The notes beneath the pieces were generated by a model. The model saw only the letters and a list, made by a program, of their open reading frames with translations. It searched no databases and was not told where the DNA came from. Below are positions 1 to 64,000 of a stretch of DNA of 64,000 bases, one piece after another. Source of the stretch: Candidatus Limnocylindria bacterium (GTDB lineage: Bacteria; Chloroflexota; Limnocylindria; P2-11E); NCBI GenBank assembly GCA_036523395.1, contig DATDEH010000005.1, positions 1 to 64,000 on the forward strand. Reading direction: 5' to 3'. The translations under genes and the position numbers were made by a program. The stretch's first letter is position 1. Each line of letters begins with the position of its first letter.

Positions 1-738
1 CGCGAGAAGACCAGCGACGACCGTTGCGAGCACGCCCGACACGCCGATGCTCTCCGCCCCAAGGTAGGCCGCGTATGGCGCGAGCAGCGTGATCGTGACC
101 GCGATCGCGGTGTCGCGGATGTTGGCGAGCAGCCACTCGCCTGCGAATCCAACGACGAGGCCAACTGCGATGCCACCGATGAGGACCACGACGAATGACA
201 GACCGGCGTCGAGAAGTGAGAACGTCCCGGCGGCGACGGCCACGACCGCGAATCGGTAGATGACCAGCGCGGTCGCGTCATTCACCAGGCTCTCGCCCTC
301 GAGGATCGTCACGATGCGCCGCGGCACGCCGACGCGTTGGAAGATCGCGGTCGCGGCTACGGCGTCCGGTGGCGAGACGATCGCGCCGAGCGCGAACGCG
401 CCCGCCCAGCCGAGCGACGGGACCAGCCAGTGCGCGACCACCGCGACGACCGCCGCGGTGAAGATGACCAGACCGAACGCGAGGGTCAAGATCGGCCGGA
501 GATTCGCCTTGAACTCGCGGATCGACGTGAAGTACCCACCGGCGAACAACAGCGGCGGTAGGAAGACGAAGAAGACAAGATCCGGCGGCAGCTCGAAGCC
601 AGGGAGACTCGGGATGGCGCTCAGCACGAGCCCGCCGAGGACCATCACGATCGGATACGGGACCGTGAGTCGGCGCGCGACGACCGTGAGCGCGGTGACG
701 AGGACGAGCAGCAGGAGGACGAGCTCGATGTCGCGCAT
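1..738 (-). CDS. CPA1-family Na+/H+ antiporter, C-terminal part outside window
   Basis: Membrane cation:proton antiporter. Reading leftward from an ATG at 738, 246 codons are visible and the frame stays open to base 1, so the C-terminus is missing. The start is hydrophobic (MRDIELVLLLLVLVTALTVV) and is followed by repeated membrane segments. Residues of the SPPDAVAATAIFQ and EGESLVNDATALV stretches match the conserved transmembrane core of the CPA1 group (NhaP/NHE-like), whose ND pair is part of the ion path. It begins 2 bases after the stop of the upstream SCP2-like gene, so it is probably the last gene of the tsa operon. Ion specificity cannot be read from the sequence. Confidence 0.85.
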   Translation of the reverse strand, partial: MRDIELVLLLLVLVTALTVVARRLTVPYPIVMVLGGLVLSAIPSLPGFELPPDLVFFVFLPPLLFAGGYFTSIREFKANLRPILTLAFGLVIFTAAVVAVVAHWLVPSLGWAGAFALGAIVSPPDAVAATAIFQRVGVPRRIVTILEGESLVNDATALVIYRFAVVAVAAGTFSLLDAGLSFVVVLIGGIAVGLVVGFAGEWLLANIRDTAIAVTITLLAPYAAYLGAESIGVSGVLATVVAGLLA

Positions 739-740
739 CG

Positions 741-1160
741 CTACTGGTGCTCGTACGCCTTCTGCAGTCGCTCAGCGACCTGCTGCAGCCAGCGGAGCTC
801 CGTGAGGCCGGCCCGCGCGACGACCATGCCACGCGTGAACGCCAGCCACGGCTTCAGGGTTCCGGCGACGAGGCCGAGCCATGTCGCGCTCGTCGCGTCG
901 ACCTTCGGACCCTTGCCCTTGATGTCGGCCGCCTCCGCGTGCAGACGTCCGTCGCCCGCCTGGAACTCGATCGCCTCCTGCGTGTCGGTGAAGCGCAGCA
1001 GCGCGCGGCCGGCGCGCACGTCCTTGAGGTTCGCGATGACACGCTCGTCCTCGGCGGCCGCGGCGAGGATCGCGAGCACCGCGTCGCGCACGTTGAGCGG
1101 GTTCGGCGGCGACGTCGACGCGACGCGCGCCGCCTGGATCGCCTCCTCGAGCTTCGTCAC
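741..1160 (-). CDS. SCP2-like lipid-binding domain protein
   Basis: Small soluble protein of 139 residues with a GTG start that overlaps the tsaD stop (GTGA). The C-terminal two thirds follow the layout of sterol carrier protein 2 domains: a strand with LRFTDTQEAIEF, an acidic turn, then the pattern VDATSATWLGLVAGTLKPW and a helix-rich end. In this family such domains bind lipids or acyl-CoAs in a hydrophobic tunnel. There is no signal peptide or membrane segment. The ligand is unknown; the assignment rests on pattern similarity only. Confidence 0.6.
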   Translation of the reverse strand: MTKLEEAIQAARVASTSPPNPLNVRDAVLAILAAAAEDERVIANLKDVRAGRALLRFTDTQEAIEFQAGDGRLHAEAADIKGKGPKVDATSATWLGLVAGTLKPWLAFTRGMVVARAGLTELRWLQQVAERLQKAYEHQ

Positions 1161-2152
1161 GCGAGCTTCATGTCGCTGCGCACGCTCACCGGGACCTCCG
1201 TGCCGCGATCGCGAAGAACAAAGAACGCGGCGGCGCCGATCATGGCGCCGTTGTCGGTGCAGAGCCGCGGCGGCGGCACGCGCAGCGGATGACCGATGCG
1301 CTTCTGGATCTCGGCGCGCAGCGCGAGGTTCGCCGCGACGCCACCGCCCAGGAGCACCGTTTCGACCGCGTGCTCCGCGGCGGCGCGCGCTGTCTTCTCG
1401 GCCAGGATCTCGGTGATCGCCTTCTGGAAGGATGCCGCCACGTCGGCGACCGGCAGGGCGCCCTTCGCTTCGAGCGAGCGCACCAGCCGGAGCACCGCGG
1501 TCTTGAGCCCGGAGAACGAGAAGTCGTAGCCGGAGAGCGCGGCGCGCGGCAGCGGGAACGCGTTCGGGTCGCCCTCACGCGCTGCGCGCTCGACCAGGGG
1601 TCCACCGGGGAAGCCGAGACCGAGGAGGCGCGCGACCTTGTCGAACGCCTCGCCAGCGGCGTCGTCGATCGTTCGGCCCAGCGGCCGGAAGCGGCGGTGT
1701 CCTTCCATCAGCACGAGGTCGCTGTGCGCGCCGCTCACGATGAGCACGACCGCCGGGATCTCCGGCTCCGGCGTCGGCGAGTCACCCTCGTACAGCCAGT
1801 TCGCGTAGACGTGGCCCTCGAGATGATTCACGCCGATGAACGGCAGGCCCGCCGCGAGCGCAAGACCGCGCCCGTAGTTCGCGCCGACAAGCAGGCAGCC
1901 GACGAGTCCCGGCCCCACCGTCGCCGCCACCGCATCGACCGCGCGGAGCTCGATGCCCGCCTCGTTCAGCGCCTGCTGCGTGATGCCGTCGAGCGCGCGC
2001 AGATGCTCGCGCGCCGCGACCTCGGGGACGATGCCGCCGGTGTCCTGGTGGGCGAGCTGCGACGCGACGATGTTCGAGATGATGTGCCGGCCGTCGTCGA
2101 CGACCGCGACGCCGGTCTCGTCGCACGACGTCTCGATCGCGAGGATGCGCAT
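1157..2152 (-). CDS. tsaD: tRNA N6-threonylcarbamoyladenosine transferase TsaD
   Basis: Transfers the threonylcarbamoyl group from threonylcarbamoyl-AMP to A37 of ANN-decoding tRNAs, working with TsaB and TsaE. The 331-residue protein opens with MRILAIETSCDETGVAVVDD, the classic Kae1/Gcp start, and carries the metal-binding NHLEGH motif near residue 110, the VSGAHSDLV segment, and SGYDFSFSGLKTAV. The ATG at 2152 is chosen because it fits the family start and lies 2 bases beyond the rimI stop; the open frame extends 68 codons further upstream without homology. It is third in the order tsaE-tsaB-rimI-tsaD, with every gene overlapping or abutting the next. Confidence 0.96.
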   Translation of the reverse strand: MRILAIETSCDETGVAVVDDGRHIISNIVASQLAHQDTGGIVPEVAAREHLRALDGITQQALNEAGIELRAVDAVAATVGPGLVGCLLVGANYGRGLALAAGLPFIGVNHLEGHVYANWLYEGDSPTPEPEIPAVVLIVSGAHSDLVLMEGHRRFRPLGRTIDDAAGEAFDKVARLLGLGFPGGPLVERAAREGDPNAFPLPRAALSGYDFSFSGLKTAVLRLVRSLEAKGALPVADVAASFQKAITEILAEKTARAAAEHAVETVLLGGGVAANLALRAEIQKRIGHPLRVPPPRLCTDNGAMIGAAAFFVLRDRGTEVPVSVRSDMKLA

Positions 2153-2154
2153 GA

Positions 2155-2670
2155 CTACTTCTCTTCTAGTTCGGAGCGCAGCTTCGCGAGGCGATCGCGC
2201 ACCGAGCGGTCGCGCAGTCGCTCGGTCCACATGATGATCGCGTCCTCGTTGTTGTCGCTGTAGTAGCGACGGCGGATCCCGGCGGCATGGAAACCGTACT
2301 TCTCGTAAAGGCGCTGCGCCGGGAAGTTCGATGCGCGCACCTCGAGCGTCAGCCACTCGGCCTTCAGGTCGGTGGCCATCTCGAAGAGACGTACGAGCAT
2401 CCGCTCGCCGATCTTGCGCCGACGTCGCTCGGGGATCACGGCGAAGGTCGTGATGTGCGCCTCGTCGAGCGCGAGCCAGAGACCGGCGTAGGCGATGATG
2501 CGATCGCCCTCACGCGCGACGATGTAGTGCGCGTTCTTGTTCTGCGTGAGCTCGTGCTTGAACGCGTTCGCCGGCCACGGGACCGGGAACGACGCGTTCT
2601 CGACCAGCTGCACCGCCGGGATGTCGTCGGCGGTCATGTCCTCGATGACGATCGGGAAGGTGGCGACCAT
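2155..2670 (-). CDS. rimI: Ribosomal-protein-alanine N-acetyltransferase RimI (GNAT)
   Basis: GNAT-fold acetyltransferase, in this family acetylating the N-terminal alanine of ribosomal protein S18. The core motifs are visible: AVIPERRRRKIGERML (acetyl-CoA pyrophosphate loop, R/Q-x-x-G-x-G/A type), LEVRASNFPAQRLYEKYGF and the closing RRRYYSDN. The ATG at 2670 (171 residues) is preferred over one at 2706 because it follows the tsaB stop by 4 bases with AGAGAG just upstream; the longer form would overlap tsaB by 32 bases. Between tsaB and tsaD is the usual place for rimI. Confidence 0.93.
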   Translation of the reverse strand: MVATFPIVIEDMTADDIPAVQLVENASFPVPWPANAFKHELTQNKNAHYIVAREGDRIIAYAGLWLALDEAHITTFAVIPERRRRKIGERMLVRLFEMATDLKAEWLTLEVRASNFPAQRLYEKYGFHAAGIRRRYYSDNNEDAIIMWTERLRDRSVRDRLAKLRSELEEK

Positions 2671-2674
2671 CTCT

Positions 2675-3412
2675 CTAGTGTCGCTTGGGAAGGCCGAGAG
2701 CGACATCGTCGGTCGGCGGCGGCGCGAACGGCTGGTCGAACGAGGTGCGGATCGACGGCTGCTTCACGTAGATCGGCTCGATCTCGCCGAGCTTCGCCTG
2801 CCCCGTCGTTTCGAGGGCGAGCCAACCAAGCTCGGCCAGGTAACCGGCGCGGCGCATCCGCGACGCCGGCGACGCGAACAACGCCTTCGGGCCGAGCAGG
2901 TCGCGCAGCGTCTGCTCGGCCTCGCCGTCGATCTCCCCGACGAAGAGCGTATGGGTGCCGATCTGGCGGCACAGCTCGGGCAGCGCGGCGGCGATGAACG
3001 GCGACCGGCGCTGCCACTTGCGATTCCGCTCCTGATAGAACGCGGCGTAGAACTCGCCGCGTCCGGCAGGCAGGAGCGGGCAGGTGCGCTGCTTCGACGC
3101 GGCATGCGGGTACGCCAGCACGTCGAGGGTCGAGATGCCGACCATCGCCGCGCCCGCGCCACGGGCGATGCCCTGCGCCGCCGCGATCGCGATGCGCAGT
3201 CCGGTGAACGAGCCCGGTCCCGTCGCGACGGCGACCTTGTCGATCGACGCGAGCGTGATGCGCGTGCGTGCGAGCAGGCGCTCGATGGTCGGAAAGAGCT
3301 CGTCCGCATGCCGGCGCTGTGCGTGCCAGGTCTCCTCGGCCAGGACGTCGCGGCCGTCATAGAGTGCGACCGAGGCCCACTCGGTCGACGTATCAAGCGC
3401 CAAGAGAGTCAC
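2675..3412 (-). CDS. tsaB: tRNA threonylcarbamoyladenosine biosynthesis protein TsaB
   Basis: Inactive ASKHA-fold partner of TsaD that scaffolds the t6A complex. The protein starts VTLLALDTSTEWASVALYDG at a GTG (3412) and has the family's VATGPGSFTGLRIAIAAAQG segment near residue 75. The frame is open 14 codons further upstream, but that part lacks homology and would lie deep inside tsaE; even with the GTG start the two genes overlap by 20 bases. The length of 245 residues is typical. It is part of the tsaE-tsaB-rimI-tsaD run. Confidence 0.93.
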   Translation of the reverse strand: MTLLALDTSTEWASVALYDGRDVLAEETWHAQRRHADELFPTIERLLARTRITLASIDKVAVATGPGSFTGLRIAIAAAQGIARGAGAAMVGISTLDVLAYPHAASKQRTCPLLPAGRGEFYAAFYQERNRKWQRRSPFIAAALPELCRQIGTHTLFVGEIDGEAEQTLRDLLGPKALFASPASRMRRAGYLAELGWLALETTGQAKLGEIEPIYVKQPSIRTSFDQPFAPPPTDDVALGLPKRH

Positions 3413-3860
3413 GGAAGCCCTCCAGGAGCTCGGCCGACCGCGGACCGGTGGCACGCAGCGCGACCGACCGCTTCGTATCGGCGATGTGCCCGAGATGGAC
3501 GTCGAGACGATCGAGCGGAAGCGCTTCGCCCGCGCGGTCCGGCCACTCGATGACGGTCATGCCACCGGCGTCGAGCGTCTCCTCCCAGCCGGTCGTCCCG
3601 AGATCCTTGCCCTCGAGCCGGTACAGATCGAGATGGAAGAGTGGAAGTCGGCCGCCGAAGTGTTCGTGCAGGATCACGAACGTCGGACTCGAGACCTCGG
3701 ACGCGTCCAGCCCGAGCCCGGTCGCGATCCCCTTCGCGAGGACGGTCTTACCCGCCCCGAGCTCGCCCCACAGCGCGACGACATCGCCCGGACGCGCGAG
3801 GCGCGCGAGTCGCTCGCCGACGCGCTCGGTGTGAAGAGATGAGTGGCTCACGAGCTCCAC
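3393..3860 (-). CDS. tsaE: tRNA threonylcarbamoyladenosine biosynthesis ATPase TsaE
   Basis: P-loop ATPase that resets the TsaB-TsaD complex after each t6A transfer. The Walker A motif GELGAGKTVLAKGIATGLG is followed by SSPTFVILHEHF and the LFHLDLYRLE segment; VIEWPDRAGEALP sits where TsaE proteins have the conserved IEWP/E sequence. No ATG is available, so a GTG at 3860 (155 residues) or 3851 is used; a GGAG lies between them and suits 3851 slightly less well by spacing. The longer open frame to 4202 runs through the upstream gene and reads as non-coding arginine/serine-rich sequence. Confidence 0.92.
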   Translation of the reverse strand: MELVSHSSLHTERVGERLARLARPGDVVALWGELGAGKTVLAKGIATGLGLDASEVSSPTFVILHEHFGGRLPLFHLDLYRLEGKDLGTTGWEETLDAGGMTVIEWPDRAGEALPLDRLDVHLGHIADTKRSVALRATGPRSAELLEGFRDSLGA

Positions 3861-3873
3861 TGCCGGAGCATCG

Positions 3874-4239
3874 CTACGCGGGACGCCCGTCGGTCGCTCC
3901 GCGCTCGAATTTACGGCGCTCAAGAACGAGGCGAATGGTAAGCCCGAGGAACGATCCAAAGAGCGCCGCCCACACGAGCAGCCAGCCATCTCGCGGCGGG
4001 ATGCCGAGGAAGTCGAGCGGACCGAACGGCAGCTGCAATGCCCACGCCGCGAGCGGGATCGCGGCGAGAAGTCCGGCGATCGTGCGCCGCCGTTCGAGCC
4101 GCCTCCGATCCTCGGCGTACTTCGTGCGTCGACGCTCTTCCTCTTTGACGACGCGCTTCGGCACTGCCGCCGTCTCGGTCCGAACAGGTGTATGCGCGCC
4201 ACGATCGGCGCGGCGTTCGCGCCGGCGCTTTCTCCCCAC
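3874..4239 (-). CDS. Small basic membrane protein, unknown function
   Basis: A 121-residue protein with a GTG start. The first 50 residues are strongly basic (RKRRRERR and further RR clusters, a predicted coiled or disordered cytoplasmic part). Two hydrophobic segments follow (about residues 54-70 and 84-105), with a short loop containing FLGIPPRDGW, and a basic tail. It looks like a two-pass inner-membrane protein, a layout shared with the AtpI/AtpZ-type and TsaE-adjacent small proteins, but no family is recognised. It lies 13 bases upstream of tsaE in the same run. Confidence 0.6.
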   Translation of the reverse strand: MGRKRRRERRADRGAHTPVRTETAAVPKRVVKEEERRRTKYAEDRRRLERRRTIAGLLAAIPLAAWALQLPFGPLDFLGIPPRDGWLLVWAALFGSFLGLTIRLVLERRKFERGATDGRPA

Positions 4240-4268
4240 CGCGGAAGACTAGTGTCCCGCCTGCTGCA

Positions 4269-5303
4269 CTAGGTCTGGGGCGTGCGGGGTGCGTCGAACG
4301 CGAGCACGTTGGCGACCGGCACCGGACCCCCGTCCGTGCTCACGGCGTCGGCCTCGATCTCGCTCGCGAAGCGGGTCACGCCGGCCATCACAAGATGCTC
4401 GTCCATCGGCCGCGCGCCGAGCCAGTCGTCGGAGAGCGCGAGCGAGGGCGCGCCCTGCGCGAAGTCGCCCGCGTTCTCGGGCGCGAACACGAAGAGCCGC
4501 GCGGACGCCGTGTGCACGGCGGCGCGGGCACCGACGAGCGCGACGAGCGGTGCGAAGACCTCGCGCGGGAGCGGAGCGACGCCGAAGCCGATGAGGCAGA
4601 GCACCGTCGGCGCCTCGGGACCGGTAGTAGCGCCCGACGCCGTCGCCTCCTCGCCGTACACGACGCGCAGGCCACCGGCGGGCGCCGCGCCGGCCACGAC
4701 CGCCGCGACGCCGCAGGCATGCGCGCGCGTGATCGACTCCGCCGTCGCGCGAGCGCCGCCGATGAGGATGCGGCCCTGCATCCGGACGTCGATCCGCGAC
4801 GGGTGCAGCTCGGCGGCGGGCCCATCGACCGCGAGCGCGATCTCGCCGACCGCATCGGGGCCGTACCCAGCGACGCCCTGCAGCGCCCACGCCGAGCCCT
4901 CGACGGTGACGCAGCCGTCGTCCGAGCGCGCGATCGCTCCGTCGAGCGTGGACCGCACGACCCAGCGCCCGACGACCGGCGCGATGTGGAGATCCCCGTC
5001 GGCGCGCTGATGGATCAGGCGGCCCGCGATCGGGGACGAGACCGCGCGCGCGAAGCGGCGGCCGGTGCGCGCGATGACCGTGTGCCGCTCCACATCACCG
5101 CCCACAGGCACGCGCATGACGCGCGTCAGATCTTCGGGCGTGACGCCGAGACGGCGCGCACCGGAAACGCGCACCGGTGTTCCGTAGGTCGTACCCGCGG
5201 CGAGGATGTCGCCGGCGCGCACCTCCTGCCCCTCGGCTGCGCGCTCGCTCGCGCCGAGCGGCAGCGGATGGTCAGCGGACCAGCGCCAGTACTTCCACGG
5301 CAT
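4269..5303 (-). CDS. Unknown protein paired with a GlmL/MutL-like ASKHA protein
   Basis: A 344-residue soluble protein of no recognised family. The ATG at 5303 shares one base with the stop of the upstream GlmL/MutL-like gene (TGATG), so the two are translationally coupled and probably act together. The first half has alternating beta-rich stretches (VSSPIAGRLIHQRADGDLHI, VEGSAWALQGVAGYG) of the kind seen in barrel-sandwich or lipoyl-like folds. A glycine/alanine-rich middle (ACGVAAVVAGAAPAGG) and an LFVFAPENAGD segment follow. It has no signal peptide and no membrane segment. Function unknown. Confidence 0.7.
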   Translation of the reverse strand: MPWKYWRWSADHPLPLGASERAAEGQEVRAGDILAAGTTYGTPVRVSGARRLGVTPEDLTRVMRVPVGGDVERHTVIARTGRRFARAVSSPIAGRLIHQRADGDLHIAPVVGRWVVRSTLDGAIARSDDGCVTVEGSAWALQGVAGYGPDAVGEIALAVDGPAAELHPSRIDVRMQGRILIGGARATAESITRAHACGVAAVVAGAAPAGGLRVVYGEEATASGATTGPEAPTVLCLIGFGVAPLPREVFAPLVALVGARAAVHTASARLFVFAPENAGDFAQGAPSLALSDDWLGARPMDEHLVMAGVTRFASEIEADAVSTDGGPVPVANVLAFDAPRTPQT

Positions 5304-6721
5304 CAGCGCGCCTCGGCCGGAAGGACATCGAGCGCCGAGTTCCAGCGCGCGAGGGTCGGGATCCGTTCCGCATCGCGCGGCGGGAGCGAGAGCGGGCGGC
5401 CGCGCGCGTCGATGACCACGCCCAGCTCCAAATGCTCCGCGCGCGGACGCACGGTCGTGCCCGGCATGACGATCTCCACTACGCCCTTGGTCGGAACGAG
5501 GATGAACGAGCCGCGCGCGACGCGCTCCTCGACGACGCCATTCGAATCCGTGATGCGCACGACGGCGGAGCGCCGCGGCCACATCTCGGCAACGATCGCG
5601 ATGGGATCGATCGTCGGGAGCGTTGCGACCCTGCCGCGCGCGGCGAGAGCGCCCGCGGCGACGAGCGCGTCGCCCGGCGCGCGCGACACGAGCATCGGTC
5701 CGGTCGCGCCGAAAACGTCCATCGCGACCATGAGCGACTGCGCAGCGCGCGGGAGCTGCGCGAGGCGACCGGTCAGCACGACCAGCGGCGCGGCCCACGC
5801 CGCCTCGAGCGACAAGCCAGCGTGCTCGGCATCCGCAAGCACGTGTGCGATGGCTTCGCGTGCGAGCGCCATCTCGAGCGAGAGCGCCAGTACCGACGCG
5901 GGTATCGCGTCGGGCCAGCGCGCACGGTTGAACACGCGCTCGAGGAGCGCGGGTGCCTCGACCGCGCGCGGGATCCACCGGCGCACGCGATCGAGACCGG
6001 CGCGCGCGACGACGCGGTCCGCGGCGGCGCCGACGCCGAGGCGCTCGTGAATGCCGACGACCGCACCGTCCGGTCGCGCGTGGATGACCGAGGTCGCGCC
6101 GCCGGTCACGTCGAGGAGAACGACGTCGGCCTTGGCCTCGACGGCCATCGCGCGCGCCGCGGCTTCGAGCGCCTCGTCGCGCAGCACGACATCGCCCTGC
6201 GCGCGGCGACGCAGCGCGCGGAGGCGCGCCACCAAGGCCTCGCGTCCCGCGGGCGTGCGCACGTCGGGCAGCGACTCGATCGTGTTCGCCGGACACGACG
6301 CGGCGATCCGCTCCCGGATCCGTTCGTCGGCCGAGACGAGCATGTGCGGCACCGGGCGCTGCTGCGCGCAACCGAAGCGCAATGCTTCGGCAAGCTCCAC
6401 CAGGCCGTCGGCGTCGCGGCGGTCGGTCGCGAGAGCGACGACGAGGTCGGGGTGCGCGTCGCGGAGGAACTCGCCGCGTTCGACGAAGGTGCGTCCGTCG
6501 TGCGTTCCTACGAGCGCGACGAGCGACGCATTGCCGGCGAGCGCGCCGAATGCCATGGCGCGCGCGAGCTGCGGATCGCGGCCCAGGAGCGCCGCGACGC
6601 GCACGGCGTCGCCCGGGATCACGCGAAGGACCGTACCGTCAGCGGCGCCGGGAGGGATGCGCTCTGTCCGCGCCTCGTGCGCGATCTCGACCGAAGCGAC
6701 GAGCTCGGTCGAGGTGGTCAC
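5303..6721 (-). CDS. GlmL/MutL-like ASKHA-fold protein
   Basis: A 472-residue protein with a GTG start overlapping the upstream amidase stop (GTGA). Features of the GlmL/MutL family (actin/hexokinase fold, encoded beside B12-dependent aminomutases) are visible. ADVVLLDVTGGATSVIHARP resembles the second phosphate-binding region. A segment on the pattern of the aminomutase-partner family (PHMLVSADERIRERIAA) lies near residue 150, and the tail GVVIDARGRPLSLPPRD is typical of longer Chloroflexota members. The N-terminal phosphate loop is poorly conserved, so ATP binding is uncertain. It lies four genes from a methylmalonyl-CoA mutase, which fits a role in B12-enzyme upkeep; that is inference. Confidence 0.6.
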   Translation of the reverse strand: MTTSTELVASVEIAHEARTERIPPGAADGTVLRVIPGDAVRVAALLGRDPQLARAMAFGALAGNASLVALVGTHDGRTFVERGEFLRDAHPDLVVALATDRRDADGLVELAEALRFGCAQQRPVPHMLVSADERIRERIAASCPANTIESLPDVRTPAGREALVARLRALRRRAQGDVVLRDEALEAAARAMAVEAKADVVLLDVTGGATSVIHARPDGAVVGIHERLGVGAAADRVVARAGLDRVRRWIPRAVEAPALLERVFNRARWPDAIPASVLALSLEMALAREAIAHVLADAEHAGLSLEAAWAAPLVVLTGRLAQLPRAAQSLMVAMDVFGATGPMLVSRAPGDALVAAGALAARGRVATLPTIDPIAIVAEMWPRRSAVVRITDSNGVVEERVARGSFILVPTKGVVEIVMPGTTVRPRAEHLELGVVIDARGRPLSLPPRDAERIPTLARWNSALDVLPAEAR

Positions 6722-7437
6722 GCTGCGGTGACCGGTGTGCGTTTCACCGCGGCGATGAAGGCGTCGAAGATCCTGATGGCGGCGGCGGCTACCTGCGCGG
6801 TGCGCTCGGGATGCCACTGCACCGCGACGACCCAGCGGTGCGCGGGCGCTTCGAGCGCCTCGATGAGCTCGCCGACGTGCGCGGTGGCCACGAGGTCCGA
6901 CGCGAGGCGGTCGGACGTCACGACCTGATGGTGACTCGAGTTGACGATGAAGGGCTCGCCTCCGCAGGCCGCGGCCAGCTTGGATCCGGGCTCCGCGGTG
7001 ACGACGTGGCGCACCGTCTCCGCGCCGGCCGGATCATCCGCGACGGGCGCGCCGAGGGGTGGGTACTTCGGCGAATGGCCGAGGTGGTGCTGCTCCAGCG
7101 ACCCGCCGAAGCGGACGTTGATCAGCTGGAAGCCGCGGCACACGCCGAGGACGGGGATGTCCCGCTCGAGGGCACGCCCGAGGAGCGCGAGCTCGATGGC
7201 GTCGCGGGCTTCGTCGATATCGGTCGAGGCGATGTTGTCGGCGCCGTAGCGCTGCGGGTCGATGTCGCCGCCGCCGGTGAGGCACAGCCCATCGAACTCA
7301 TCGGGCATGGCATCGGTCGGGCGGACCGCGATCGGCTCGGCGCCGGCGCGCCGGATCGCCTCGAGATACTGGTCGCGCGCGACGACGCAGCGGGGCGCGT
7401 CGTGGCCGCACAGGGTGACTGCGATGCGGGGTCCCAT
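6718..7437 (-). CDS. Class I glutamine-amidotransferase-like hydrolase (peptidase C26, PuuD-like)
   Basis: Cytosolic amidase of the gamma-glutamyl-GABA hydrolase group, 239 residues. The nucleophile elbow VLGVCRGFQLINV (Cys near residue 98) and the His-Glu pair in VAVQWHPERT complete the catalytic triad. LCLTGGGDIDPQRYG is the oxyanion-side glycine loop typical of C26 enzymes. The substrate is not determined by sequence; family members cleave gamma-glutamyl amides. It is 40 bases downstream of the methylmalonyl-CoA epimerase gene and overlaps the GlmL/MutL-like gene by 4 bases. Confidence 0.85.
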   Translation of the reverse strand: MGPRIAVTLCGHDAPRCVVARDQYLEAIRRAGAEPIAVRPTDAMPDEFDGLCLTGGGDIDPQRYGADNIASTDIDEARDAIELALLGRALERDIPVLGVCRGFQLINVRFGGSLEQHHLGHSPKYPPLGAPVADDPAGAETVRHVVTAEPGSKLAAACGGEPFIVNSSHHQVVTSDRLASDLVATAHVGELIEALEAPAHRWVVAVQWHPERTAQVAAAAIRIFDAFIAAVKRTPVTAA

Positions 7438-7477
7438 CCACGTCCATGGTATTCGGTTTAGTGCGTCGTGCGGTGGT

Positions 7478-7903
7478 CTAGCCGCGCACGCTCTCGCGAT
7501 CGATCAGCTCCACGAGCACACCGTTCGCTGCGCGTGGATGAAGGAACGCAACGAGACCCTCGACGCCGCGACGCGGCGTGTGATCCACGAGCTCGACACC
7601 TTCGCTCGCCAGGCGAACGAGCGTGCTCGCCAGGTCGTCGACGACGAAGCAGAGGTGATGCAGCGTGGGCCGTCCGCGCTCGGCGACGAAGCGCGCGACG
7701 CCGGACTCGGTGTCGGTCGGCTCGAGCAGCTCGACGCGCGACCCGTCGCGCGTGGCGATTGCGACGCGCACGCGCTGGTCGGCGATGACGCGCGGCTCAT
7801 CGACCCGGTAGCCCAGCACGTCGCGATAGAAGGGGATCGTCTCGGATAGCGAGGGCACCGCGACGGCGACGTGATGGAGCTCTCCGGCGGCGATGCCCTT
7901 CAT
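7478..7903 (-). CDS. mce: Methylmalonyl-CoA epimerase
   Basis: Interconverts (S)- and (R)-methylmalonyl-CoA between propionyl-CoA carboxylase and the mutase. This vicinal-oxygen-chelate protein of 141 residues has two beta-alpha-beta-beta-beta modules. The metal ligands are visible as His in [11 protein letters not shown], Gln/Glu in the first module, His in [11 protein letters not shown] and Glu in VLVELIDRE. The length is usual for the family. Its start codon overlaps the stop of the mutase large subunit (ATGA), which fixes its role in the same pathway. Confidence 0.93.
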
Positions 7904-9507
7904 GCGCGCGGCGGGTGGTAGACGCCGAACACGGTGCGCAGGTCGGCGCAGATCTCGCCGAGCGTCACGCTCGCCTCGACCGCGGCCACGATCGGCGGCA
8001 CGAGATTCGCGGACCCGCGCGCAGCGGTCAGGAGGTCCGCGCGTGCGCGCTCCACCGCGGCAGCGTCCCGCTTCGCCCGCAGCGACCGCAGACGCTCGGC
8101 GCGGCCGCGGACGACCGCGTCATCGACGCGCTGCAGCGGCGGCACAGCGTCGTCGCCCTCGGAGCGGTAGGCATTGACGCCGACGGTCACCTTCTCGCCG
8201 CTCTCGACCGCCTTCTGTTGCGCGTACGCGGAGTCCTCGATCGCGCGCATCTGGTAGCCCTTCTCGATCGCCGCGAGCGCGCCGCCCATACCCGTGATCT
8301 TGTCCAGCTCGGCGTGGACGCGGCGCTCGATGTCCGCGGTGAGCGACTCGATCGCGTACGCGCCGCCCAATGGATCGATCGTGTCGGCGACGCCCGTCTC
8401 CTCCGCGATGATCTGTTGCGTCCGGAGCGCGAGGCGCGCCGAGTCCTCGCTGGGAAGTGCGAGCGCTTCGTCGTACGCGTTCGTGTGCAGCGACTGTGTC
8501 CCACCGAGCACGGCTGCGAGGGCCTCGATGGCGGTCCGCACGATGTTGTTGAGCGGCTGCTGCGCCGTGAGGGTCGAGCCCATCGTTTGCGTGTGGAAGC
8601 GGAGCGCGAGCGCGTCCGCCGTCTTCGCGCCGAAGCGGTCACGCATGACGTCGGTCCACACGCGTCTCGCCGCGCGGAACTTCGCGACCTCCTCGAGCAG
8701 CGTCGAGTGGGCTGCGAAGAAGAACGACAGCTGCGGCGCGAATGCGTCGACGCTGAGGCCGGCCTTCACCGCGCCGGCTACGTACTCGATGGCGTCGGCG
8801 AACGTGAACGCGAGCTCCTGGACCGAGTCCGAGCCCGCCTCGCGGATGTGGTACCCGCTGATCGAGATCGGGTTCCAGCGCGGAAGCTCCGTGGCGCAGT
8901 ACGCGATGAGATCGGTCACGAGGCGGAGCGACGGTCGCGGCGGGAAGATGTACGTGCCGCGAGCGATGTACTCCTTGAGGATGTCGTTCTGCGTCGTGCC
9001 GCCGACGCGCGCGAGCGGAACGCCCTGCTTCTTCGCGACCGCCGCGTACATCGCGAGCAGGATCGCGGCGGTCGCGTTGATCGTCATCGATGTCGTGACC
9101 TTGTCGAGTGGGATCCCGGCGAACAGGTGCTCGAGATCGTCGAGGCTCGAGATCGAGACGCCGACCTTCCCCACCTCGCCCGCGACCTGCGGATCGTCCG
9201 CGTCGTACCCCATCTGCGTTGGGAGGTCGAAGGCGACCGAGAGCCCCGTCTGTCCGTGTTCGAGGAGATAGCGGAAGCGCGCATTCGTTTCCTCGGCCGC
9301 GCCGAAGCCCGCGTACTGCCGCATCGTCCAGAGGCGGCCGCGATACATCGTCGGCTGCACGCCGCGCGTGTACGGAGGCTCGCCGGGAACACCGAGTCGC
9401 AGGGCGGCTTCGCGGTACCCGTCGTCGTCGGTGAACGAAGCCGGCAGCGGACCGCCATACGTCGTCTCGAAGCGTGCCCGCTCAGGAACGCGGCGCGTCT
9501 CGGCCAT
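7900..9507 (-). CDS. Methylmalonyl-CoA mutase, large (catalytic) subunit
   Basis: Catalytic TIM-barrel subunit of the B12-dependent methylmalonyl-CoA to succinyl-CoA isomerase. It has 535 residues and lacks the C-terminal B12-binding domain, so a separate small subunit is needed. [16 protein letters not shown] carries the Tyr (residue 65) and [13 protein letters not shown] the Arg (residue 183) that correspond to Tyr89 and Arg207 of the Propionibacterium enzyme; both contact the substrate carboxylate, supporting true methylmalonyl-CoA specificity. The His of SGYHIREAG is also kept. The ATG at 9507 is used; the frame stays open upstream through arginine-rich non-coding sequence. It overlaps mce by 4 bases. 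Confidence 0.95.
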
Positions 9508-9527
9508 ATCGCGATGGTATCCGCGAG

Positions 9528-10697
9528 CTACGGGCGCCGAGTCAGCTCGACCTCGAGGTCCATCGGGCCCGCGAACGCGTTCACGTCGGTCGCGCTTGCG
9601 AACCCGCTCGCCGCGCGCCACCACTGGGCCGCGTATGGCGATCCCGCAGGCGGATCGATGACGAGTCGATAGCTCCCAGGAGGCACGTGCATAAGGAACA
9701 TGCCGGCGACGCTGGTCATGGCCACACCGACGAGCCGGCAGCAGGCCGCACCGCCCGCGAGGTATGCCGCGACGCGAGCTCCCTGCAATCCGTCACCGAA
9801 CGATGGGCCGGTACGGACCTGGCCCGATAGCTGGGTCACCACGACGACCGCGATGTCGATGCCGGTCACGTCTCGCTCGACCTTGAGCGGCGTTGCCTGG
9901 AAGACCGCCGGGTCGTCGCTCCAGAACCGCACACCGCTAATGGTGTGCCCGGTCGTCTGCACCACGTACGTCCCGGGCGGAACGGTGAGCTTGTACCGAC
10001 CGGCCGCATCAGTCGTGGCCGTCGCCACGATCTCGAACGCATCACCCTGACCGCCGTAGATGAGCATCGAATTCATCCCGAGGGCCACCACGCGGGTGTC
10101 GGCTTGCGGAGTCCCAGTGTTGCCGTCGGTGATCCGCCCCTCGACGATGTGGCCTGACCCCAGCGTGATGTCGATGGGCGCGTTCAGGTCCCCGACCATC
10201 AGGGGGCTGGTGAGATTCCCGGAGGCGCTACCAGGCGGTCCACCGATCGCCGATGAGACGGCGAGCACGAGCAGACCCGGTGGCGGCGTCACCTGGACCA
10301 TCAGCTGGACGCTGCTCGATCCTCCCAAGGCTGCCGCTGTCCAGAGGACGACGCTAACGGTGTACGCGCCGCGATCGTCCGTCACGGCGGTCAAGTCGGG
10401 GCCGGATATGCGTCCGTCGTTCAATGGGGACGGCATCGCGCGAACGCGTACACCCGCGACGCCGGCGCCTGTCGCGCTCATCGTCGCCTTGCCGCTGATC
10501 GTGCGCGCGACGGTCGCGGTGGGCGCCGCTGTCGGAGTCTGCGTGGGGGTCGATGCCGCGAGCGTCGGCGACGCGGCGATCGACGCCGCCGGAACTGTTG
10601 CGCTCTCGGCCGGAGTGGGAGACGCGCTGCTCTGCGGTTGCGTCGCGCACGCGGTCGCGAGCATCACGGATACGAGCACAAGGACGCGGCCCTGCAC
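9528..10697 (-). CDS. Lipoprotein with carboxypeptidase-regulatory-like repeats
   Basis: An exported 389-residue protein. A signal sequence ([18 protein letters not shown]) ends in a lipobox with Cys near residue 17, predicting a lipid anchor. A Pro/Thr/Ser/Ala-rich linker occupies about residues 20-65. After it come three or four beta-sandwich repeats, each ending in a motif like [10 protein letters not shown] or [18 protein letters not shown], as in CarboxypepD_reg domains, which are usually structural or carbohydrate-facing modules. It sits between the penicillin-acylase-like gene and the mutase, 20 bases from each, but no metabolic role is evident. Confidence 0.85.
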
Positions 10698-10716
10698 GAG
10701 GAAACCCTAATCCACG

Positions 10717-13092
10717 TCAGCGCGCTCGAAGGACGAGCCTTCCTTCGATCTTCCCGATCCGCTCCCGCGAGAGCGCCATCGGTTTGTATTGGCCGTTGGC
10801 CCACATGTTTGTTTGATCGCCCCAGTGCGGCGAGAGCGGCTGCCCGCTCTGGCCGGTGGGGATGATCGAGATCGACGCATCGATGTCCCCGAGATCGACG
10901 ATCTGCCGCTCCGAGGAGTGGCTCCGTAGCGCGAACGGTCTCATCAACGAATACGCGCCGTTATTCGGCGAGTACCCGTCGCCTGCGCGGCTCACCGGTC
11001 CGATGGTCAGGATGAGATCGAGCGGCGTCGCAGCGGAGAGCGGATGCTCGAACGACACCTTGTGCAGATCGCCCCAGCGCCACGATGCGGGCGTCGCGCC
11101 GAGACGCGTGGTGAGGTCGCGTACCGCATCCTCAAGCGCTTGTGACGCGATCGCGTCGCGGTCGCCCCCTTCACCGCTCGCGAGATCGGCGAACCATGTG
11201 CTCGACGGCGATTCGATGAGGTCGTAGAGAGCGAACGTCGGACGGCCGTCGGTGAGGTATTGCTCGTAGAGCGTCGGGCCGAGCTTGTCACGGAACGTGC
11301 GCTCGCACATGTGAACGAGCCACGCTTCATAGACAGCGGCGGCCGCCGAGTCAACGCTGAGGGCGCCGTCCCAGCTCCGCACGAGACTCTGCGCCTCGAC
11401 CGCGAGCGGGCTCGCCGCGCGCGCCGCGAGGATCGTGGCGCGGAAGCGCTGCACTGGCAGCGACGTCACGTCGTTCTGCAGCGACCGGAAGCGCGCGACG
11501 TCCGCGCCGGTGGTGTTCGTGAGCGCCCCACGCAGGAATGCGTAGCGGAATCCAGGATCCCACTCCCCCTCCCAGCCCGTCTCGGTCGCGCGGTCCACAG
11601 GTCGGTTGTTCGCGTTGACGACGAGGCCACCGGGCGGGTCGAAGAGGAACGGGTTGTCGTCCGCGAGGCGAAGGCCGCGCCACTCGTAGTCGCCGCTCCA
11701 GCCCGGCACCGGCAGCCGGCCGTCCCCTGCCTTGCGATCCGGCAGGCGACCTACGAGCTGGTAGCCGATGTGCCCGTCAACGTCCGCATAGCACGCGGAC
11801 AGCGTCGCGCCAACGAAGAGCGCGGCCGCTGCGCGGAACTCGCTGAAGTTGCGCGCGCGTCCCATCCCGAAGACCGCCTCGACGGTTCGCGATCCGTCGA
11901 GCGCGCTCCAGCGCAGCGCGAGCTGCGCGTTCTGCTCTTTGAGGACCGGCGTGAGGATCGGCCCGTGCCGCGTGACCGCGACGTCGATCACGACGGGATC
12001 GGCGCGGCCCTTCACCTTGATCACCTCGCGAGTGAAGGTCGCGTTCTCCATGCGCCCCTCGTACTCGTAGCGGCGCAGGTCCGCGGGATCCTGGCGCTCG
12101 ACGAAGAGGTCCTGGGTGTCTGCGTACGCGTAGGTGAAGCTCCATGCGACGCGGTCGTTGTGCCCGATGACGACGCCCGGCACGCCCGGGATCGAGAACC
12201 CGATGAGGTGCAGATCGTCCGCGTCGAGCGCGACCTCGTACCAGATGCTCGGATTGCGCACCGGCAGATGCGGATCGCCCGCGAGCAGCGGCTTTCCTGA
12301 CGCGGTGCGCGAGCCGCTCAGCGCCCAGCAGTTCGAGCCGAGGCCCTGGCCCGCGCCGCCGAGAACGGTGGCGAGCGCAGCTGGTCCGTGGCCCGCGGAT
12401 CCGGGTGAGATCTCCGGTGCCACGAGTGCCCAGGCGCGCGTGTCGTGGGCGACGGCGTTCGTCGACGCGTCGGGGAGAAGCGTCGCCAGCGCCTCGGGGC
12501 CAAGGCGCGCAGCGATGCTCGCGCGCAGCAGCTCCTGCGTGTAGTTCCCCGCGGCGTCGTAGAGCTGCAGCTTCGCGATCGCGAGCGTGTCGAGCACCGT
12601 CCATGGCTCTGGCCGATAGCCGAGGATCGTGAACTCGATCGGCAGGCTCTCGCCGTGCTGCTGGATGAACTTGTTCACACCCTCCGTGTACGCCTCGACG
12701 AAGCCGCGGGCCTCGTCCGAGATCACCGACCGGTCGAGCTGCGCAGCGCGTCCGAGGCCGAGTGTGCGCGTGAAGCGGTCGGACTCGACGCCGGGCTCGC
12801 CGAGCACTTCGGCGAGCATGCCCTCCGCGGCGCGCCGGTAGATGTCCATCTGCCAGAGACGGTCCTGCGCGGTCACGTACCCCTGCGCGAACAAGGCGTC
12901 GTGCAGATCGCCGGCGAAGACGTGCGGCACGCCGTACGCGTCGCGCAGGACCTCGACGCGCTGGTGCAAACCGAGGAGACGCTCGTCGGCATCGAGCGTC
13001 GGCAGCGGTCGTAGGACGAGCAGGCCAAACGTCGTCGAGATCGCGCCGAGCACGACGAGCAGCACGACCGCGACGACGACCAGCTTCCTCAC
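10717..13092 (-). CDS. Penicillin acylase family amidohydrolase (N-terminal serine hydrolase)
   Basis: An exported or membrane-anchored N-terminal-nucleophile amidase of 791 residues, starting with a hydrophobic helix (residues 4-32). Family members are made as precursors and self-cleave before a serine. Here GLGSNCWALSG (about residue 257) supplies that serine, followed by KPLLAGDPHLPVRNPSIWYE and the characteristic NNRPVD segment of the beta chain. Substrates in the family include beta-lactam amides, acyl-homoserine lactones and other N-acyl compounds; this one cannot be assigned. The GTG start overlaps the biotin-carrier stop (GTGA), an unusual partner for carboxylase genes. Confidence 0.92.
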   Translation of the reverse strand: MRKLVVVAVVLLVVLGAISTTFGLLVLRPLPTLDADERLLGLHQRVEVLRDAYGVPHVFAGDLHDALFAQGYVTAQDRLWQMDIYRRAAEGMLAEVLGEPGVESDRFTRTLGLGRAAQLDRSVISDEARGFVEAYTEGVNKFIQQHGESLPIEFTILGYRPEPWTVLDTLAIAKLQLYDAAGNYTQELLRASIAARLGPEALATLLPDASTNAVAHDTRAWALVAPEISPGSAGHGPAALATVLGGAGQGLGSNCWALSGSRTASGKPLLAGDPHLPVRNPSIWYEVALDADDLHLIGFSIPGVPGVVIGHNDRVAWSFTYAYADTQDLFVERQDPADLRRYEYEGRMENATFTREVIKVKGRADPVVIDVAVTRHGPILTPVLKEQNAQLALRWSALDGSRTVEAVFGMGRARNFSEFRAAAALFVGATLSACYADVDGHIGYQLVGRLPDRKAGDGRLPVPGWSGDYEWRGLRLADDNPFLFDPPGGLVVNANNRPVDRATETGWEGEWDPGFRYAFLRGALTNTTGADVARFRSLQNDVTSLPVQRFRATILAARAASPLAVEAQSLVRSWDGALSVDSAAAAVYEAWLVHMCERTFRDKLGPTLYEQYLTDGRPTFALYDLIESPSSTWFADLASGEGGDRDAIASQALEDAVRDLTTRLGATPASWRWGDLHKVSFEHPLSAATPLDLILTIGPVSRAGDGYSPNNGAYSLMRPFALRSHSSERQIVDLGDIDASISIIPTGQSGQPLSPHWGDQTNMWANGQYKPMALSRERIGKIEGRLVLRAR

Positions 13093-13586
13093 TCCGCCTC
13101 CTCGAGCACGGCCAGCATCGCGCCGCCCTCGACCTTCGTCCCGGGTCCGACGGCGAGGCGTACGACGCGGCCGCGCGCCGGCGCGAGCAGCTCGTTCTCC
13201 ATCTTCATCGCCTCGAGTGTCATGAGCGGGGCGTCACGCTCGACGAGGTCGCCCTCCGCGACGTGCACCTTCTTGAGCAGCCCGGGCATCGGTGCTCGTA
13301 CCTCGTGGCGCCCGCCGCGCGCAGCGGTCGCGCCGCGCGCCGCGGCCGCCGCGCGCTCGTCGAGCGCGCTCACTTCCGTTTCGTGTCCGTCGACGAGGAG
13401 CCGCATCGGACCGGTCGTCAGCAGCGTGACCTCGTGACTGCGACCCGCGATGCGTACCGACCACTGCCGGCCGCGCACGATCTCCGCCGTCTCCGCCGCT
13501 ACCACCGCGGCGTCGATGAGGAAGCGGCCGTCCGCGGTGAGGTCGACGCGCAGATGCCGATCGCCGACGCTGACCTCGTAGATCAC
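13089..13586 (-). CDS. Biotin carboxyl carrier protein of acyl-CoA carboxylase
   Basis: Carries the biotin arm between the biotin carboxylase and the carboxyltransferase. It has 165 residues; the C-terminal biotinyl domain has the attachment motif LEAMKMEN with Lys128, preceded by the RAPMPGLLKKVHV strand typical of acyl-CoA carboxylases. The N-terminal 80 residues form a linker/BT-like part. The gene overlaps the biotin carboxylase upstream by 4 bases (GTGA). Confidence 0.93.
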   Translation of the reverse strand: MIYEVSVGDRHLRVDLTADGRFLIDAAVVAAETAEIVRGRQWSVRIAGRSHEVTLLTTGPMRLLVDGHETEVSALDERAAAAARGATAARGGRHEVRAPMPGLLKKVHVAEGDLVERDAPLMTLEAMKMENELLAPARGRVVRLAVGPGTKVEGGAMLAVLEEAE

Positions 13587-15070
13587 CGCAGCGCCTCCTC
13601 GCGCCCCGCGCGCGCCCAGGTGCCATTCGGAGACGCGACCGGTCGGCGTGCCGCGCGGCCGCGCGTGGCGAGCACCGCGACGAGCGCGGCCGCGGTGACC
13701 GCGCTCTCGTCGAGCACGGTCGGGGTGCGAGGCGGCCAGTGGGTTGCGACATACCCCGTGTCGTAGCGTCCGCCGACGAAGTCGGGCTCGTCGAGGACGT
13801 AGGAGTGGAACGCGAGGCTCGTCGGGAGCCCCGCAACGATCGTCTCGCGCAGCGCGCCGCGCGCTCGCGCGAGGGCCTCGGCGCGATCGGCGCCATGGGC
13901 GATGAGCTTCATGAGCAGAGGGTCATAGTCGCTCGTGACCGTGAGACCTTCGAAGAGACCTGAGTCGACCCGGACGCCCGGGCCGGCGGGCTCGCGCAGC
14001 AACGCGACGCGGCCGGTCGCGGGTATGAAGCCGCGCCGCACGTCCTCGGCGGTGATGCGGCACTCGATCGCCGCGCCGCGGCCGCGCACGTCTTTCTGCG
14101 CGAAGGGCAGCGGCTCGCCGGACGCGATGCGCAGCTGAAGCGCGACGAGATCGAGCCCGGTCACGACCTCGGTCACCGGGTGCTCGACCTGCAGGCGAGT
14201 GTTCACCTCGAGAAATGAGAAGGCGCCGCGCGCATCGACGAGGAATTCGACGGTGCCGGCGTTCTGATAGCCCGCCGCGCGCGCGATCCGCACCGCGGCG
14301 TCGCCGAGGCGCTCGCGGAGCGCATCGCCCACCGATGGCGCGGGGGACTCCTCGATGAGCTTCTGATGACGGCGCTGGACCGAGCAGTCGCGCTCGCCGA
14401 GCCAGACGATGCCGCCGTGAGCGTCCGCGAGGATCTGCATCTCGATGTGCCGCGCGTTCTCGATGAGCTTCTCCACGAACAGCGCCGACGAGCCGAACGC
14501 GCCGGCGGCTTCCCCTGACGCGAGACGCCACGCGGCATCGAGCTCCCCGGCCGACGCGACCGCGCGCATGCCCTTCCCGCCACCGCCGCCGGCTGCCTTG
14601 AGCATCACCGGGTACCCGATGCGCTCCCCTTCTCGACGCGCGTGATCCAGGTCGCGCAGCGGTTCGAGCGTGCCCTCCGCGACGGGGACGCCCGCGTCGC
14701 GCGCAAGCCGGCGGGCCTGCGTCTTCTCGCCGAGCTTCCGCTGCACGTCGCCGGGTGGACCGACGAACACGAGACCGGCACTGCGCACTGCGTCGGCAAA
14801 CTCCTCGTTCTCCGACAGGAACCCGTAGCCGGGATGGACCGCGTCGCACTTCGCGCGGCGCGCGACCCCTATGAGCTTTGAGGCCACGAGGTAGCTCTCG
14901 CTCGGCGACGCCGGTCCGATCGGATACGCCTCATCCGCGAGACGGACGTGAAGGGCGTCCCGATCGACGTCGCTGTATATGGCTACGGCGCGGATCCCGA
15001 GCTCGTGGCAGGCGCGGATCACGCGCACGGCGATCTCGCCGCGGTTGGCGACGAGGACCCGCTTGAGCAC
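13583..15070 (-). CDS. Biotin carboxylase subunit of acyl-CoA carboxylase
   Basis: ATP-grasp enzyme that carboxylates biotin. The 495-residue protein starts VLKRVLVANRGEIAVRVIRA at a GTG and contains the glycine-rich ATP loop KAAGGGGGKGMR, the ERDCSVQRRHQKLIEE catalytic segment, EVNTRLQVEHPVTE, and the C-terminal domain with AIECRITAED. The last 40 residues (after THWPP) extend past the usual biotin carboxylase end and are arginine- and alanine-rich. It is separated from the carboxyltransferase by 15 bases and fused by overlap to the carrier gene, so the three form one operon. Confidence 0.95.
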   Translation of the reverse strand: MLKRVLVANRGEIAVRVIRACHELGIRAVAIYSDVDRDALHVRLADEAYPIGPASPSESYLVASKLIGVARRAKCDAVHPGYGFLSENEEFADAVRSAGLVFVGPPGDVQRKLGEKTQARRLARDAGVPVAEGTLEPLRDLDHARREGERIGYPVMLKAAGGGGGKGMRAVASAGELDAAWRLASGEAAGAFGSSALFVEKLIENARHIEMQILADAHGGIVWLGERDCSVQRRHQKLIEESPAPSVGDALRERLGDAAVRIARAAGYQNAGTVEFLVDARGAFSFLEVNTRLQVEHPVTEVVTGLDLVALQLRIASGEPLPFAQKDVRGRGAAIECRITAEDVRRGFIPATGRVALLREPAGPGVRVDSGLFEGLTVTSDYDPLLMKLIAHGADRAEALARARGALRETIVAGLPTSLAFHSYVLDEPDFVGGRYDTGYVATHWPPRTPTVLDESAVTAAALVAVLATRGRAARRPVASPNGTWARAGREEALR

Positions 15071-15085
15071 CGCCGTCCTAGGGCG

Positions 15086-16627
15086 TCACAGCGGGATGTT
15101 CCCGTGCTTGCGCTTGGGGTTCGTGTCCCGTTTGCCCGCGAGGGAACGGAGCGCCGCGATGAGCCGCGGTCGGGTCTCGCGCGGCTCGATGACGTCGTCG
15201 AGGTAACCGCGTTCGGCCGCGACGTACGGGTTCGCGAAGCGCTCGACGTAGCTCGCGACGAGCTCCTTCCGCTTCGCGTCCTGATCCTTCGCGCGCTCGA
15301 TCTCCTCGCGGTAGACGATGTTCACCGCGCCCTCGGGTCCCATGACCGCGATCTCCGCGCTCGGCCACGCGACGTTGTAGTCCCCACGGATGTGCTTGCT
15401 CGACATGACGTCGTACGCGCCGCCGTAGGCCTTGCGCGTGATGACGGTGAGCTTCGGGACCGTCGCCTCGGCGTATGCGTAGAGAAGCTTCGCGCCGCTC
15501 CGGATGATGCCGCCATGCTCCTGCGCGGTGCCCGGTAGGAAGCCCGGCACGTCGACGAAGGTCACGAGCGGGATGTTGAAGGCGTCGCAGAAGCGGACGA
15601 AACGCGCGGCCTTGATCGACGCGTCGATGTCGAGCACGCCGGCGAGGACCGTCGGCTGCTGCGCGACGACACCGACGCTGCGGCCGTCGAGACGCGCGAA
15701 GGCGCAGATGATGTTGCGTGCCCAGCCCTCGTGCACCTCGAGGAACTCTCCGTCGTCGCAGACGCGCCGGACCAGTTCTTTCATGTCGTACGGCTTGCTC
15801 GCGGCGTCGGGCACGAGCGCGTCGAGCTCGCGGTCCTGGCGATCGATCGGATCGTCCGTCGGAACGACCGGCGCGGGATCGAGATTGTTCGACGGCAGGT
15901 AGCCGACGAGACGGCGGAGCAGCTGCAGGCAGGAGACCTCGTCGTCGCACTCGAAGTGCGCGACGCCCGAGCGCCGCGCGTGGACGTCCGCGCCGCCGAG
16001 CTCGTCGAGCGTGACGTCCTCGTGCGTCACGGTCTTCACCACGTTCGGCCCGGTCACGAACATGTACGAGGTGTCGCGCACCATCGCGATGAAGTCGGTG
16101 ATCGCCGGCGAGTACACGGCACCGCCCGCGCAAGGTCCGAGGATCGCCGACAGCTGCGGGACCACGCCGGACGCGAGCACGTTGCGCAGGAAGATGTCGG
16201 CATAGCCGCCGAGCGACACGACGCCCTCCTGGATGCGCGCGCCGCCCGAGTCGTTGAGCCCGATGACCGGCGCGCCGTTGCGCACGGCCAGATCCATGAC
16301 CTTGCAGATCTTCGCGGCGTGCGCCTCCGCGAGAGAACCGCCGAACACCGTGAAGTCCTGCGAGAAGACGTAGACGAGTCGACCGTCGACATGGCCGAAG
16401 CCCGTCACGACACCGTCACCCATCACGCGCTCGTCGTCCGGTATGAGCTCCGTGGGGCGCGCCATCACGAACGCATCGAGCTCGGTGAAGGATCCGTCGT
16501 CGACGAGGAGGTCCACGCGCTCGCGCGCCGTCAGCTTGCCCTTTGCGTGCTGTTGCTGGGTGCGCGCTTCACCACCACCGACGGCGGCGCGCTGCCGCAG
16601 ACCGCTCAGTCGTTCGCTCGGACCCAC
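15086..16627 (-). CDS. pccB: Propionyl-CoA carboxylase-type carboxyltransferase (beta) subunit
   Basis: Transfers CO2 from carboxybiotin to an acyl-CoA. About 513 residues with two crotonase-fold halves: [19 protein letters not shown] and [13 protein letters not shown] in the first, [14 protein letters not shown] and [15 protein letters not shown] in the second. The Asp of GGAYDVM is at the position (Asp422 of Streptomyces PccB, Asp437 of AccD5) known to favour propionyl-CoA. No ATG fits; a GTG at 16627 is used, with a TTG at 16672 as the alternative, and neither has a clear ribosome site. Together with mce and the mutase it completes a propionyl-CoA to succinyl-CoA route. Confidence 0.93.
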
Positions 16628-16742
16628 GCCGTGAGGATAGGGCGCGGTCAGTTCGTGGCACTGCGCCGACAAGTTCCGATGCCGGGCTCTTGACGGCGCG
16701 CCCGAGAAAACAGCACGCGCAGCGACGCGCGCGCGATAGGGA

Positions 16743-17051
16743 TCAGGCAGGCAGGAGACGGCGCTGCGGCTCTGAGGCTAGCCACCCGCCGGCGAAACCA
16801 GCCAGCGGGGCCACGATGATCCCGGCGGCGGCGATCCAGAGTGGATACGTCACCAGCACGGGGAGCGGCACGGCGTGAGTGGCCAGGCACGCGGCCGACG
16901 ACAGCGTCCCGTGAAGTAGCGGAGCACTCCCCGCCATGCGAGCGGCTACGTAGCCAGCGAGTAGCCCGTCGATCATCGTCTTGGCGAAATCAGGACTGCC
17001 GACCTGCTGGGCCGTGAAGTGGCGGGACGCACTTGATCTGACGAAGCCCAT
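16743..17051 (-). CDS. Small membrane protein, unknown
   Basis: Possible 102-residue protein with two hydrophobic segments (about residues 28-60 and 66-92) separated by a Pro-rich turn, ending in LASEPQRR. An AGGAG lies 11 bases before this ATG. A second ATG four bases upstream is better spaced but opens a frame of only 21 codons. No family is recognised, and codon usage is less GC3-rich than in neighbouring genes, so it may be recently acquired or not coding. It stands alone between the carboxyltransferase and the AAA ATPase. Confidence 0.45.
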
Positions 17052-17169
17052 TCATGACGTCACTCCTATGCGCTGTGAGGCGCGGTAGGAATCTATTCGC
17101 GGAGCGCATCCGCAAGCGCCATCAGCGGCGTCGTGAGACCTGACTGCCCATTCGTGCCGGGAAGAGTCG

Positions 17170-18471
17170 CTAGATCGCTACGAAGTACGTCTCGCAGGCG
17201 AGTTGCACCAGCTCCGGCGTGAGCTCCGCCGGTTTCCCGAGGAAGCGCGCCGCGGCACCGAGGTGCTGCATGAGGTCACGCGGGTGGCATGAGCGCAGCG
17301 AGATGTTCCGCTCGAGGCAATACTTCGCGATCCACTCCGCCGCCTTCGGATAGAAGGTGATCTTCTGGTTCTCGCAGACCCGACGAAGGATCTCGGAGAA
17401 TTCCTCAGGCGTCGGCGGCTTGATCTCGATCTTGTACTGGATGCGCCGCAGGAACGCTTCATCGACCAGCGATGAGGGCGTGCGGTTCGTCGCGAAGACG
17501 AGCAGGACGTCGAACGGCACTTCGATCTTGCGACCGTCGGCCGTCGTCAGGAAGTCGACGTCACGGTCGAGCGGGACGATCCAGCGGTTGAGGAGCTGGT
17601 CGGGCGAGGCACGCTGGCGGCCGAAGTCGTCGATGAGGAGAACGCCGCCGCTCGCCTTCATCTGGAACGGCGCTTCGTGGACCTTCGAGTTCTGGTCGTA
17701 GACGAGATCGAGGTCCTCGAGCGTCAGCTCACCACCGACCTCAACGAACGGGCGTGAGACCGGGACCCAGCGGCGGTCGAATCGCGCGTCGAGCTCGACG
17801 AGCGGGCGGTGACGCGATGGGTCGTACACGCGGATGACCTGCTGGCCGACGAGGATCGCGTACGGCACGACGATGCTGCCTTGGAGCATCGTCGCGAGCG
17901 CCTTCGAGATCGTCGACTTGCCGGTGCCGGGTGGGCCGAAGAGGAAGATCGACTGCGCGCTGTTGATCGCCGGCCCGAGCTGACGGAGCGTCAGCTCCGG
18001 CAGCACGAGATGCGCGAGCGCCTTCTTCAGTCCATCCCAGGTGACCTGCACCGCGCCGACCGACTGCGCGCGCACCCGTGTGACGTACGCCGCGAGCGGA
18101 ACCGGCGCGGCGCCGACGTAGCCGTTGCGCGCCATCGCTTCTTTCGCGCGGATCGAGCCCTTCTCCGTGATCATGTAGACGTACGTCGACGCGGTCACGC
18201 CGGCGCCGCCCTTCACCTCAACGAGGTGCTCGGTCTTACAGAAGTCGAGGACGGGCTGGAGGATCTTGAGGGGCAGGCAGAGGATCTGCGTCAGCTCGGC
18301 GGCCGTCGTCGCGCGCTGGTAGAGGAGCTTCAGCGTGAGGTCGGCAACGAATGCCGACGTGAGGCCGGTCTCCTCGATCGTCGCCGGTGCGAGCGGCGCC
18401 GATGCTTCGGCCGGCCGTGGGGCCGCAGAAGCGGGCGCGTGCGATGTCGCCGATGGTGCTGCGCTTGCCAT
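17170..18471 (-). CDS. AAA+ ATPase with N-terminal winged-helix region
   Basis: A 433-residue cytosolic ATPase. Residues 1-30 are a low-complexity Ala/Pro/Ser tail. About residues 35-110 look like a winged-helix module (LTSAFVADLTLKLLYQRATT, then VYMITEKGSIRAKEAM). The AAA+ core has Walker A FLFGPPGTGKSTISKAL (about residue 181), Walker B GVLLIDDFGRQ, sensor 1 LLVFATNRTPSSL and a C-terminal lid with SCHPRDLMQHL. A good GGAGG/GGGAG ribosome site precedes the ATG. It is a single-gene unit, with 145 bases to the formate dehydrogenase operon. The partner protein is unknown; similar ATPases accompany secretion or pilus systems, but no such genes are here. Confidence 0.85.
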   Translation of the reverse strand: MASAAPSATSHAPASAAPRPAEASAPLAPATIEETGLTSAFVADLTLKLLYQRATTAAELTQILCLPLKILQPVLDFCKTEHLVEVKGGAGVTASTYVYMITEKGSIRAKEAMARNGYVGAAPVPLAAYVTRVRAQSVGAVQVTWDGLKKALAHLVLPELTLRQLGPAINSAQSIFLFGPPGTGKSTISKALATMLQGSIVVPYAILVGQQVIRVYDPSRHRPLVELDARFDRRWVPVSRPFVEVGGELTLEDLDLVYDQNSKVHEAPFQMKASGGVLLIDDFGRQRASPDQLLNRWIVPLDRDVDFLTTADGRKIEVPFDVLLVFATNRTPSSLVDEAFLRRIQYKIEIKPPTPEEFSEILRRVCENQKITFYPKAAEWIAKYCLERNISLRSCHPRDLMQHLGAAARFLGKPAELTPELVQLACETYFVAI

Positions 18472-18617
18472 GTGCTCCCTATCCTCCGGAACGCGAGTGC
18501 TGCGAGTTTAGGGGTGCTGGACTCCCCTTAGAGAGGGAACCGGGTTGCAACACACGGCGACGCGGCACCGAAACCCTCTCCACGGGCGAAACCGCGTCCC
18601 CGGCTGTCCCGCTCAGC

Positions 18618-19508
18618 TCAAATTTGGGCGGAGAAGATCACGAGGGCGCGCAGGGCTAGGACACCCAGCAGCGCGAGGATCGGCGCGGTGACCGGCGCCC
18701 AACGACGGGCGGCGCCCAGACGCGAGATGGTGAACGGCGCCGCCAGACCGACGATCACGACCAGCCACAGCAGCAGCCACACGCCCGCCATCTTCCCGAT
18801 CGTCCCGGCCAGGGCGACCGTAGCGATAAAGACCGCGATGAGGACGATCTCGAGCAGCGCAAAGTTCCGGTCCGCGAGCGCGAGGCGCACCGTTGTGCCG
18901 GCGTCGATGTCGCGGCGCGAGTTCGCCAGCAGGAGCAGCAGCGCGACCGCGCCGGTCAGCGAGGACGCGAGGAAGACGCCACCCAGCGGCCATCCATCGC
19001 TCCATATGGGCTGGTTGGAGACCGAGAGGAGCACGCCGGTGTAGCCGCTGACAAAGAACCCCAGCCCGGTGCCGATGACGTTCCATACCGCGCCGACCGT
19101 TCCGCGGAGGATGCGCGCGATCGGGTCGGCCGCATGCCATCCGCTGTCGGCCACCGCGCCGAGGAACGACACGAACGAGAACAGACCGAAGCCCAGCAGC
19201 GCCCACGAGCCGAGCGACATCGGCGACCACGGCTTGAACGCGAGCCCGCCGTTCGACGCATCGAACAGCATGTTGATGAAGCGAAGAGGCTGGCCCAGGT
19301 CGGCGATGAGGAAGATCGGGCATGGAAGCAGCGCGAGGAAGCTGACGATGAACGCGATGCGCGCCGCACGTTGATCCGCGGCGGTGCCGACGAGACGGAT
19401 CAGAGTTCCGATCGCGTACGAGCCGCCGGATAGGCCGCCGAAGAAGAAATAGCCGAGGATCCACCACTCCCAGTAGGGCGGCGCCGCGAAGTGTTCAGCG
19501 GGCGGCAT
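18618..19508 (-). CDS. nrfD: NrfD-type membrane subunit of formate dehydrogenase
   Basis: Integral membrane quinone-reactive subunit, 296 residues with about eight hydrophobic helices. The family start EWWILGYFFFGGLSGGSYAIG and the SFLALLPCPIFLIADLGQPLRF stretch (conserved Asp/Gln near the quinone site) are NrfD/PsrC hallmarks. It overlaps the ferredoxin-subunit gene by 14 bases. In this operon it replaces the cytochrome b gamma subunit of the E. coli enzyme, a layout known from other Gram-positive-type and Chloroflexota formate dehydrogenases. It would pass electrons from formate to the quinone pool. Confidence 0.93.
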   Translation of the reverse strand: MPPAEHFAAPPYWEWWILGYFFFGGLSGGSYAIGTLIRLVGTAADQRAARIAFIVSFLALLPCPIFLIADLGQPLRFINMLFDASNGGLAFKPWSPMSLGSWALLGFGLFSFVSFLGAVADSGWHAADPIARILRGTVGAVWNVIGTGLGFFVSGYTGVLLSVSNQPIWSDGWPLGGVFLASSLTGAVALLLLLANSRRDIDAGTTVRLALADRNFALLEIVLIAVFIATVALAGTIGKMAGVWLLLWLVVIVGLAAPFTISRLGAARRWAPVTAPILALLGVLALRALVIFSAQI

Positions 19509-20331
19509 CGGACTTCTCGTTCATGCGGTTCGAGCGGAAGGCGAGCACGCCGGCGACGAGACCGACGACCGCGGTGACGAAGCCGCCGGCATACCCGGCG
19601 AAGTTATTGCGGCTCGGCAGCGTCGCGTTCTGCGCGTTCGGCAGCTTGTACACCTCGGGCTTGTCCATGAGCAGGAAGAAGGCGTTGAGTCCGCCGTAGA
19701 CCGTCGCGTCGCGTCCGTAGAGCTGCGCCTTCTTGTACCCGGCCGTCTGCAGCGCGGTGAGCCGCTTGTCGGCGGCCGCCTGAAGGTCATCGAGGTAGCC
19801 GAACTTGATCGACTCGGTCGGGCACGCCTTCGCGCACGCAGGCTGCATCCCGTTCTGCAGACGGTCGTAGCAGAGCGTGCACTTGTGCGCGGTGCCGGTC
19901 TTTTCGTTGAAGCCGATGACGCCGTACGGGCAGGCCGAGATGCAGTCGCGGCAACCGTTGCACACGTCCTGCTGGATGAGCACCGAGTCGTATTCGGTGC
20001 GCACGATCGCGTTCGTGGGGCAGACCTCGAGACAGCTCGCGTTCTGGCAGTGCTTGCAGACGTCGCTCATCATCAGCCAGGCCTGGCCGCCGGCGATCGG
20101 TGTCGGTGTCATGACGACGCCGTTGTTGTCTGGGATCTGCTCGATGAACTCGACATGACGCCAGTTCTGTGCGTCGAGCTGCCCCGTGTTGTCGAAGCTG
20201 TCGAGGAGGAGCTCGGGCTTGTTCCCCTCGAGCTGATTCCACTCCTTGCACGCGACCTCGCAGGCCTTGCAGCCGATGCAGATCGACGTGTCGGTGAAGA
20301 ACCCCATCGGGCGCTCCTGGAAGGCGGCCAT
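19495..20331 (-). CDS. fdhB: Formate dehydrogenase iron-sulfur (beta) subunit
   Basis: Four-cluster ferredoxin subunit, 278 residues, moving electrons from the molybdenum site to the membrane subunit. Cluster motifs in order are CIGCKACEVACKEW (from residue 18), CKHCQNASCLEVCP, CNGCRDCISACPYG and CTLCYDRLQNG with ACAKACP. The C-terminus has one hydrophobic helix (FVTAVVGLVAGVLAF) followed by positive charges, anchoring it to the membrane as in FdnH. The ATG at 20331 overlaps the fdhE stop by one base (TGATG); a second ATG eight codons in is also possible. Confidence 0.95.
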   Translation of the reverse strand: MAAFQERPMGFFTDTSICIGCKACEVACKEWNQLEGNKPELLLDSFDNTGQLDAQNWRHVEFIEQIPDNNGVVMTPTPIAGGQAWLMMSDVCKHCQNASCLEVCPTNAIVRTEYDSVLIQQDVCNGCRDCISACPYGVIGFNEKTGTAHKCTLCYDRLQNGMQPACAKACPTESIKFGYLDDLQAAADKRLTALQTAGYKKAQLYGRDATVYGGLNAFFLLMDKPEVYKLPNAQNATLPSRNNFAGYAGGFVTAVVGLVAGVLAFRSNRMNEKSDAAR

Positions 20332-21155
20332 CAGAACCCCATCAGGTTCGGCGTGAGCTTCGTGAAGCCACGCTCCGCGGCCGCGATGTCGAGCGGTATC
20401 GCGGCGATCTCATCAACGACCGGCACCGCGTGTCCTTCTAGGCGCGCGTCCACGCTGACGATGTACCGCTTGCAGCGCTCGCAGGCGTCGACGCGCAGGT
20501 ACGGGAGCTGCTGCGGGTCCGCCAGCACGACGAGCCTGCTCGACTCCGTCTCGCCGCAGGCCACGCATGTCATGCGCGGGTAGACCCATTCGTTCGCGCA
20601 ACGCGCGCATACGAGGCGCCGCTGACCCGTGACGAGCGCCTCGCCGCTGTCGGCGAACACGCTCACCTGCGGCGATCCGCCGCACGTCGGACAGAATCGC
20701 GCTTGGGGGGATTGCAGGGGGTTCTCCCCCTGCGATGAATGGGCCCTCGGCAGCGCGCTCGCAACATCGGGAAGAGCTTCCAACACCGGGCCGGTCGCCG
20801 CGCGCGCCAGGAAAACGTCGGTCCCATCCTGCGCTTCGCCGCGCAGCCAGGACGTGACCATGCGCTCGAGATCACCCTCGTGGAAGCGCAGGAGCACCGC
20901 TTCGCGCAGCGTTTCCGTTCCGGCGGTCATGACCGCGCTCATCACGTCAGGTAGCGCCGCGCGCACGACGTATGCCGGGAGGTCATCGAGGCTGGGATGA
21001 TCCGCGGCCGCGCGATCGAACGCGCGCTCCTGCGCTTCCGCGACCGCGCCGTAGAGGGCGAGCGGCTCGCGCGCGAAATCGAAGCGCTCGGCAAGCTCTG
21101 CCGCGCGGCGTCGGCGCTCCGAGTAGCTGGTGACGCGCTCAGCGACGGCGCTCAA
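20331..21155 (-). CDS. fdhE: Formate dehydrogenase accessory protein FdhE
   Basis: Rubredoxin-like maturation factor for formate dehydrogenase, 274 residues. It has the family's paired cysteine motifs: FCPTCGGSP, LVCARCANEW, CVACGETES and ACERCKRY. A stretch just before the first CxxC (SSQGENPLQSPQA) is encoded by a GC-hairpin element that also occurs upstream of serA (see repeats), so this segment is probably a late insertion tolerated as a linker. Unusually, fdhE lies between the alpha- and beta-subunit genes; it overlaps alpha by 4 bases. Confidence 0.93.
   Translation of the reverse strand: MSAVAERVTSYSERRRRAAELAERFDFAREPLALYGAVAEAQERAFDRAAADHPSLDDLPAYVVRAALPDVMSAVMTAGTETLREAVLLRFHEGDLERMVTSWLRGEAQDGTDVFLARAATGPVLEALPDVASALPRAHSSQGENPLQSPQARFCPTCGGSPQVSVFADSGEALVTGQRRLVCARCANEWVYPRMTCVACGETESSRLVVLADPQQLPYLRVDACERCKRYIVSVDARLEGHAVPVVDEIAAIPLDIAAAERGFTKLTPNLMGF
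20703..20737. repeat. GC-hairpin repeat, copy A (inside fdhE)
   Basis: On the minus strand it reads as a CGCAGGGGG arm, AGAA loop and CCCCCTGC arm, then a second run of six C. It is about 90% identical to copy B at 48615-48650 in the same orientation relative to the gene it accompanies. It lies in frame in fdhE and adds about 13 residues before the first zinc/iron CxxC. Confidence 0.75.
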
Positions 21156-24100
21156 TCGATCTTCTCGATGTTGACGAGGAACGCCTTGAACTCGGGGGTC
21201 CTCGCCCCTACATCGCCGACGAACGGCGTCAGAGCGTTCGCGAGCCAGAACTTGCTCTTATCGGGGTTCTGGTCGGCCGAGACCCCGACGAATCCCCAGT
21301 GGATCGGGATGCCGATGTGGTACACGGGCTTGTCGCTCCCGGCCAGCTTGATCGGGCCGAGGCGCTTCGTCACGGCCGCCGCGACCTCGATCTTGCCGCG
21401 CTCGCTCCACACGCGAACGCGGTCGCCGTTCGCGATGCCCTTCTCCTTCGCGAGCTCCTCGGGCACCTCGACGAACGCCTGTGGCTGCAGACCGACGAGC
21501 AGCGGCACGTGTTGCGTCACGTAGTGCTCGTGCTCCGTGAGCCGGTAGCTCGTCGCAACGTACGGGTACTTGTCGACCTTCCCGAAACGGTTCGGCCTGC
21601 CGGCGGCCTGGTCGTAGAGGAAGGCCACCGGGTCCTCGGACTGGTTGGGATGCAGAGGGTTGGGGATCGGCGCTTCCATCGGCTCGTAGTGCTCGGGGAA
21701 CGGACCGTCGAGCATCGAGTTCGAGAACAGGCGGCCGACGCCTTCGCCGTTCATGATGAATGGCAGCCACGCGGCCGGATCCTTCGGGTTCATGGTCGCC
21801 GGGTAGTCCGGCACGTCCCCCGTCCACGCCGATCCGTTCCACTGGATCCCCGGACGCTTGGGATCCCACGGCTTGCCATCGAGGTCCGCGGACGCGCGGT
21901 TGTACATGACGCGGCGATTCAGGGGCCAGCTCCAGGCCCACGTCGGGAAGAAGCCCATACCCGTCGGGTCGTTCTTCGCGATGTCCTGTACGCCGTTGCG
22001 CCGCTTCGACAGGTTGCCGTCTTCGGTGTAGCTGCCGGTGTAGATCCAGTCGCCCGCGGTGGTCGTCCCGTCCGCTTTCAGCAGCGCGAAGCTCGCCATC
22101 TGCTTGCCGGTCGCGAGATCTTTTCCGTTGATCTCCTTGGCGATCTCGCCGAGCTCCGGCTTCTTCGGATCCTTGTACCAGTCCAGCGTCATGGCGTTGA
22201 TCGCGTCGGGGAACTTCCCGCCGTTCTGGCGATAGAGCGTCTTCACGCGGTCGAAAAGCTCGGCCATGATCCAGTGATCGTGGCGCGCCTCCCCTTCTGG
22301 CGGGAGGACCTGCTCCTTCCACTGCATCCAGCGGCCGCTGTTGACGAACGAGCCGTCCTTCTCGATCCAGTGCGTCGTCGGTAGCATGAAGACCTCGGTC
22401 TTGATCGAGGCCGGATCCGCGCCGGGCGCCTTCCAGAACTCGGAGCTCGTCGTCGGCAGTGGATCCATCACGACGAGCCACTTGAGGTTCGCAAGCGCCT
22501 TCATCACCTGGTTCGAATCGGGCCCGATGGACGTGGCCGTCATGCCGGAGAGGATGACCCCCTCCATCTTGCCCTTGAGGGCCTGGTCGTAGATCGACAT
22601 CCATGACGAGTTCGTGGCCGGCTTGGGGAGGAAGTTGAACGCGAACTCGTTGTCCTTCGTCGCCGCCGCTCCGTACCAGCCTTTGAGCAAGCTGACCATG
22701 AAGTTGCGGTAGTTCGTGCCGAAGAAGTTCCACGAGTTCGGGTCGCTCTTCTTCGCGGCACTTTGATCGACGTACTGGTCGAGGTTCCTCTGGCCGGGCG
22801 CGGGTATGCGCAGGTAGCCAGGGAGGATCTCCCACGAGATCGCGTGGTCCGTGTTGCCCTGGATGTTCGCGTGGCCACGCTCCGCGTTCATGCCGCCGCC
22901 CGGTCGGCCCATGTTGCCAAGGAGCAATTGCAGCAGCGCGCCCGAGCGGATGAGCTGGCCACCGGTGGTGTGATGCGTGAGGCCGACGGCATACACGATG
23001 GTCATGACCTTGTCCGGCCGTCCCATCTCGCCGACGATCTTCGCGACCTCGAGGAATTGGTCTGCGGGGATGCCGGTGATGCTCGAGACCATCTCCGGCG
23101 TGTAGCGCGAGTAGTGCTTCTTCATGAGCTGGAACACGCTCTTGGGGTCCTGCAGCGTCATGTCGCGTTTCGCGAAACCGGTGCTCGTCGTTGGCGGACC
23201 CTCGACCGCGGCCGCGCCCGGCTGCGTCGGACCGCTGCCCGGCGTTGCGGCGGGTGGCGCCGTCTGCTCGTAGGCCCATGACGAGGTGTCGTACGAGCGC
23301 GTCTGCGGGTTGTAGCCGGTGAACAGCCCGTCCTTGAAATCGAAGGCATCTTTCACGACGAACGAGGCGTTCGTGTAGTTCTTGACGTATTCCTCGTGAT
23401 AGAGCTTGTTCTGCAGCACGTAGTTGATGAGCCCGCCGAAGTAGGCGACGTCGGTCCCCGTCCGGATGCGCAGATACCTGTCTGCGAGTGCCGACGTGCG
23501 CGTGTAGCGCGGGTCGGCATGGATGATCTTCGCGCCGCCGCCCTGGCCGGGTCCCTTCGTCGTATCGAGCTTCGCCTTCACGAACCACTGGAACCCAACG
23601 GGGTGCGCCTCAGCGGGGTTCGCGCCGTTGATGAGGATGACGTCGGCGTGCTTGATGTCACGCCAGTGGTTCGTCATCGCTCCTCGTCCGAATGTGGCGG
23701 CCAAACTGACCACCGTTGGGCCGTGTCAGACCCGAGCCTGTTGTTCTATGTGCACGACGCCGAGCGTCCGCATCATCTTCGCGGCGAAGTAACCCTCTTC
23801 GCTGCTGAATGCGGCGCCGCCGGCGAAGGCGACTCCCTCGGTGCGATTCACGATGTTGCCGTTCGCGTCCTGCGCGACGAACGTGTTGTCCCGCGATGCC
23901 TTGATGTTCTGCGCGAGCTTGTCGAGCATGAAGTCCCAGGACTTCTCTTCCCATTTCGCGCTGCCCGGCGCGCGATAGAGCGGCTTCTCGACGCGCCGCG
24001 AGCTCGTCGCGAGCTGCATGGCGGTCGCGCCCTTCGGGCACAGGCGGCCCTCGTTGACCGGGCTATCGGGATCGCCCTCGATCTGTAGGAGTTGCGTCTT

Positions 24101-24322
24101 GCCGTCGGCTCCCTGCTTCGTGTACGCGATCAGTGCGCAGCCGACGGCGCAGTACGGACACAGCGAGTGGACTTCCTTCGCGCCCGCTATGCGGAACTCC
24201 AGCTGCCGCTTTTTCGCCAGGCGCAGGTCGAAGCCGAGCGGGTTGGCAAGGGGGGTGAGTGCGGTCGCACCGGCGCCAGCGGCGCCGAGCTTAAGGAGCT
24301 GACGACGGGTGAGGTCGCTCAC
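21152..24322 (-). CDS. fdnG: Selenocysteine-containing formate dehydrogenase alpha subunit, Tat-exported
   Basis: Molybdenum/tungsten bis-MGD subunit that oxidises formate to CO2. It is one 1056-residue protein if the in-frame TGA at 23728-23726 is read as selenocysteine 199: residues before and after it (EQQARV-U-HGPTV) match E. coli FdnG around its Sec. A twin-arginine signal (TRRQLLKLGAAG) shows export by Tat. The 4Fe-4S ligands are CPYCAVGC and LCPKG near residues 54-96; FGRGAMTNHW and AEAHPVGFQW are MGD-domain motifs. The GTG start lies about 5 bases from the predicted transcription start. No selA, selB, selD or tRNA-Sec gene is in this window. Confidence 0.95.
23697..23728 (-). promoter_or_regulatory. 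UGA selenocysteine codon with bacterial SECIS-like hairpin
   Basis: The TGA at 23728-23726 is followed after 12 bases by a six-pair hairpin (GTGGTC, loop AGTTT, GGCCGC; 23713-23697), the distance at which bacterial SECIS elements bind SelB. The codon context TGA-CAC-GGC-CCA is nearly the same as in E. coli fdhF and fdnG. Pairing was derived by eye, including G-U pairs. Confidence 0.7.
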
Positions 24323-24333
24323 TGCCTACCCGC

Positions 24334-24362
24334 GTTCTATTCCTGGCATCGGTCTGCGTCAA
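24334..24362 (-). promoter_or_regulatory. Sigma-70-like promoter of the formate dehydrogenase operon
   Basis: TTGACG (24362-24357), a 17-base spacer and TAGAAC (24339-24334). The predicted transcription start is near 24327, only about 5 bases before the GTG start of the alpha subunit, so the mRNA would be leaderless or nearly so. Confidence 0.55.
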
Positions 24363-24388
24363 GTCGTACGCGCGCTATCGTCGGCCGG

Positions 24389-24679
24389 ATGAACGACTTC
24401 TTCTCTGCCCTCGCCAAGCGCTGGAGCGACGCGGCGCACAGCCGCGGCGCGACCATCGACGAGCCCATGCTCGACGCCGGCGTCGCCGAGGAGATCCTCG
24501 AGCTCGCGCGCGTGGTCTCGCACACGAAGGAGCGCCGCTTCGCTCCGCTCGCGACGTTCACCGCCGGCGTTGCGGCGGAACGTTTGCGCGCTTCGAAAGG
24601 CGCGCTCGACCCGGGCGCCGCGGCCTCGTACATCCGCGAGGTGCGAGAGGCGCTGGAGCGCGAGGCCCCATCACCATGA
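24389..24679 (+). CDS. DUF6457-like small protein
   Basis: A 96-residue soluble protein, read divergently from the formate dehydrogenase operon. The middle, VAEEILELARVVSHTKERRFAPLATFTAGVAAE, matches the pattern of DUF6457 domains (a helix, then AH/SH, then APLTTFLxGLAAG), which are often encoded beside formate dehydrogenase or molybdopterin genes in Gram-positive lineages. That neighbourhood, seen here too, suggests a role in molybdoenzyme maturation; the function is not established. Confidence 0.65.
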   Translation: MNDFFSALAKRWSDAAHSRGATIDEPMLDAGVAEEILELARVVSHTKERRFAPLATFTAGVAAERLRASKGALDPGAAASYIREVREALEREAPSP

Positions 24680-25158
24680 CCGAGGCGACACCGGACGCGA
24701 CCGAGCCAACGCGAGCCGCCCTCCTCATCGGAGTCCGGCTGTCCGCGACCGGCGCTGCCGGTGAGCTGTTCGCCGACGCCAGGGCCGTCGAGGCCGCCGG
24801 AGCGGACTCGCTGTGGATCGACGCCGCCGACGGCGATCCCTACGTCGCGCTCGCTGCGCTTGCCGCCGTGACGTGGCGTGTGCGGCTCTTTGCGCGAGGC
24901 GCACCGACAGATCTCGCGGCGCGCGAGACCTGCGCGAATCTCGCGCGCGGGCGTCTCGTCGTGGCGGAGGAATCGGAGGAGCGCTGGACGGAGTCGGCGT
25001 TCCCGGCAAGCCGCGCGGCATGGGATGAGCTTCGTAACGCGAGCAGCGTGGCGGGCCTGACCGGCGTCGTGCTCCCGAACGACCCGCGGCTGATCGATCT
25101 GCTGCGCAACCCCGACATCATCGAAGCCCGCGACGACCTGAAGCTGTCGTTCGGGTAG
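24676..25158 (+). CDS. Short luciferase-like-domain protein
   Basis: A 160-residue protein that overlaps the preceding gene by ATGA. About residues 14-70 (LLIGVRLSATGAAGELFADA, AGADSLWIDAADGDPYVALA, and TWRVRLFA) look like the first strands and helices of bacterial luciferase-like flavin oxidoreductases, with LARGRLVVA where those have LSGGRF. It has only half the usual 300 residues and lacks the C-terminal half, so flavin binding is doubtful. It is probably a degenerate or specialised single-half version; function unknown. Confidence 0.55.
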   Translation: MTEATPDATEPTRAALLIGVRLSATGAAGELFADARAVEAAGADSLWIDAADGDPYVALAALAAVTWRVRLFARGAPTDLAARETCANLARGRLVVAEESEERWTESAFPASRAAWDELRNASSVAGLTGVVLPNDPRLIDLLRNPDIIEARDDLKLSFG

Positions 25159-25168
25159 CCGCGGCGGC

Positions 25169-25303
25169 TCAGTAGCTCGGCACTCCGCCGGAGGGCTTTG
25201 GCCCATCGGATGGACCACCGCACGACGTCGGTATTCCGGCAACGCCGAGCGCCATGACCAGGGCAAGCACGAGTGCGCGCCACCGCCGCGTGTGCGTTCT
25301 CAT
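25169..25303 (-). CDS. 44-residue lipoprotein-like peptide
   Basis: Short frame with an ATG at 25303 and a strong ribosome site (AGGAG, 5-base spacing). It begins with a basic stretch and hydrophobic core (MRTHTRRWRALVLALVMALG) followed by GIPTSCGGPS, a plausible signal-peptidase II site with Cys28, and a short Gly/Pro/Ser tail ending in SY. It would be a tiny secreted lipopeptide. Start and terminus are 41 bases upstream-gap and 10 bases tail-gap from its neighbours (doxX-like gene upstream; convergent gene ends at 25158). Confidence 0.5.
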   Translation of the reverse strand: MRTHTRRWRALVLALVMALGVAGIPTSCGGPSDGPKPSGGVPSY

Positions 25304-25344
25304 ACCGCTCCTGCCTGCAGTCGTCGTGCCCTCGATATGGCGCC

Positions 25345-26289
25345 TCATGCGGCCTTTCCTTCGCGCAGCTGTTCACGCACCCCACGCGGGTCCGCGCTCG
25401 GCGCTACGAACAGCGTCAGCATGATCCCGTAGTAGGGCAGGTGGCCGAGCAGCTCGAGCCAGCCGAAGATCGGCAGCGTCGCGGTGAAGAGCACGGCGCC
25501 GACGGCCATGACCGGCCTCGTGAGCCGGCCGGAGACGATGACCAGGCCGATCACGAGCTCGGTCAGGCCCGCGACGTAGGCGAATTGTCCGTCTGACACG
25601 CCGAGGCCCGCGACGAAGTTGAGATACGGACGATCGGCGAGCAGCGCACCGGCCAGTCCCGGATCGAGCAGCTTCTCGGTGAGCGCGCCGAACGCGATAC
25701 CAACGCCCATGCATACACGCAGCAGCGTCAGCGCGATGGCCGGCGCCTCGGGTACCGGCAGCGCCTTCTGTTGCCGGAACACGCGGTCGATCGAGATCGC
25801 GCCGCGTCCGGTGATGAACAGGAAGATCGCGATCCCGAGGATGTGGACCTGCTCGAGGATCGACTCGAAATTGAACGGCGCCATCGCGACGACGCCGAGC
25901 AGCGCGAGCGCGATCGCCGCCGGACGCGTCGCAAATCCGACGAGGAACAGGACGCCACACACGCCTTCTGTGATGAGCAGCGCGAATCCGAATGCGTCCC
26001 CCCCGACGTGGAGCGATGGCACGAACAGCATCCCGAGAACGGCTGCGGCGATGAGGGCGAGGCCCACGTGCACGCCGAGCACGAGCGGTCCGAGCCACGC
26101 GAACCGCTCCAGCGAGCGGAAGATGCGCGGCTCGCGCGCCGTCCGCTGTATGAACGCCGCCGCGGCGATCGCGAACGCCGCGATGGTGAACGCGGCGATG
26201 ACCGGGAACGTCAGGAGCAGCGAGTAGTCGGTCGGGTGCTGAGACGGATCGGTGAACCATTTGACGTGACCAAGCGGTGAGCTGAGCAC
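25345..26289 (-). CDS. DoxX-like membrane protein
   Basis: A polytopic membrane protein of 314 residues with about eight hydrophobic segments. The C-terminal half has DoxX-family features: ALTLLRVCMGVGIAFGALTEKLLDPGL, then VAGLTELVIGLVIVSGRLTRPVM and LGHLPYYGIMLTLFV. The N-terminal half appears to be a second, related four-helix unit. DoxX-type proteins have been linked to thiol/sulfur redox or terminal oxidases; the role is unclear here. It lies 8 bases after fdhD in the same run and close to the formate dehydrogenase cluster. Confidence 0.8.
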   Translation of the reverse strand: MLSSPLGHVKWFTDPSQHPTDYSLLLTFPVIAAFTIAAFAIAAAAFIQRTAREPRIFRSLERFAWLGPLVLGVHVGLALIAAAVLGMLFVPSLHVGGDAFGFALLITEGVCGVLFLVGFATRPAAIALALLGVVAMAPFNFESILEQVHILGIAIFLFITGRGAISIDRVFRQQKALPVPEAPAIALTLLRVCMGVGIAFGALTEKLLDPGLAGALLADRPYLNFVAGLGVSDGQFAYVAGLTELVIGLVIVSGRLTRPVMAVGAVLFTATLPIFGWLELLGHLPYYGIMLTLFVAPSADPRGVREQLREGKAA

Positions 26290-26297
26290 GCCCGCCG

Positions 26298-27152
26298 TTA
26301 TGCCACAGGCGCTTGAAGACCGACGAGGCGCTCCTGCCCCGAATAGACGTTGAAGCGGTCGTCGCGCAGGAACCCGACGAGCGTGAGCCCGAAGCGCAGC
26401 GCGGTCGCGACTGCGAGGCTGGACGGCGCGCCGACGGCGACGAGGATCGGGATCCCCGCGGCGACCGCCTTCTGCACGACCTCGTAACCCGCGCGGCCGC
26501 TCACCGCGAGGACCGACATCGCGAGAGGCAACCGGCCGTCGAGCAGCGCGCGTCCCGCGACCTTGTCCACCGCATTGTGCCGGCCGATGTCCTCACGCAG
26601 CGTCACGAGCTCGCCGGCGGCCGTGAAGAGCCCGGCGGCGTGAAGGCCGCCGGTCGCATCGAAAACGCGCTGCCCGCCCCGCAGCTGTTGCGCCAGCGGC
26701 GGCAGCGTCGCGGCTTCGACGCGCGGACCCTGAGCGAGCGGCGCGTGATCGTGCGCGAGCGACTCGACCGTCGTGGCGCCACAGACGCCGCACGCTGAGG
26801 TCGCGAGGAACGAGCGCTCGGGCCGCCGTCCCGTGCCCTCACGAACGCGGATGTCGATCTGGTTCGACTCGACGATGTCGTCGGTGAGCGGAACGCGGAC
26901 CTCGCGCTCGCCGGATTCCGCGCTGATGCGCACACCGGTCACGTCCGCGAGCGAGCCGATGACGTGCTCGGCCGAGAGGAGACCGAGCGCGAGCTCGATG
27001 TCGTGCCCCGGCGTGCGCATCACGATGCTGAGAGGCACGCCGTTCAGAAGAAGCTGCAGCGGCTCCTCCGCCGCGACCGCGTCGTCGACGTGCTCCCACG
27101 CTCGGCCGCGCCAGCGTGAGATCGGAATGCGGGGCGCCTGGGGACGCGCCAT
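26298..27152 (-). CDS. fdhD: Formate dehydrogenase sulfurtransferase FdhD
   Basis: Transfers sulfur from the cysteine desulfurase to the Mo-bis-MGD cofactor of formate dehydrogenase, which is required for activity. The 284-residue protein has PGHDIELALGLLSAEHVIGS near residue 50, the catalytic CxxC in TSACGVCGATT (about residue 130), and the C-terminal REDIGRHNAVDKVAG and VSGRAGYEVVQKA motifs that are near-invariant in FdhD. It is separated from the structural genes by two plus-strand genes, DoxX and the small lipopeptide. Confidence 0.95.
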   Translation of the reverse strand: MARPQAPRIPISRWRGRAWEHVDDAVAAEEPLQLLLNGVPLSIVMRTPGHDIELALGLLSAEHVIGSLADVTGVRISAESGEREVRVPLTDDIVESNQIDIRVREGTGRRPERSFLATSACGVCGATTVESLAHDHAPLAQGPRVEAATLPPLAQQLRGGQRVFDATGGLHAAGLFTAAGELVTLREDIGRHNAVDKVAGRALLDGRLPLAMSVLAVSGRAGYEVVQKAVAAGIPILVAVGAPSSLAVATALRFGLTLVGFLRDDRFNVYSGQERLVGLQAPVA

Positions 27153-27167
27153 GCGCCGATCGTACCG

Positions 27168-27920
27168 TCAGCGGTAGACGGCGGGCGCGTGACGCCACGT
27201 CGCCCAGTTGTCCGCGTCGTGGCTGGTGAACACGCGCGTGAGGTCGTCGCCGGCGAGCGAGCGGATCAGCGCGAGAGACTCCTTCGCGGCGACCTGATCT
27301 ATGGCGGGAATCTCGCCGCGCTCGATGTTCTCACGCGTGAACGCGGCATCGCCGGTGAGGACGACGCGTCCGGTCTGCGCGAGATCGACGACCAATGATT
27401 GGTGCCCGGGTGCATGACCGGGAGTCGGCACGACCTCGACACCGGTCGCGACGCGCGTGCGACCGGTCACCGGGAGGTAGCGCAGCTCCGCGATGTCCCA
27501 GTACACGCCGGGGAAGTTCGGCTTCCCCTTGGCGAAGGCGAGGTGCTCGGCCTGCACGACGAACGTCGCGTGCGGGAACGCGCCGTTGTTGCCGGCGTGG
27601 TCGAAATGGAGATGGCTGTTCACGACGATCGCGACGTCGTCCGGCGTCACGCCGAGCGCCGCCAGACGAGCGACGATCGCGTCCTCCGACGCCATCATCA
27701 CCTTGAGCCCGCTCTGCGGACCGAACGTGGCGTCGGGACGTTCGACGTGAACGGGATGAAGGCCGGTGTCGAACACGACGTTGCCCTCGTTCGTCCGCAG
27801 CAGGGCCGACCATACCGGCGCGACGACGCGCTCATCACGCGCGGCACCCAGGGTCCACGGCTGGAACGCCGAGCGCGCGATCTCGACCGCGCCGGTGCGG
27901 AAGAGCATGAGCTCGATCAT
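27168..27920 (-). CDS. Metallo-beta-lactamase-fold hydrolase (lactonase-like)
   Basis: A 250-residue cytosolic MBL-fold enzyme. The metal motif HLHFDH (in VVNSHLHFDHAGN), a later His in TPGHAPGHQSL, the bridging Asp in VLTGDAAF and a final His in FTSHDADNW give the full two-metal set. The layout, with no signal peptide and an opening glycine/aspartate-poor strand, is like quorum-quenching N-acyl-homoserine lactonases and related lactonases. The substrate is unknown. It overlaps the MeaB gene by 4 bases, so it belongs to the acyl-CoA run. Confidence 0.85.
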   Translation of the reverse strand: MIELMLFRTGAVEIARSAFQPWTLGAARDERVVAPVWSALLRTNEGNVVFDTGLHPVHVERPDATFGPQSGLKVMMASEDAIVARLAALGVTPDDVAIVVNSHLHFDHAGNNGAFPHATFVVQAEHLAFAKGKPNFPGVYWDIAELRYLPVTGRTRVATGVEVVPTPGHAPGHQSLVVDLAQTGRVVLTGDAAFTRENIERGEIPAIDQVAAKESLALIRSLAGDDLTRVFTSHDADNWATWRHAPAVYR

Positions 27921-28894
27921 TCGCGCAGCAGCTCGTCCACCGCGGCGTAGGGATCGATCGCACGCTTGGCCACGCGCGCGATGGCGTTCTCTACGCGGTC
28001 CTCACCGAGACGGTCACGGAGGCGCCGCACCAGCGAATCACGCAGCAGCTCCTCGACCTCCGCGCGTGCCGATGCCCGCCGCCGCTCGTCGCGCTCGCCG
28101 CTCTCGGCGACCCACGCTCGATGTTTCGCGATCGCGGCGACGAGCTGATCGGTGCCCTCGCCCGTCGCGGCGACCGTGCGGACGATCGGCGCCTTCCACG
28201 CCGTGCGCGGCGCGCCCAGCGTCAGCATCTGCGCGAGATCGCGCACGGTCTCGTCGGCGCCGGGACGATCGGCCTTGTTCACCACGAGCACGTCGGCGAT
28301 CTCAAGCACGCCGGCTTTGATGGCCTGGATGTCATCCCCGAGCCCCGGCACGGTGACGAGGCAGACCGTGTCGGCGACGCGAACGACCTCGACCTCTTCC
28401 TGCCCGACGCCGACCGTCTCGACCAGCACCACGCCGTACCCGAGCGCATCGAGCACGTTGACGATGCGCGAGGTGGCGCGCGCGAGACCGCCGGAGTGGC
28501 CGCGGCTCGCCATGCTGCGGATGAACAGGCCCTCGTCGAGGAATCGCTCGCGCATGCGGATGCGGTCGCCGAGGATCGCTCCACCGGTGAACGGCGACGA
28601 CGGATCGACGGCGACGACCGCGACGCGGTCGGTCGTCGCGCGGTACGCGCCCGCGAGCCGGTTGACGAGCGTGCTCTTGCCACCGCCGGGCGGGCCGGTG
28701 ATGCCGACGATCTCCGCGTGACCGGTCAATGGATAGAGCGTGCGCAGCGCCTCCGCGGCACCCGGCTCGTCGTTCTCGACGACGGAGAGCAGACGCGCCG
28801 TCGAACGTTTGTCGCCGGCCCGAGCGCGCTCCAGCAGGTCGGACGCGGCGCGCGGGGGGTCTTCGGGGGGCGAGGCCCCCCGGCGGTTGGTCAC
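27917..28894 (-). CDS. meaB: MeaB/ArgK-family GTPase, B12 mutase chaperone
   Basis: G3E-type GTPase that loads and protects adenosylcobalamin in acyl-CoA mutases. The 325-residue protein has Walker A GITGPPGGGKSTLVNRLAG (about residue 56), switch residues in VAVDPSSPFTGGAILGDR, the ETVGVGQEEVEV segment, and VVNKADRPGAD for guanine recognition. The first 18 residues (RRGASPPEDPP) are encoded across a GC-hairpin element and look like an added tail. It is in the same run as the B12-binding subunit and the second mutase, and could also serve the first mutase. Confidence 0.95.
   Translation of the reverse strand: MTNRRGASPPEDPPRAASDLLERARAGDKRSTARLLSVVENDEPGAAEALRTLYPLTGHAEIVGITGPPGGGKSTLVNRLAGAYRATTDRVAVVAVDPSSPFTGGAILGDRIRMRERFLDEGLFIRSMASRGHSGGLARATSRIVNVLDALGYGVVLVETVGVGQEEVEVVRVADTVCLVTVPGLGDDIQAIKAGVLEIADVLVVNKADRPGADETVRDLAQMLTLGAPRTAWKAPIVRTVAATGEGTDQLVAAIAKHRAWVAESGERDERRRASARAEVEELLRDSLVRRLRDRLGEDRVENAIARVAKRAIDPYAAVDELLRE
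28854..28882. repeat. GC-hairpin element, copy C (5' end of meaB)
   Basis: On the minus strand: six G, loop CCTCG, six C, then GAAGA and a further six C. It shares the G-run/C-run/C-run architecture of copies A and B but not their exact sequence, and it encodes residues 4-14 of the MeaB protein. Confidence 0.5.
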
Positions 28895-30027
28895 GAGGCC
28901 TGTCGCGCCAGGTCCTTCGCGATGACGATGCGCTGTACCTCGCTGGTCCCCTCGCCGATCTCCATGAGGCGCGCGTCGCGCACGATGCGCTCGACCGGAT
29001 AGTCGCGCAGGTAGCCGTAGCCGCCCAGGATCTGGAGGGCGTCATTTGCGGCGCGGCTCGCTGCTTCGGTCGCGTAGAGCTTCGCCTTCGACGCAGCGAC
29101 GGTGAACGGCTTGCCGCAGTCGGCGAGCGCCGCGGCGCGGTGGACCAGGAGACGCCCGGCGTCGAGCTGCGTCCGCGCGCGCACGATCTTCCACTGCGTC
29201 ATCTCGAATTCGGCGATCGGCCGGCCGAACTGCTTGCGCTCCTTCGCGTAGGCGATCGCGGTCTCGAGCGCGGCGCGCCCGAGCCCGAGCGCGAGCGCTC
29301 CGATGCCGATGCGACCCTTGTCGAGCACCTTCTTCACGTCCTCGAACGCCAGACCGTCGGCGCCGATGCGATCGCCCTCCGGGACGCGGCAGTCCACGAG
29401 CACGAGCTGCGAGGTGTCCGAGGCGTGAAGGCCCATCTTCTTCTCACGCTTGCCGGCGCGGAAGCCGGGCGTCCCGCGCATGACACCGAACGCCGACAGC
29501 TTGCGCTCGCCCGCGCCGGCGATCACGACCGCGAAGCCGGCGACCCCACCGTTCGTGATGAACTGCTTCGTCCCATTGATGACATAGCCGTCACCCTTCC
29601 GAACGACGCGGCTCTGCACCGCGATCGCATCGGAGCCGGACGATGGCTCGGTGAGCGCCCACGCGCCGAGATACTCACCGCGCGCGAGCGGCGGAAGCCA
29701 GCGGCGCTTCTGCTCCTCGCTCGCACCGACGAGAAGATGTCCGATGCAGAGGCTGTTGTGCGCGGCGAGGGTCAGCGCGATGGATCCATCCGCCGCGCCC
29801 ATCTCCTCCATGACCATCGCGATCGTGACCGTGTCGAGCCCGGCGCCACCGAGGTCCGCGGGGACGGCGAGCCCTGTGAGACCGAGCCGCGCGAGCTCGG
29901 GCAGCAGCTCGAGCGGGAACTCGCCGGACTCGCTCCACTTCTCGGCGTTCGGCACGATGCGTTCGCGCGCGAAGTCGCGCACGGCGCCCCGGACCGCGAT
30001 CTGATCGTCGCGGTAGTCGAACCGCAC
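28891..30027 (-). CDS. Acyl-CoA dehydrogenase (first of three)
   Basis: FAD-dependent acyl-CoA dehydrogenase of 378 residues. [14 protein letters not shown] and the [17 protein letters not shown] stretch are the FAD-binding middle domain; [19 protein letters not shown] and [17 protein letters not shown] close it, with the Glu of GEGT at the catalytic-base position of short/medium-chain enzymes. Electrons would go to the ETF encoded in the same run. A GTG start overlaps the upstream stop by one base. The chain-length or branch preference cannot be read. Confidence 0.93.
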
Positions 30028-30422
30028 TAGGCCTGCGGGTAGGCCGAGCGCACGGAGGCGTCAAGGGTCGGCAGGATCTCGTCAACGAGCTTCTGGTCCG
30101 CCTCCATCACCGTTCGGTCCACCTCGAACGCCTTGCGGCGGGCGGCCGTGATCAGCTGCCGTTGCTCCTGCGGAAGCTTGGTGAACGCGATGAGCCGCGC
30201 GCGGGTCAGGCGCCTGCGTTCGTCGAGATTGTCGATGCGCGTGAGCTCGCGCATCTGCGGCGTCAGCGCGCCCACGCGCGCGATGTCGTTCGGGACCGCC
30301 GCGGTCATCTCGAAACGCTTCTTCCAGAACTCGATCGCCGTGTTCTCGTCGCTACCGACGAGCGAGGCCAGACCGACGTCGATGGGCCGCGTGTCCTTCT
30401 TGCTGCCGAATAGACCTGCCAT
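30027..30422 (-). CDS. Unknown small helical protein in the acyl-CoA operon
   Basis: A 131-residue charged, helix-rich protein of no recognised family, without signal peptide or membrane segment. An almost ideal ribosome site (AAGGAG, 7 bases) precedes the ATG, and the gene shares its last stop base with the dehydrogenase downstream. Motifs that could be searched are MAGLFGSKKDTRPIDVG at the start and IDNLDERRRLTRARLIAFTK in the middle. Its place between the B12-binding subunit and a dehydrogenase suggests a link with the mutase or ETF chemistry, but there is no direct evidence. Confidence 0.75.
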   Translation of the reverse strand: MAGLFGSKKDTRPIDVGLASLVGSDENTAIEFWKKRFEMTAAVPNDIARVGALTPQMRELTRIDNLDERRRLTRARLIAFTKLPQEQRQLITAARRKAFEVDRTVMEADQKLVDEILPTLDASVRSAYPQA

Positions 30423-30435
30423 CTCTGGACTCCTT

Positions 30436-30894
30436 CTAAAGACTTCTCACGCTGTTGTGTTTCGCGCTTACCGTTTCTCGGACGTACTTCGCGATCTCGT
30501 CGAGCGACGCGCCCGGCGGGAAGATGCGTCCCACCCCGTGCTTCTGCAGACCGGGCACGTCGTCCTCGGGGATGATCCCGCCGCCGAAGAGCAGCACATC
30601 GTCCATGCCCTTCTCGCGCATGAGCTCCGCGATGCGCGGGAAGAGATAGTTGTGCGCGCCGGAGAGGAGCGATAGCCCGATGACGTCGGCGTCCTCCTGG
30701 AGCGCGGTCTCGACGACCTGCTCGGGCGTCTGATGCACCCCCGTGTAGATCACCTCCATCCCAGCGTCGCGCAGGGCGCGTGCCACGACCTTCGCGCCGC
30801 GGTCATGGCCGTCGAGCCCGGCCTTTGCGACGACGACGCGGATCGGGCGCTTCAGATCGTGACTCCGAGATCCTCGCTGAGATGCTCTTCCCAA
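30436..30894 (-). CDS. B12-binding small subunit of acyl-CoA mutase
   Basis: Cobalamin-binding domain protein of 152 or 139 residues that supplies adenosylcobalamin to a separate catalytic subunit. Motifs: [16 protein letters not shown] with the cobalt-ligating His (DxHxxG), [14 protein letters not shown] (the SxL loop) and LFGGGIIP (GG). The only standard start is a TTG at 30894, with no ribosome site and inside the end of the DinB gene. The family start [15 protein letters not shown] fits a CTG at 30855 far better: GGAG stands 7 bases before it and it overlaps the DinB stop (CTGA). Confidence 0.9.
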
Positions 30895-32559
30895 TGGAGG
30901 TACGTGTAGAAGCCGATGACATCGGCGACCTTGAGATCTGGTGAGCGATCGGCGCTGGCCACGACGGCCTCACGCAGCCGGCGGAGTGAAGTGTCGAGCT
31001 CGTCGAGCATCGCCTCGGGACCGACCAGCCGATGCGCCTCCACCGCGCGCTCGTTCTCCGCCTGGATCGTTTGCGCGCTCCACCTGCCGAACGTGCCAGC
31101 CTCGACCTCGTTCGTCGCCACCTGCATCCAGTTCGCGACATGGGCGCACATGTCGCGGAACGACCAGCCGGACGGCGTCGCAGCCATGAGACCCGCGCGA
31201 CCACGATCGCGGACTGCCGTACGGAACGCGGCCCAGCCCTCGTCGAGGCGGAGAAGCGTCAAGTCTTGCGACGCGGGGACCCAGCCTTCGATCTCGGGCA
31301 GGTGCTCCGAGAAGTGGCCGTAGCTCTCGCCGGCGATGAGGCGGACGGCCATGAAATGGACATCCTCGTCAGGCGGGAGCGCGGACACGATGTCGACGAC
31401 CTTCTTATAGGCGTCGTCGAAGCGCTTCACGACCTCGTGGGCGGAGCGCGTGTCGGCCGCCGCCGCCTCGCGATCGTTCTCCGCCTGTACGTTCCGGATC
31501 GGCCCGCGACGACCAGCGAGTCGCTCGGGCAGTACCTCCTCGAGCGTCTCGAGCCAGAACGCGAGATGCGACATGAGCGCCTTGCCTGTCCACCCAGCCT
31601 TTGTCTTGTCGCTCAGCGGGCGTAGGCCGACGCGCGACAGCGCGCGGCGGAAGGGACGCCAGCCCTCGCGCATCCGCTCGAGCAGCTGGGCCGGACGCGT
31701 CGGCACCGCGGCAAAGAGCTCGGTGTGATGCTCCGCGTAGTGCCCGTAGCTGTTGCCGGCGATGACCGCGATGGCCCAATCGTCATTCGCGTGGATCTGC
31801 TCGGGCGTGAGCTTCTCGATCTCAGCGACCAGTTTCGTGTGCGCGGCATCGAGATCCGCGAGCACGTCGGCTACCGATCGTTCGCCGGCACGCTCGGCCA
31901 TCTCGGCATTGAACTCGTCTGTCTCGACGCCGCTCGACTGGCGCTCACCGGTCTCGCGAAGGCCCGCCAGGCGCTTGACCGTGAGCTCCTCCCAACCGGC
32001 GACGTGCTGCGCCAGTGCTTTGTACGTCCACCCGGTCGATGTGGGCGCGTCGAGGCCGCCGGCACCGAGCGACATGAGCGCCAGCCGGAAGTTGACCCAG
32101 CCCATGTTCACCGCCATCGCCAGGTCTTTCGCGGTCTTGATCGCGGCTCCGAGGTCGGCGAAGTGATCGGGGTAGTGGCCGAGGGTGTTCCACTCGACGA
32201 TGTCGGTCGCGAGCTTCGGGACGTCGCGACCGTCGAAGGAGTGAACGATCTCCACGACCTTCGCGTGAGCGGCCGTCCAGCGTGCGAGCACATCCGCCAC
32301 GCTCATGTCCTTCACGTCGGCGGCAGCCCGGCGGTTGAAATCATCGACACTGCCTTCCCACTTCGGGTCGACGCCGTCACCGTCGAGCACGCGCTCGATC
32401 CGCGACGGGACCGTCCCCTCCCATGCCGCGTTGTGGGCGACGACCTCTTTAAGCGTCCAGCCGGATGGCAGCCGCTCATCGAATCGCTCCGGCGGCAACG
32501 CGTCGATCACCGCCCGCGAGGCGACGTAGCCATGGTCGATCTGCGCGAGCAGGTCCCTC

Positions 32560-32588
<29 letters not shown>
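30852..32588 (-). CDS. Four-domain DinB/MDMPI-like metal-binding protein
   Basis: A 578-residue protein of four tandem DinB-like four-helix domains (about residues 5-150, 155-295, 300-440, 445-578). Each has a GWT-type turn, then a His before an aromatic (AHNAAW, QHVAGW, SHLAFW, AHVANW) and an HxxxH in its last helix (GHYPDH, GHYAEH, GHFSEH, LHWEEH), so all four keep a complete three-His metal site. Single-domain DinB proteins often act as thiol transferases or isomerases. A near-perfect ribosome site (AAGGAGGT, 6-base spacing) identifies the GTG at 32588, which overlaps the mutase gene by 29 bases. Function unknown. Confidence 0.88.
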
Positions 32589-34256
<1,668 letters not shown>

Positions 34257-34260
<4 letters not shown>

Positions 34261-35411
34261 GCGGCCACCAGCGATCGGGCGATGACCATGCGCTGTACTT
34301 CGCTCGTTCCTTCGTAGATCGTCGTCGCGCGCGCATCACGTGCGTAGCGCTCGACCTCGTACTCGCGCATGTAGCCGTAGCCCCCGAAGACCTGCAGCGC
34401 CTGGTACGTGATCCGCTGCGCCGCTTCGCTGGCGTAGAGCTTGGCCATGGACGCTTCCCGGGTGAACGCGCACCCACGGTCGCGCAGCCACGCCGCGCGG
34501 AGCGCGAGCATCCGGGCCGCATCGAGGTCGGTGCGAGCGCGCGCGAGCGAGAAGCGGATCGCTTCGAATTCGACGAGCGGCGTGCCGAACTGCCGCCGCT
34601 CGCGGCCATAGGCGATCGCGCGGTCGATCACCGCACGCGCGATCCCGATCGACTGCGCGGCGATCCCGATGCGCCCGCCATCGAGTCCCGCGAGGGCGAT
34701 ACCGAAGCCTCGGCCGATCTCGCCGAGCACCGCGTCGCTGCCCACGCGAGCGTCTTCGAGTACGAGCGCACTGGTGTCGGAGGCGAGCAGCCCCATCTTG
34801 AGCTCGGATGGACCAAGGCTCACGCCGGGCCCATCGGTCGGAACGATGAAGGCGGTGATGCCGGAGTGAGGTCGTCCTTCCTCGGCCTCCCCAACGCGCG
34901 CGAAGGTGATGACCAGCGGCGCGTACTTCGCGTTGGTGATGAACTGCTTGCTGCCATTCAGGACCCAACCGTCGCCATCGCGGCGTGCGGTCGCGCGCAG
35001 CGAAGCCGCGTCGCTCCCGCTCGTGGCCTCCGTGAGCGCGAACGCGCCCAGACCAGATCCGTCGATGAGTCGGGGCAGCCAGCGCGCGCGCTGATCGGGC
35101 GTGCCGTACCGGACGATCGAGCCCGCGACGATGCCGCTGTTGACCGACACACCGACCGCGAGCGACGGCCACGCCGCCGCGAGCTCCTCGAGGACCAGCG
35201 CGAACACGACCGTGGATGCACCGAGGCCGCCATTCTGTTCAGGCACGCCCATGCCGAGCACGCCGAGCTCGCCCAGGTCGCTGATGACGTCGGCGGGCAG
35301 CGCGCCGTCTTGCTCCGCCCCGGCGATCCGCGGCGCGAGAAGCGCGCTCGATGCCCAGTCACGCACCGCGGCTGCCAACTCGCGCTCCGTCTGTCCCGTC
35401 TCGGGCCGCAT
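34257..35411 (-). CDS. Acyl-CoA dehydrogenase (second of three)
   Basis: FAD enzyme of 384 residues oxidising an acyl-CoA to the enoyl-CoA. GAFALTEATSGSDAAS, WVLNGSKQFITNAKYA and the C-terminal GGYGYMREYEVERYARDA plus [14 protein letters not shown] are family motifs; the Glu of YEGT is the base. The start ATG overlaps the etfA stop by one base (TGATG) and the stop overlaps the mutase start, so dehydrogenase, ETF and mutase are made together. The reading frame stays open far upstream through non-coding sequence inside etfA. Confidence 0.94.
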
Positions 35412-36301
35412 CAAGCCGCGGCTTTCGTCTTCTTCACGGCCTCCGTGAAGGCGGGCAGGAACTCGAACAGGTCGCCCACGACACCGTAGTCCGCGATCTT
35501 GAAGATATCCGCGTCGGGATCCTTGTTCACCGCGACGATGACCTTGCTCGACGTCATACCTGCGAGGTGCTGGATCGCGCCTGAGATACCGAGCGCGATG
35601 TACAGGTCTGGCGTGACGGTCTTCCCCGTCTGCCCGACCTGCTCCTCGTTCGGCCGCCACCCTGCGTCGGTCACCGCGCGCGATGCGCCGGTCGCGGCGC
35701 CGAGCGCGTCGGCCAGGTCCTCCAGCATCTTCCAGTTCTCGGGCCCTTTCAGGCCGCGTCCGCCGGAGACGATCACGCGTGCCTCGCTGAGCGAGACGCG
35801 CTTGCTCGACGTCGCCGTCGGCTCGAACCGCACGAACTTCAGCCTCCCCCCTGCGCTGGCGTCCGCCGTGAGCGCCGTCACCGCGACGTCGCCCGCGCCG
35901 GCCGGCAGCGTCCACGCGCCGGGACGGATCGACAGCACCGCCGGCGTCGGAACGCGCAAGGTCGCGCGCACCTTCCCGGCGTACATGGGCCGCTTCGCTT
36001 CGAACGCTCCGTCCTTCGCCGACGCGTCGGTGCAGTCCGCGGCGTATGCCCACCCGAGCTTCGCGGCGACGCGCGCGGCGAGATCGCGTCCGTTGAGCGT
36101 CGCGCCGGTCAGCACCACGTCGGCGCCGCCCGACTTCGCGTGCGCCGCGACGGCGTTCGCGTGCGCGACGGGGTGATAGCGGTCGGTCCCGCTGACCTCG
36201 ACGACCTCGGTGTCGCCGAACGACTTCGCCTTCGCCGCGATCTCCGCGCTCACGCGGCGGAGCTTGCCGTCGTTCCGTTCCGCGACGATCAGGATCTTCA
36301 C
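35411..36301 (-). CDS. etfA: Electron transfer flavoprotein alpha subunit
   Basis: FAD-binding half of ETF, accepting electrons from the acyl-CoA dehydrogenases. The 296-residue protein ends with the alpha signature: SEARVIVSGGRGLKGPENW, VGQTGKTVTPDLYIALGISGAIQHLAGM and VAVNKDPDADIFKIADYGVVGD, which bind FAD. It overlaps etfB by 4 bases. The order etfB-etfA is the common bacterial one. Confidence 0.96.
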   Translation of the reverse strand: MKILIVAERNDGKLRRVSAEIAAKAKSFGDTEVVEVSGTDRYHPVAHANAVAAHAKSGGADVVLTGATLNGRDLAARVAAKLGWAYAADCTDASAKDGAFEAKRPMYAGKVRATLRVPTPAVLSIRPGAWTLPAGAGDVAVTALTADASAGGRLKFVRFEPTATSSKRVSLSEARVIVSGGRGLKGPENWKMLEDLADALGAATGASRAVTDAGWRPNEEQVGQTGKTVTPDLYIALGISGAIQHLAGMTSSKVIVAVNKDPDADIFKIADYGVVGDLFEFLPAFTEAVKKTKAAA

Positions 36302-37071
36302 AGGACCTTCGCCTCTTCGTGCAGCAGGCGCGCGAGCTCCACAGCGAGCGCCTTCACGTCGCCGTCGGCCTTGAGGATCTTTCCGCCACCGCGCTGCTGC
36401 GGCGGCTCCATCGCCACGACCTCGGCCCGCGGCGCGCCCGGCGTCACGCCGAGCGCGGCGAGATCCTTCTCCGGGATCTCCTTCTTCTTCGCCTTCATGA
36501 TCCCGGGCAGGCTCGGGTAGCGCGGCTCCTTCGCGCTCTTATGCACCAGCCCCACGACCGGCAGCGGCGTGGTCCACACCTCGTGGCCGCCCTCGATCTC
36601 TCGCCATAGCTCGACGCCGTCGGCGCCCGCGGCGATCTTCGTGAGCATCCCGACGTGTGGCCAGCCGAGCGCCTCGGCGAGCGCGGGTCCGACGAGACCC
36701 TGGTCGTCGTCCGACGCCTGCTTCCCGCACAGGACCACGTCCGGCTTCGCGTCCTTCACGATAGCGGCGAGCGCCTTCGCGACATCGAGCCCGCCGACCT
36801 TGTCGTCCGCGGTCACCAGCGTGGCGTCGTCGCAGCCCATCGCGAGCGCCTGCCGCAGGGCATCGCGCGATCGCGCCGGGCCGACCGTGACGACGCTCAC
36901 CGTCGTCGAGGGATCACCGTCCTTGTGCTCGAGCGCCAGCTCGATCGCGTACTCGTCGTACGGCGAGATCGACCAGGTGATGCCCTCGGTCGCGACCGAC
37001 CTGCCATCGGCTGCGACCTTCACGCGCACGGTCGAGTCAGGCACCTGTTTCAGGCACACGAGGAACTTCAT
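36298..37071 (-). CDS. etfB: Electron transfer flavoprotein beta subunit
   Basis: Beta half of ETF, 257 residues. It has the opening MKFLVCLKQVPDS, the AMP-binding TEGITWSISPYDEYAIE and the VLCGKQASDDDQGLVGPALAEALG segment near residue 115, and ends in a Lys-rich ALKYPSLPGIMKAKK-like stretch (here EPRYPSLPGIMKAKKKEIP), the beta signature. It starts two bases after the stop of the 39-residue membrane peptide gene. Confidence 0.96.
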   Translation of the reverse strand: MKFLVCLKQVPDSTVRVKVAADGRSVATEGITWSISPYDEYAIELALEHKDGDPSTTVSVVTVGPARSRDALRQALAMGCDDATLVTADDKVGGLDVAKALAAIVKDAKPDVVLCGKQASDDDQGLVGPALAEALGWPHVGMLTKIAAGADGVELWREIEGGHEVWTTPLPVVGLVHKSAKEPRYPSLPGIMKAKKKEIPEKDLAALGVTPGAPRAEVVAMEPPQQRGGGKILKADGDVKALAVELARLLHEEAKVL

Positions 37072-37072
37072 C

Positions 37073-37192
37073 TCAGACGATCTCCTCGTCGTTCGCGTAG
37101 CGCAGGCCGACCCAGATCGCGAACACCGCGACCACGATCGCGAAGAGCGCCCCGACGATCCACGCGATCGTCCCGCCGTCAGTGAGGTCCAT
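37073..37192 (-). CDS. 39-residue single-pass membrane peptide in the ETF operon
   Basis: Tiny protein: an acidic N-terminal tail, one hydrophobic helix (TIAWIVGALFAIVVAVFAIWVG, taken as about residues 8-29), then LRYANDEEIV. The ATG shares one base with the stop of the FadF-like gene (TGATG) and its own stop is one base from the etfB start, so it is embedded and tightly coupled. Too short for most gene callers. It may be a membrane partner of the ETF:quinone oxidoreductase. Confidence 0.65.
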   Translation of the reverse strand: MDLTDGGTIAWIVGALFAIVVAVFAIWVGLRYANDEEIV

Positions 37193-39174
37193 CAGTTCGT
37201 CTCCAAGCGCGCGGCGACGAGCTCGAGCACATCGACCGGCTTGATGGACTCTTGCACGCCTTTGGCCCCGACGCCCTCCTCGAGCATGATCAGGCAGTAC
37301 GGGCAACCGCTCGCCACCTTGGTCGCGCCCGACTTCGTCGCGAGCAGCTGATCGACGCGGCGGTGATTCACGCGCTGTCCCATCTTCTCTTCCATCCACA
37401 TCCGGCCGCCCCCCGCGCCACAGCAGAACCCGCGCTCGCGGTTGTGTGGAGCGATCTCCGCTCGCGTGACGCCGGGCACCGCGTCGAGCACGTCGCGCGG
37501 CGCGTCGTAGATGCCGTTGTGCCGGCCGAGGTAGCACGGGTCGTGGTAGGCGACGACCTCGGAGACATGCGTGTCGGTCATCGTGATCTTCCTGTCGTCG
37601 AGCAGCTTCTTCACCAGCGGCAGCGCGTGCGTGACCTCGTAGTTACCCCCGAGCTGCGGGTACTCGTTCGCGATCGTGTTGAAGCAGTGCGGGCAGGACG
37701 TGATCACCTTCTTTACCGCGGCCGCGTTCAGCGTCTCGATGTTCTGCTGCGCCTGCAGCTGATAGAGGTACTCGTTACCCATGCGCCGGGCCGGGTCACC
37801 GTTGCACGTCTCGGCCGCGCCGAGGATCGCGAACGAGACGTTCGCGGACCTCAGGATCGTCGCGAGGGCGCGAGCGACGCGCTGGTTGCGACGGTCGTAC
37901 GACGCCGCGCACCCGACGAAGTACAGGTACTCGGCGTCGGGCTTCTCCGCGAAGGTCGGGATCCCAAGGTCCCGGGACCAGTCGCCGCGCGTCTCGCGCG
38001 GCTCGCCCCACGGGTTCCCGGCGCGCTCGATGTTCGTCATGGCGCGCTGCGCCTCGGCCGGAGCCGCGCCCTCCATGAGCGTGAGCGAGCGTCGCATGTC
38101 GACGATCTTGTCGATGTGCTCGATCGTCACCGGGCACGCTTCGACACACGCCGCGCAGGTGGTGCAGGCCCACAGCTCATCGGGCTTCGTCTCGACCCAG
38201 TGCGCGGGCGCCGTCGTCTCGGCCTTCGCGTCGGCGAGCAGCTTCGGTCCTTCGCGCAGCAGCTGGTCGCGGATGTCGAGGACGATCTTCTGCGGATCGA
38301 GCATCTTGCCGGTGGCGAGCGCCGGGCAGTTGTCGGAGCAGCGCCCGCATTCGGTGCAGGTGTACCCGTCGAGGAGCTGCTTCCACGAGAAGTCGCGGAT
38401 GTTCGCGGCGCCGAACGTCTCCTTGTTCTCGATGTCCTCGATGAGCTGGAGCGCGCCACGCGGCCGCGACGAGCGGAAGTACACGTTCGGCAGCGTGGTG
38501 ACGATGTGAAGGTGCTTCGTGCGCGGGAGGTAGACCGCGAAGGCGAGGATCGTCACGACGTGCGCCCACCACGCGCCCGCGAACACGGCCGAAGAGCTCT
38601 CGCGGGAGAAGAGATTCACGAGACCCGCAAGCGGCGGCGGCGTCACACCGGCCTCCAGCTGGCCGGCGGCGATGCCGGCGCTCTCGAAGACGAGCAGCGT
38701 GAGCATCAGGAAGGAGATGAGCCCGAGGATCACGTAGCCCTCGGGCGCGATGTGCATCCGCGGAGGCTTCACGAACGCGCGGCGCGCGACGGCGACGATG
38801 ACCGACGCGAGCACCGCGACGGCGAAGATGTCGAGCGTCCACGCGTAGAGGCCGGTGTCGGTGAGCGGCAGGTGCCGACCGAACACACCCGCGAGGAGCA
38901 GATCGGCGCTCCCGTAGGTGATGACGAGGAAGCCCCAGAAGATCAGCGCGTGTCCGATCCCCCGCACGTAGTACGGCCGCTTCAGGAGCTTGCGTTGCCC
39001 GAGGTAGATCACGATCTCGTCACGCAGCCGGCGCGCCGGGCTGTCGCTGCGGTCCTCGTTGCGCCCCAGACGCAGCAGCCGGTACAGGAGCGATGCGCGC
39101 CAGAAGAATCCGCCGAACCCGAGCACGATCAGCGCGAGCAGCACCAGCACGAGGCCCTGCGTCGGCGCGATCAC
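37192..39174 (-). CDS. FadF-like membrane Fe-S oxidoreductase (ETF:quinone route)
   Basis: Links reduced ETF to the quinone pool. The 660-residue protein has an N-terminal NarI-like membrane domain (five or six helices, residues 5-235), two 4Fe-4S motifs (CTECGRCSDNCP, CTTCAACVEACP) and two C-terminal CCG domains with cysteines in FVGCAAS, TSCPHCFN, DPCYLGRHN, and RGFCCGAGGG, as in heterodisulfide-reductase D and B. This architecture is typical of FadF-type proteins encoded with etfBA. It overlaps the 39-residue peptide gene and is 4 bases after a dehydrogenase gene. Confidence 0.92.
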   Translation of the reverse strand: MIAPTQGLVLVLLALIVLGFGGFFWRASLLYRLLRLGRNEDRSDSPARRLRDEIVIYLGQRKLLKRPYYVRGIGHALIFWGFLVITYGSADLLLAGVFGRHLPLTDTGLYAWTLDIFAVAVLASVIVAVARRAFVKPPRMHIAPEGYVILGLISFLMLTLLVFESAGIAAGQLEAGVTPPPLAGLVNLFSRESSSAVFAGAWWAHVVTILAFAVYLPRTKHLHIVTTLPNVYFRSSRPRGALQLIEDIENKETFGAANIRDFSWKQLLDGYTCTECGRCSDNCPALATGKMLDPQKIVLDIRDQLLREGPKLLADAKAETTAPAHWVETKPDELWACTTCAACVEACPVTIEHIDKIVDMRRSLTLMEGAAPAEAQRAMTNIERAGNPWGEPRETRGDWSRDLGIPTFAEKPDAEYLYFVGCAASYDRRNQRVARALATILRSANVSFAILGAAETCNGDPARRMGNEYLYQLQAQQNIETLNAAAVKKVITSCPHCFNTIANEYPQLGGNYEVTHALPLVKKLLDDRKITMTDTHVSEVVAYHDPCYLGRHNGIYDAPRDVLDAVPGVTRAEIAPHNRERGFCCGAGGGRMWMEEKMGQRVNHRRVDQLLATKSGATKVASGCPYCLIMLEEGVGAKGVQESIKPVDVLELVAARLETN

Positions 39175-39178
39175 GCGA

Positions 39179-40399
39179 TCACTCTTTCAAGATCTCCTGG
39201 GCGATGACGAGATTCATGATCTCGCTCGTCCCCTCGTAGATCTCGGTGATCTTCGCGTCGCGGTAGTGGCGCTCGGCCGGGAAGTCGGTGAGGTAGCCGT
39301 AGCCGCCGAAGATCTGCACGCATTCGCGCGCCGCGCGCACCGCGACGTCGCTCGCGAACAGCTTCGCCTGGGCGGCCGCGAGGATGTGATCCTCGCCGCG
39401 GTCCTTGAGCGTCGCGGCGCGCCACACGAGGAGACGGGCCGCGTCGATCTCGGTCGCCATGTCCGCGAGCTTCCACTGGATCGCCTGGAACTCGACGATC
39501 TTCTTGCCGAATGCCTCGCGCTCCTTCGCGTACGCGAGCGAGTCCTCGAGGCACGCGCGCGCGATGCCGACCGCCTGCGCCGCGATGCTGATGCGGCCTC
39601 CGTCGAGCGTCGAGAGCGCGATCTTGAAGCCCTCACCCACCCCGCCGAGGAGATTCGCCGCCGGCACGCGGCAGTCTTGGAACACGAGCTGCGCGGTGTC
39701 CGACCCGCGGATGCCGAGCTTGTGCTCGATCTTGCCGACACTGAAGCCCGGCGTGTCCTTCTCGACGATGAACGCCGCGATGCCGCGATGTCGGGCCTTC
39801 GCAGCCTCGCTGCCGGCCGACTTGGACGCATCGCCGACCTGCGTCTGCGCGAAGACCAGCGTGATGTCGGCGCTCGCGCCGTTCGTGATGAAGTTCTTCG
39901 TTCCGTTCAGCACCCATGCATCGCCGTCGCGGCGGGCGGACGTTCGCATCGCCGCGGCGTCGCTGCCCGACGCCGGCTCCGACAAAGCGAAGCACCCGAG
40001 CTTCGCGCCACTTGCGAGCGGCCGCAGGAAGCGGTCCTTCTGGGCGTCGCTGCCGTGATGCAGGAGCGGGTCGACCACGAGCGACACGTGCGACGACATG
40101 ACGACGCCCGTCGATGCGCAGGCGCGGTTGATCTCCTCGGTCACGAGGGCGTAGCTCAGCGCATCGAGACCGGCGCCACCGTACGCCTCTGGGACGTAGA
40201 TCCCGAGGAAGCCCAGCGATGCCATCTCGGCGAGCAGCTCCGGTGGGATCTTGCCCTTCTCGTCGATCTCGCGAGCGCGCGGGAGCACCTTCTCGCGCGC
40301 GAAGTCGCGCGCCGTCCGCTGGACGAGCTCCTGCTCTTCTGTGAGCGAGAGGTCGAAGCCGGTCACCGTCTCAGTGGTCGTGGCCATGTCCGTGTCCAT
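39179..40399 (-). CDS. Acyl-CoA dehydrogenase (third of three)
   Basis: A 406-residue dehydrogenase, longer than the other two by about 20 residues mainly from an insert after ADITLVFAQ (the stretch TQVGDASKSAGSEAAKARH). Motifs: CFALSEPASGSDAAAM, WVLNGTKNFITNGASAD, the GGYGYLTDFPAERHYRDAKI segment and IYEGTSEIMNLVIA with the catalytic Glu. A GAGGAG lies just before the ATG at 40399; an ATG four codons later is the alternative. It overlaps the VOC gene's end by 29 bases. ACDs of this type act on short or branched chains; the substrate is open. Confidence 0.94.
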   Translation of the reverse strand: MDTDMATTTETVTGFDLSLTEEQELVQRTARDFAREKVLPRAREIDEKGKIPPELLAEMASLGFLGIYVPEAYGGAGLDALSYALVTEEINRACASTGVVMSSHVSLVVDPLLHHGSDAQKDRFLRPLASGAKLGCFALSEPASGSDAAAMRTSARRDGDAWVLNGTKNFITNGASADITLVFAQTQVGDASKSAGSEAAKARHRGIAAFIVEKDTPGFSVGKIEHKLGIRGSDTAQLVFQDCRVPAANLLGGVGEGFKIALSTLDGGRISIAAQAVGIARACLEDSLAYAKEREAFGKKIVEFQAIQWKLADMATEIDAARLLVWRAATLKDRGEDHILAAAQAKLFASDVAVRAARECVQIFGGYGYLTDFPAERHYRDAKITEIYEGTSEIMNLVIAQEILKE

Positions 40400-40754
40400 G
40401 CTCCTCGTTCGCGTGGAAGCCGACGTACCGACCGTCGGGGTCGCGAGCGTAGAAGTAGTCGCCCTGGAACGCGCCGACCGCGCAGCCGGCCTCCTTCGCG
40501 CGTGCGTACGCGCTCGCGACGTCGTCGATGCCGAACCAGACGACGAAGCCGCGCTGCGCGCGCACCTCGGCCTCGGTCTGCCGATCGTCGGGGTCGTGGA
40601 TCACGACCTGCGCGTTCTCGGTCTCGAGCCAGGTCGCGCCGCCCTGTAGCTCCGCCTTGAGCCCGGCGATCTCGGTGTAGAAGCGCACGACCTCCTCGCG
40701 CCGCGACGTGAAGGCCATGACCGGACCGACGCTGGGCACGTGGTCGTCGCTCAC
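40371..40754 (-). CDS. VOC-family (glyoxalase-like) protein with His-rich tail
   Basis: A 127-residue vicinal-oxygen-chelate fold protein, starting with VGPVMAFTSRREEVVRFYTE, with FVVWFGIDDVASAYARAKEAG at the second module and FYARDPDGRYVGFHANEE closing it. The last ten residues are alternating His and Gly with an Asp (HGHGHGHDH), a likely metal-binding tail. The enzymatic role (lyase, isomerase or dioxygenase) is unknown. Sits between thiolase and the third dehydrogenase with 4- and 29-base overlaps. Confidence 0.8.
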   Translation of the reverse strand: MSDDHVPSVGPVMAFTSRREEVVRFYTEIAGLKAELQGGATWLETENAQVVIHDPDDRQTEAEVRAQRGFVVWFGIDDVASAYARAKEAGCAVGAFQGDYFYARDPDGRYVGFHANEEHGHGHGHDH

Positions 40755-41926
40755 GCCGCCTCCACCGCGAGCGCGACCGCCTCGCCGCCGCCGAGGCAGA
40801 GCGACACGATGCCGCGCCGCTTGCCCCGCGCGCGAAGGGCGTAAAGGAGCGTGACGAGAAGACGCGCGCCGGACGCACCGATCGGATGCCCGAGCGCGAC
40901 GGCGCCGCCGTTCACGTTGAACTTGTCATCGGGGATCCCGAGCTCGCGGCGCACGCCCTCGATGCCGCTGAACGCCTCGTTCACCTCGAACAGGTCGACC
41001 CCATCGACGGTCCAGCCCGCTCGCTCGAGCACGCGCGCGATCGCGCCGCTCGGCGCGAGGAGGAAGAGGTCGGGCTCGCGCGCGTACTGCGCCTGCGCGA
41101 TGATGCGTGCGATCGGTGCGGCGTGCAGCTCGCGGGCGCGATCAGCGGAAGCGACGACCAGCGCGGCCGCGCCGTCGTTCAGCTTCGAGGCGTTGCCCGC
41201 GGTAACGGTCCCGCCTGGCTTGAAGGCTGGCGCGAGCTTCGCGAGTGCTTCGAGGCTCGTCTCGCGCGGCGACTCGTCCTTCGCGATCGTCGTGACCGCA
41301 CCCTTTCTTCCCGGAACATCGACGGTGACGATCTCCGCGTCGAACGCGCCCTCCTTCTGCGCCCGGAGCGCCTTCTCGTAGCTGTGCAGCGCGAAGCGGT
41401 CCTGATCCTCGCGCGTGAGCGCGCAGCACTCCGCGGCCTTCTCGCCGCCGAGGCCCATGTGCCCGCCGCCGTACGCATCCACGAGACCGTCCACCAGATT
41501 CGCGTCTTCGATGTGGTGATCGCCGAGCGACAGTCCGGTGCGCAGACCGCGAGCGAGGTATGGCGCGTTCGACATCGACTCCATCCCGCCGGCGACGATG
41601 CAGCGCGCTTCACCGGCGAGGATCTGCGATGAGGCGAGCATCACGCTCTTCAGGCCCGAGCCGCAGACCTTGTTGACCGTCGTGCATGGAACGCTCTGCG
41701 GCAAGCCCGCTCCAAGCGCGGCCTGTCGCGCCGGCGCTTGACCGACGCCGGCCTGGACGACGTTGCCCATGTAGACCTCGTCGATCTTGTCGTCGGCCAT
41801 CCCGGAGCGTTCGATCGCGGCGCGGATCGCGATCGCGCCGAGCTTTGGCGCCGCGAGGGGCGCGAGACCGCCGAGGAACGCGCCGATCGGAGTGCGCGCC
41901 GCCCCGACGATGACGACCTCGCTCAT
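40751..41926 (-). CDS. Acetyl-CoA C-acyltransferase (thiolase)
   Basis: Claisen condensation/thiolysis enzyme of 391 residues. The nucleophile Cys is in TVNKVCGSGLKSVMLA (about residue 88); NEAFSGI, the GGAVALGHPIGASGARLL His region and VSLCLGGGEAVAL with the second Cys complete the active site. The VNEAFS in place of the usual NEAFA is a mild variant. Thiolases of this branch serve acetoacetyl-CoA or the end of beta-oxidation. It is the first metabolic gene after merR, overlapping it by 4 bases. Confidence 0.95.
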   Translation of the reverse strand: MSEVVIVGAARTPIGAFLGGLAPLAAPKLGAIAIRAAIERSGMADDKIDEVYMGNVVQAGVGQAPARQAALGAGLPQSVPCTTVNKVCGSGLKSVMLASSQILAGEARCIVAGGMESMSNAPYLARGLRTGLSLGDHHIEDANLVDGLVDAYGGGHMGLGGEKAAECCALTREDQDRFALHSYEKALRAQKEGAFDAEIVTVDVPGRKGAVTTIAKDESPRETSLEALAKLAPAFKPGGTVTAGNASKLNDGAAALVVASADRARELHAAPIARIIAQAQYAREPDLFLLAPSGAIARVLERAGWTVDGVDLFEVNEAFSGIEGVRRELGIPDDKFNVNGGAVALGHPIGASGARLLVTLLYALRARGKRRGIVSLCLGGGEAVALAVEAA

Positions 41927-42318
41927 TTGTCCTCCTCGAGCAGCCGCTGCGTCACGTGCTCCCGGTACGAGCGGATCTCGTCGCGTAGCGCGGCGAGCTC
42001 GCTCATGCGGTCACTCAGTGTGGCGAGGTGCGCGTCGAGCAGCTCGACCAAGCGAGGCAGGACGTTGCGGTTCGATCGGTGCCGCTGGAACATCCGCTCG
42101 AGCTCGAGCATCTCCTGAAGCGTGAGCCCGAGCATCTTCAGCTTGCCGATGTACTTGAGACGGCGCACGTCGTCGTCGGTGTAGACGCGCACGCCGCCGT
42201 CGAGGCGCTTCACGGATTCGAGAAGGCCGAGCTCCTCGTAGTAGCGGATGGTCCGCTCGGTCAGTCCGACCTTCGCGGCAAGCTCCCCGATGCGGTATTG
42301 GCCGACCGTCGTCGCCAC
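41923..42318 (-). CDS. MerR-family regulator of the acyl-CoA operon
   Basis: DNA-binding regulator of 131 residues. The winged helix-turn-helix is at the start (YRIGELAAKVGLTERTIRYYEELGLL), followed by RVYTDDDVRRLKYIGKLKMLG and a long dimerising coiled helix. There are no cysteine clusters, so it is not a metal sensor; the layout suits LiuR-type regulators of branched-chain and fatty-acid degradation. It heads the run of thiolase, dehydrogenases and ETF. A palindrome 22 bases before its start is a candidate operator. Confidence 0.9.
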   Translation of the reverse strand: MATTVGQYRIGELAAKVGLTERTIRYYEELGLLESVKRLDGGVRVYTDDDVRRLKYIGKLKMLGLTLQEMLELERMFQRHRSNRNVLPRLVELLDAHLATLSDRMSELAALRDEIRSYREHVTQRLLEEDK

Positions 42319-42339
42319 GCGCTCTCCCCGAAAGCACTT

Positions 42340-42361
42340 TGCCAGTTCACGTCAACTGGCA
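42340..42361. promoter_or_regulatory. Palindromic operator candidate upstream of merR
   Basis: Perfect inverted repeat TGCCAGTT-cacgtc-AACTGGCA (8-base arms, 6-base spacer) lying 22 bases before the merR start and 28 bases past the stop of the carbamoylase-like gene. It contains TTGACGTGAACT on the minus strand, similar in kind to the ACGT-centred boxes of LiuR-type regulators. A TATGCT just upstream (42372-42367, minus strand) could be a -10. Confidence 0.55.
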
Positions 42362-42388
42362 GCCAGAGCATACCTCCGGTGGTCGCAG

Positions 42389-43606
42389 TCAGCCGGCGAT
42401 GCGGCGGAGCGCGAACGCGAGCGCGTCCGATGCGAGTGCCGCGTCGACGGTCGCGGCCGACTCCCGCGGTGTGTGGCTGCCCCCGGTCGAGCGGATGAAC
42501 AGCATCCCGGTCGGGACACCGGCGAGCGCTGGGTTCTGCGCGTCGTGCCCCGCACCGCTCGACAGGAGAGGCGCCTCGACGCCAACGCTCGACGCCGCCC
42601 TCGCGAACATGTCGCGCATCGTGAGGTCCAGCGGCGTCGGCGGCACGGCATTGAACACGTCGATCGAGGTCTCGAGTCCGCGCGCCTCCGAGACGCGTCT
42701 CACCGCCTCGCGGAGATCCGCCATCACGGCGTCGATGCGCATCTGATCCGGTGCCCGCACGTCGATCGAGAAGATGCACTCGCCCGGCACGACATTCTTC
42801 GCGCCCGGACGCACGGCGATCTCGCCCACCGTGCCGACGGTGTTCTCGCGCGAGCGCGCCGCGGTCTCCAGCGCGAGAGCCATCTCCGCAGCGCCGAGGA
42901 GCGCATCGGACCGCGCGGTCATGACGGTCGCACCGGCGTGATCGGCACGCCCCTTCACGGTCACGCGCCCGTGCACGATCCCGACGATGTCGCTCACGAC
43001 GCCAAGCGGACGATTCGCTTCCGCAAGACGCGGCCCCTGCTCGATGTGGAGCTCGAGGTAGGCCGCGATCTCCCGCGGATCCCGCGCGGCGAGCGCGGGG
43101 TCGCCCTGCTCGCCCAAGGCGCGCAGCGCGTCGACGACCCTGATCCCGTTCCGATCGGTCCGCTCGGCCGCACGTGCGGGGAGGCGGCCGAACGCGGCCG
43201 CCGATCCGAAGAGGCCGATCCCGAAACGCGCGCCCTCTTCGTCCGCCCAGGCCACGACCTCGATGGGGCGTTGGAAGCGAGTGCCAACGTCCAGGAGCGA
43301 CTCGACCGCCTCGATCGCGCAGATCACGCCGAGCGCGCCGTCGAAGCGGCCGCCCTCCGGCACGGAGTCAAGGTGCGAGCCGACGAGCAGCACGGGATCG
43401 TTGTCGCGCTCGCCGGGGAATCGCGCGAACAGATTCGCCGCCGCATCGCGGCGGAGCACCGCGCCGCGCGCTGCGCACCACGACCCAACGAGATCGCGCG
43501 CGGCCTGCTCCTCGGCGCTGAGCCCGAGACGCGTGACCGCGCCGTCGCGCGCGCCGATCGCGGACAGCTCGTCGATGTGCTTCTGTAGCCGGAAGAAGTC
43601 GCTCAT
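42389..43606 (-). CDS. Zn-dependent amidohydrolase (N-carbamoyl-L-amino-acid hydrolase/allantoate amidohydrolase family)
   Basis: M20-type hydrolase of 405 residues. Metal ligands are seen in VLLVGSHLDSVPEGGRFDGALG (His, Asp), WADEEGARF (Glu pair) and ELHIEQGPRLAE (His), with the final His in STGGSHTPRES. The HIEQGP motif marks the hydantoinase/carbamoylase branch, which cleaves N-carbamoyl amino acids, ureidoglycolate-type compounds or allantoate. The exact substrate is not resolved. It overlaps the HD gene by 4 bases and ends just before the merR operator region. Confidence 0.88.
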   Translation of the reverse strand: MSDFFRLQKHIDELSAIGARDGAVTRLGLSAEEQAARDLVGSWCAARGAVLRRDAAANLFARFPGERDNDPVLLVGSHLDSVPEGGRFDGALGVICAIEAVESLLDVGTRFQRPIEVVAWADEEGARFGIGLFGSAAAFGRLPARAAERTDRNGIRVVDALRALGEQGDPALAARDPREIAAYLELHIEQGPRLAEANRPLGVVSDIVGIVHGRVTVKGRADHAGATVMTARSDALLGAAEMALALETAARSRENTVGTVGEIAVRPGAKNVVPGECIFSIDVRAPDQMRIDAVMADLREAVRRVSEARGLETSIDVFNAVPPTPLDLTMRDMFARAASSVGVEAPLLSSGAGHDAQNPALAGVPTGMLFIRSTGGSHTPRESAATVDAALASDALAFALRRIAG

Positions 43607-44136
43607 GTGATGAGATGCGCCTCCAGCTCTCCCGGCGCAAACGGTAGACCGCCGAACACTTCGCGCTCGAGCGCCTTCGCGGCCGGGATGGCGCGTTCGA
43701 TGTCGGCGGCGAAACGTGGGTGGCGATGCGCGGTGTCCCGTGCGCGCGCGTCGATCGTTTCCACCCTCATCCCTCCGCGGCGGTCCGCGACGTAGACGAT
43801 CTTGTCCGCGAGTGTGGCGGGCGCCGTCGCGGGATCGAGCACCGTGTAGATCGCGTGCCGGCGAGCCGGCTCGACCGAGCCCGCCAGCCCTTCGGCGGCG
43901 AGGATCAGCGCCGACAGCTCGTTGTGCTCCCGCCTGTCGTCAGCGACGAGCGGGCTGCGCCCGATGTCGTGGAGATACCCGGCCAGCGCGATGTCGCGAG
44001 CCTGCGTCTTCACGTCCGCGCGGGCCGAAACGATCGTCTCCGCGATCCGTCCGACGAGCAGGCTGTGCGTACGCAGCCAGGCCGGATACGCGTATCGGTC
44101 GAAAAACTGCTCGGCTTCTGTGGATATCTTAGTCAA
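43603..44136 (-). CDS. HD-domain phosphohydrolase-like protein
   Basis: A 177-residue HD protein. The metal motif is H-x(n)-HD-x(n)-D: RTHSLLVGRIAETI (His), GYLHDIGRSP (HD) and LADKIVYVADRRG (Asp). This set is typical of small HD hydrolases acting on nucleotides or of YqeK-like enzymes. A TTG at 44136 is the only reasonable start; it sits inside an inverted repeat (GTCAA...TTGAC) shared with the -35 box of the divergent sigma gene. Substrate unknown. Confidence 0.8.
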   Translation of the reverse strand: MTKISTEAEQFFDRYAYPAWLRTHSLLVGRIAETIVSARADVKTQARDIALAGYLHDIGRSPLVADDRREHNELSALILAAEGLAGSVEPARRHAIYTVLDPATAPATLADKIVYVADRRGGMRVETIDARARDTAHRHPRFAADIERAIPAAKALEREVFGGLPFAPGELEAHLIT

Positions 44137-44143
44137 CTCGCTA

Positions 44144-44172
44144 TTGACACCCCGTCGTCGGATGAATACGGT
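44144..44172 (+). promoter_or_regulatory. Sigma-70-like promoter of the sigma-factor gene
   Basis: TTGACA (44144-44149), 17 bases, TACGGT (44167-44172), which is a near-consensus housekeeping promoter. A GTCAA-7-TTGAC inverted repeat (44132-44148) overlaps the -35 box and the start of the divergent HD gene, so a bound regulator could control both. Confidence 0.6.
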
Positions 44173-44195
44173 GCCGCCGGGGAGCGTGACTCGGG

Positions 44196-44798
44196 TTGGA
44201 CGGACCGGCGAGCGGCGAGCGCATCATCGCGCACCTTGCCTTCGCGCGAGCGGTGGCCGCGCGGTCACTCGATCCGCGCTGTCGCGGGGCGGACCGAGAG
44301 GATCTGATCGCGTGGGGCGTCGTCGGTCTGGTGCAGGCGGCGCAGCGCTACCGGGGTGACCTCGGTGCGTCGTTCGGCGCGTACGCCGCCCGCCGGGTGC
44401 GCGGCCAGGTGCTCGACGCGCTGCGCGAGCGCGACCCGCTCACGCGCTCCGCCCGCAGGGCATACCGCGAGGCGCAGCGCATCTCGGAGGATCTCCCGCC
44501 GCCGTACGTCGAGATCTCGCTCGACCGGCTTGCGGAGCTTGGGGACGCCGGGATCCCAACGCCCGAAGCGGCCGCCGCCGCGACGCGCCGCGACGCGCGC
44601 TGGGACGGCGTCGCGCGCGAGCTCCGCAGACTCACGAAGCTGGAGCGTCGCGTGATCGTGCTCTCCTACGGGCGCGGCCTGACGCTGCGCGAGATCGGCG
44701 TGACAGTGGGGCTCTCGGAGTCGGGCGTGTGTCGCGTCCGCGCGCGAGCGCTGCGACGGCTGCGGTCCGCGCTTGGGGAGGACCAGGAGGCCGCCTAG
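44196..44798 (+). CDS. Sigma-28-like (FliA/WhiG-type) sigma factor
   Basis: A 200-residue alternative sigma factor. Region 2 is at residues 30-75 (DREDLIAWGVVGLVQAAQRY, then FGAYAARRVRGQVLDALRER) and region 4 at residues 140-190 (LRRLTKLERRVIVLSYGRG, then LREIGVTVGLSESGVCRVRA). The linker with a region-3-like part is short. Both halves resemble FliA/WhiG sigma factors more than ECF ones. It starts at a TTG downstream of a promoter. No flagellar or anti-sigma gene is near. The next gene starts 22 bases later. Confidence 0.85.
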   Translation: MDGPASGERIIAHLAFARAVAARSLDPRCRGADREDLIAWGVVGLVQAAQRYRGDLGASFGAYAARRVRGQVLDALRERDPLTRSARRAYREAQRISEDLPPPYVEISLDRLAELGDAGIPTPEAAAAATRRDARWDGVARELRRLTKLERRVIVLSYGRGLTLREIGVTVGLSESGVCRVRARALRRLRSALGEDQEAA

Positions 44799-44820
44799 CG
44801 CGACGGCTAGAGTCGCGAAC

Positions 44821-45189
44821 GTGTCACGACTGCGGCAGGCCCGCTTCGCTCGACTGGTCGCGCGGGCACTCGCCGAGCTGCCCGCGGAGTTCCGCGATCG
44901 GATGCGCAACATCGAGATCGTCGTCGAGAACGAGCCGTCGCCCGAGCAGCTGCGCGGCGACGGCGAGCTCCTCGGTCTGTACGAGGGCGTGCCTCTGACG
45001 GACCGCGGCGCGATGGAGCCCTATCTGCCCGACCGCATCAGCATCTTCCGCGGCCCGATCGAACGGATCAGCGCCTCTCCGCGGCGCCAGGCGGAGATCG
45101 TTCGCGACACCGTGGTGCACGAGATCGCGCATCACTTCGGCATCAGCGACGAGCGTCTCGGGGAGCTGGGTCTTGGCGACGAGGACTGA
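44821..45189 (+). CDS. Zincin-like metallopeptidase-family protein
   Basis: A 122-residue protein of the 'metallopeptidase family protein' group (zincin_1 fold) with VVHEIAHHFGISDERLGEL near its C-terminus: HExxH for zinc plus a third ligand downstream. The N-terminal helix and the segment PDRISIFRGPIERIS match this small family. Members are widespread in Actinobacteria and Chloroflexota and their substrates are unknown. A GTG at 44821 is used, and the open frame extends 16 codons further upstream. Confidence 0.8.
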   Translation: MSRLRQARFARLVARALAELPAEFRDRMRNIEIVVENEPSPEQLRGDGELLGLYEGVPLTDRGAMEPYLPDRISIFRGPIERISASPRRQAEIVRDTVVHEIAHHFGISDERLGELGLGDED

Positions 45190-46105
45190 CGCCGACCCGG
45201 CGCACCGAGACTTCCTGCGCGAACGCTTCGGGTCCTCCGCGCGGATCACGGTGATGCGACCAGGTGAGTGGTCCGTCGTGTATTCGGTGCTGACCGCCGA
45301 CGCGGAGCTGGTCGCGCGCTTCGGCGCCTACGACGAAGACTTCGAGAAAGACGCATACGCGGCGCGCTACGCGTCAGCGGCGCTACCGATACCACCGATC
45401 ATCGACTGGGGGCCGGCGCTCGGAGGCTTCTACGCGATCGCCCCGCGGGTGCGCGGTGAGCACATCGACGGTCTCGACGAGAGGCGGATGAGGCGCGTTC
45501 TTCCTGCGTTGTTCGCCGCAATGGATGCGATGCGGGAGGTCGACCTGTCCGCGTCGTCGGGCTGCGGCGGATGGCGCGCGGACGGTCGCACGAGTCATCC
45601 GACTTGGCGCGCATGGTTGCTCGGCTTTCTCAACGAGCCGGCGACGCGGGGGGCAGCTGGGTGGCGGGAGCTTCTCCACGACGTACCGAAGGTCCTTGCG
45701 GCGTTCGAAGAGGGCTACGCACGACTGGTGCAGATGGTCGAGCATTGCCCCGAGGAGCGAGCCCTCTTCCACGACGACCTCATCAACCGCAACGTTCTGG
45801 TGGAGGGCGATCGCATCACCGCCGTGCTGGACTGGGGCAGCTCGAAGTACGGCGACTTTCTCTACGACATCGCGAACCTCGTCTTCTATCGACCGTGGTT
45901 CCCAGCGTGGGGGAACATCGATTTCGCCGCCGAGGCGCGCGCGCACTACGACGCGATCGGACTCGCGGTGCCCCAGTTCGCGGAGCGGCTCTCCTGCTAC
46001 TGCCTGCGGATCGCTCTCGACGGTGTGGCCTACAGCGCGTTCCGCAAACGCTGGGATGAGGTCGAGCTACGAGCGCGGCGCGCGCTGGAGATCGCCCGCG
46101 GCTAG
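45173..46105 (+). CDS. Aminoglycoside-phosphotransferase-fold kinase
   Basis: A 310-residue protein kinase-like small-molecule kinase. The catalytic loop FHDDLINRNVLVEGDRI (Asp, Asn) and the metal-binding AVLDWGSSKYGDFLYDIAN are clear; VMRPGEWSVVYSVLTADAELV is the N-lobe region. The TTG start overlaps the preceding gene by 17 bases. Such enzymes phosphorylate sugars, choline, antibiotics or macrolides; nothing identifies the substrate. Its stop shares a CTAG with the convergent gene. Confidence 0.85.
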   Translation: MATRTDADPAHRDFLRERFGSSARITVMRPGEWSVVYSVLTADAELVARFGAYDEDFEKDAYAARYASAALPIPPIIDWGPALGGFYAIAPRVRGEHIDGLDERRMRRVLPALFAAMDAMREVDLSASSGCGGWRADGRTSHPTWRAWLLGFLNEPATRGAAGWRELLHDVPKVLAAFEEGYARLVQMVEHCPEERALFHDDLINRNVLVEGDRITAVLDWGSSKYGDFLYDIANLVFYRPWFPAWGNIDFAAEARAHYDAIGLAVPQFAERLSCYCLRIALDGVAYSAFRKRWDEVELRARRALEIARG

Positions 46106-46626
46106 CAGCCGAACGTCGGACCCGACAGATGACACCCTTCGCCCTCGCGATGGACTTCATACAAGGTCCAGTCCTTCACGGTCTCGCCAGCGGCATCGCC
46201 CCACCACGTGAGCTGCTTCACCCACACCTCAAAGACCAGGCGATGCTCGTTGCCCGATCGATCCGTCGCGATCACGTGCATCCGAGCCAGGCCGGCATTC
46301 CCCGGGCCGTCCACGATCCCAGGCTCGCAGCAAGTTCGCCACCAATCGACGGACCGGATCGCGTACGTGCGCCCGACGCCGAGCGTCGCGAGCTCGCGCG
46401 TGAGATCCTCACGCCTCGCACGAAGTTCGGTGCTCATCAGGACATTGGCGGGGTACGGCACCCAAGCATCGAGCGCGGCCCCTTCGTAGCCGGAGCTCGT
46501 CGCCGCGAGATACGCGGCGACCCGACGCTCCGGCGTGTCGAGCGCCGGACGGATGACGAAAGCCCACGCGACGAGCGACGCGATCGCGATGCCGAAGGCG
46601 GCGACGGCGACGGGTCTGCGGATCAC
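46102..46626 (-). CDS. Exported or membrane-anchored protein, unknown
   Basis: A 174-residue protein with a single N-terminal hydrophobic helix (PVAVAAFGIAIASLVAWAFV) after RR, then a soluble part with several Trp and Cys residues (VDWWRTCCEPG, KQLTWWGDAAGE, and a CHLSGPTFGC tail). It is probably a periplasm- or surface-facing single-pass protein; the paired cysteines could form disulfides. It is not a recognised family. The GTG start overlaps rpe (GTGA). Confidence 0.65.
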   Translation of the reverse strand: MIRRPVAVAAFGIAIASLVAWAFVIRPALDTPERRVAAYLAATSSGYEGAALDAWVPYPANVLMSTELRARREDLTRELATLGVGRTYAIRSVDWWRTCCEPGIVDGPGNAGLARMHVIATDRSGNEHRLVFEVWVKQLTWWGDAAGETVKDWTLYEVHREGEGCHLSGPTFGC

Positions 46627-47282
46627 AGCAGCGCGCGGAACTTCTTCAGGGCTGCCTCGACGCCTTCGCGCGATTCGAAGACGGCGGAGCCAGCAACGAC
46701 AACTGAAGCGCCGGCCTCGATCACGCGACGGACGTTGTCGAGCTTCACACCGCCGTCGACCTCGAGCTCGACCGGGAGTCGTCGCGTATCGATCTCCTTG
46801 CGCAGGCGCTGGAGCTTCCCGATCGCGCTCTCGATGAACTTCTGGCCGCCGAATCCAGGGTTCACGCTCATCACCAATGCGAGATCGACCTCGTTGAGAT
46901 ACGGCAGGATCGCCTGGACCGGCGTATCGGGGTTGAGCGTGATCCCGGCCTTCGCGCCGCGGGTGCGGATCCGAGAGAGCGTCGCCGACACCTCGCGCGC
47001 CGCCTCCACGTGGACCACCACGTACGCGGCGCCGGCATCGACGTAGCGGTCCACCCGGTCATCCGGCTGCTCGATCATGAGGTGGACATCCAGCGGCAGG
47101 CGGGTCGCACGGTGCAGGTCGGCCACCATCTTCGGCCCAAATGTGAGATTCGGGACGAAGTGACCGTCCATCACGTCGACGTGGACCCAGTCGGCCCCGC
47201 CTCGTTCGAGCGCGCCCACCGCCTCCGCGAGGCGGCCGAAGTCGGCGTTCAGGATGGACGGAGCAAATTTCGGTTCAGGAAT
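46623..47282 (-). CDS. rpe: Ribulose-phosphate 3-epimerase (apparent ATT start)
   Basis: TIM-barrel epimerase linking ribulose-5-phosphate and xylulose-5-phosphate. The 219-residue protein needs its N-terminus PKFAPSILNADFGRLAEAV for the active-site Ser and Asn/Asp; VHVDVMDGHFVPNLTFGP (catalytic Asp, metal), HLMIEQPD, SVNPGFGGQKF and VDGGVK complete it. No ATG, GTG or TTG lies between an in-frame TGA and this region. An ATT at 47282-47280, with AAGGAG 10 bases upstream, gives the normal family length. A GTG at 47219 would delete the first motif. Confidence 0.9.
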   Translation of the reverse strand: MPEPKFAPSILNADFGRLAEAVGALERGGADWVHVDVMDGHFVPNLTFGPKMVADLHRATRLPLDVHLMIEQPDDRVDRYVDAGAAYVVVHVEAAREVSATLSRIRTRGAKAGITLNPDTPVQAILPYLNEVDLALVMSVNPGFGGQKFIESAIGKLQRLRKEIDTRRLPVELEVDGGVKLDNVRRVIEAGASVVVAGSAVFESREGVEAALKKFRALL

Positions 47283-47369
47283 GCTCGCTTCTCTCCTTGT
47301 TCCAGGCGCGGTGGGCTGGCATCATTCGAGGGGTCCCACCTCCGCCCGTTCAGGTTAGAGGGAGAGAAC

Positions 47370-48590
47370 ATGTACCGCCCCCAGAACCTCCGGATCCCAG
47401 GACCGACCGTCGTGCCGCAGAGCGTGCTCGCCGCGTCGGCCCGACCGATGATCAATCACCGCGGCCCCGAATTCGCCGCGTTGCTGGCCGCCCTCACGCG
47501 AGCGCTTCAGGACTTCCTGCGCACGCAGGGTGACGTGCTCACCCTCACCGCGTCGGGCTCCGGCGCGATGGAAGCCGCGGTCGCGAACACGCTGTCGCGC
47601 GGCGACCGGGCGCTCGTCTTCATCAACGGCGCGTTCGGCGAGCGCTTCTATTCGATCTGCAAGGCCTACGGCGTCGATGCCCGCCGTATCGACATCACGC
47701 TTGGCCGCGCGATCGACCCCGAGCTCGTTCGCGAAGAGCTCGCGAAGGAAAAGGGCAAGGACGGCGCGAAGGCCGTCATGCTCCAGCACAACGAGACCTC
47801 GACCGGTGTCCTCAATCCGCTGAAAGAGATCAGCGAGGTCGTCCGCGAGTCGGGCAAGCTCCTCATCGTCGACAGCATCTCCGGCGCCGGTGCGGCCGAG
47901 CTCGAGATCGACGAGTGGGGCATCGACGTGTGTGTCACCGGCTCGCAGAAGGCGTGGGGCGCGCCGCCCGGCGTGTCGATCGTCACGATGAGCGAGCGCG
48001 CGTGGAAGTTCTACGAGAAGTCCGATCTGCCGAAGGCCTACTTCGACCTCGCCGCGGCGAAGGCCGCGCTCGAGAAGGGCGCGACCCCGGCGACGCCGGC
48101 GGTCACCGTGTACATCGCGCTCCAGGAGGCACTCCGTCTCATGGCCGAGGAGGGCCTCGAGGCGATCCTCCGCCGCCACCAGAATCTCGCGCGCGCGACC
48201 CGTCGTGGACTGCAGGCACTGAACCTGACGTTGTTCGCCGACGAGGCGCACGCGTCACCCGCGGTCACCGCGTTCCGCCCGCCGACGCGCGTCGACGCGC
48301 GCAACCTCATCCGCGTGCTGCGCGACGACTACGACACGATCGTCGCGGGCGGCCAGGGAAAGCTCGAGGGCCAGCTCATCCGCGTCGGCCACCTCGGCTT
48401 CGTGACGCTGCAGGACATCCTCAACTTCTTCAGCGCCTTGGAGCTCGCGCTACGTGACTTCAACCAGCCGGTCGAGCCCGGTCAGGCGATCGCCGCGGCG
48501 CTCCGCGCCTACGCGGAGAGCGCGCCGCAGACGACGCGGCCCGGTACCAGGTCCGGCACGCGCGCGGACACCGTCGGCACCCGCCGATAG
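47370..48590 (+). CDS. Class V PLP aminotransferase (serine/alanine--glyoxylate type)
   Basis: A 406-residue fold-type I aminotransferase. The PLP lysine is in VCVTGSQKAWGAPPGVS, with LTASGSGAMEAAVAN and DSISGAGAAE around the cofactor. The start RIPGPTVVPQSVLAASARPMINHRGPEF is typical of alanine/serine--glyoxylate aminotransferases, and variants of this group act as the phosphoserine aminotransferase of serine synthesis. The next gene is serA, which supports the latter. The C-terminal 35 residues after ELALRDFNQP are a low-complexity tail. GGAGAG precedes the ATG. Confidence 0.88.
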   Translation: MYRPQNLRIPGPTVVPQSVLAASARPMINHRGPEFAALLAALTRALQDFLRTQGDVLTLTASGSGAMEAAVANTLSRGDRALVFINGAFGERFYSICKAYGVDARRIDITLGRAIDPELVREELAKEKGKDGAKAVMLQHNETSTGVLNPLKEISEVVRESGKLLIVDSISGAGAAELEIDEWGIDVCVTGSQKAWGAPPGVSIVTMSERAWKFYEKSDLPKAYFDLAAAKAALEKGATPATPAVTVYIALQEALRLMAEEGLEAILRRHQNLARATRRGLQALNLTLFADEAHASPAVTAFRPPTRVDARNLIRVLRDDYDTIVAGGQGKLEGQLIRVGHLGFVTLQDILNFFSALELALRDFNQPVEPGQAIAAALRAYAESAPQTTRPGTRSGTRADTVGTRR

Positions 48591-48614
48591 GCGCGTGGGG
48601 GCGCTAGACCTCTC

Positions 48615-48650
48615 CATCGCAAGGGGAGAACCCCCTGCGACCCCCCTCAG
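48615..48650. repeat. GC-hairpin repeat, copy B (5' of serA)
   Basis: Reads on the plus strand CATCGCAAGGGGAGAACCCC then CTGCGACCCCCCTCAG: a hairpin with an AGAA loop and a second C-run. It matches copy A in fdhE, and lies in the transcribed leader between the aminotransferase stop and the serA start, where the C-runs could compete for the G-run. Confidence 0.75.
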
Positions 48651-48660
48651 GAAACCCGTT

Positions 48661-50226
48661 GTGCATGTGGCCGATCCTCTCGCCGAGGACGGCCTCGTGC
48701 TGCTCCGCGAACGGTGCGAAGTACGCACGACGACCGGGCTCACCGAGGCCGACCTCGCATCGCGCCTCCAGGACGTCGACGCGCTCATCGTCCGCAGCGA
48801 GACGAAAGTGACGGCGAAGATCTTCGACGCGGCGCCGCGCCTGGCTGTGGTGGGCCGCGCCGGCGTCGGCGTAGACAACATCGACGTTCCCGCGGCGACC
48901 GCGCATGGCGTCTACGTCGTCAACGCGCCGCTCGGGAACATCGTGTCCGCGGCGGAGCACGCGATCGCCCTCGCGCTCACTCTCCTCCGGCGCGTCGCCG
49001 AGGCCGACCGAAGCGTGCGCGCCGGCGAATGGACGCGTTCGAAGTTCATCGGTCGCGAGCTGCGTGGCAAGACGCTGGGCCTTATCGGTATCGGACGCGT
49101 CGGCTCGGAGGTGGCACGCCGCGCCGCAGGCTTCCAGATGCGCGTGATCGCGCACGATCCGTTCGCGACCGAGGCCATCGCGCGCGCCGCTGGCGCGCAG
49201 CTCGTCGAGCTTGACGAGCTCCTCCGCAGCGCAGATGTCATCTCGCTGCACACGCCGCTCACAGAGAAGACGCGCAACCTGATCAATGCCGACGCCCTCG
49301 CGAAGATGAAGCCGACGACGGTGATCGTGAACTGCGCCCGTGGTGAGGTCGTCGATCTCGCGGCTGTCGCGGCCGCGCTCGACAAGGGCACGATCGCGGG
49401 CGCTGCGCTCGACGTCTTCCCGAACGAACCGTTGCCGGCCGACTCCCCCATCCGCGGCTCGCGGAACACCGTCCTGACCCCACACATCGCCGGCTCCACG
49501 GCCGAGGCGCAGGTCAACGTCGCCGTGGATGTCGTGCAGCAGATCCTTGACGTGCTCGACGGGCGTCCCGCGCGCAACGCGGTGAATGCGCCTCGGCCGC
49601 CAGCGGATGAAGCGGGCGGCAGCGCGTGGCTACGCCTTGGCGAGCGCGTCGGCACGCTGGTGGCACAGCTGCTTGACGAGCGCCCGGCGAAACTGCAGAT
49701 CGCGTACGCCGGCAAGCTGCTCGAGATCGACGCCGAGCCGCTGCGCGCCGCAGTGGTGAAGGGACTGCTCGAGACGTTCAGCGCCGAGCGCGTGAACCTC
49801 GTGAACGCCCTTGCGATCGCGCGGTCGCGCGGCCTCGTGATCGAGGAGCGTCGCGAGACCGAGGCCGCGCGGTACAGCGCGCTCCTCACCGTTCGCGTCG
49901 GCAACACCGAGGTGGCGGGGACGCTCGTGCAGGGCGAGCCGCGCATCGTGCTCATCGACGGGTTCTGGGTCGACGTGCCGGTCGAGGGCTACCTGCTGCT
50001 CACCAAGCACCAGGACAAGCCCGGCCTCGTCGGCCGCGTCGGGACGCTGCTCGGCGAGCACGACGTGAACATCTCGTCGATGCAGGTCGGACGACTTCAC
50101 CCCCGCGGCGAGGCGCTCATGATCCTGACGCTCGACGATCCGGTGCCCGACGAGGTCCGCGCACGCATCGGCGCGTTCGCCGATGTCGATCGCGTGCGGA
50201 CCGCCCGGCTGGGGGTCTCGGGCTAG
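48661..50226 (+). CDS. serA: Phosphoglycerate dehydrogenase
   Basis: First enzyme of serine synthesis from 3-phosphoglycerate, 521 residues. The catalytic domain includes VVGRAGVGVDNIDVPAAT, the NAD motif LGLIGIGRVGSEVARR, Arg in NCARGEVVD, Glu in DVFPNEPLP and His in TPHIAGSTAEAQ. It is followed by the allosteric substrate-binding region and a C-terminal ACT domain (LLTKHQDKPGLVGRVGTLLG) that binds serine in this family. The GTG at 48661, with AGGAAA upstream, is chosen; the region before it contains the GC-hairpin repeat. Confidence 0.96.
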   Translation: MHVADPLAEDGLVLLRERCEVRTTTGLTEADLASRLQDVDALIVRSETKVTAKIFDAAPRLAVVGRAGVGVDNIDVPAATAHGVYVVNAPLGNIVSAAEHAIALALTLLRRVAEADRSVRAGEWTRSKFIGRELRGKTLGLIGIGRVGSEVARRAAGFQMRVIAHDPFATEAIARAAGAQLVELDELLRSADVISLHTPLTEKTRNLINADALAKMKPTTVIVNCARGEVVDLAAVAAALDKGTIAGAALDVFPNEPLPADSPIRGSRNTVLTPHIAGSTAEAQVNVAVDVVQQILDVLDGRPARNAVNAPRPPADEAGGSAWLRLGERVGTLVAQLLDERPAKLQIAYAGKLLEIDAEPLRAAVVKGLLETFSAERVNLVNALAIARSRGLVIEERRETEAARYSALLTVRVGNTEVAGTLVQGEPRIVLIDGFWVDVPVEGYLLLTKHQDKPGLVGRVGTLLGEHDVNISSMQVGRLHPRGEALMILTLDDPVPDEVRARIGAFADVDRVRTARLGVSG

Positions 50227-50239
50227 CATCGCCAGCGGC

Positions 50240-51397
50240 TTGGACCAACGCCTCGAGCTGTCGATCGTCATGCCGTGCCTGAACGAAGCGGCAACGGTCG
50301 CCGACTGCGTGAAGCAGGCGCGTGACGCGCTCGCGAAGTACGGCATCAACGGCGAGGTGGTCGTCGCCGACAACGGCAGCACCGATGGATCGCGCGAACT
50401 GGCGACCGCGGCGGGCGCGCGCGTGGTGCCGGTCCCCGTCCGTGGCTATGGGAGCGCGCTGCTCGCGGGGATCGCCTCGGCCCAGGGCGAGTATGTCGTC
50501 ATGGGCGACGCGGACGGCTCGTACGACTTCATGGCTGTCGACACCTTCCTCGCGAAGCTGCGCGAGGGGTACGACCTCGTGATGGGCAACCGCTTCAAAG
50601 GTGGCGTCGCCGAGGGCGCGATGCCGTTCCTGCATCGCTGGCTCGGCAATCCGGTGCTCTCATTCCTCGGTCGCCTCTTCTTCAACAGCGACATCGGTGA
50701 CTTCCACTCGGGACTCCGCGGCTTCCGGCGGTCGCCGATCCTCGCGCTCGACCTGCGCACGACGGGGATGGAGTTCGCCTCGGAGATGGTCGTGAAGGCG
50801 GCGGTTCAGGACCTGCGGATCACCGAGGTGCCCGTCACGCTCGGCCCGGACAAACGCGGCCGGCCGCCGCACCTGCGCACCTGGCGCGACGGGTGGCGCC
50901 ACCTCCGGTTCCTCCTCCTCTACAGCCCGCGCTGGCTGTTCCTGTATCCGGGAGCGGCGCTCATGCTCGTCGGCGCGATCGTGGGCCTCTGGCTGCTGCC
51001 CGGCGAGCGCGCTCTCGGGTCGGTCCGCCTCGACATCCATACCCTCGTCTACGCCTCGGCGGCGGTCGTCCTCGGGTACCAGTCCGTGATCTTCGCGCTG
51101 TTCACGAAGACGTTCGCGATCAGCGAGGGCCTGCTTCCGGAAGACCCGCGCCTGACGCGGCTCTACCGCTACGTGACGCTCGAGACGGGGATCGTGGCGG
51201 GGATCGTCCTCGTGATCGCCGGCCTGGTGCTCGCGGTCACGGCGATCGGACTCTGGCAGACGCAGGGCTTCGGTCCGATCGTCGACGTGCCACGCACGCT
51301 GCGTGTCGTCATCGTGTCCTCGCTCGCCATCACGCTCGGCGTGCAGACCTTCTTCGCGAGCTTCTTCCTCTCGGTCCTGGGTCTGAGCCGCCGCTAG
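50240..51397 (+). CDS. Family 2 glycosyltransferase, membrane-bound (dolichol-phosphate-mannose-synthase-like)
   Basis: A 385-residue glycosyltransferase with a GT-A domain (LSIVMPCLNEAATVADC, VVADNGSTDGS, and the metal-binding VVMGDADGSYDF) and three or four C-terminal hydrophobic segments after RWLFLYPG. The GT2 layout with polyprenyl-phosphate-sugar synthases of this shape suggests transfer of a sugar to a lipid carrier. A TTG at 50240 is used, since no ATG fits before SIVMP. Its stop shares CTAG with the convergent pseudogene. Confidence 0.88.
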   Translation: MDQRLELSIVMPCLNEAATVADCVKQARDALAKYGINGEVVVADNGSTDGSRELATAAGARVVPVPVRGYGSALLAGIASAQGEYVVMGDADGSYDFMAVDTFLAKLREGYDLVMGNRFKGGVAEGAMPFLHRWLGNPVLSFLGRLFFNSDIGDFHSGLRGFRRSPILALDLRTTGMEFASEMVVKAAVQDLRITEVPVTLGPDKRGRPPHLRTWRDGWRHLRFLLLYSPRWLFLYPGAALMLVGAIVGLWLLPGERALGSVRLDIHTLVYASAAVVLGYQSVIFALFTKTFAISEGLLPEDPRLTRLYRYVTLETGIVAGIVLVIAGLVLAVTAIGLWQTQGFGPIVDVPRTLRVVIVSSLAITLGVQTFFASFFLSVLGLSRR

Positions 51398-52255
51398 CGC
51401 GCGAGCGCGCGCAACCGCGGCAGCAGACGCGCCGCGCGCTCGACACCGGAGCGCAGGTCCCCGCCGCCCGCGAACGGAAAGAGCAGCAGCTCGGTGAAAC
51501 CAGCTCGCACCGTGGTCTCGGCGATCGTCAGGATGGCATCCTCGTTGTCCGCGCGGAGTTGGCTCGAGCGGCGGATCGTCGTTGGGTCGCGGCCGACCTT
51601 CGCGCAGTGCTCGTCGAGGAGCTTCGTGAGCGCGACGGTGTCCTGCGGCGTGGGGGCGTTCGAGTTCCAAACATCGGCGTGCTTCGCGACGACGCGAAAG
51701 GGTGAGCTTCGGTCCCACGCCGCCGATCCAGATCGGGGGATACGGCTTCTGAATAGGCTTCGGCTCCGCGATCGCGGCGTCGAGCTGGTAGAAGCGACCT
51801 TGGAAGGTCGCACGCTCCTCGGTCCAGAGCGCCTTCAGAACGGAGCAGGCCTCGTCCATCATTCGGATGCGGTCCGCCGCGCTCGGGAACGGCATCCCGT
51901 ACATCTTGAATTCGGGCTCGTTCCATGCGGCGCCGATGCCCATCTCGAGCCGCCCCGCCGACAGATGGTCGATGGTCACGGCGATCTTCGCGAGCAGACC
52001 CGGGTGACGATAGGGATTGCCGGTCACATTGAGACCGATCCGCGTGCGCTTGGTGTTCTCCGCGACGGCGCCGAGGATCGTCCACCCGTCGAAGATGAGC
52101 TTCGTCGGGTCATTCCCGAGGGCGATGAGGTGGTCGAACGGCCAGATGTGGTCGAAGCCCGCCTGGTCCGCGATGCGCCACGCCTCGCGCTGCGCATCGA
52201 TGGGGTGGACCTGCTGCGAAAGCTTCAGGCCGATGCGAAGTGGATGCGCCACCAC
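51394..52255 (-). pseudogene. Luciferase-like flavin-dependent oxidoreductase, frameshifted
   Basis: A LLM-class FMN/F420 oxidoreductase split into two frames. From a GTG at 52255 the first 180 residues read normally (LRIGLKLSQQVHPIDAQREA, WPFDHLIALGN, RIGLNVTGNPYRHPGLLA, GRLEMGIGAAW) to YPPIWIGGVGPKLT, then the frame shifts at about 51702 in ACCCTTTCGC: removing one T restores RVVAKHADVWNSNAP and the family end. The rest (LLLFPFAGGGDL) is intact. The single T insertion in a short homopolymer may be a sequencing error or a recent inactivation. GTG is the only plausible start. Confidence 0.8.
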
Positions 52256-52284
52256 ACGGAGGCTAGCGTGACTACGATGCGAGC

Positions 52285-53133
52285 GTGCGCGCCGATGCCG
52301 ACCGCTGGCTCCGTTCGTTGCCAAAGGAGCTCGCCCCGCATCGCGAGGTACTGCTCGGGCTGATGCGTGAGGCCGAGCGCGACCCTGGGATCCGCGTTCT
52401 CGTCGTCGGCTGCAGCATCGGCCGCGGCGCGGCCGACGAGCTCTCCGACGTCGACGCGATGTACGCGGTCGTCGACACCGCCTGGAACGACGCGCTCCGT
52501 GACAGCGCGGGCGTCGTGCGCCGCGTCGGGGACGTGATCGACATGCATCAGCAGATCATCGATCCGGCGAACCGCGAGCTGCCGCCTTACCAGCACACCT
52601 TCGCGCAGTACGCGAGCGGTGTTCAGCTCGACCTCGTCGTCGCGCTCGCGCGGGAGCGACAGGCTCCGCGGCCGGACTGGATCGTCCTCTACGACCCGGA
52701 CGGGCGGATCGTCGGCGAGGCGAAGTCGAACCCCGCCACAGAGGAACAGGTCCGTCAGTGGATGCACATCGCGCTCGTGCATCTCAGCGCGTGCGCGAAA
52801 CACCTCACGCGTGGCTCCCTCTGGGAAGCGAACGCGCAGCTCGACGCCGCGCGCGCCGAGCTCTGGCGACTTTGGGCGGTGGCCGAGCGCATCGCCGATC
52901 CGCAGTACGGACTCACGGCGGTGCTCGACGCGCCCGACGCTCCCATGCCGGAGAACGTCGAGGCCACTGTCGCGGGTCTCGACCGCCGAGCGTTGCGGTC
53001 CGCCGCGATGAGCTGCGGTGAGCTACTCGTGTGGACCTGGCCGCGGGCGATCAGTACGGTGGCGACCGCCGACCTCGCGATGCCCCCACTCGCCGAGTGG
53101 GTGCTCAAGCAGCTGAGGGAAGTGGCGACCTAG
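52285..53133 (+). CDS. Nucleotidyltransferase-fold protein
   Basis: A 282-residue protein with a pol-beta-like core: VVGCSIGRGAADELSDVDAM provides the GS and DxD pattern of minimal nucleotidyltransferases, and QLDLVVALAR may hold the third acidic residue. The C-terminal half is helical. Similar proteins modify antibiotics or act as toxin-antitoxin partners; no pair gene is adjacent. The GTG at 52285 lies divergent from the pseudogene; their starts are 29 bases apart. Confidence 0.75.
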   Translation: MRADADRWLRSLPKELAPHREVLLGLMREAERDPGIRVLVVGCSIGRGAADELSDVDAMYAVVDTAWNDALRDSAGVVRRVGDVIDMHQQIIDPANRELPPYQHTFAQYASGVQLDLVVALARERQAPRPDWIVLYDPDGRIVGEAKSNPATEEQVRQWMHIALVHLSACAKHLTRGSLWEANAQLDAARAELWRLWAVAERIADPQYGLTAVLDAPDAPMPENVEATVAGLDRRALRSAAMSCGELLVWTWPRAISTVATADLAMPPLAEWVLKQLREVAT

Positions 53134-53149
53134 TACAGTCGTCGTCCCA

Positions 53150-53461
53150 ATGGAAGCAGCGCGTTTCGAACGCAACGTCCGCACGGAGTCGAGCGAGATC
53201 TTCACGATCTACGGCGGCGCGCGCCGCATCGGTCGTGTCGACATCCATTACGGCCGCTTCGAGGTGCACGGCACCCTGCTTCTGGAGGTCGATCTCACCG
53301 ACGACGAGCTACAGCAGCTCATCGATCAGCTCGACGAGGAGCTCGTGCAGACGCACGACCCGGAGCGCGAGGATTTCCTCGTGACCGTGTTCAAGTCGGA
53401 GGAGCTGGGCTTCTATTCGGACGAGTTCGAGTCAGACGACGACGAGGACGAGGAACCCTAG
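53150..53461 (+). CDS. Acidic protein of unknown function
   Basis: A 103-residue protein with a beta-rich first half (FTIYGGARRIGRVDIHYGRFEVHGTLLLEV taken in parts) and a second half with DDELQQLIDQLDEELVQTHDPE, ending in a run of Asp and Glu (DDDEDEE). It may be a nucleic-acid- or protein-mimic regulator, but no family is recognised. It starts 16 bases after the nucleotidyltransferase gene. Confidence 0.7.
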   Translation: MEAARFERNVRTESSEIFTIYGGARRIGRVDIHYGRFEVHGTLLLEVDLTDDELQQLIDQLDEELVQTHDPEREDFLVTVFKSEELGFYSDEFESDDDEDEEP

Positions 53462-54396
53462 GCAGCCGTCCCGTACGCGTCCCGGAGTCCGGCTTCGAGC
53501 GGACGCGACGAGTAGCCGAGCTCGCTCTTTGCGCGCGCATCGCTTGCCCAGAAGGTCACCCCTTTCGAGCTTGTCACCACCTCGCGCAGACCCGGCCGCA
53601 CGAGCGCGCCGAGTTGGAGCAGGACGTAGGGCAAGCGCAGGCGCGGGAGGTCGCGGCCGCCAATGCGCGCAAGGACGGCGAACGCATCCGCGACCCGGGC
53701 GATCTCGCCGCCCAGGACGTAGCTCTGTCCGATCTGTCCGCGGTCAAGGACGAGCACGATGCCGCGCGCGACGTCCTCGACATGCACGAAGTTGAGGCCC
53801 GTGTCGGCGAACGGCACGAATGGCAGCCTGCCGCGGACGAAATCGCGCATCAGACCGCCCATGCCGGACGTGTCGCCGGGACCGTACACACCGCCGGGCT
53901 GCGCGATCGAGATCGGGAGGCCGCGCCCGGCGAACTGCAGCGCGATCTCGTGCGCCTGGACCTTCGTCTCCTCGTAATAGGACGTGTACGGACCCGTGCG
54001 CGCGTACGTCTCGTCGACGACCTGCCCTTGCGTGTTCCCGAACACCGCGACCGTCGAGATGTACGCCACGCGACGGACGCCCGCGTCGAGGGCCGCCTCG
54101 AGCACGTGCTCGGTACCGGTCACGTTCGCGGCGAACATGGCGGCTCGGCGCGACGGCGGGATGCCGACCTCGTACATCGCTGCGCCGTGCACGACGGCGT
54201 CGACGCCCTCCATCCCGCGGTGCAGCGCGCCGCCATCGGAGAGATCGCCGGTGAACAGGTCAACGCCGGCGCGCGCGAGCGTCTGCGCACGCGACGCGTC
54301 GCGGACGAGAGCGCGCACCTCGTCGCCGCGAGCGAGCAGCTGCAACGTGACCGTGCCGGTGACGAAGCCCGTGGCGCCGGTGACGAAGACCTTCAC
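53458..54396 (-). CDS. NAD-dependent epimerase/dehydratase-family protein
   Basis: An extended short-chain dehydrogenase of 312 residues, cytosolic. It has the nucleotide motif VKVFVTGATGFVTGTVTLQLL at residue 1, the active-site YxxxK in TSYYEETKVQAHE, and HGAAMYEVGIPPSRRA. Compared with classical members the second Gly of the GxxGxxG motif is Phe-Val rather than Ile-Gly, which is a mild change. The substrate is unknown. The GTG start overlaps the YbaK gene stop (GTGA), and its stop shares CTAG with the convergent gene. Confidence 0.88.
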   Translation of the reverse strand: MKVFVTGATGFVTGTVTLQLLARGDEVRALVRDASRAQTLARAGVDLFTGDLSDGGALHRGMEGVDAVVHGAAMYEVGIPPSRRAAMFAANVTGTEHVLEAALDAGVRRVAYISTVAVFGNTQGQVVDETYARTGPYTSYYEETKVQAHEIALQFAGRGLPISIAQPGGVYGPGDTSGMGGLMRDFVRGRLPFVPFADTGLNFVHVEDVARGIVLVLDRGQIGQSYVLGGEIARVADAFAVLARIGGRDLPRLRLPYVLLQLGALVRPGLREVVTSSKGVTFWASDARAKSELGYSSRPLEAGLRDAYGTAA

Positions 54397-54872
54397 TCGG
54401 CGACGCGCGCGGTCTTCGCGTCCGCGAGACGGCGCAGATCTGCAACGAAGATCTCGAAGACGGCGTCCGGCAATCCCGCCGCGGCCCAGACCTTCTCGAA
54501 GCGGGACATGTCTTCGTCGATCACGGTCTCGCACGGCGTCTCGTGCGCGAACGGCGGGACGCCGCCGATGGCGTAGCCGGTGTAGCGCTTCGCCTCATCC
54601 GCAGTCGTGCGCCGCACGCCGCTCGCGCCGAGGACCTCCCGCAGCCGCTCCTCGCTCACACGGCGGTCACCGCAACAGAGCACGACGATCGCGCGACCAT
54701 CGGCGACGAACACAAGCGACTTCACGATCTCCCCGACGCTGACCCCGATCTCGCGCGCCGCATCTTGCGCGGTGCGCGTGCTCGCGGGAAACCGACGTAT
54801 CTCGATAGGCACGCCGCGCTCGGCCGCGTAAGCGCGCACGCGCGCGACATTTGGATGCTCAGCGACGGTCAC
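54393..54872 (-). CDS. YbaK/ProX-type aminoacyl-tRNA deacylase
   Basis: A 159-residue editing-domain protein that hydrolyses mischarged tRNAs (Cys-tRNAPro or Ala-tRNAPro in known cases). Typical stretches are TRTAQDAAREIGVSVGEIVKSLVFVAD (catalytic Lys near residue 51), TGYAIGGVPPFAH and an ATR-like ending. It is cytosolic. It starts at the edge of a long non-coding foldback element. Confidence 0.9.
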   Translation of the reverse strand: MTVAEHPNVARVRAYAAERGVPIEIRRFPASTRTAQDAAREIGVSVGEIVKSLVFVADGRAIVVLCCGDRRVSEERLREVLGASGVRRTTADEAKRYTGYAIGGVPPFAHETPCETVIDEDMSRFEKVWAAAGLPDAVFEIFVADLRRLADAKTARVAE

Positions 54873-54915
54873 GCGCTCAAGTGTGGCGCCAAGTCATTAG
54901 TCAGCGGAGCGAGTC

Positions 54916-55047
54916 GGTACGGCGGCTGGCGTTCGCTCCCCTCGAGCGAGCATCTGCGCCCAGCCGGCCCGAAGGGGCGCGCGAGTTGCATGGCGGGCCG
55001 GCGTAGCCGGCTGCGAGCGAGAGGAGCGGACGCCAGCTGCGAGTACC
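54916..55047. repeat. Long foldback (nested inverted repeat) in non-coding DNA
   Basis: The outer arms are 54916-54939 and 55023-55047: GGTACGGCGGCTGGCGTTCG matches the reverse complement of the second arm with few mismatches. Inside, CAGCCGGC (54961-54968) pairs perfectly with GCCGGCTG (55006-55013). The whole 185-base gap between the YbaK gene start and the end of the transglutaminase gene could fold into one branched structure. It may be a bidirectional terminator, a mobile palindrome or a structured RNA; there is no protein coding. Confidence 0.7.
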
Positions 55048-55057
55048 GAGCGAGCGG

Positions 55058-57370
55058 CTACCGCCAAATATGAGCGATGCCCGAGACGAGGCGTGCGGGA
55101 AGCAGCCCGACGAGCGTGCGTGCGAGCCTGCGCCAGCCCGACACGGCGCGCTCGACATCTTCATCCGTCGCCCCAGCCGTCGTGTAGCGATCGTGCACGC
55201 GCGCCTCGGCGATGTCCTGGATCGGCGACTTCGCGTCAGGCACAGCTTCGCCGAGCATCGCCGCGTACTCGTACGTCGTCTGCGATGGATCCACGGCGAA
55301 GCCCGCATAGGAGGCCAGGAGACGCGCCTTGCCCCAGGCGGAGTCGACCGACGGTTGCCCGCGGAAGCGGAGCTCGAAGCGCGCGAACGCGAGCAGGAGC
55401 AGGAGCAGGAGCGCCCCCATGAGCGCGGCGACCGGACGCGGGTCGAAGTTCTGCACCGCCTGGACGACGCCGCTGCCGAAGCCCTGACCCTCGTCCGGGG
55501 CGTTGTCGGCAGCCTGCAGGTCGCGCTCGCCGCGGTCGATCGCGCTCGTTCCAGCGGGGTTGTCCTCGCCGCCGCCCGCCGAGCCGCCGCCGATCGCCTC
55601 GCTGTCGACGCGGAAGACCGGCGCCTGCGACGGCGTGGGCTCGAACTCGACCCACCCGTAGAGCGGGAAGTACACCTCGACCCACGCGTGCGCGTCGAGC
55701 TCTTTCACGAAGAACTTGCCGGTCGACGGGTCGAGCGTGCCGGCGGTGTAGCCCTCGACCACGCGCGCCGGTACGCCGAGCTCGCGCAGCATCACGACCA
55801 TCGATGACGCGAAGTACTCGCAGAAGTCTTCCTTCAGGTCGAACAGGAAGAAGTCCACCGGGTCGCGCCCCGCGGGAGGTGCGCGGACCGTCGGCGCGTA
55901 GCGGTACGTCGTGCGCAGGAACGACTCGATGACCTCGGCCCTGTCGTACGGATCCGTCTGCTCGCCGGCGACCTTGTGCGCGAGGTCGCGCACGCGCTGC
56001 GGCAGCGTAGAGGGCAGCTGCAGGTACTTCTGTTTGATGTAGTCGGGGTAGATATTCGAGGCGCGGCGCAGCGCGGCCTTGTCAGCGACCGAGACGTACG
56101 ACGTGACCGTGTAATTCTCGGAGGCCTGTCCGCTGCGAACGGCGCGGAGCGCGGACGAATAGGACTTGTCCGCACCGGTCTGGAACTGGTAGGGGATGTT
56201 GACTCTCACCGGCTCGTTCGCGGCGAACAGGAGGTTCTGCTGCGGCACGAGCATCTCGAACGTCGCCTCGAACTTCTCGCGTCCGAGCACGGTCGGGCTG
56301 AGCTTGTCGACCTTGTCCGTCTCCGTCGTGCGCCAACCGTTCCCGGTGTAGAAGTCGTATGCGATCGCTCGCCAGAAGCGGCCCTGTGGCGCGTCGACGG
56401 TCATGACGACGCGGTCCGCGAGGTTCGGCGATTGCCCCAGGCGGATCGCATCGGTGAAGGAAACGCCACGAAGGCGGCTCGGACCCGATACACCGGCGAA
56501 GAAACGCTGCCATTCGGCCTCGACCGAGCGATAAGGCGTTTCGAACACGCTGTACGCGCGGTTCAGCACCTCGGCCGCACCGACACGCGGCGTGACGAGC
56601 GCCATGATCACGAGGACCATCGTCCAGGTCATCCCACCGCGTAGCAGGCGCCAGTCCATCTCGCCGGACGGCACGATGTTGTTGCGCGTCCACCGCTCCT
56701 GCAGCAGGACGATGTGCAGTCGCACGAGCAGCACGAGCGCGGAGAGCGAGAAGACGACAAGATCGGCGATGAGGTTCGTCAGCGCCATCGAGACGTTGAC
56801 GACGAGGCAGAAGCCCATGAAGAGGATCGCGTCCCACGGCCGCAGCGACCGCGACAGCGCGAAAGTGCCGACGTACGCCGCGGTCCAGACCGTCGAGCCA
56901 AGGAACAGGACGAATACCGTCGGGTCGGTCGCCGCCTCGCCCGCAAGCACCTGGGTGATCCAGTTGTTCACGCTCACCGCGAGGTGCACGACGCGTTCGC
57001 GGAACGCTCCTTCGTCCGAGGCGAACGCGGTCGAGAGCACGATCGCGATGGTCCCGACGATCCCGCCAACGATCATCGCGCGCCGCGTCGCCATCGTGCC
57101 GTTGCCGATGATGATCGCGAGCGCGATGCCGCTGAACACGAGCCAGGTGAAGTGCTCCTGCGTGACGACCCAGTCGGCCTGCTGCAGCGAGAGCGGGTAG
57201 ACGCTCATCATGAGCAGGTAGATCGGCAGCGCGAACCAACCGCCGCGGAAGCGCAGCTTCCGCCAGGCGATCGGCGGGAACAGCGAGCGAACCGACCTGC
57301 GGAGCCACCGGCCCGCGGCGGCGAGTTGCAGCGAGAGCGCGCTCGGCGGCACCGTCGCGTTACGCAGCAT
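55058..57370 (-). CDS. TgpA-like membrane transglutaminase (DUF3488)
   Basis: A 770-residue protein with six or seven N-terminal membrane helices, an extracytoplasmic transglutaminase-like domain and a further C-terminal helix (about 665-685). The domain has the Cys of DLKEDFCEYFASSMVV (about residue 508), His of DAHAWVEVYFPLYGWVEFEPT and Glu in FEPTPSQ where other members have Asp. Members are paired with MoxR and DUF58, as here. Overlaps the DUF58 gene by 11 bases. The ATG at 57370 is chosen; a GTG at 57385 is possible. Confidence 0.92.
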   Translation of the reverse strand: MLRNATVPPSALSLQLAAAGRWLRRSVRSLFPPIAWRKLRFRGGWFALPIYLLMMSVYPLSLQQADWVVTQEHFTWLVFSGIALAIIIGNGTMATRRAMIVGGIVGTIAIVLSTAFASDEGAFRERVVHLAVSVNNWITQVLAGEAATDPTVFVLFLGSTVWTAAYVGTFALSRSLRPWDAILFMGFCLVVNVSMALTNLIADLVVFSLSALVLLVRLHIVLLQERWTRNNIVPSGEMDWRLLRGGMTWTMVLVIMALVTPRVGAAEVLNRAYSVFETPYRSVEAEWQRFFAGVSGPSRLRGVSFTDAIRLGQSPNLADRVVMTVDAPQGRFWRAIAYDFYTGNGWRTTETDKVDKLSPTVLGREKFEATFEMLVPQQNLLFAANEPVRVNIPYQFQTGADKSYSSALRAVRSGQASENYTVTSYVSVADKAALRRASNIYPDYIKQKYLQLPSTLPQRVRDLAHKVAGEQTDPYDRAEVIESFLRTTYRYAPTVRAPPAGRDPVDFFLFDLKEDFCEYFASSMVVMLRELGVPARVVEGYTAGTLDPSTGKFFVKELDAHAWVEVYFPLYGWVEFEPTPSQAPVFRVDSEAIGGGSAGGGEDNPAGTSAIDRGERDLQAADNAPDEGQGFGSGVVQAVQNFDPRPVAALMGALLLLLLLAFARFELRFRGQPSVDSAWGKARLLASYAGFAVDPSQTTYEYAAMLGEAVPDAKSPIQDIAEARVHDRYTTAGATDEDVERAVSGWRRLARTLVGLLPARLVSGIAHIWR

Positions 57371-58571
57371 TGCCGGCCGCCTCACGGAAGATGTCGGAGA
57401 TCGATGCGCCCGGCGCGAGATACGTCGCGGTCACGCCGGCGATCGCGAGCTCGCCGAGGAGCGCGTGCCGGCGCGCGCGGTCGCGCTCGTCGGTGGGCAC
57501 GGACGGACCCACGATCACGGCCTGCGTCGCGATCGCGGCCTCGCGCAGCGTGCTGGCGGGGCGGACCCAGCCGCGGTCGAGCGACGGCGTGATGAGAACG
57601 CACGCCGAGCCGCGACGAAGGCGCGGCAGCGTTTCCACCAGCGTCTCGGCGATCGAGCGCGAGCCGCCGGCGTTGATCTCGGCGAGGTACTGCATGAGCT
57701 TCCCGTACTGCTTCGTGCCGCGGTCCGGCTGAAGGACCTCGGCCCGCGAGCCGCTCGTGATCATCCCGACGTTGCGGTGCTCGCGGAGCGCCTTCGAGAC
57801 GATCGAGGCCGCGACGGTGACCGCACGCTCCTCGGTCGAGTCCTCGCCGTCCCCACGGTGCCAGTGGCGCTCGAGGTCGACGTAGATCCAGAGGTCGGCG
57901 GTCTTGTCGAGCTCGAACTCTTTCACCTGCAGGCCGCGGTGACGCACTGACGACGGCCAGTGGATGCGGTTCATCGCGTCGCCAGGGCGGTACTGCCGGA
58001 TGCCCATGACCATCGAGGTCGACTGGAGCGAGCGTTGTCCGGTGAGCACGCCGCCCTCGAGGACCGAGCCGGGTAGCTGCCAGTGCGGGAGCGGCATCAC
58101 ACGCGGATACACCAGAAGCAGCGCTTCGGTTGCGACGCGCGCTTCCTTGGGGAAGAGACCGAACGGATCGCCGCTGCGCAGCACGATCGGGCCGAGCTTG
58201 TAACGGCCGCGGCGGATCGCTTTCGCCAGGACCTTCCACTTGCGCGTCTTGCCCTTGCCGCCGATCGAGAGGACGCGACCGGGCAGCGGCTCCGGCCAGT
58301 TGGACTCCTCGGAGATCTCGAGCCACAGCTTGCCGAACGAGCTGTCGTTGCGGAGCTCGTACACCAGCTCGATCGTGTCGCCGAGGTGCGCGTAGGACTG
58401 CGAGAGCGCGCGCTTGATCGAGAGACCGTCCAGCGTCAGCCGTGCCTGCACCCACGCGATCACGGCGACGAAGAGCAGCAGGTAGGTCAGGTAACTGAGC
58501 AGCTCGAGCCCCGTCGACGCCGCGACGATGAAGAGCGCGATCCATACGACCGCGAAGTGCCAGGGCTTCAC
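57360..58571 (-). CDS. DUF58 domain protein
   Basis: A 403-residue protein with two N-terminal hydrophobic segments and a cytoplasmic von Willebrand-like part, GQRSLQSTSMVMGIRQYRPGDAMNRIHWPSSVR being the DUF58 hallmark. This family forms a functional triad with MoxR AAA ATPases and TgpA-like transglutaminases; the three genes are adjacent here. A GTG start is used. Confidence 0.94.
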   Translation of the reverse strand: MKPWHFAVVWIALFIVAASTGLELLSYLTYLLLFVAVIAWVQARLTLDGLSIKRALSQSYAHLGDTIELVYELRNDSSFGKLWLEISEESNWPEPLPGRVLSIGGKGKTRKWKVLAKAIRRGRYKLGPIVLRSGDPFGLFPKEARVATEALLLVYPRVMPLPHWQLPGSVLEGGVLTGQRSLQSTSMVMGIRQYRPGDAMNRIHWPSSVRHRGLQVKEFELDKTADLWIYVDLERHWHRGDGEDSTEERAVTVAASIVSKALREHRNVGMITSGSRAEVLQPDRGTKQYGKLMQYLAEINAGGSRSIAETLVETLPRLRRGSACVLITPSLDRGWVRPASTLREAAIATQAVIVGPSVPTDERDRARRHALLGELAIAGVTATYLAPGASISDIFREAAGNAA

Positions 58572-58592
58572 CTAGTGAGCCCGCATCACTTA

Positions 58593-59555
58593 CTAGGCGC
58601 GCGCCGCGGTCTGCGAGAGCTCGACCGGAACGCTCGCCAACACCTCCGCGATGACCGTTGTTGCGGCGAGGTCCTTCAGGCGGGCCTGCGGCTGCAGGAT
58701 CAGCCGGTGCGAGAGCGTTGGCCCGGCGAGCGCCTTCACGTCGTCGGGCAGAACGAAGTCCCGACCCTGGATGAGCGCGTAGGCCTGCGACGCGCGCGCG
58801 AGCGCGAGCGAACCACGCGGCGACGCGCCGAGATACACGTCGGGGTGTGAGCGCGTTGCGTTCACCACGCCGACCACGTAGGTCTTCACCTGCTCCGCGA
58901 TGTGCACATCCTTCACTGCGCTCATGGCCTTCAGCAGCTCGTCCGCGCCCATGACCTGCTCGATCGTCTCGAGCGGATGGATGACGCGCTGCGCGTCGAG
59001 GATCGCGATCTCCTCGCGCTCCTTCGGATAGCCGAGCTGCAGGCGGATGAAGAAGCGGTCGAGCTGCGCCTCGGGAAGTGGGAAGGTTCCCTCGTACTCG
59101 ATCGGGTTCTGGGTCGCCATGACGAGGAACGGATCGGGGAGCTGGTAGGTCACGCCGTCGACGGTGACCTGGTGCTCCTCCATCGCCTCGAGGAGCGCCG
59201 ATTGCGTCTTCGGGGTCGCGCGGTTGATCTCGTCGGCGAGGACGATCTGCGTCATCACCGGACCCGGCCGGAACTCGAACTGATTGGTCCGCTGATTGAA
59301 GATCGAAACGCCGGTGACGTCGGAGGGCAGCAGGTCGGGCGTGAACTGGATGCGCTTGAAAGAGCAGCCGAGCGACCGCGCGATGGCCTTGGCGAGCATC
59401 GTCTTGCCGGTACCGGGAACGTCCTCAACCAGAATGTGGCCGCGGCAGACGAGGGCGACGAGCGCAAGCTCGACCTCGTGGTGCTTGCCGAAGATGACGC
59501 GCTCGACGTTGGCGACGACCGCGCCTATCCGCGTGGCGAGCCCGCTCTTGTCCAT
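58593..59555 (-). CDS. MoxR-family AAA+ ATPase
   Basis: A chaperone-like AAA+ ATPase of 320 residues. Walker A is [21 protein letters not shown], Walker B is [24 protein letters not shown], sensor 1 [24 protein letters not shown]. The C-terminal domain [22 protein letters not shown] is diagnostic of the MoxR family. A strong GGGAGAGG site precedes the ATG at 59555; the frame is open 38 codons further upstream without homology. Probably starts a DUF58/TgpA subunit of the envelope operon. Confidence 0.95.
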
Positions 59556-59674
59556 TGCCTCTCCCAGACCGGTTTGTCGCGGAATTCGAGCCATGCGGGC
59601 CCGTCTGAACATGCTAATTGCCGTACCGGTGTTACCCGAAAGAACGCTCCAGTGCGCTACTTGGTTCACACCAG

Positions 59675-59688
59675 GCCGAAACTTCGGC
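59675..59688. other. Short perfect hairpin after the PBP gene
   Basis: GCCGAA-AC-TTCGGC, a six-pair stem that begins at the PBP stop codon. No run of T follows in the transcribed direction, so it would be a weak or factor-assisted stop between the PBP gene and MoxR at most. Confidence 0.3.
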
Positions 59689-61124
59689 TATCTGCCCAGT
59701 GCAGCCGCCATGACCCGCCCGCCGAGCGGCGCGGCGTCCTCGCCGCCTCTGGGCGAGTTCTCGAGGAGGATCGCGACCGCGACCGTGGGCGCCTCGGCCG
59801 GGGCGAACCCCACGAACCAGCCGTGCGGCGCGCCGGACGGGTTCTCGGCGCTGCCGGTCTTCCCCGCCACGTGCACGCCGACGATCTTCGCCGCGAACGC
59901 GAACGCGCCGGGACCCTCGACCGCCCCGACCAGCATCGTCGTGAGCGCCCGCGCGGTCTCGCCCTTGATGACCTGGCCCGCCGGACCGGGTGCGATCACC
60001 CGGATCGCGTGTCCCTCGGCGTCGCGGACCTCGTTCACGTAATGCGGCGTCGGCATGACGCCGCCCATGCCGACGGTGGCGACGACGAGCGCCATCTGCA
60101 GCGGTGTCGTGAGAAGCTCCCCCTGCCCGTAGGCGGTGTCCGCGATGAGCGTCGGACGGTCCAGCGCTCCGGTCCTTGAGATCTGGCCCCTGGCGGCGGT
60201 GACGTCACAGCGTGACGGGGCGCCGATGCCGAAGCGCTGCGCGTACTCCGCGAGCTTGGCTCCCCCGATCTGCAGCCCGATCTTGGCGAAGTAGATGTTC
60301 TCGGACAGCCGATACCCGTCGGCCATCGTGTAATCGCCGTGCGCGCGTGAGGAGGAACGCACGAAGTACGTGCCCCACGACCTATCGGCCTGCCACGGAT
60401 CGTCCACGCGGACCTTCGCGTTCGGATCCACGTCGCTCTCGATCGCCGCGGCGCCGGTGATGATCTTGAACGTCGACCCCGGCGGATACAGACCCTGTGT
60501 CACGCGATTGATGAGCGGCTTGTCCGGATCCGCATTCACCTGTTTCCATGCGGCGTCCTCGGTCAGCGGATCGGAGATCAGACTCGGGTCGTACTGCGGA
60601 TAGCTGGCCGACGCGAGGATCGAGCCATTGCGCGGATCGATCGCGACGATGGCGCCGCGCCGGTTGCCCAGCGCCGCCACAGCAGCCTGCTGGACCTTCG
60701 GGTCGATGCCGAGCACGATCGACCCGGGCGGCACGCGCTCGCGCAGGTAGCGCGCGCGCCACTGTGACAGCGGATCCGCCGGATCCTGGCCGATCAGCGA
60801 TTCGGAGTACGCGGCCTCGACCCCGGACGCGCCGAACTGGAACGACGCGTACCCGGTGACGTGCGCGAGCGTCTTGTCCTTGTAGACGCGCTTGTATCCG
60901 TTATTCGTCTGGACGCTCTCGGCAAGCGGTTTCCCCGCCGCGTCGGTGATGATCCCGCGCGGCCGGTCACGTATCGCGGCGACAAGCCGGGGGTTGTATG
61001 GGTCCGTCGCGAGCTCCTCACCGGACGCGAGCGTCCAATATCCGACGCCGAGCGAGGTCACAAGGAACGCCAGCGCGATGGTGAGCGTGAGCCCGCGGAT
61101 GTTGGCGGCGATCGAGCTCGTCAA
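59688..61124 (-). CDS. Class B penicillin-binding protein (FtsI/PbpA-like transpeptidase)
   Basis: Peptidoglycan transpeptidase of 478 residues with one N-terminal membrane anchor (residues 7-30). Active-site motifs are SxxK in PPGSTFKIITGAAA (about residue 236), SxN in RLSENIYF and KTG in HVAGKTGSAENP. The TTG at 61124 overlaps the stop of the RodA/FtsW gene (TTGA). It follows RodA as in the actinobacterial rodA-pbpA pair, so the two are expected to make a transglycosylase-transpeptidase complex for elongation or division. Confidence 0.94.
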   Translation of the reverse strand: MTSSIAANIRGLTLTIALAFLVTSLGVGYWTLASGEELATDPYNPRLVAAIRDRPRGIITDAAGKPLAESVQTNNGYKRVYKDKTLAHVTGYASFQFGASGVEAAYSESLIGQDPADPLSQWRARYLRERVPPGSIVLGIDPKVQQAAVAALGNRRGAIVAIDPRNGSILASASYPQYDPSLISDPLTEDAAWKQVNADPDKPLINRVTQGLYPPGSTFKIITGAAAIESDVDPNAKVRVDDPWQADRSWGTYFVRSSSRAHGDYTMADGYRLSENIYFAKIGLQIGGAKLAEYAQRFGIGAPSRCDVTAARGQISRTGALDRPTLIADTAYGQGELLTTPLQMALVVATVGMGGVMPTPHYVNEVRDAEGHAIRVIAPGPAGQVIKGETARALTTMLVGAVEGPGAFAFAAKIVGVHVAGKTGSAENPSGAPHGWFVGFAPAEAPTVAVAILLENSPRGGEDAAPLGGRVMAAALGR

Positions 61125-62413
61125 GGCGTGCCCCGCACACGTGCGGTGAGGTCGCTCACGCGTATGAGGAGCGCGACGAGCATCCAGTTCGTGACGAGCG
61201 ACGAGCCTCCATACGCGACGAAGGGCAGCGTGATGCCGGTGAGCGGGATGAGCCGCGCGTTGCCGCCGACGATGACCAGCGTCTGGACGGCCACGATGAA
61301 AGAAAGACCCGCGGCGAGGAGCTGCAGGAACGGCGTCGGCGCGCGAAGCGCGATGAGCATGCCGCGGTACACGAAGAGGAGGTAGAGCGCAAGCAGGGCG
61401 AGCGCGCCGGCGAAGCCGGCCTCTTCCGCGAACGCGTCGAAGACGAAGTCGCTCCACACGACCGGTATGCGATCCGGCATGCCGTTCCCGAGCCCGGCGC
61501 CGAAGAGCCCGCCGTTCGCGAGCGCGAAGAGGCCCTGCACGAGCTGATATCCGGAATCGAATCGCACGTCCTCGGCGAAGGGATGCAGCCACACGTCGAC
61601 GCGGGCCGCGACGTGGCCGAACACGTGGTATGCGACGAAACCTCCGACGAGCAGCAGCAGGATGCCGATGAGCGTGTAGAAGGCCTCGCCGGTCGCGAGA
61701 TAGAGCATCGCGAGGAAGATCCCGAGGAACAGCAGCGTGGCCCCGAGGTCACGCTCGAAGACCATCACGACCATCGCGATCGCCCACATCGCGACGATCG
61801 GACCGAAGTACGGGAGCGGCGGCACCGGGATCGGACCGAACCGCCGCTGCGTTTGCGAGAGGACCTCCCTGAACTCCTCGAGATAGGCGGCGAAGAAGAT
61901 CACGAGAAGGATCTTGACCGCCTCCCACGGCTCGAACGTCACGGTGCCCAGACCGATCCAGATCCGCGCGCCGTTCACCTCGCGCCCGATGACCGGCAGG
62001 AGCGGCGACAGGAGGAGCAGGACGCCGAGCAGGGCCCAGGTCCACTTGAAGCGCGACAGCGCGGTGAGGTCGCGCGGGATGAGGATCGTCGCCGCGAACG
62101 CGCCCGCCGCGATCAGGGTCCACGAGAGCTGCTGGACGAGCAGGTTCGAGGCGAGCCGCTGTACGAGTACGAGGCCGATGGCGGTGAGCGCGGCGGCGAT
62201 GGGGAGGAGCAGCTGGTCGCCACGGATGCCGCGCGCGGCGAGGAACAGGTGGAGCACGAACGCGATCACGACGAAGGTCACCGGGATGACGAGCTGCTGC
62301 GGCCGGAAGCCGGCGACCTCCGCCGCAGCGACCGCGACCGATCCGGTGATGCCCATCGCGGCGACCCAGAAGAGGAGACCGAGCTCGGGCCTGCGGCGAG
62401 TGACCGCGATCAT
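61121..62413 (-). CDS. RodA/FtsW-type peptidoglycan polymerase (SEDS)
   Basis: A SEDS-family glycosyltransferase, 430 residues with about ten membrane helices. The family signature includes the SEDS Asp region, here VFERDLGATLLFLGIFLAML, and the closing GITLPFVAYGGSSLVTNW. It polymerises lipid II with its neighbouring class B PBP. The order FhaA, FhaB, RodA, PBP parallels the actinobacterial operon but has no kinase genes. ATG start overlaps the FHA gene (ATGA). Confidence 0.94.
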   Translation of the reverse strand: MIAVTRRRPELGLLFWVAAMGITGSVAVAAAEVAGFRPQQLVIPVTFVVIAFVLHLFLAARGIRGDQLLLPIAAALTAIGLVLVQRLASNLLVQQLSWTLIAAGAFAATILIPRDLTALSRFKWTWALLGVLLLLSPLLPVIGREVNGARIWIGLGTVTFEPWEAVKILLVIFFAAYLEEFREVLSQTQRRFGPIPVPPLPYFGPIVAMWAIAMVVMVFERDLGATLLFLGIFLAMLYLATGEAFYTLIGILLLLVGGFVAYHVFGHVAARVDVWLHPFAEDVRFDSGYQLVQGLFALANGGLFGAGLGNGMPDRIPVVWSDFVFDAFAEEAGFAGALALLALYLLFVYRGMLIALRAPTPFLQLLAAGLSFIVAVQTLVIVGGNARLIPLTGITLPFVAYGGSSLVTNWMLVALLIRVSDLTARVRGTP

Positions 62414-62856
62414 CCCGAGCCCTTCTCCAATCGGAGTGCGATGCGCCCGATGGCGAGCTCGTCACCGAACTGCAGCCGCTCCGCGCGCTCGATGCGCGTT
62501 CCATTGACGACGGTGCCGTTGGTGCTTCCGAGGTCCTCGATCCACCACTCGCCGTCGCGGAGCTCGAGCACGGCATGGCGCGCCGACGCCGCCTCGTCGG
62601 AGAGGGGAACGTCGTTGCCCGCGTCACGGCCGATCGAGGTGGACGCTCGAAGCGAGAAGCGCTCCCCCACCCGCGGGGCGTGACCCGCGTTGCGCTCGAC
62701 GATGAGCACGCCGAGGGCGCGCGTCGCGCCGTCGACCGCGCGCTCCGCTACGAGGGCGCGGTGCAGCACGCCGAACGCGCGCAACAGGAAGAGATAGAGG
62801 AGCAGCAGGAAGGCGATGCGCACACCCCACAGCAGTAGGGCGAACGTGATCTCCAT
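62410..62856 (-). CDS. FHA-domain protein with N-terminal membrane helix (FhaB-like)
   Basis: A 148-residue protein: one membrane helix at residues 5-25, a linker, then a forkhead-associated domain with STSIGRDAGNDVPLSDEAASARHAVLELRD (GR, S-x-x-H) and GSTNGTVVNG. FHA domains bind phosphothreonine; in the actinobacterial system FhaB links kinases to the cell-wall complex. It directly abuts FhaA (TAG then ATG). Confidence 0.9.
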   Translation of the reverse strand: MEITFALLLWGVRIAFLLLLYLFLLRAFGVLHRALVAERAVDGATRALGVLIVERNAGHAPRVGERFSLRASTSIGRDAGNDVPLSDEAASARHAVLELRDGEWWIEDLGSTNGTVVNGTRIERAERLQFGDELAIGRIALRLEKGSG

Positions 62857-63609
62857 CTATTCCGCCGAATGGAAGATGAGATCGAGCCCCGCGACGGAGA
62901 TCCGATCGCCGTCGTTGAGCACGACCTCGGCGACGCGGCGGCCGTTCACGTACGTCCCGTTCGTGCTCTGCAGGTCGTACAGGGTGTACCGACCGAGGCG
63001 GAGTCGGATCTCGGCGTGCTTGCGCGACACGCGCGTGTCGTCGAGGACGACGTCGTTCTGCTGATCGCGGCCGATCAGCAGAGGCTCGGGCCCGAGCTGG
63101 ACCGACGAACGCTCGCCATCCTTCAGCTCGATGCTGGCCTTCGGCGCGCGCGGCTTCTCGCGAAGGAGCTTCTCGCGGTCGAGGACCATCGTGTGACCCG
63201 ACTCGACGGCGCCGAGAGACTTGGGGTCGGCCTCGACCTCGTCACCCGATGCGTCGACGAGCGCACACGACACGCGGATGTCACCGGGCGCGACGTCGTC
63301 GTCGCGCTCGATCTCCACCGACGGGAAGTCGAGCAGCGTGAAGTTGCGCTCGCGCGACGCCGACAGCACCGCCTCGGCCAGATCGCGCTCGAGGCTGCGG
63401 CGGTACTGCTCGAACTGGGCGAAGTCGGTCGCCGACAGCGACACGACGTACGAGTTCGGGACGAAGGTCTTGGAGAGCGAAATGGTCTGGTGCGCCTCCA
63501 TCGCGCGGATGAGGCGCTTGGCGATCTGGACGGGCTGGAGCTTCGCGCCGAAGATGCGCGCGCTCCATCCCTCGATCATCCGGCTCACAAAGGATTCAAG
63601 CCGTTCCAT
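62857..63609 (-). CDS. FhaA-like protein (DUF3662 plus FHA)
   Basis: A 250-residue cytosolic protein. The N-terminal DUF3662 unit (MERLESFVSRMIEGWSARIF at its start; ISLSKTFVPNSYVVSLS) precedes a C-terminal FHA domain with LLIGRDQQNDVVLDDTRVSRKHAEI and STNGTYVNG. FhaA of mycobacteria binds phosphorylated MviN and serine/threonine kinases. The gene overlaps the BrkB-like gene by 14 bases and starts with ATG. Confidence 0.93.
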   Translation of the reverse strand: MERLESFVSRMIEGWSARIFGAKLQPVQIAKRLIRAMEAHQTISLSKTFVPNSYVVSLSATDFAQFEQYRRSLERDLAEAVLSASRERNFTLLDFPSVEIERDDDVAPGDIRVSCALVDASGDEVEADPKSLGAVESGHTMVLDREKLLREKPRAPKASIELKDGERSSVQLGPEPLLIGRDQQNDVVLDDTRVSRKHAEIRLRLGRYTLYDLQSTNGTYVNGRRVAEVVLNDGDRISVAGLDLIFHSAE

Positions 63610-64000
63610 GCTCAGCCCTCTTCAGCTTTATCACTTCCGCACCGACGAGGATGATCACGGCGGTCACGTAGATCCAGGTGAGCATGACCGCGGCGAAGGC
63701 GATCGGTCCGTACACAGTGAAGATACCGAGACTGCGCGCGACGGAACCGAACGCGATCTTCGCAAGCTCCCACAGCATGGCGGATACCAGCGCGGCCATG
63801 CGCGCCGTGCCCGCTCGCACCCGCACGCGCGGGATGTATTGGTAGACGAGATAGAAGGGGATGTAGCCAACGACAAAGCCCAGGAGTGGCGAGAGCGGAC
63901 TCGCGACAAGGGAGATCACCAATGAGATGACGCCGAGGACGACGAGCGCGCCGGCGAACGCAAAGGCGTCAACGTGACCCCGGACGAACCCGCGCTTGCG
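63596..64000 (-). CDS. YihY/BrkB-family membrane protein, N-terminal part outside window
   Basis: The last 134 residues of a polytopic inner-membrane protein; the frame remains open to the window end. Helical segments (SPLLGFVVGYIPFYLVYQYIP, MLWELAKIAFGSVARSLGIF, FAAVMLTWIYVTAVIILVGAE) and the GPIAFAAVMLTWIY motif match the conserved C-terminal core of YihY/BrkB proteins, whose function is not settled. It overlaps FhaA by 14 bases. Confidence 0.85.
   Translation of the reverse strand, partial: RKRGFVRGHVDAFAFAGALVVLGVISLVISLVASPLSPLLGFVVGYIPFYLVYQYIPRVRVRAGTARMAALVSAMLWELAKIAFGSVARSLGIFTVYGPIAFAAVMLTWIYVTAVIILVGAEVIKLKRAEHGTA

What the first reader, a model, noticed from the sequence alone, without database searches (positions are those of the whole stretch)
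20703..20737. Dispersed GC-hairpin element inserted in a coding gene
Near-identical 35-base elements lie inside fdhE (copy A) and in the serA leader (48615-48650, copy B), in the same orientation relative to the gene; a looser relative (28854-28882) forms the 5' end of meaB. Each has a G-run that can pair with either of two C-runs. The fdhE copy adds an in-frame linker. This looks like a mobile or gene-conversion-spread REP-like family with possible effect on transcription or translation.
Basis: partly seen in the sequence, partly recalled or inferred. Interest (0 to 1): 0.62.

Follow-up and report, generated by a model that had tools for sequence, protein, structure and literature searches.

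The report
Mobile GC-hairpin repeats inserted in genes
A soil Chloroflexota bacterium and its family carry a previously undescribed 35-base hairpin repeat that has copied itself around the genome, mostly into the gaps between genes but sometimes in frame inside working proteins such as FdhE, MutM, RlmN and TsaD, a behaviour best known from Rickettsia.

Summary
Copy A (20705-20739, -) lies in fdhE and copy B (48613-48647, +) lies 13 bp before serA. They are near-identical 35-bp elements, consensus TTCATCGCAGGGGGAGAACCCCCTGCAACCCCCCT: an 8-bp stem, AGAA loop and C-tail. The own genome holds 26-28 copies; the reversed-pattern control gives none. A covariance model finds the family in 18 of 28 genomes of the same taxonomic family, with 1-37 copies each. 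Among the other 149 genomes of the class it gives one weak hit.

Most G000 insertions are recent: at 14 sites including serA and fdhE the genus-mates lack the element. All 15 aligned relatives lack the 11-residue fdhE insert. Of 70 copies examined, 63 sit at gene junctions; random placement would put 84% inside coding sequence. The rest are in coding sequence, with clean 36-bp empty sites in mutM and rlmN and also tsaD in relative G017. The meaB "looser relative" is a real insertion of a different subfamily.

Best reading: a REP-like, RPE-like non-autonomous mobile palindrome. It carries neither the GTAG nor the CGTC tag, and no IS200/REP transposase (Y1_Tnp) occurs in any of the 28 genomes. 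The mobilising agent is unknown. A new family of a known kind.

The parts
20705..20739 (-). Copy A: 35-bp element inside fdhE, sense to the gene; net +33 bp (11 residues) relative to relatives, encoding ~SSQGENPLQSPQ in the linker before the zinc domain
20331..21155 (-). fdhE (FdhE_central and FdhE_C domains), host gene of copy A
48613..48647 (+). Copy B: 35-bp element in the 70-bp gap upstream of serA, 13 bp before the GTG start; absent at this site in G001-G004
48661..50226 (+). serA (D-3-phosphoglycerate dehydrogenase), downstream of copy B
28849..28887 (-). ~39-bp G6-loop-C6-spacer-C6 insertion at the meaB 5' end (hairpin core 28854-28882); same architecture, different subfamily; boundaries approximate
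27917..28894 (-). meaB, host gene of the looser relative

Best explanation
The elements belong to a lineage-restricted family of short non-autonomous mobile palindromes (REP-like). Shown: one 35-bp unit made of a NTC tag, an 8-bp GCAGGGGG/CCCCCTGC stem with a ~4-nt loop, and a short spacer plus C-run; it is dispersed, inserted recently site by site, usually at gene junctions, occasionally in frame inside proteins. Inferred: single-stranded DNA hairpins of the unit are copied or moved by a trans-acting hairpin-recognising enzyme that has not been found, or by replication-coupled template switching; selection then removes all insertions except those between a stop codon and the next ribosome-binding site, and in-frame ones in flexible linkers. 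The unit is well suited to this. In one orientation no forward frame of the consensus has a stop. In the other its end reads GCGANGAA/GAGGAG, which can replace a Shine-Dalgarno sequence. No dedicated host function is needed.
For: 18 exact cores and 0 in the control; 26 copies by covariance model. The family is found in 18/28 genomes of the taxonomic family with very uneven copy number (37, 28, 25, otherwise 0-5), and in 1 of 149 other genomes of the class, weakly. Element absent in genus-mates at 14 aligned sites including serA and fdhE; shared at one site (C43), where it is degenerate. All 15 fdhE relatives lack the insert. Clean 36-bp empty sites in mutM and rlmN, and an insert-free tsaD, in sister genomes; the inserts also stand out as unaligned segments against solved MutM, RlmN and TsaD sequences. 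7/70 copies mid-CDS against 84% expected, p ~4e-42. Antisense start codons lie a median 2.5 nt from the element against 12 nt for sense, p = 7e-4, and anti-SD pairing of those leaders is no weaker than in native genes (-5.85 against -4.3 kcal/mol). Hairpin stronger than shuffles, z = -4.6 as DNA.
Against: No mobilising enzyme identified: Y1_Tnp (PF01797) is absent from all 28 genomes of the family. No target-site duplication is evident. Tandem-gene contexts lean antisense (31 against 15), which is not strictly neutral, although loss of sense copies that disrupt the Shine-Dalgarno could explain it. These are fragmented MAGs, so an autonomous partner could be missing from the assemblies.
Confidence: 0.8

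Rival explanations
1. A cis-regulatory 5'-leader module: in antisense orientation the hairpin with its SD-like end is a translation-initiation or coupling element placed before genes to tune them.
For: About 26 copies have a start codon within 10 nt of the element's 5' end, so the element occupies the RBS; tandem-gene contexts are 31 antisense against 15 sense; ribosomal and translation genes are among the hosts (tuf leader L087, rplE end L295).
Against: Both orientations, convergent gene pairs (12) and coding insertions all occur; positions are species-specific; neighbouring genes share no obvious pathway.
Confidence: 0.12
2. Transcription terminators or mRNA-stabilising 3' hairpins (RNA-level role).
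For: Strong hairpin on both strands; many copies directly follow stop codons and 12 lie between convergent genes.
Against: No U-tract after the hairpin in either orientation; copies lie inside operons between closely spaced genes and in CDS; no Rfam match.
Confidence: 0.06
3. MITE-type remnant of a DD(E/D) transposon or another IS.
For: Small, dispersed, non-autonomous, with lineage-specific insertions.
Against: Only 35 bp, no separate terminal inverted repeats (the inverted repeat is the hairpin itself), no 2-10 bp target duplication evident at the clean empty sites; no longer parent element recovered by the models.
Confidence: 0.06
4. Chance or composition: GC-rich sequence produces such runs repeatedly.
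For: The genome is GC-rich.
Against: Zero control matches, near-identical 35-mers including loop and spacer, precise insertions against empty sites.
Confidence: 0.01

Closest known systems
REP / BIME / REPIN repeats (GTAG-tagged, RAYT-associated; PMC3733652, PMC2817692, PMC8266576)
   Same: Short (20-40 bp) imperfect palindrome, mostly extragenic, dispersed, clustered or tandem copies, uneven between related species, occasional intragenic copies.
   Different: No GTAG tetranucleotide; no tyrosine (Y1) transposase anywhere in the family; carries a C-run tail repeating the 3' arm; copy number only 1-37; tandem pairs are head-to-tail, which the paper says is rare among GTAG repeats.
CGTC-tagged repeats, including Rickettsia RPE-4/RPE-6 (PMC3733652)
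   Same: 8-9 bp stem, 4-5 nt loop, unpaired tail, four-base 5' tag ending TC, no dedicated transposase known, in-frame insertions into housekeeping and repair genes.
   Different: Tag is CNTC, not CGTC; stem base is GC, not AT; tail is RA-C4-6, not CCA; host is a high-GC Chloroflexota lineage.
Rickettsia palindromic elements in coding genes (RPE-1 and others)
   Same: Palindromes that insert in frame into conserved proteins and add a tolerated peptide.
   Different: RPE-1 is described in PMC3733652 as a longer palindromic insertion; the present unit is 35 bp (sequence relation not tested); most of its copies are extragenic.
GTAG-23 repeats of Thermomicrobium roseum (Chloroflexi; PMC3733652)
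   Same: Same phylum; inserted next to or within small GC palindromes.

Membership tests
REP (broad definition of PMC12306157) | Mostly extragenic, seldom overlapping coding regions | tested here: met
   63 of 70 copies at gene junctions; 84% mid-CDS expected at random
REP (broad definition of PMC12306157) | Palindromic stem-loop, short (~14-40 nt) | tested here: met
   35 nt, 8-bp stem, DNA z -4.6
REP (broad definition of PMC12306157) | Highly similar copies in one genome | tested here: met
   16-row alignment, mean column identity 96%
GTAG REP / REPtron | GTAG tetranucleotide at one end | tested here: not met
   5' tag is CNTC; no GTAG at either end
GTAG REP / REPtron | Associated RAYT (Y1_Tnp) gene in the lineage | tested here: not met
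   0 of 28 genomes, controls positive
CGTC REP | CGTC (or TGTC/CCTC) tag, AT at base of stem, CCA tail | tested here: not met
   Tag CNTC, stem base GC, tail RA-C4-6
RPE-like coding palindromes | In-frame insertion in conserved proteins, absent from relatives | tested here: met
   fdhE, rlmN, mutM, tsaD
RPE-like coding palindromes | Sequence homology to Rickettsia RPE | not tested
   RPE sequences were not aligned; the tag, stem-base and tail features published for RPE-4/6 (PMC3733652) do not match
MITE | Terminal inverted repeats and target-site duplication | tested here: not met
   Clean 36-bp inserts in mutM/rlmN show at most a 1-2 bp ambiguous duplication
Known RNA family | Match to an Rfam model | tested here: not met
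   0 matches in the window and in six loci
REP-like mobile element | Demonstrated excision or transposition | not testable with these tools
   Needs population sequencing or an in vitro assay

The most novel reading that the evidence does not exclude
The family is propagated without any IS200/RAYT enzyme, by a different hairpin-recognising recombinase or by replication template switching, and one end of the element doubles as a Shine-Dalgarno. It could therefore insert between a stop and a start codon inside operons and take over translation initiation of the downstream gene.
Probability: 0.3. Interest if true: 0.65.

Novelty: new member of a known kind. Interest (0 to 1): 0.42.

Why it matters
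It extends in-frame 'coding palindromes', best known from Rickettsia, to free-living high-GC Chloroflexota, with clean before/after site pairs in mutM and rlmN and insert-free relatives for tsaD and fdhE. Like CGTC repeats, it raises the open question of how such hairpins spread without a RAYT; the copy-rich and copy-poor genomes of this family make a gene-correlation search feasible. Automated annotation would misread these inserts as protein-specific loops, and misplace starts and stops at junction copies.

Tried and rejected
Y1 transposase/RAYT in the own and family genomes: none. Rfam: none. Exact family pattern in viral contigs: none. CRISPR-like array at C13 (60/62-bp spacing): rejected, because the 'spacers' are copies of the local terminator half-arm. 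Alternative pairing with the tail as a switch: -8.9 against -17.8 kcal/mol. G-run and tail lengths do correlate (rho 0.58, 44 distinct sequences), but the sequences are related, so this could reflect descent or internal duplication. A triplex reading of the mirror-like tail was considered and left as untested speculation. Similarity of the empty fdhE site (ATCGCGGGGGAGGA) to the element was noted; it makes the exact insertion boundaries ambiguous.

Full report
CHECK OF THE OBSERVATION. The two near-identical elements are present. Copy A, on the minus strand, is 20705-20739 and reads TTCATCGCAGGGGGAGAACCCCCTGCAATCCCCCC. Copy B, on the plus strand, is 48613-48647 and reads TCCATCGCAAGGGGAGAACCCCCTGCGACCCCCCT. 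The core GGGGAGAACCCC, allowing one mismatch, occurs three times in the window against 0.17 expected from shuffles. In the whole genome it occurs exactly 18 times (10 forward, 8 reverse), and the reversed control pattern occurs 0 times. Aligned copies give the consensus TTCATCGCAGGGGGAGAACCCCCTGCAACCCCCCT, 35 bp, with 96% mean column identity. A covariance model finds 26 copies in the genome; a broader one finds 28.

WHAT IT LOOKS LIKE. The unit has a 5' CNTC, then a stem GCAGGGGG/CCCCCTGC with a loop of about four bases, then RA and a run of 4-6 C. The hairpin is stronger than shuffles (DNA z -4.6, RNA z -3.8). Across 44 distinct sequences from the family the lengths of the G-run and the tail are correlated (rho 0.58), as are both with the first C-run; relatedness of the sequences weakens this as evidence for pairing. 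Genome G017 is dominated by a variant, TCGCAGGGGGCTNCGCCCCCTTCCACCCCC, of which the own genome also has several copies. In G008 and its genus the unit is followed by a second hairpin whose 7-9 bp stems differ between copies yet stay perfectly complementary, around TTC or GTTA/GATA loops.

DISTRIBUTION. Among 177 genomes of the class, 19 have hits; 18 of these are in the same taxonomic family (18 of 28 genomes there) and one weak hit lies elsewhere. Copy numbers are G017 37, G000 28, G008 25, all others 0-5. The pattern is absent from viral contigs.

INSERTION HISTORY. Flanks of 21 sites of the own genome were sought in four genus-mates in one search, and 20 sites, including fdhE, were aligned. 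The element is missing in the mates at serA, fdhE and a dozen further sites; a few more sites did not align well enough to judge. At one site (C43) it is shared, in degenerate form. At C72:80716 genome G004 carries a different subfamily at the same position. In fdhE the net difference is 33 bp. All 15 aligned FdhE relatives lack the 10-11 residues, which lie just before the zinc domain that begins near residue 154. The meaB sequence is also an insertion (about 39 bp), absent from G001, G002, G003, G004, G008 and G017; G022 has its own G-hairpin-C insertion at the same place. So 'looser relative' is right in architecture, but it is a separate subfamily.

CODING INSERTIONS ELSEWHERE. In G017 the element interrupts mutM (PSSQGGSPPSTPL), rlmN (DGGGRGQSPLRKA, antisense frame) and tsaD (FPSQGASPPSTPS, with a second unit upstream); in G008 it sits in a TatA/TatB-like protein tail (named from its sequence). 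Alignments to solved MutM and RlmN homologues leave these residues as a gap of about 12, and TsaD homologues leave residues 137-184 unaligned. Sister genomes show precise 36-bp gaps in mutM and rlmN, and no such insert in tsaD; G008 has its own GC-hairpin insertion there. The sense insertions in fdhE, tsaD and mutM use the same reading frame (x-TCG-CAG-GGG). Published work reports intragenic GTAG/CGTC repeats, many in replication and repair genes (PMC3733652).

WHERE COPIES SIT. With a gene caller trained on the window, 70 copies from three genomes were placed. Seven are well inside a CDS, where 84% would be expected at random (p ~4e-42). Tandem-gene contexts are 31 antisense and 15 sense; 12 are convergent and 4 divergent. 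In antisense copies the start codon is a median 2.5 nt from the element's end, in sense copies 12 nt (p = 7e-4), and the antisense leaders pair with the anti-SD at least as well as native leaders. Caveat: the caller gives a small bonus for SD-like sequence, and no annotation was available. I read this as selection: sense insertions must stay upstream of the native SD, while antisense ones bring a usable purine-rich end (GCGANGAA/GAGGAG).

MECHANISM. Shown: dispersion, recency, insertion precision, hairpin, junction bias, in-frame tolerance. Inferred: movement or copying as a single-stranded hairpin, and selfish or neutral maintenance. Not shown: the enzyme. IS200/IS605 and REP transposases share the Y1_Tnp domain, which is absent in all 28 family genomes while control genomes score; MAG incompleteness remains a caveat. 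Local hairpin-driven rearrangement is suggested: the three-copy C13 array repeats half of a neighbouring terminator hairpin, and the tsaD insertion begins with an inverted copy of the adjacent native coding sequence. This makes replication template switching a serious alternative to transposition.

COMPARISON. By the broad definition the family is REP-like, and in its coding insertions it works like Rickettsia palindromic elements. It is not a GTAG REP (no tag, no RAYT) and not a CGTC repeat (tag, stem base and tail differ). Untagged REP-like families are known in other bacteria (PMC3733652). I therefore call it a new member of a known kind, with unusual features: the repeated C-tail, the two-hairpin form in one genus, and the SD-compatible end.

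Noticed in passing
L067 (G000:C46:56622) and L290 (G017:C121, in tsaD): Perfect palindromes lie directly beside the element; in tsaD the palindrome GGCTCTATCAGCCGG..CCGGCTGATAGAGCC is an inverted copy of the native coding sequence, as expected from template switching.
   Followed up: partly
L064 (G000:C13:5875-6031): Three head-to-tail copies at 60/62 bp; each unit carries the left half of a terminator hairpin that exists once in relatives.
   Followed up: partly
L115/L305 (G008:C122:67579-67722) and L121 (G008:C78:136-326): Similar triplet arrays in another genus, whose units include half or all of the second hairpin.
   Followed up: partly
G008 and other genus g5 loci (L102, L113, L116, L094, L112, L107 and others): A second hairpin with compensatory 7-9 bp stems and fixed TTC or GTTA loops follows the unit, making a ~60-bp two-hairpin element.
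   Followed up: partly
L323 (G008:C35, tsaD), L296 (G022:C183, meaB), L234 (G004:C224): Independent insertions of different GC-hairpin subfamilies at the same gene positions as copies in other species, suggesting insertion hot spots.
   Followed up: partly
L087 (G000:C64:146-181): Element fills the gap directly before a gene starting MAKKKFERTKPHVNVGTI (tuf by sequence), leaving no separate Shine-Dalgarno outside the element.
   Followed up: no
L295 (G000:C118:19674): A relative overlaps the 3' end of rplE (ribosomal protein L5 by sequence) inside the ribosomal operon.
   Followed up: no
L271 (G017:C17:9333-10093): mutM of G017 carries two copies, one mid-gene and one forming its C-terminal tail GGGRGRSPLR.
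   Followed up: no
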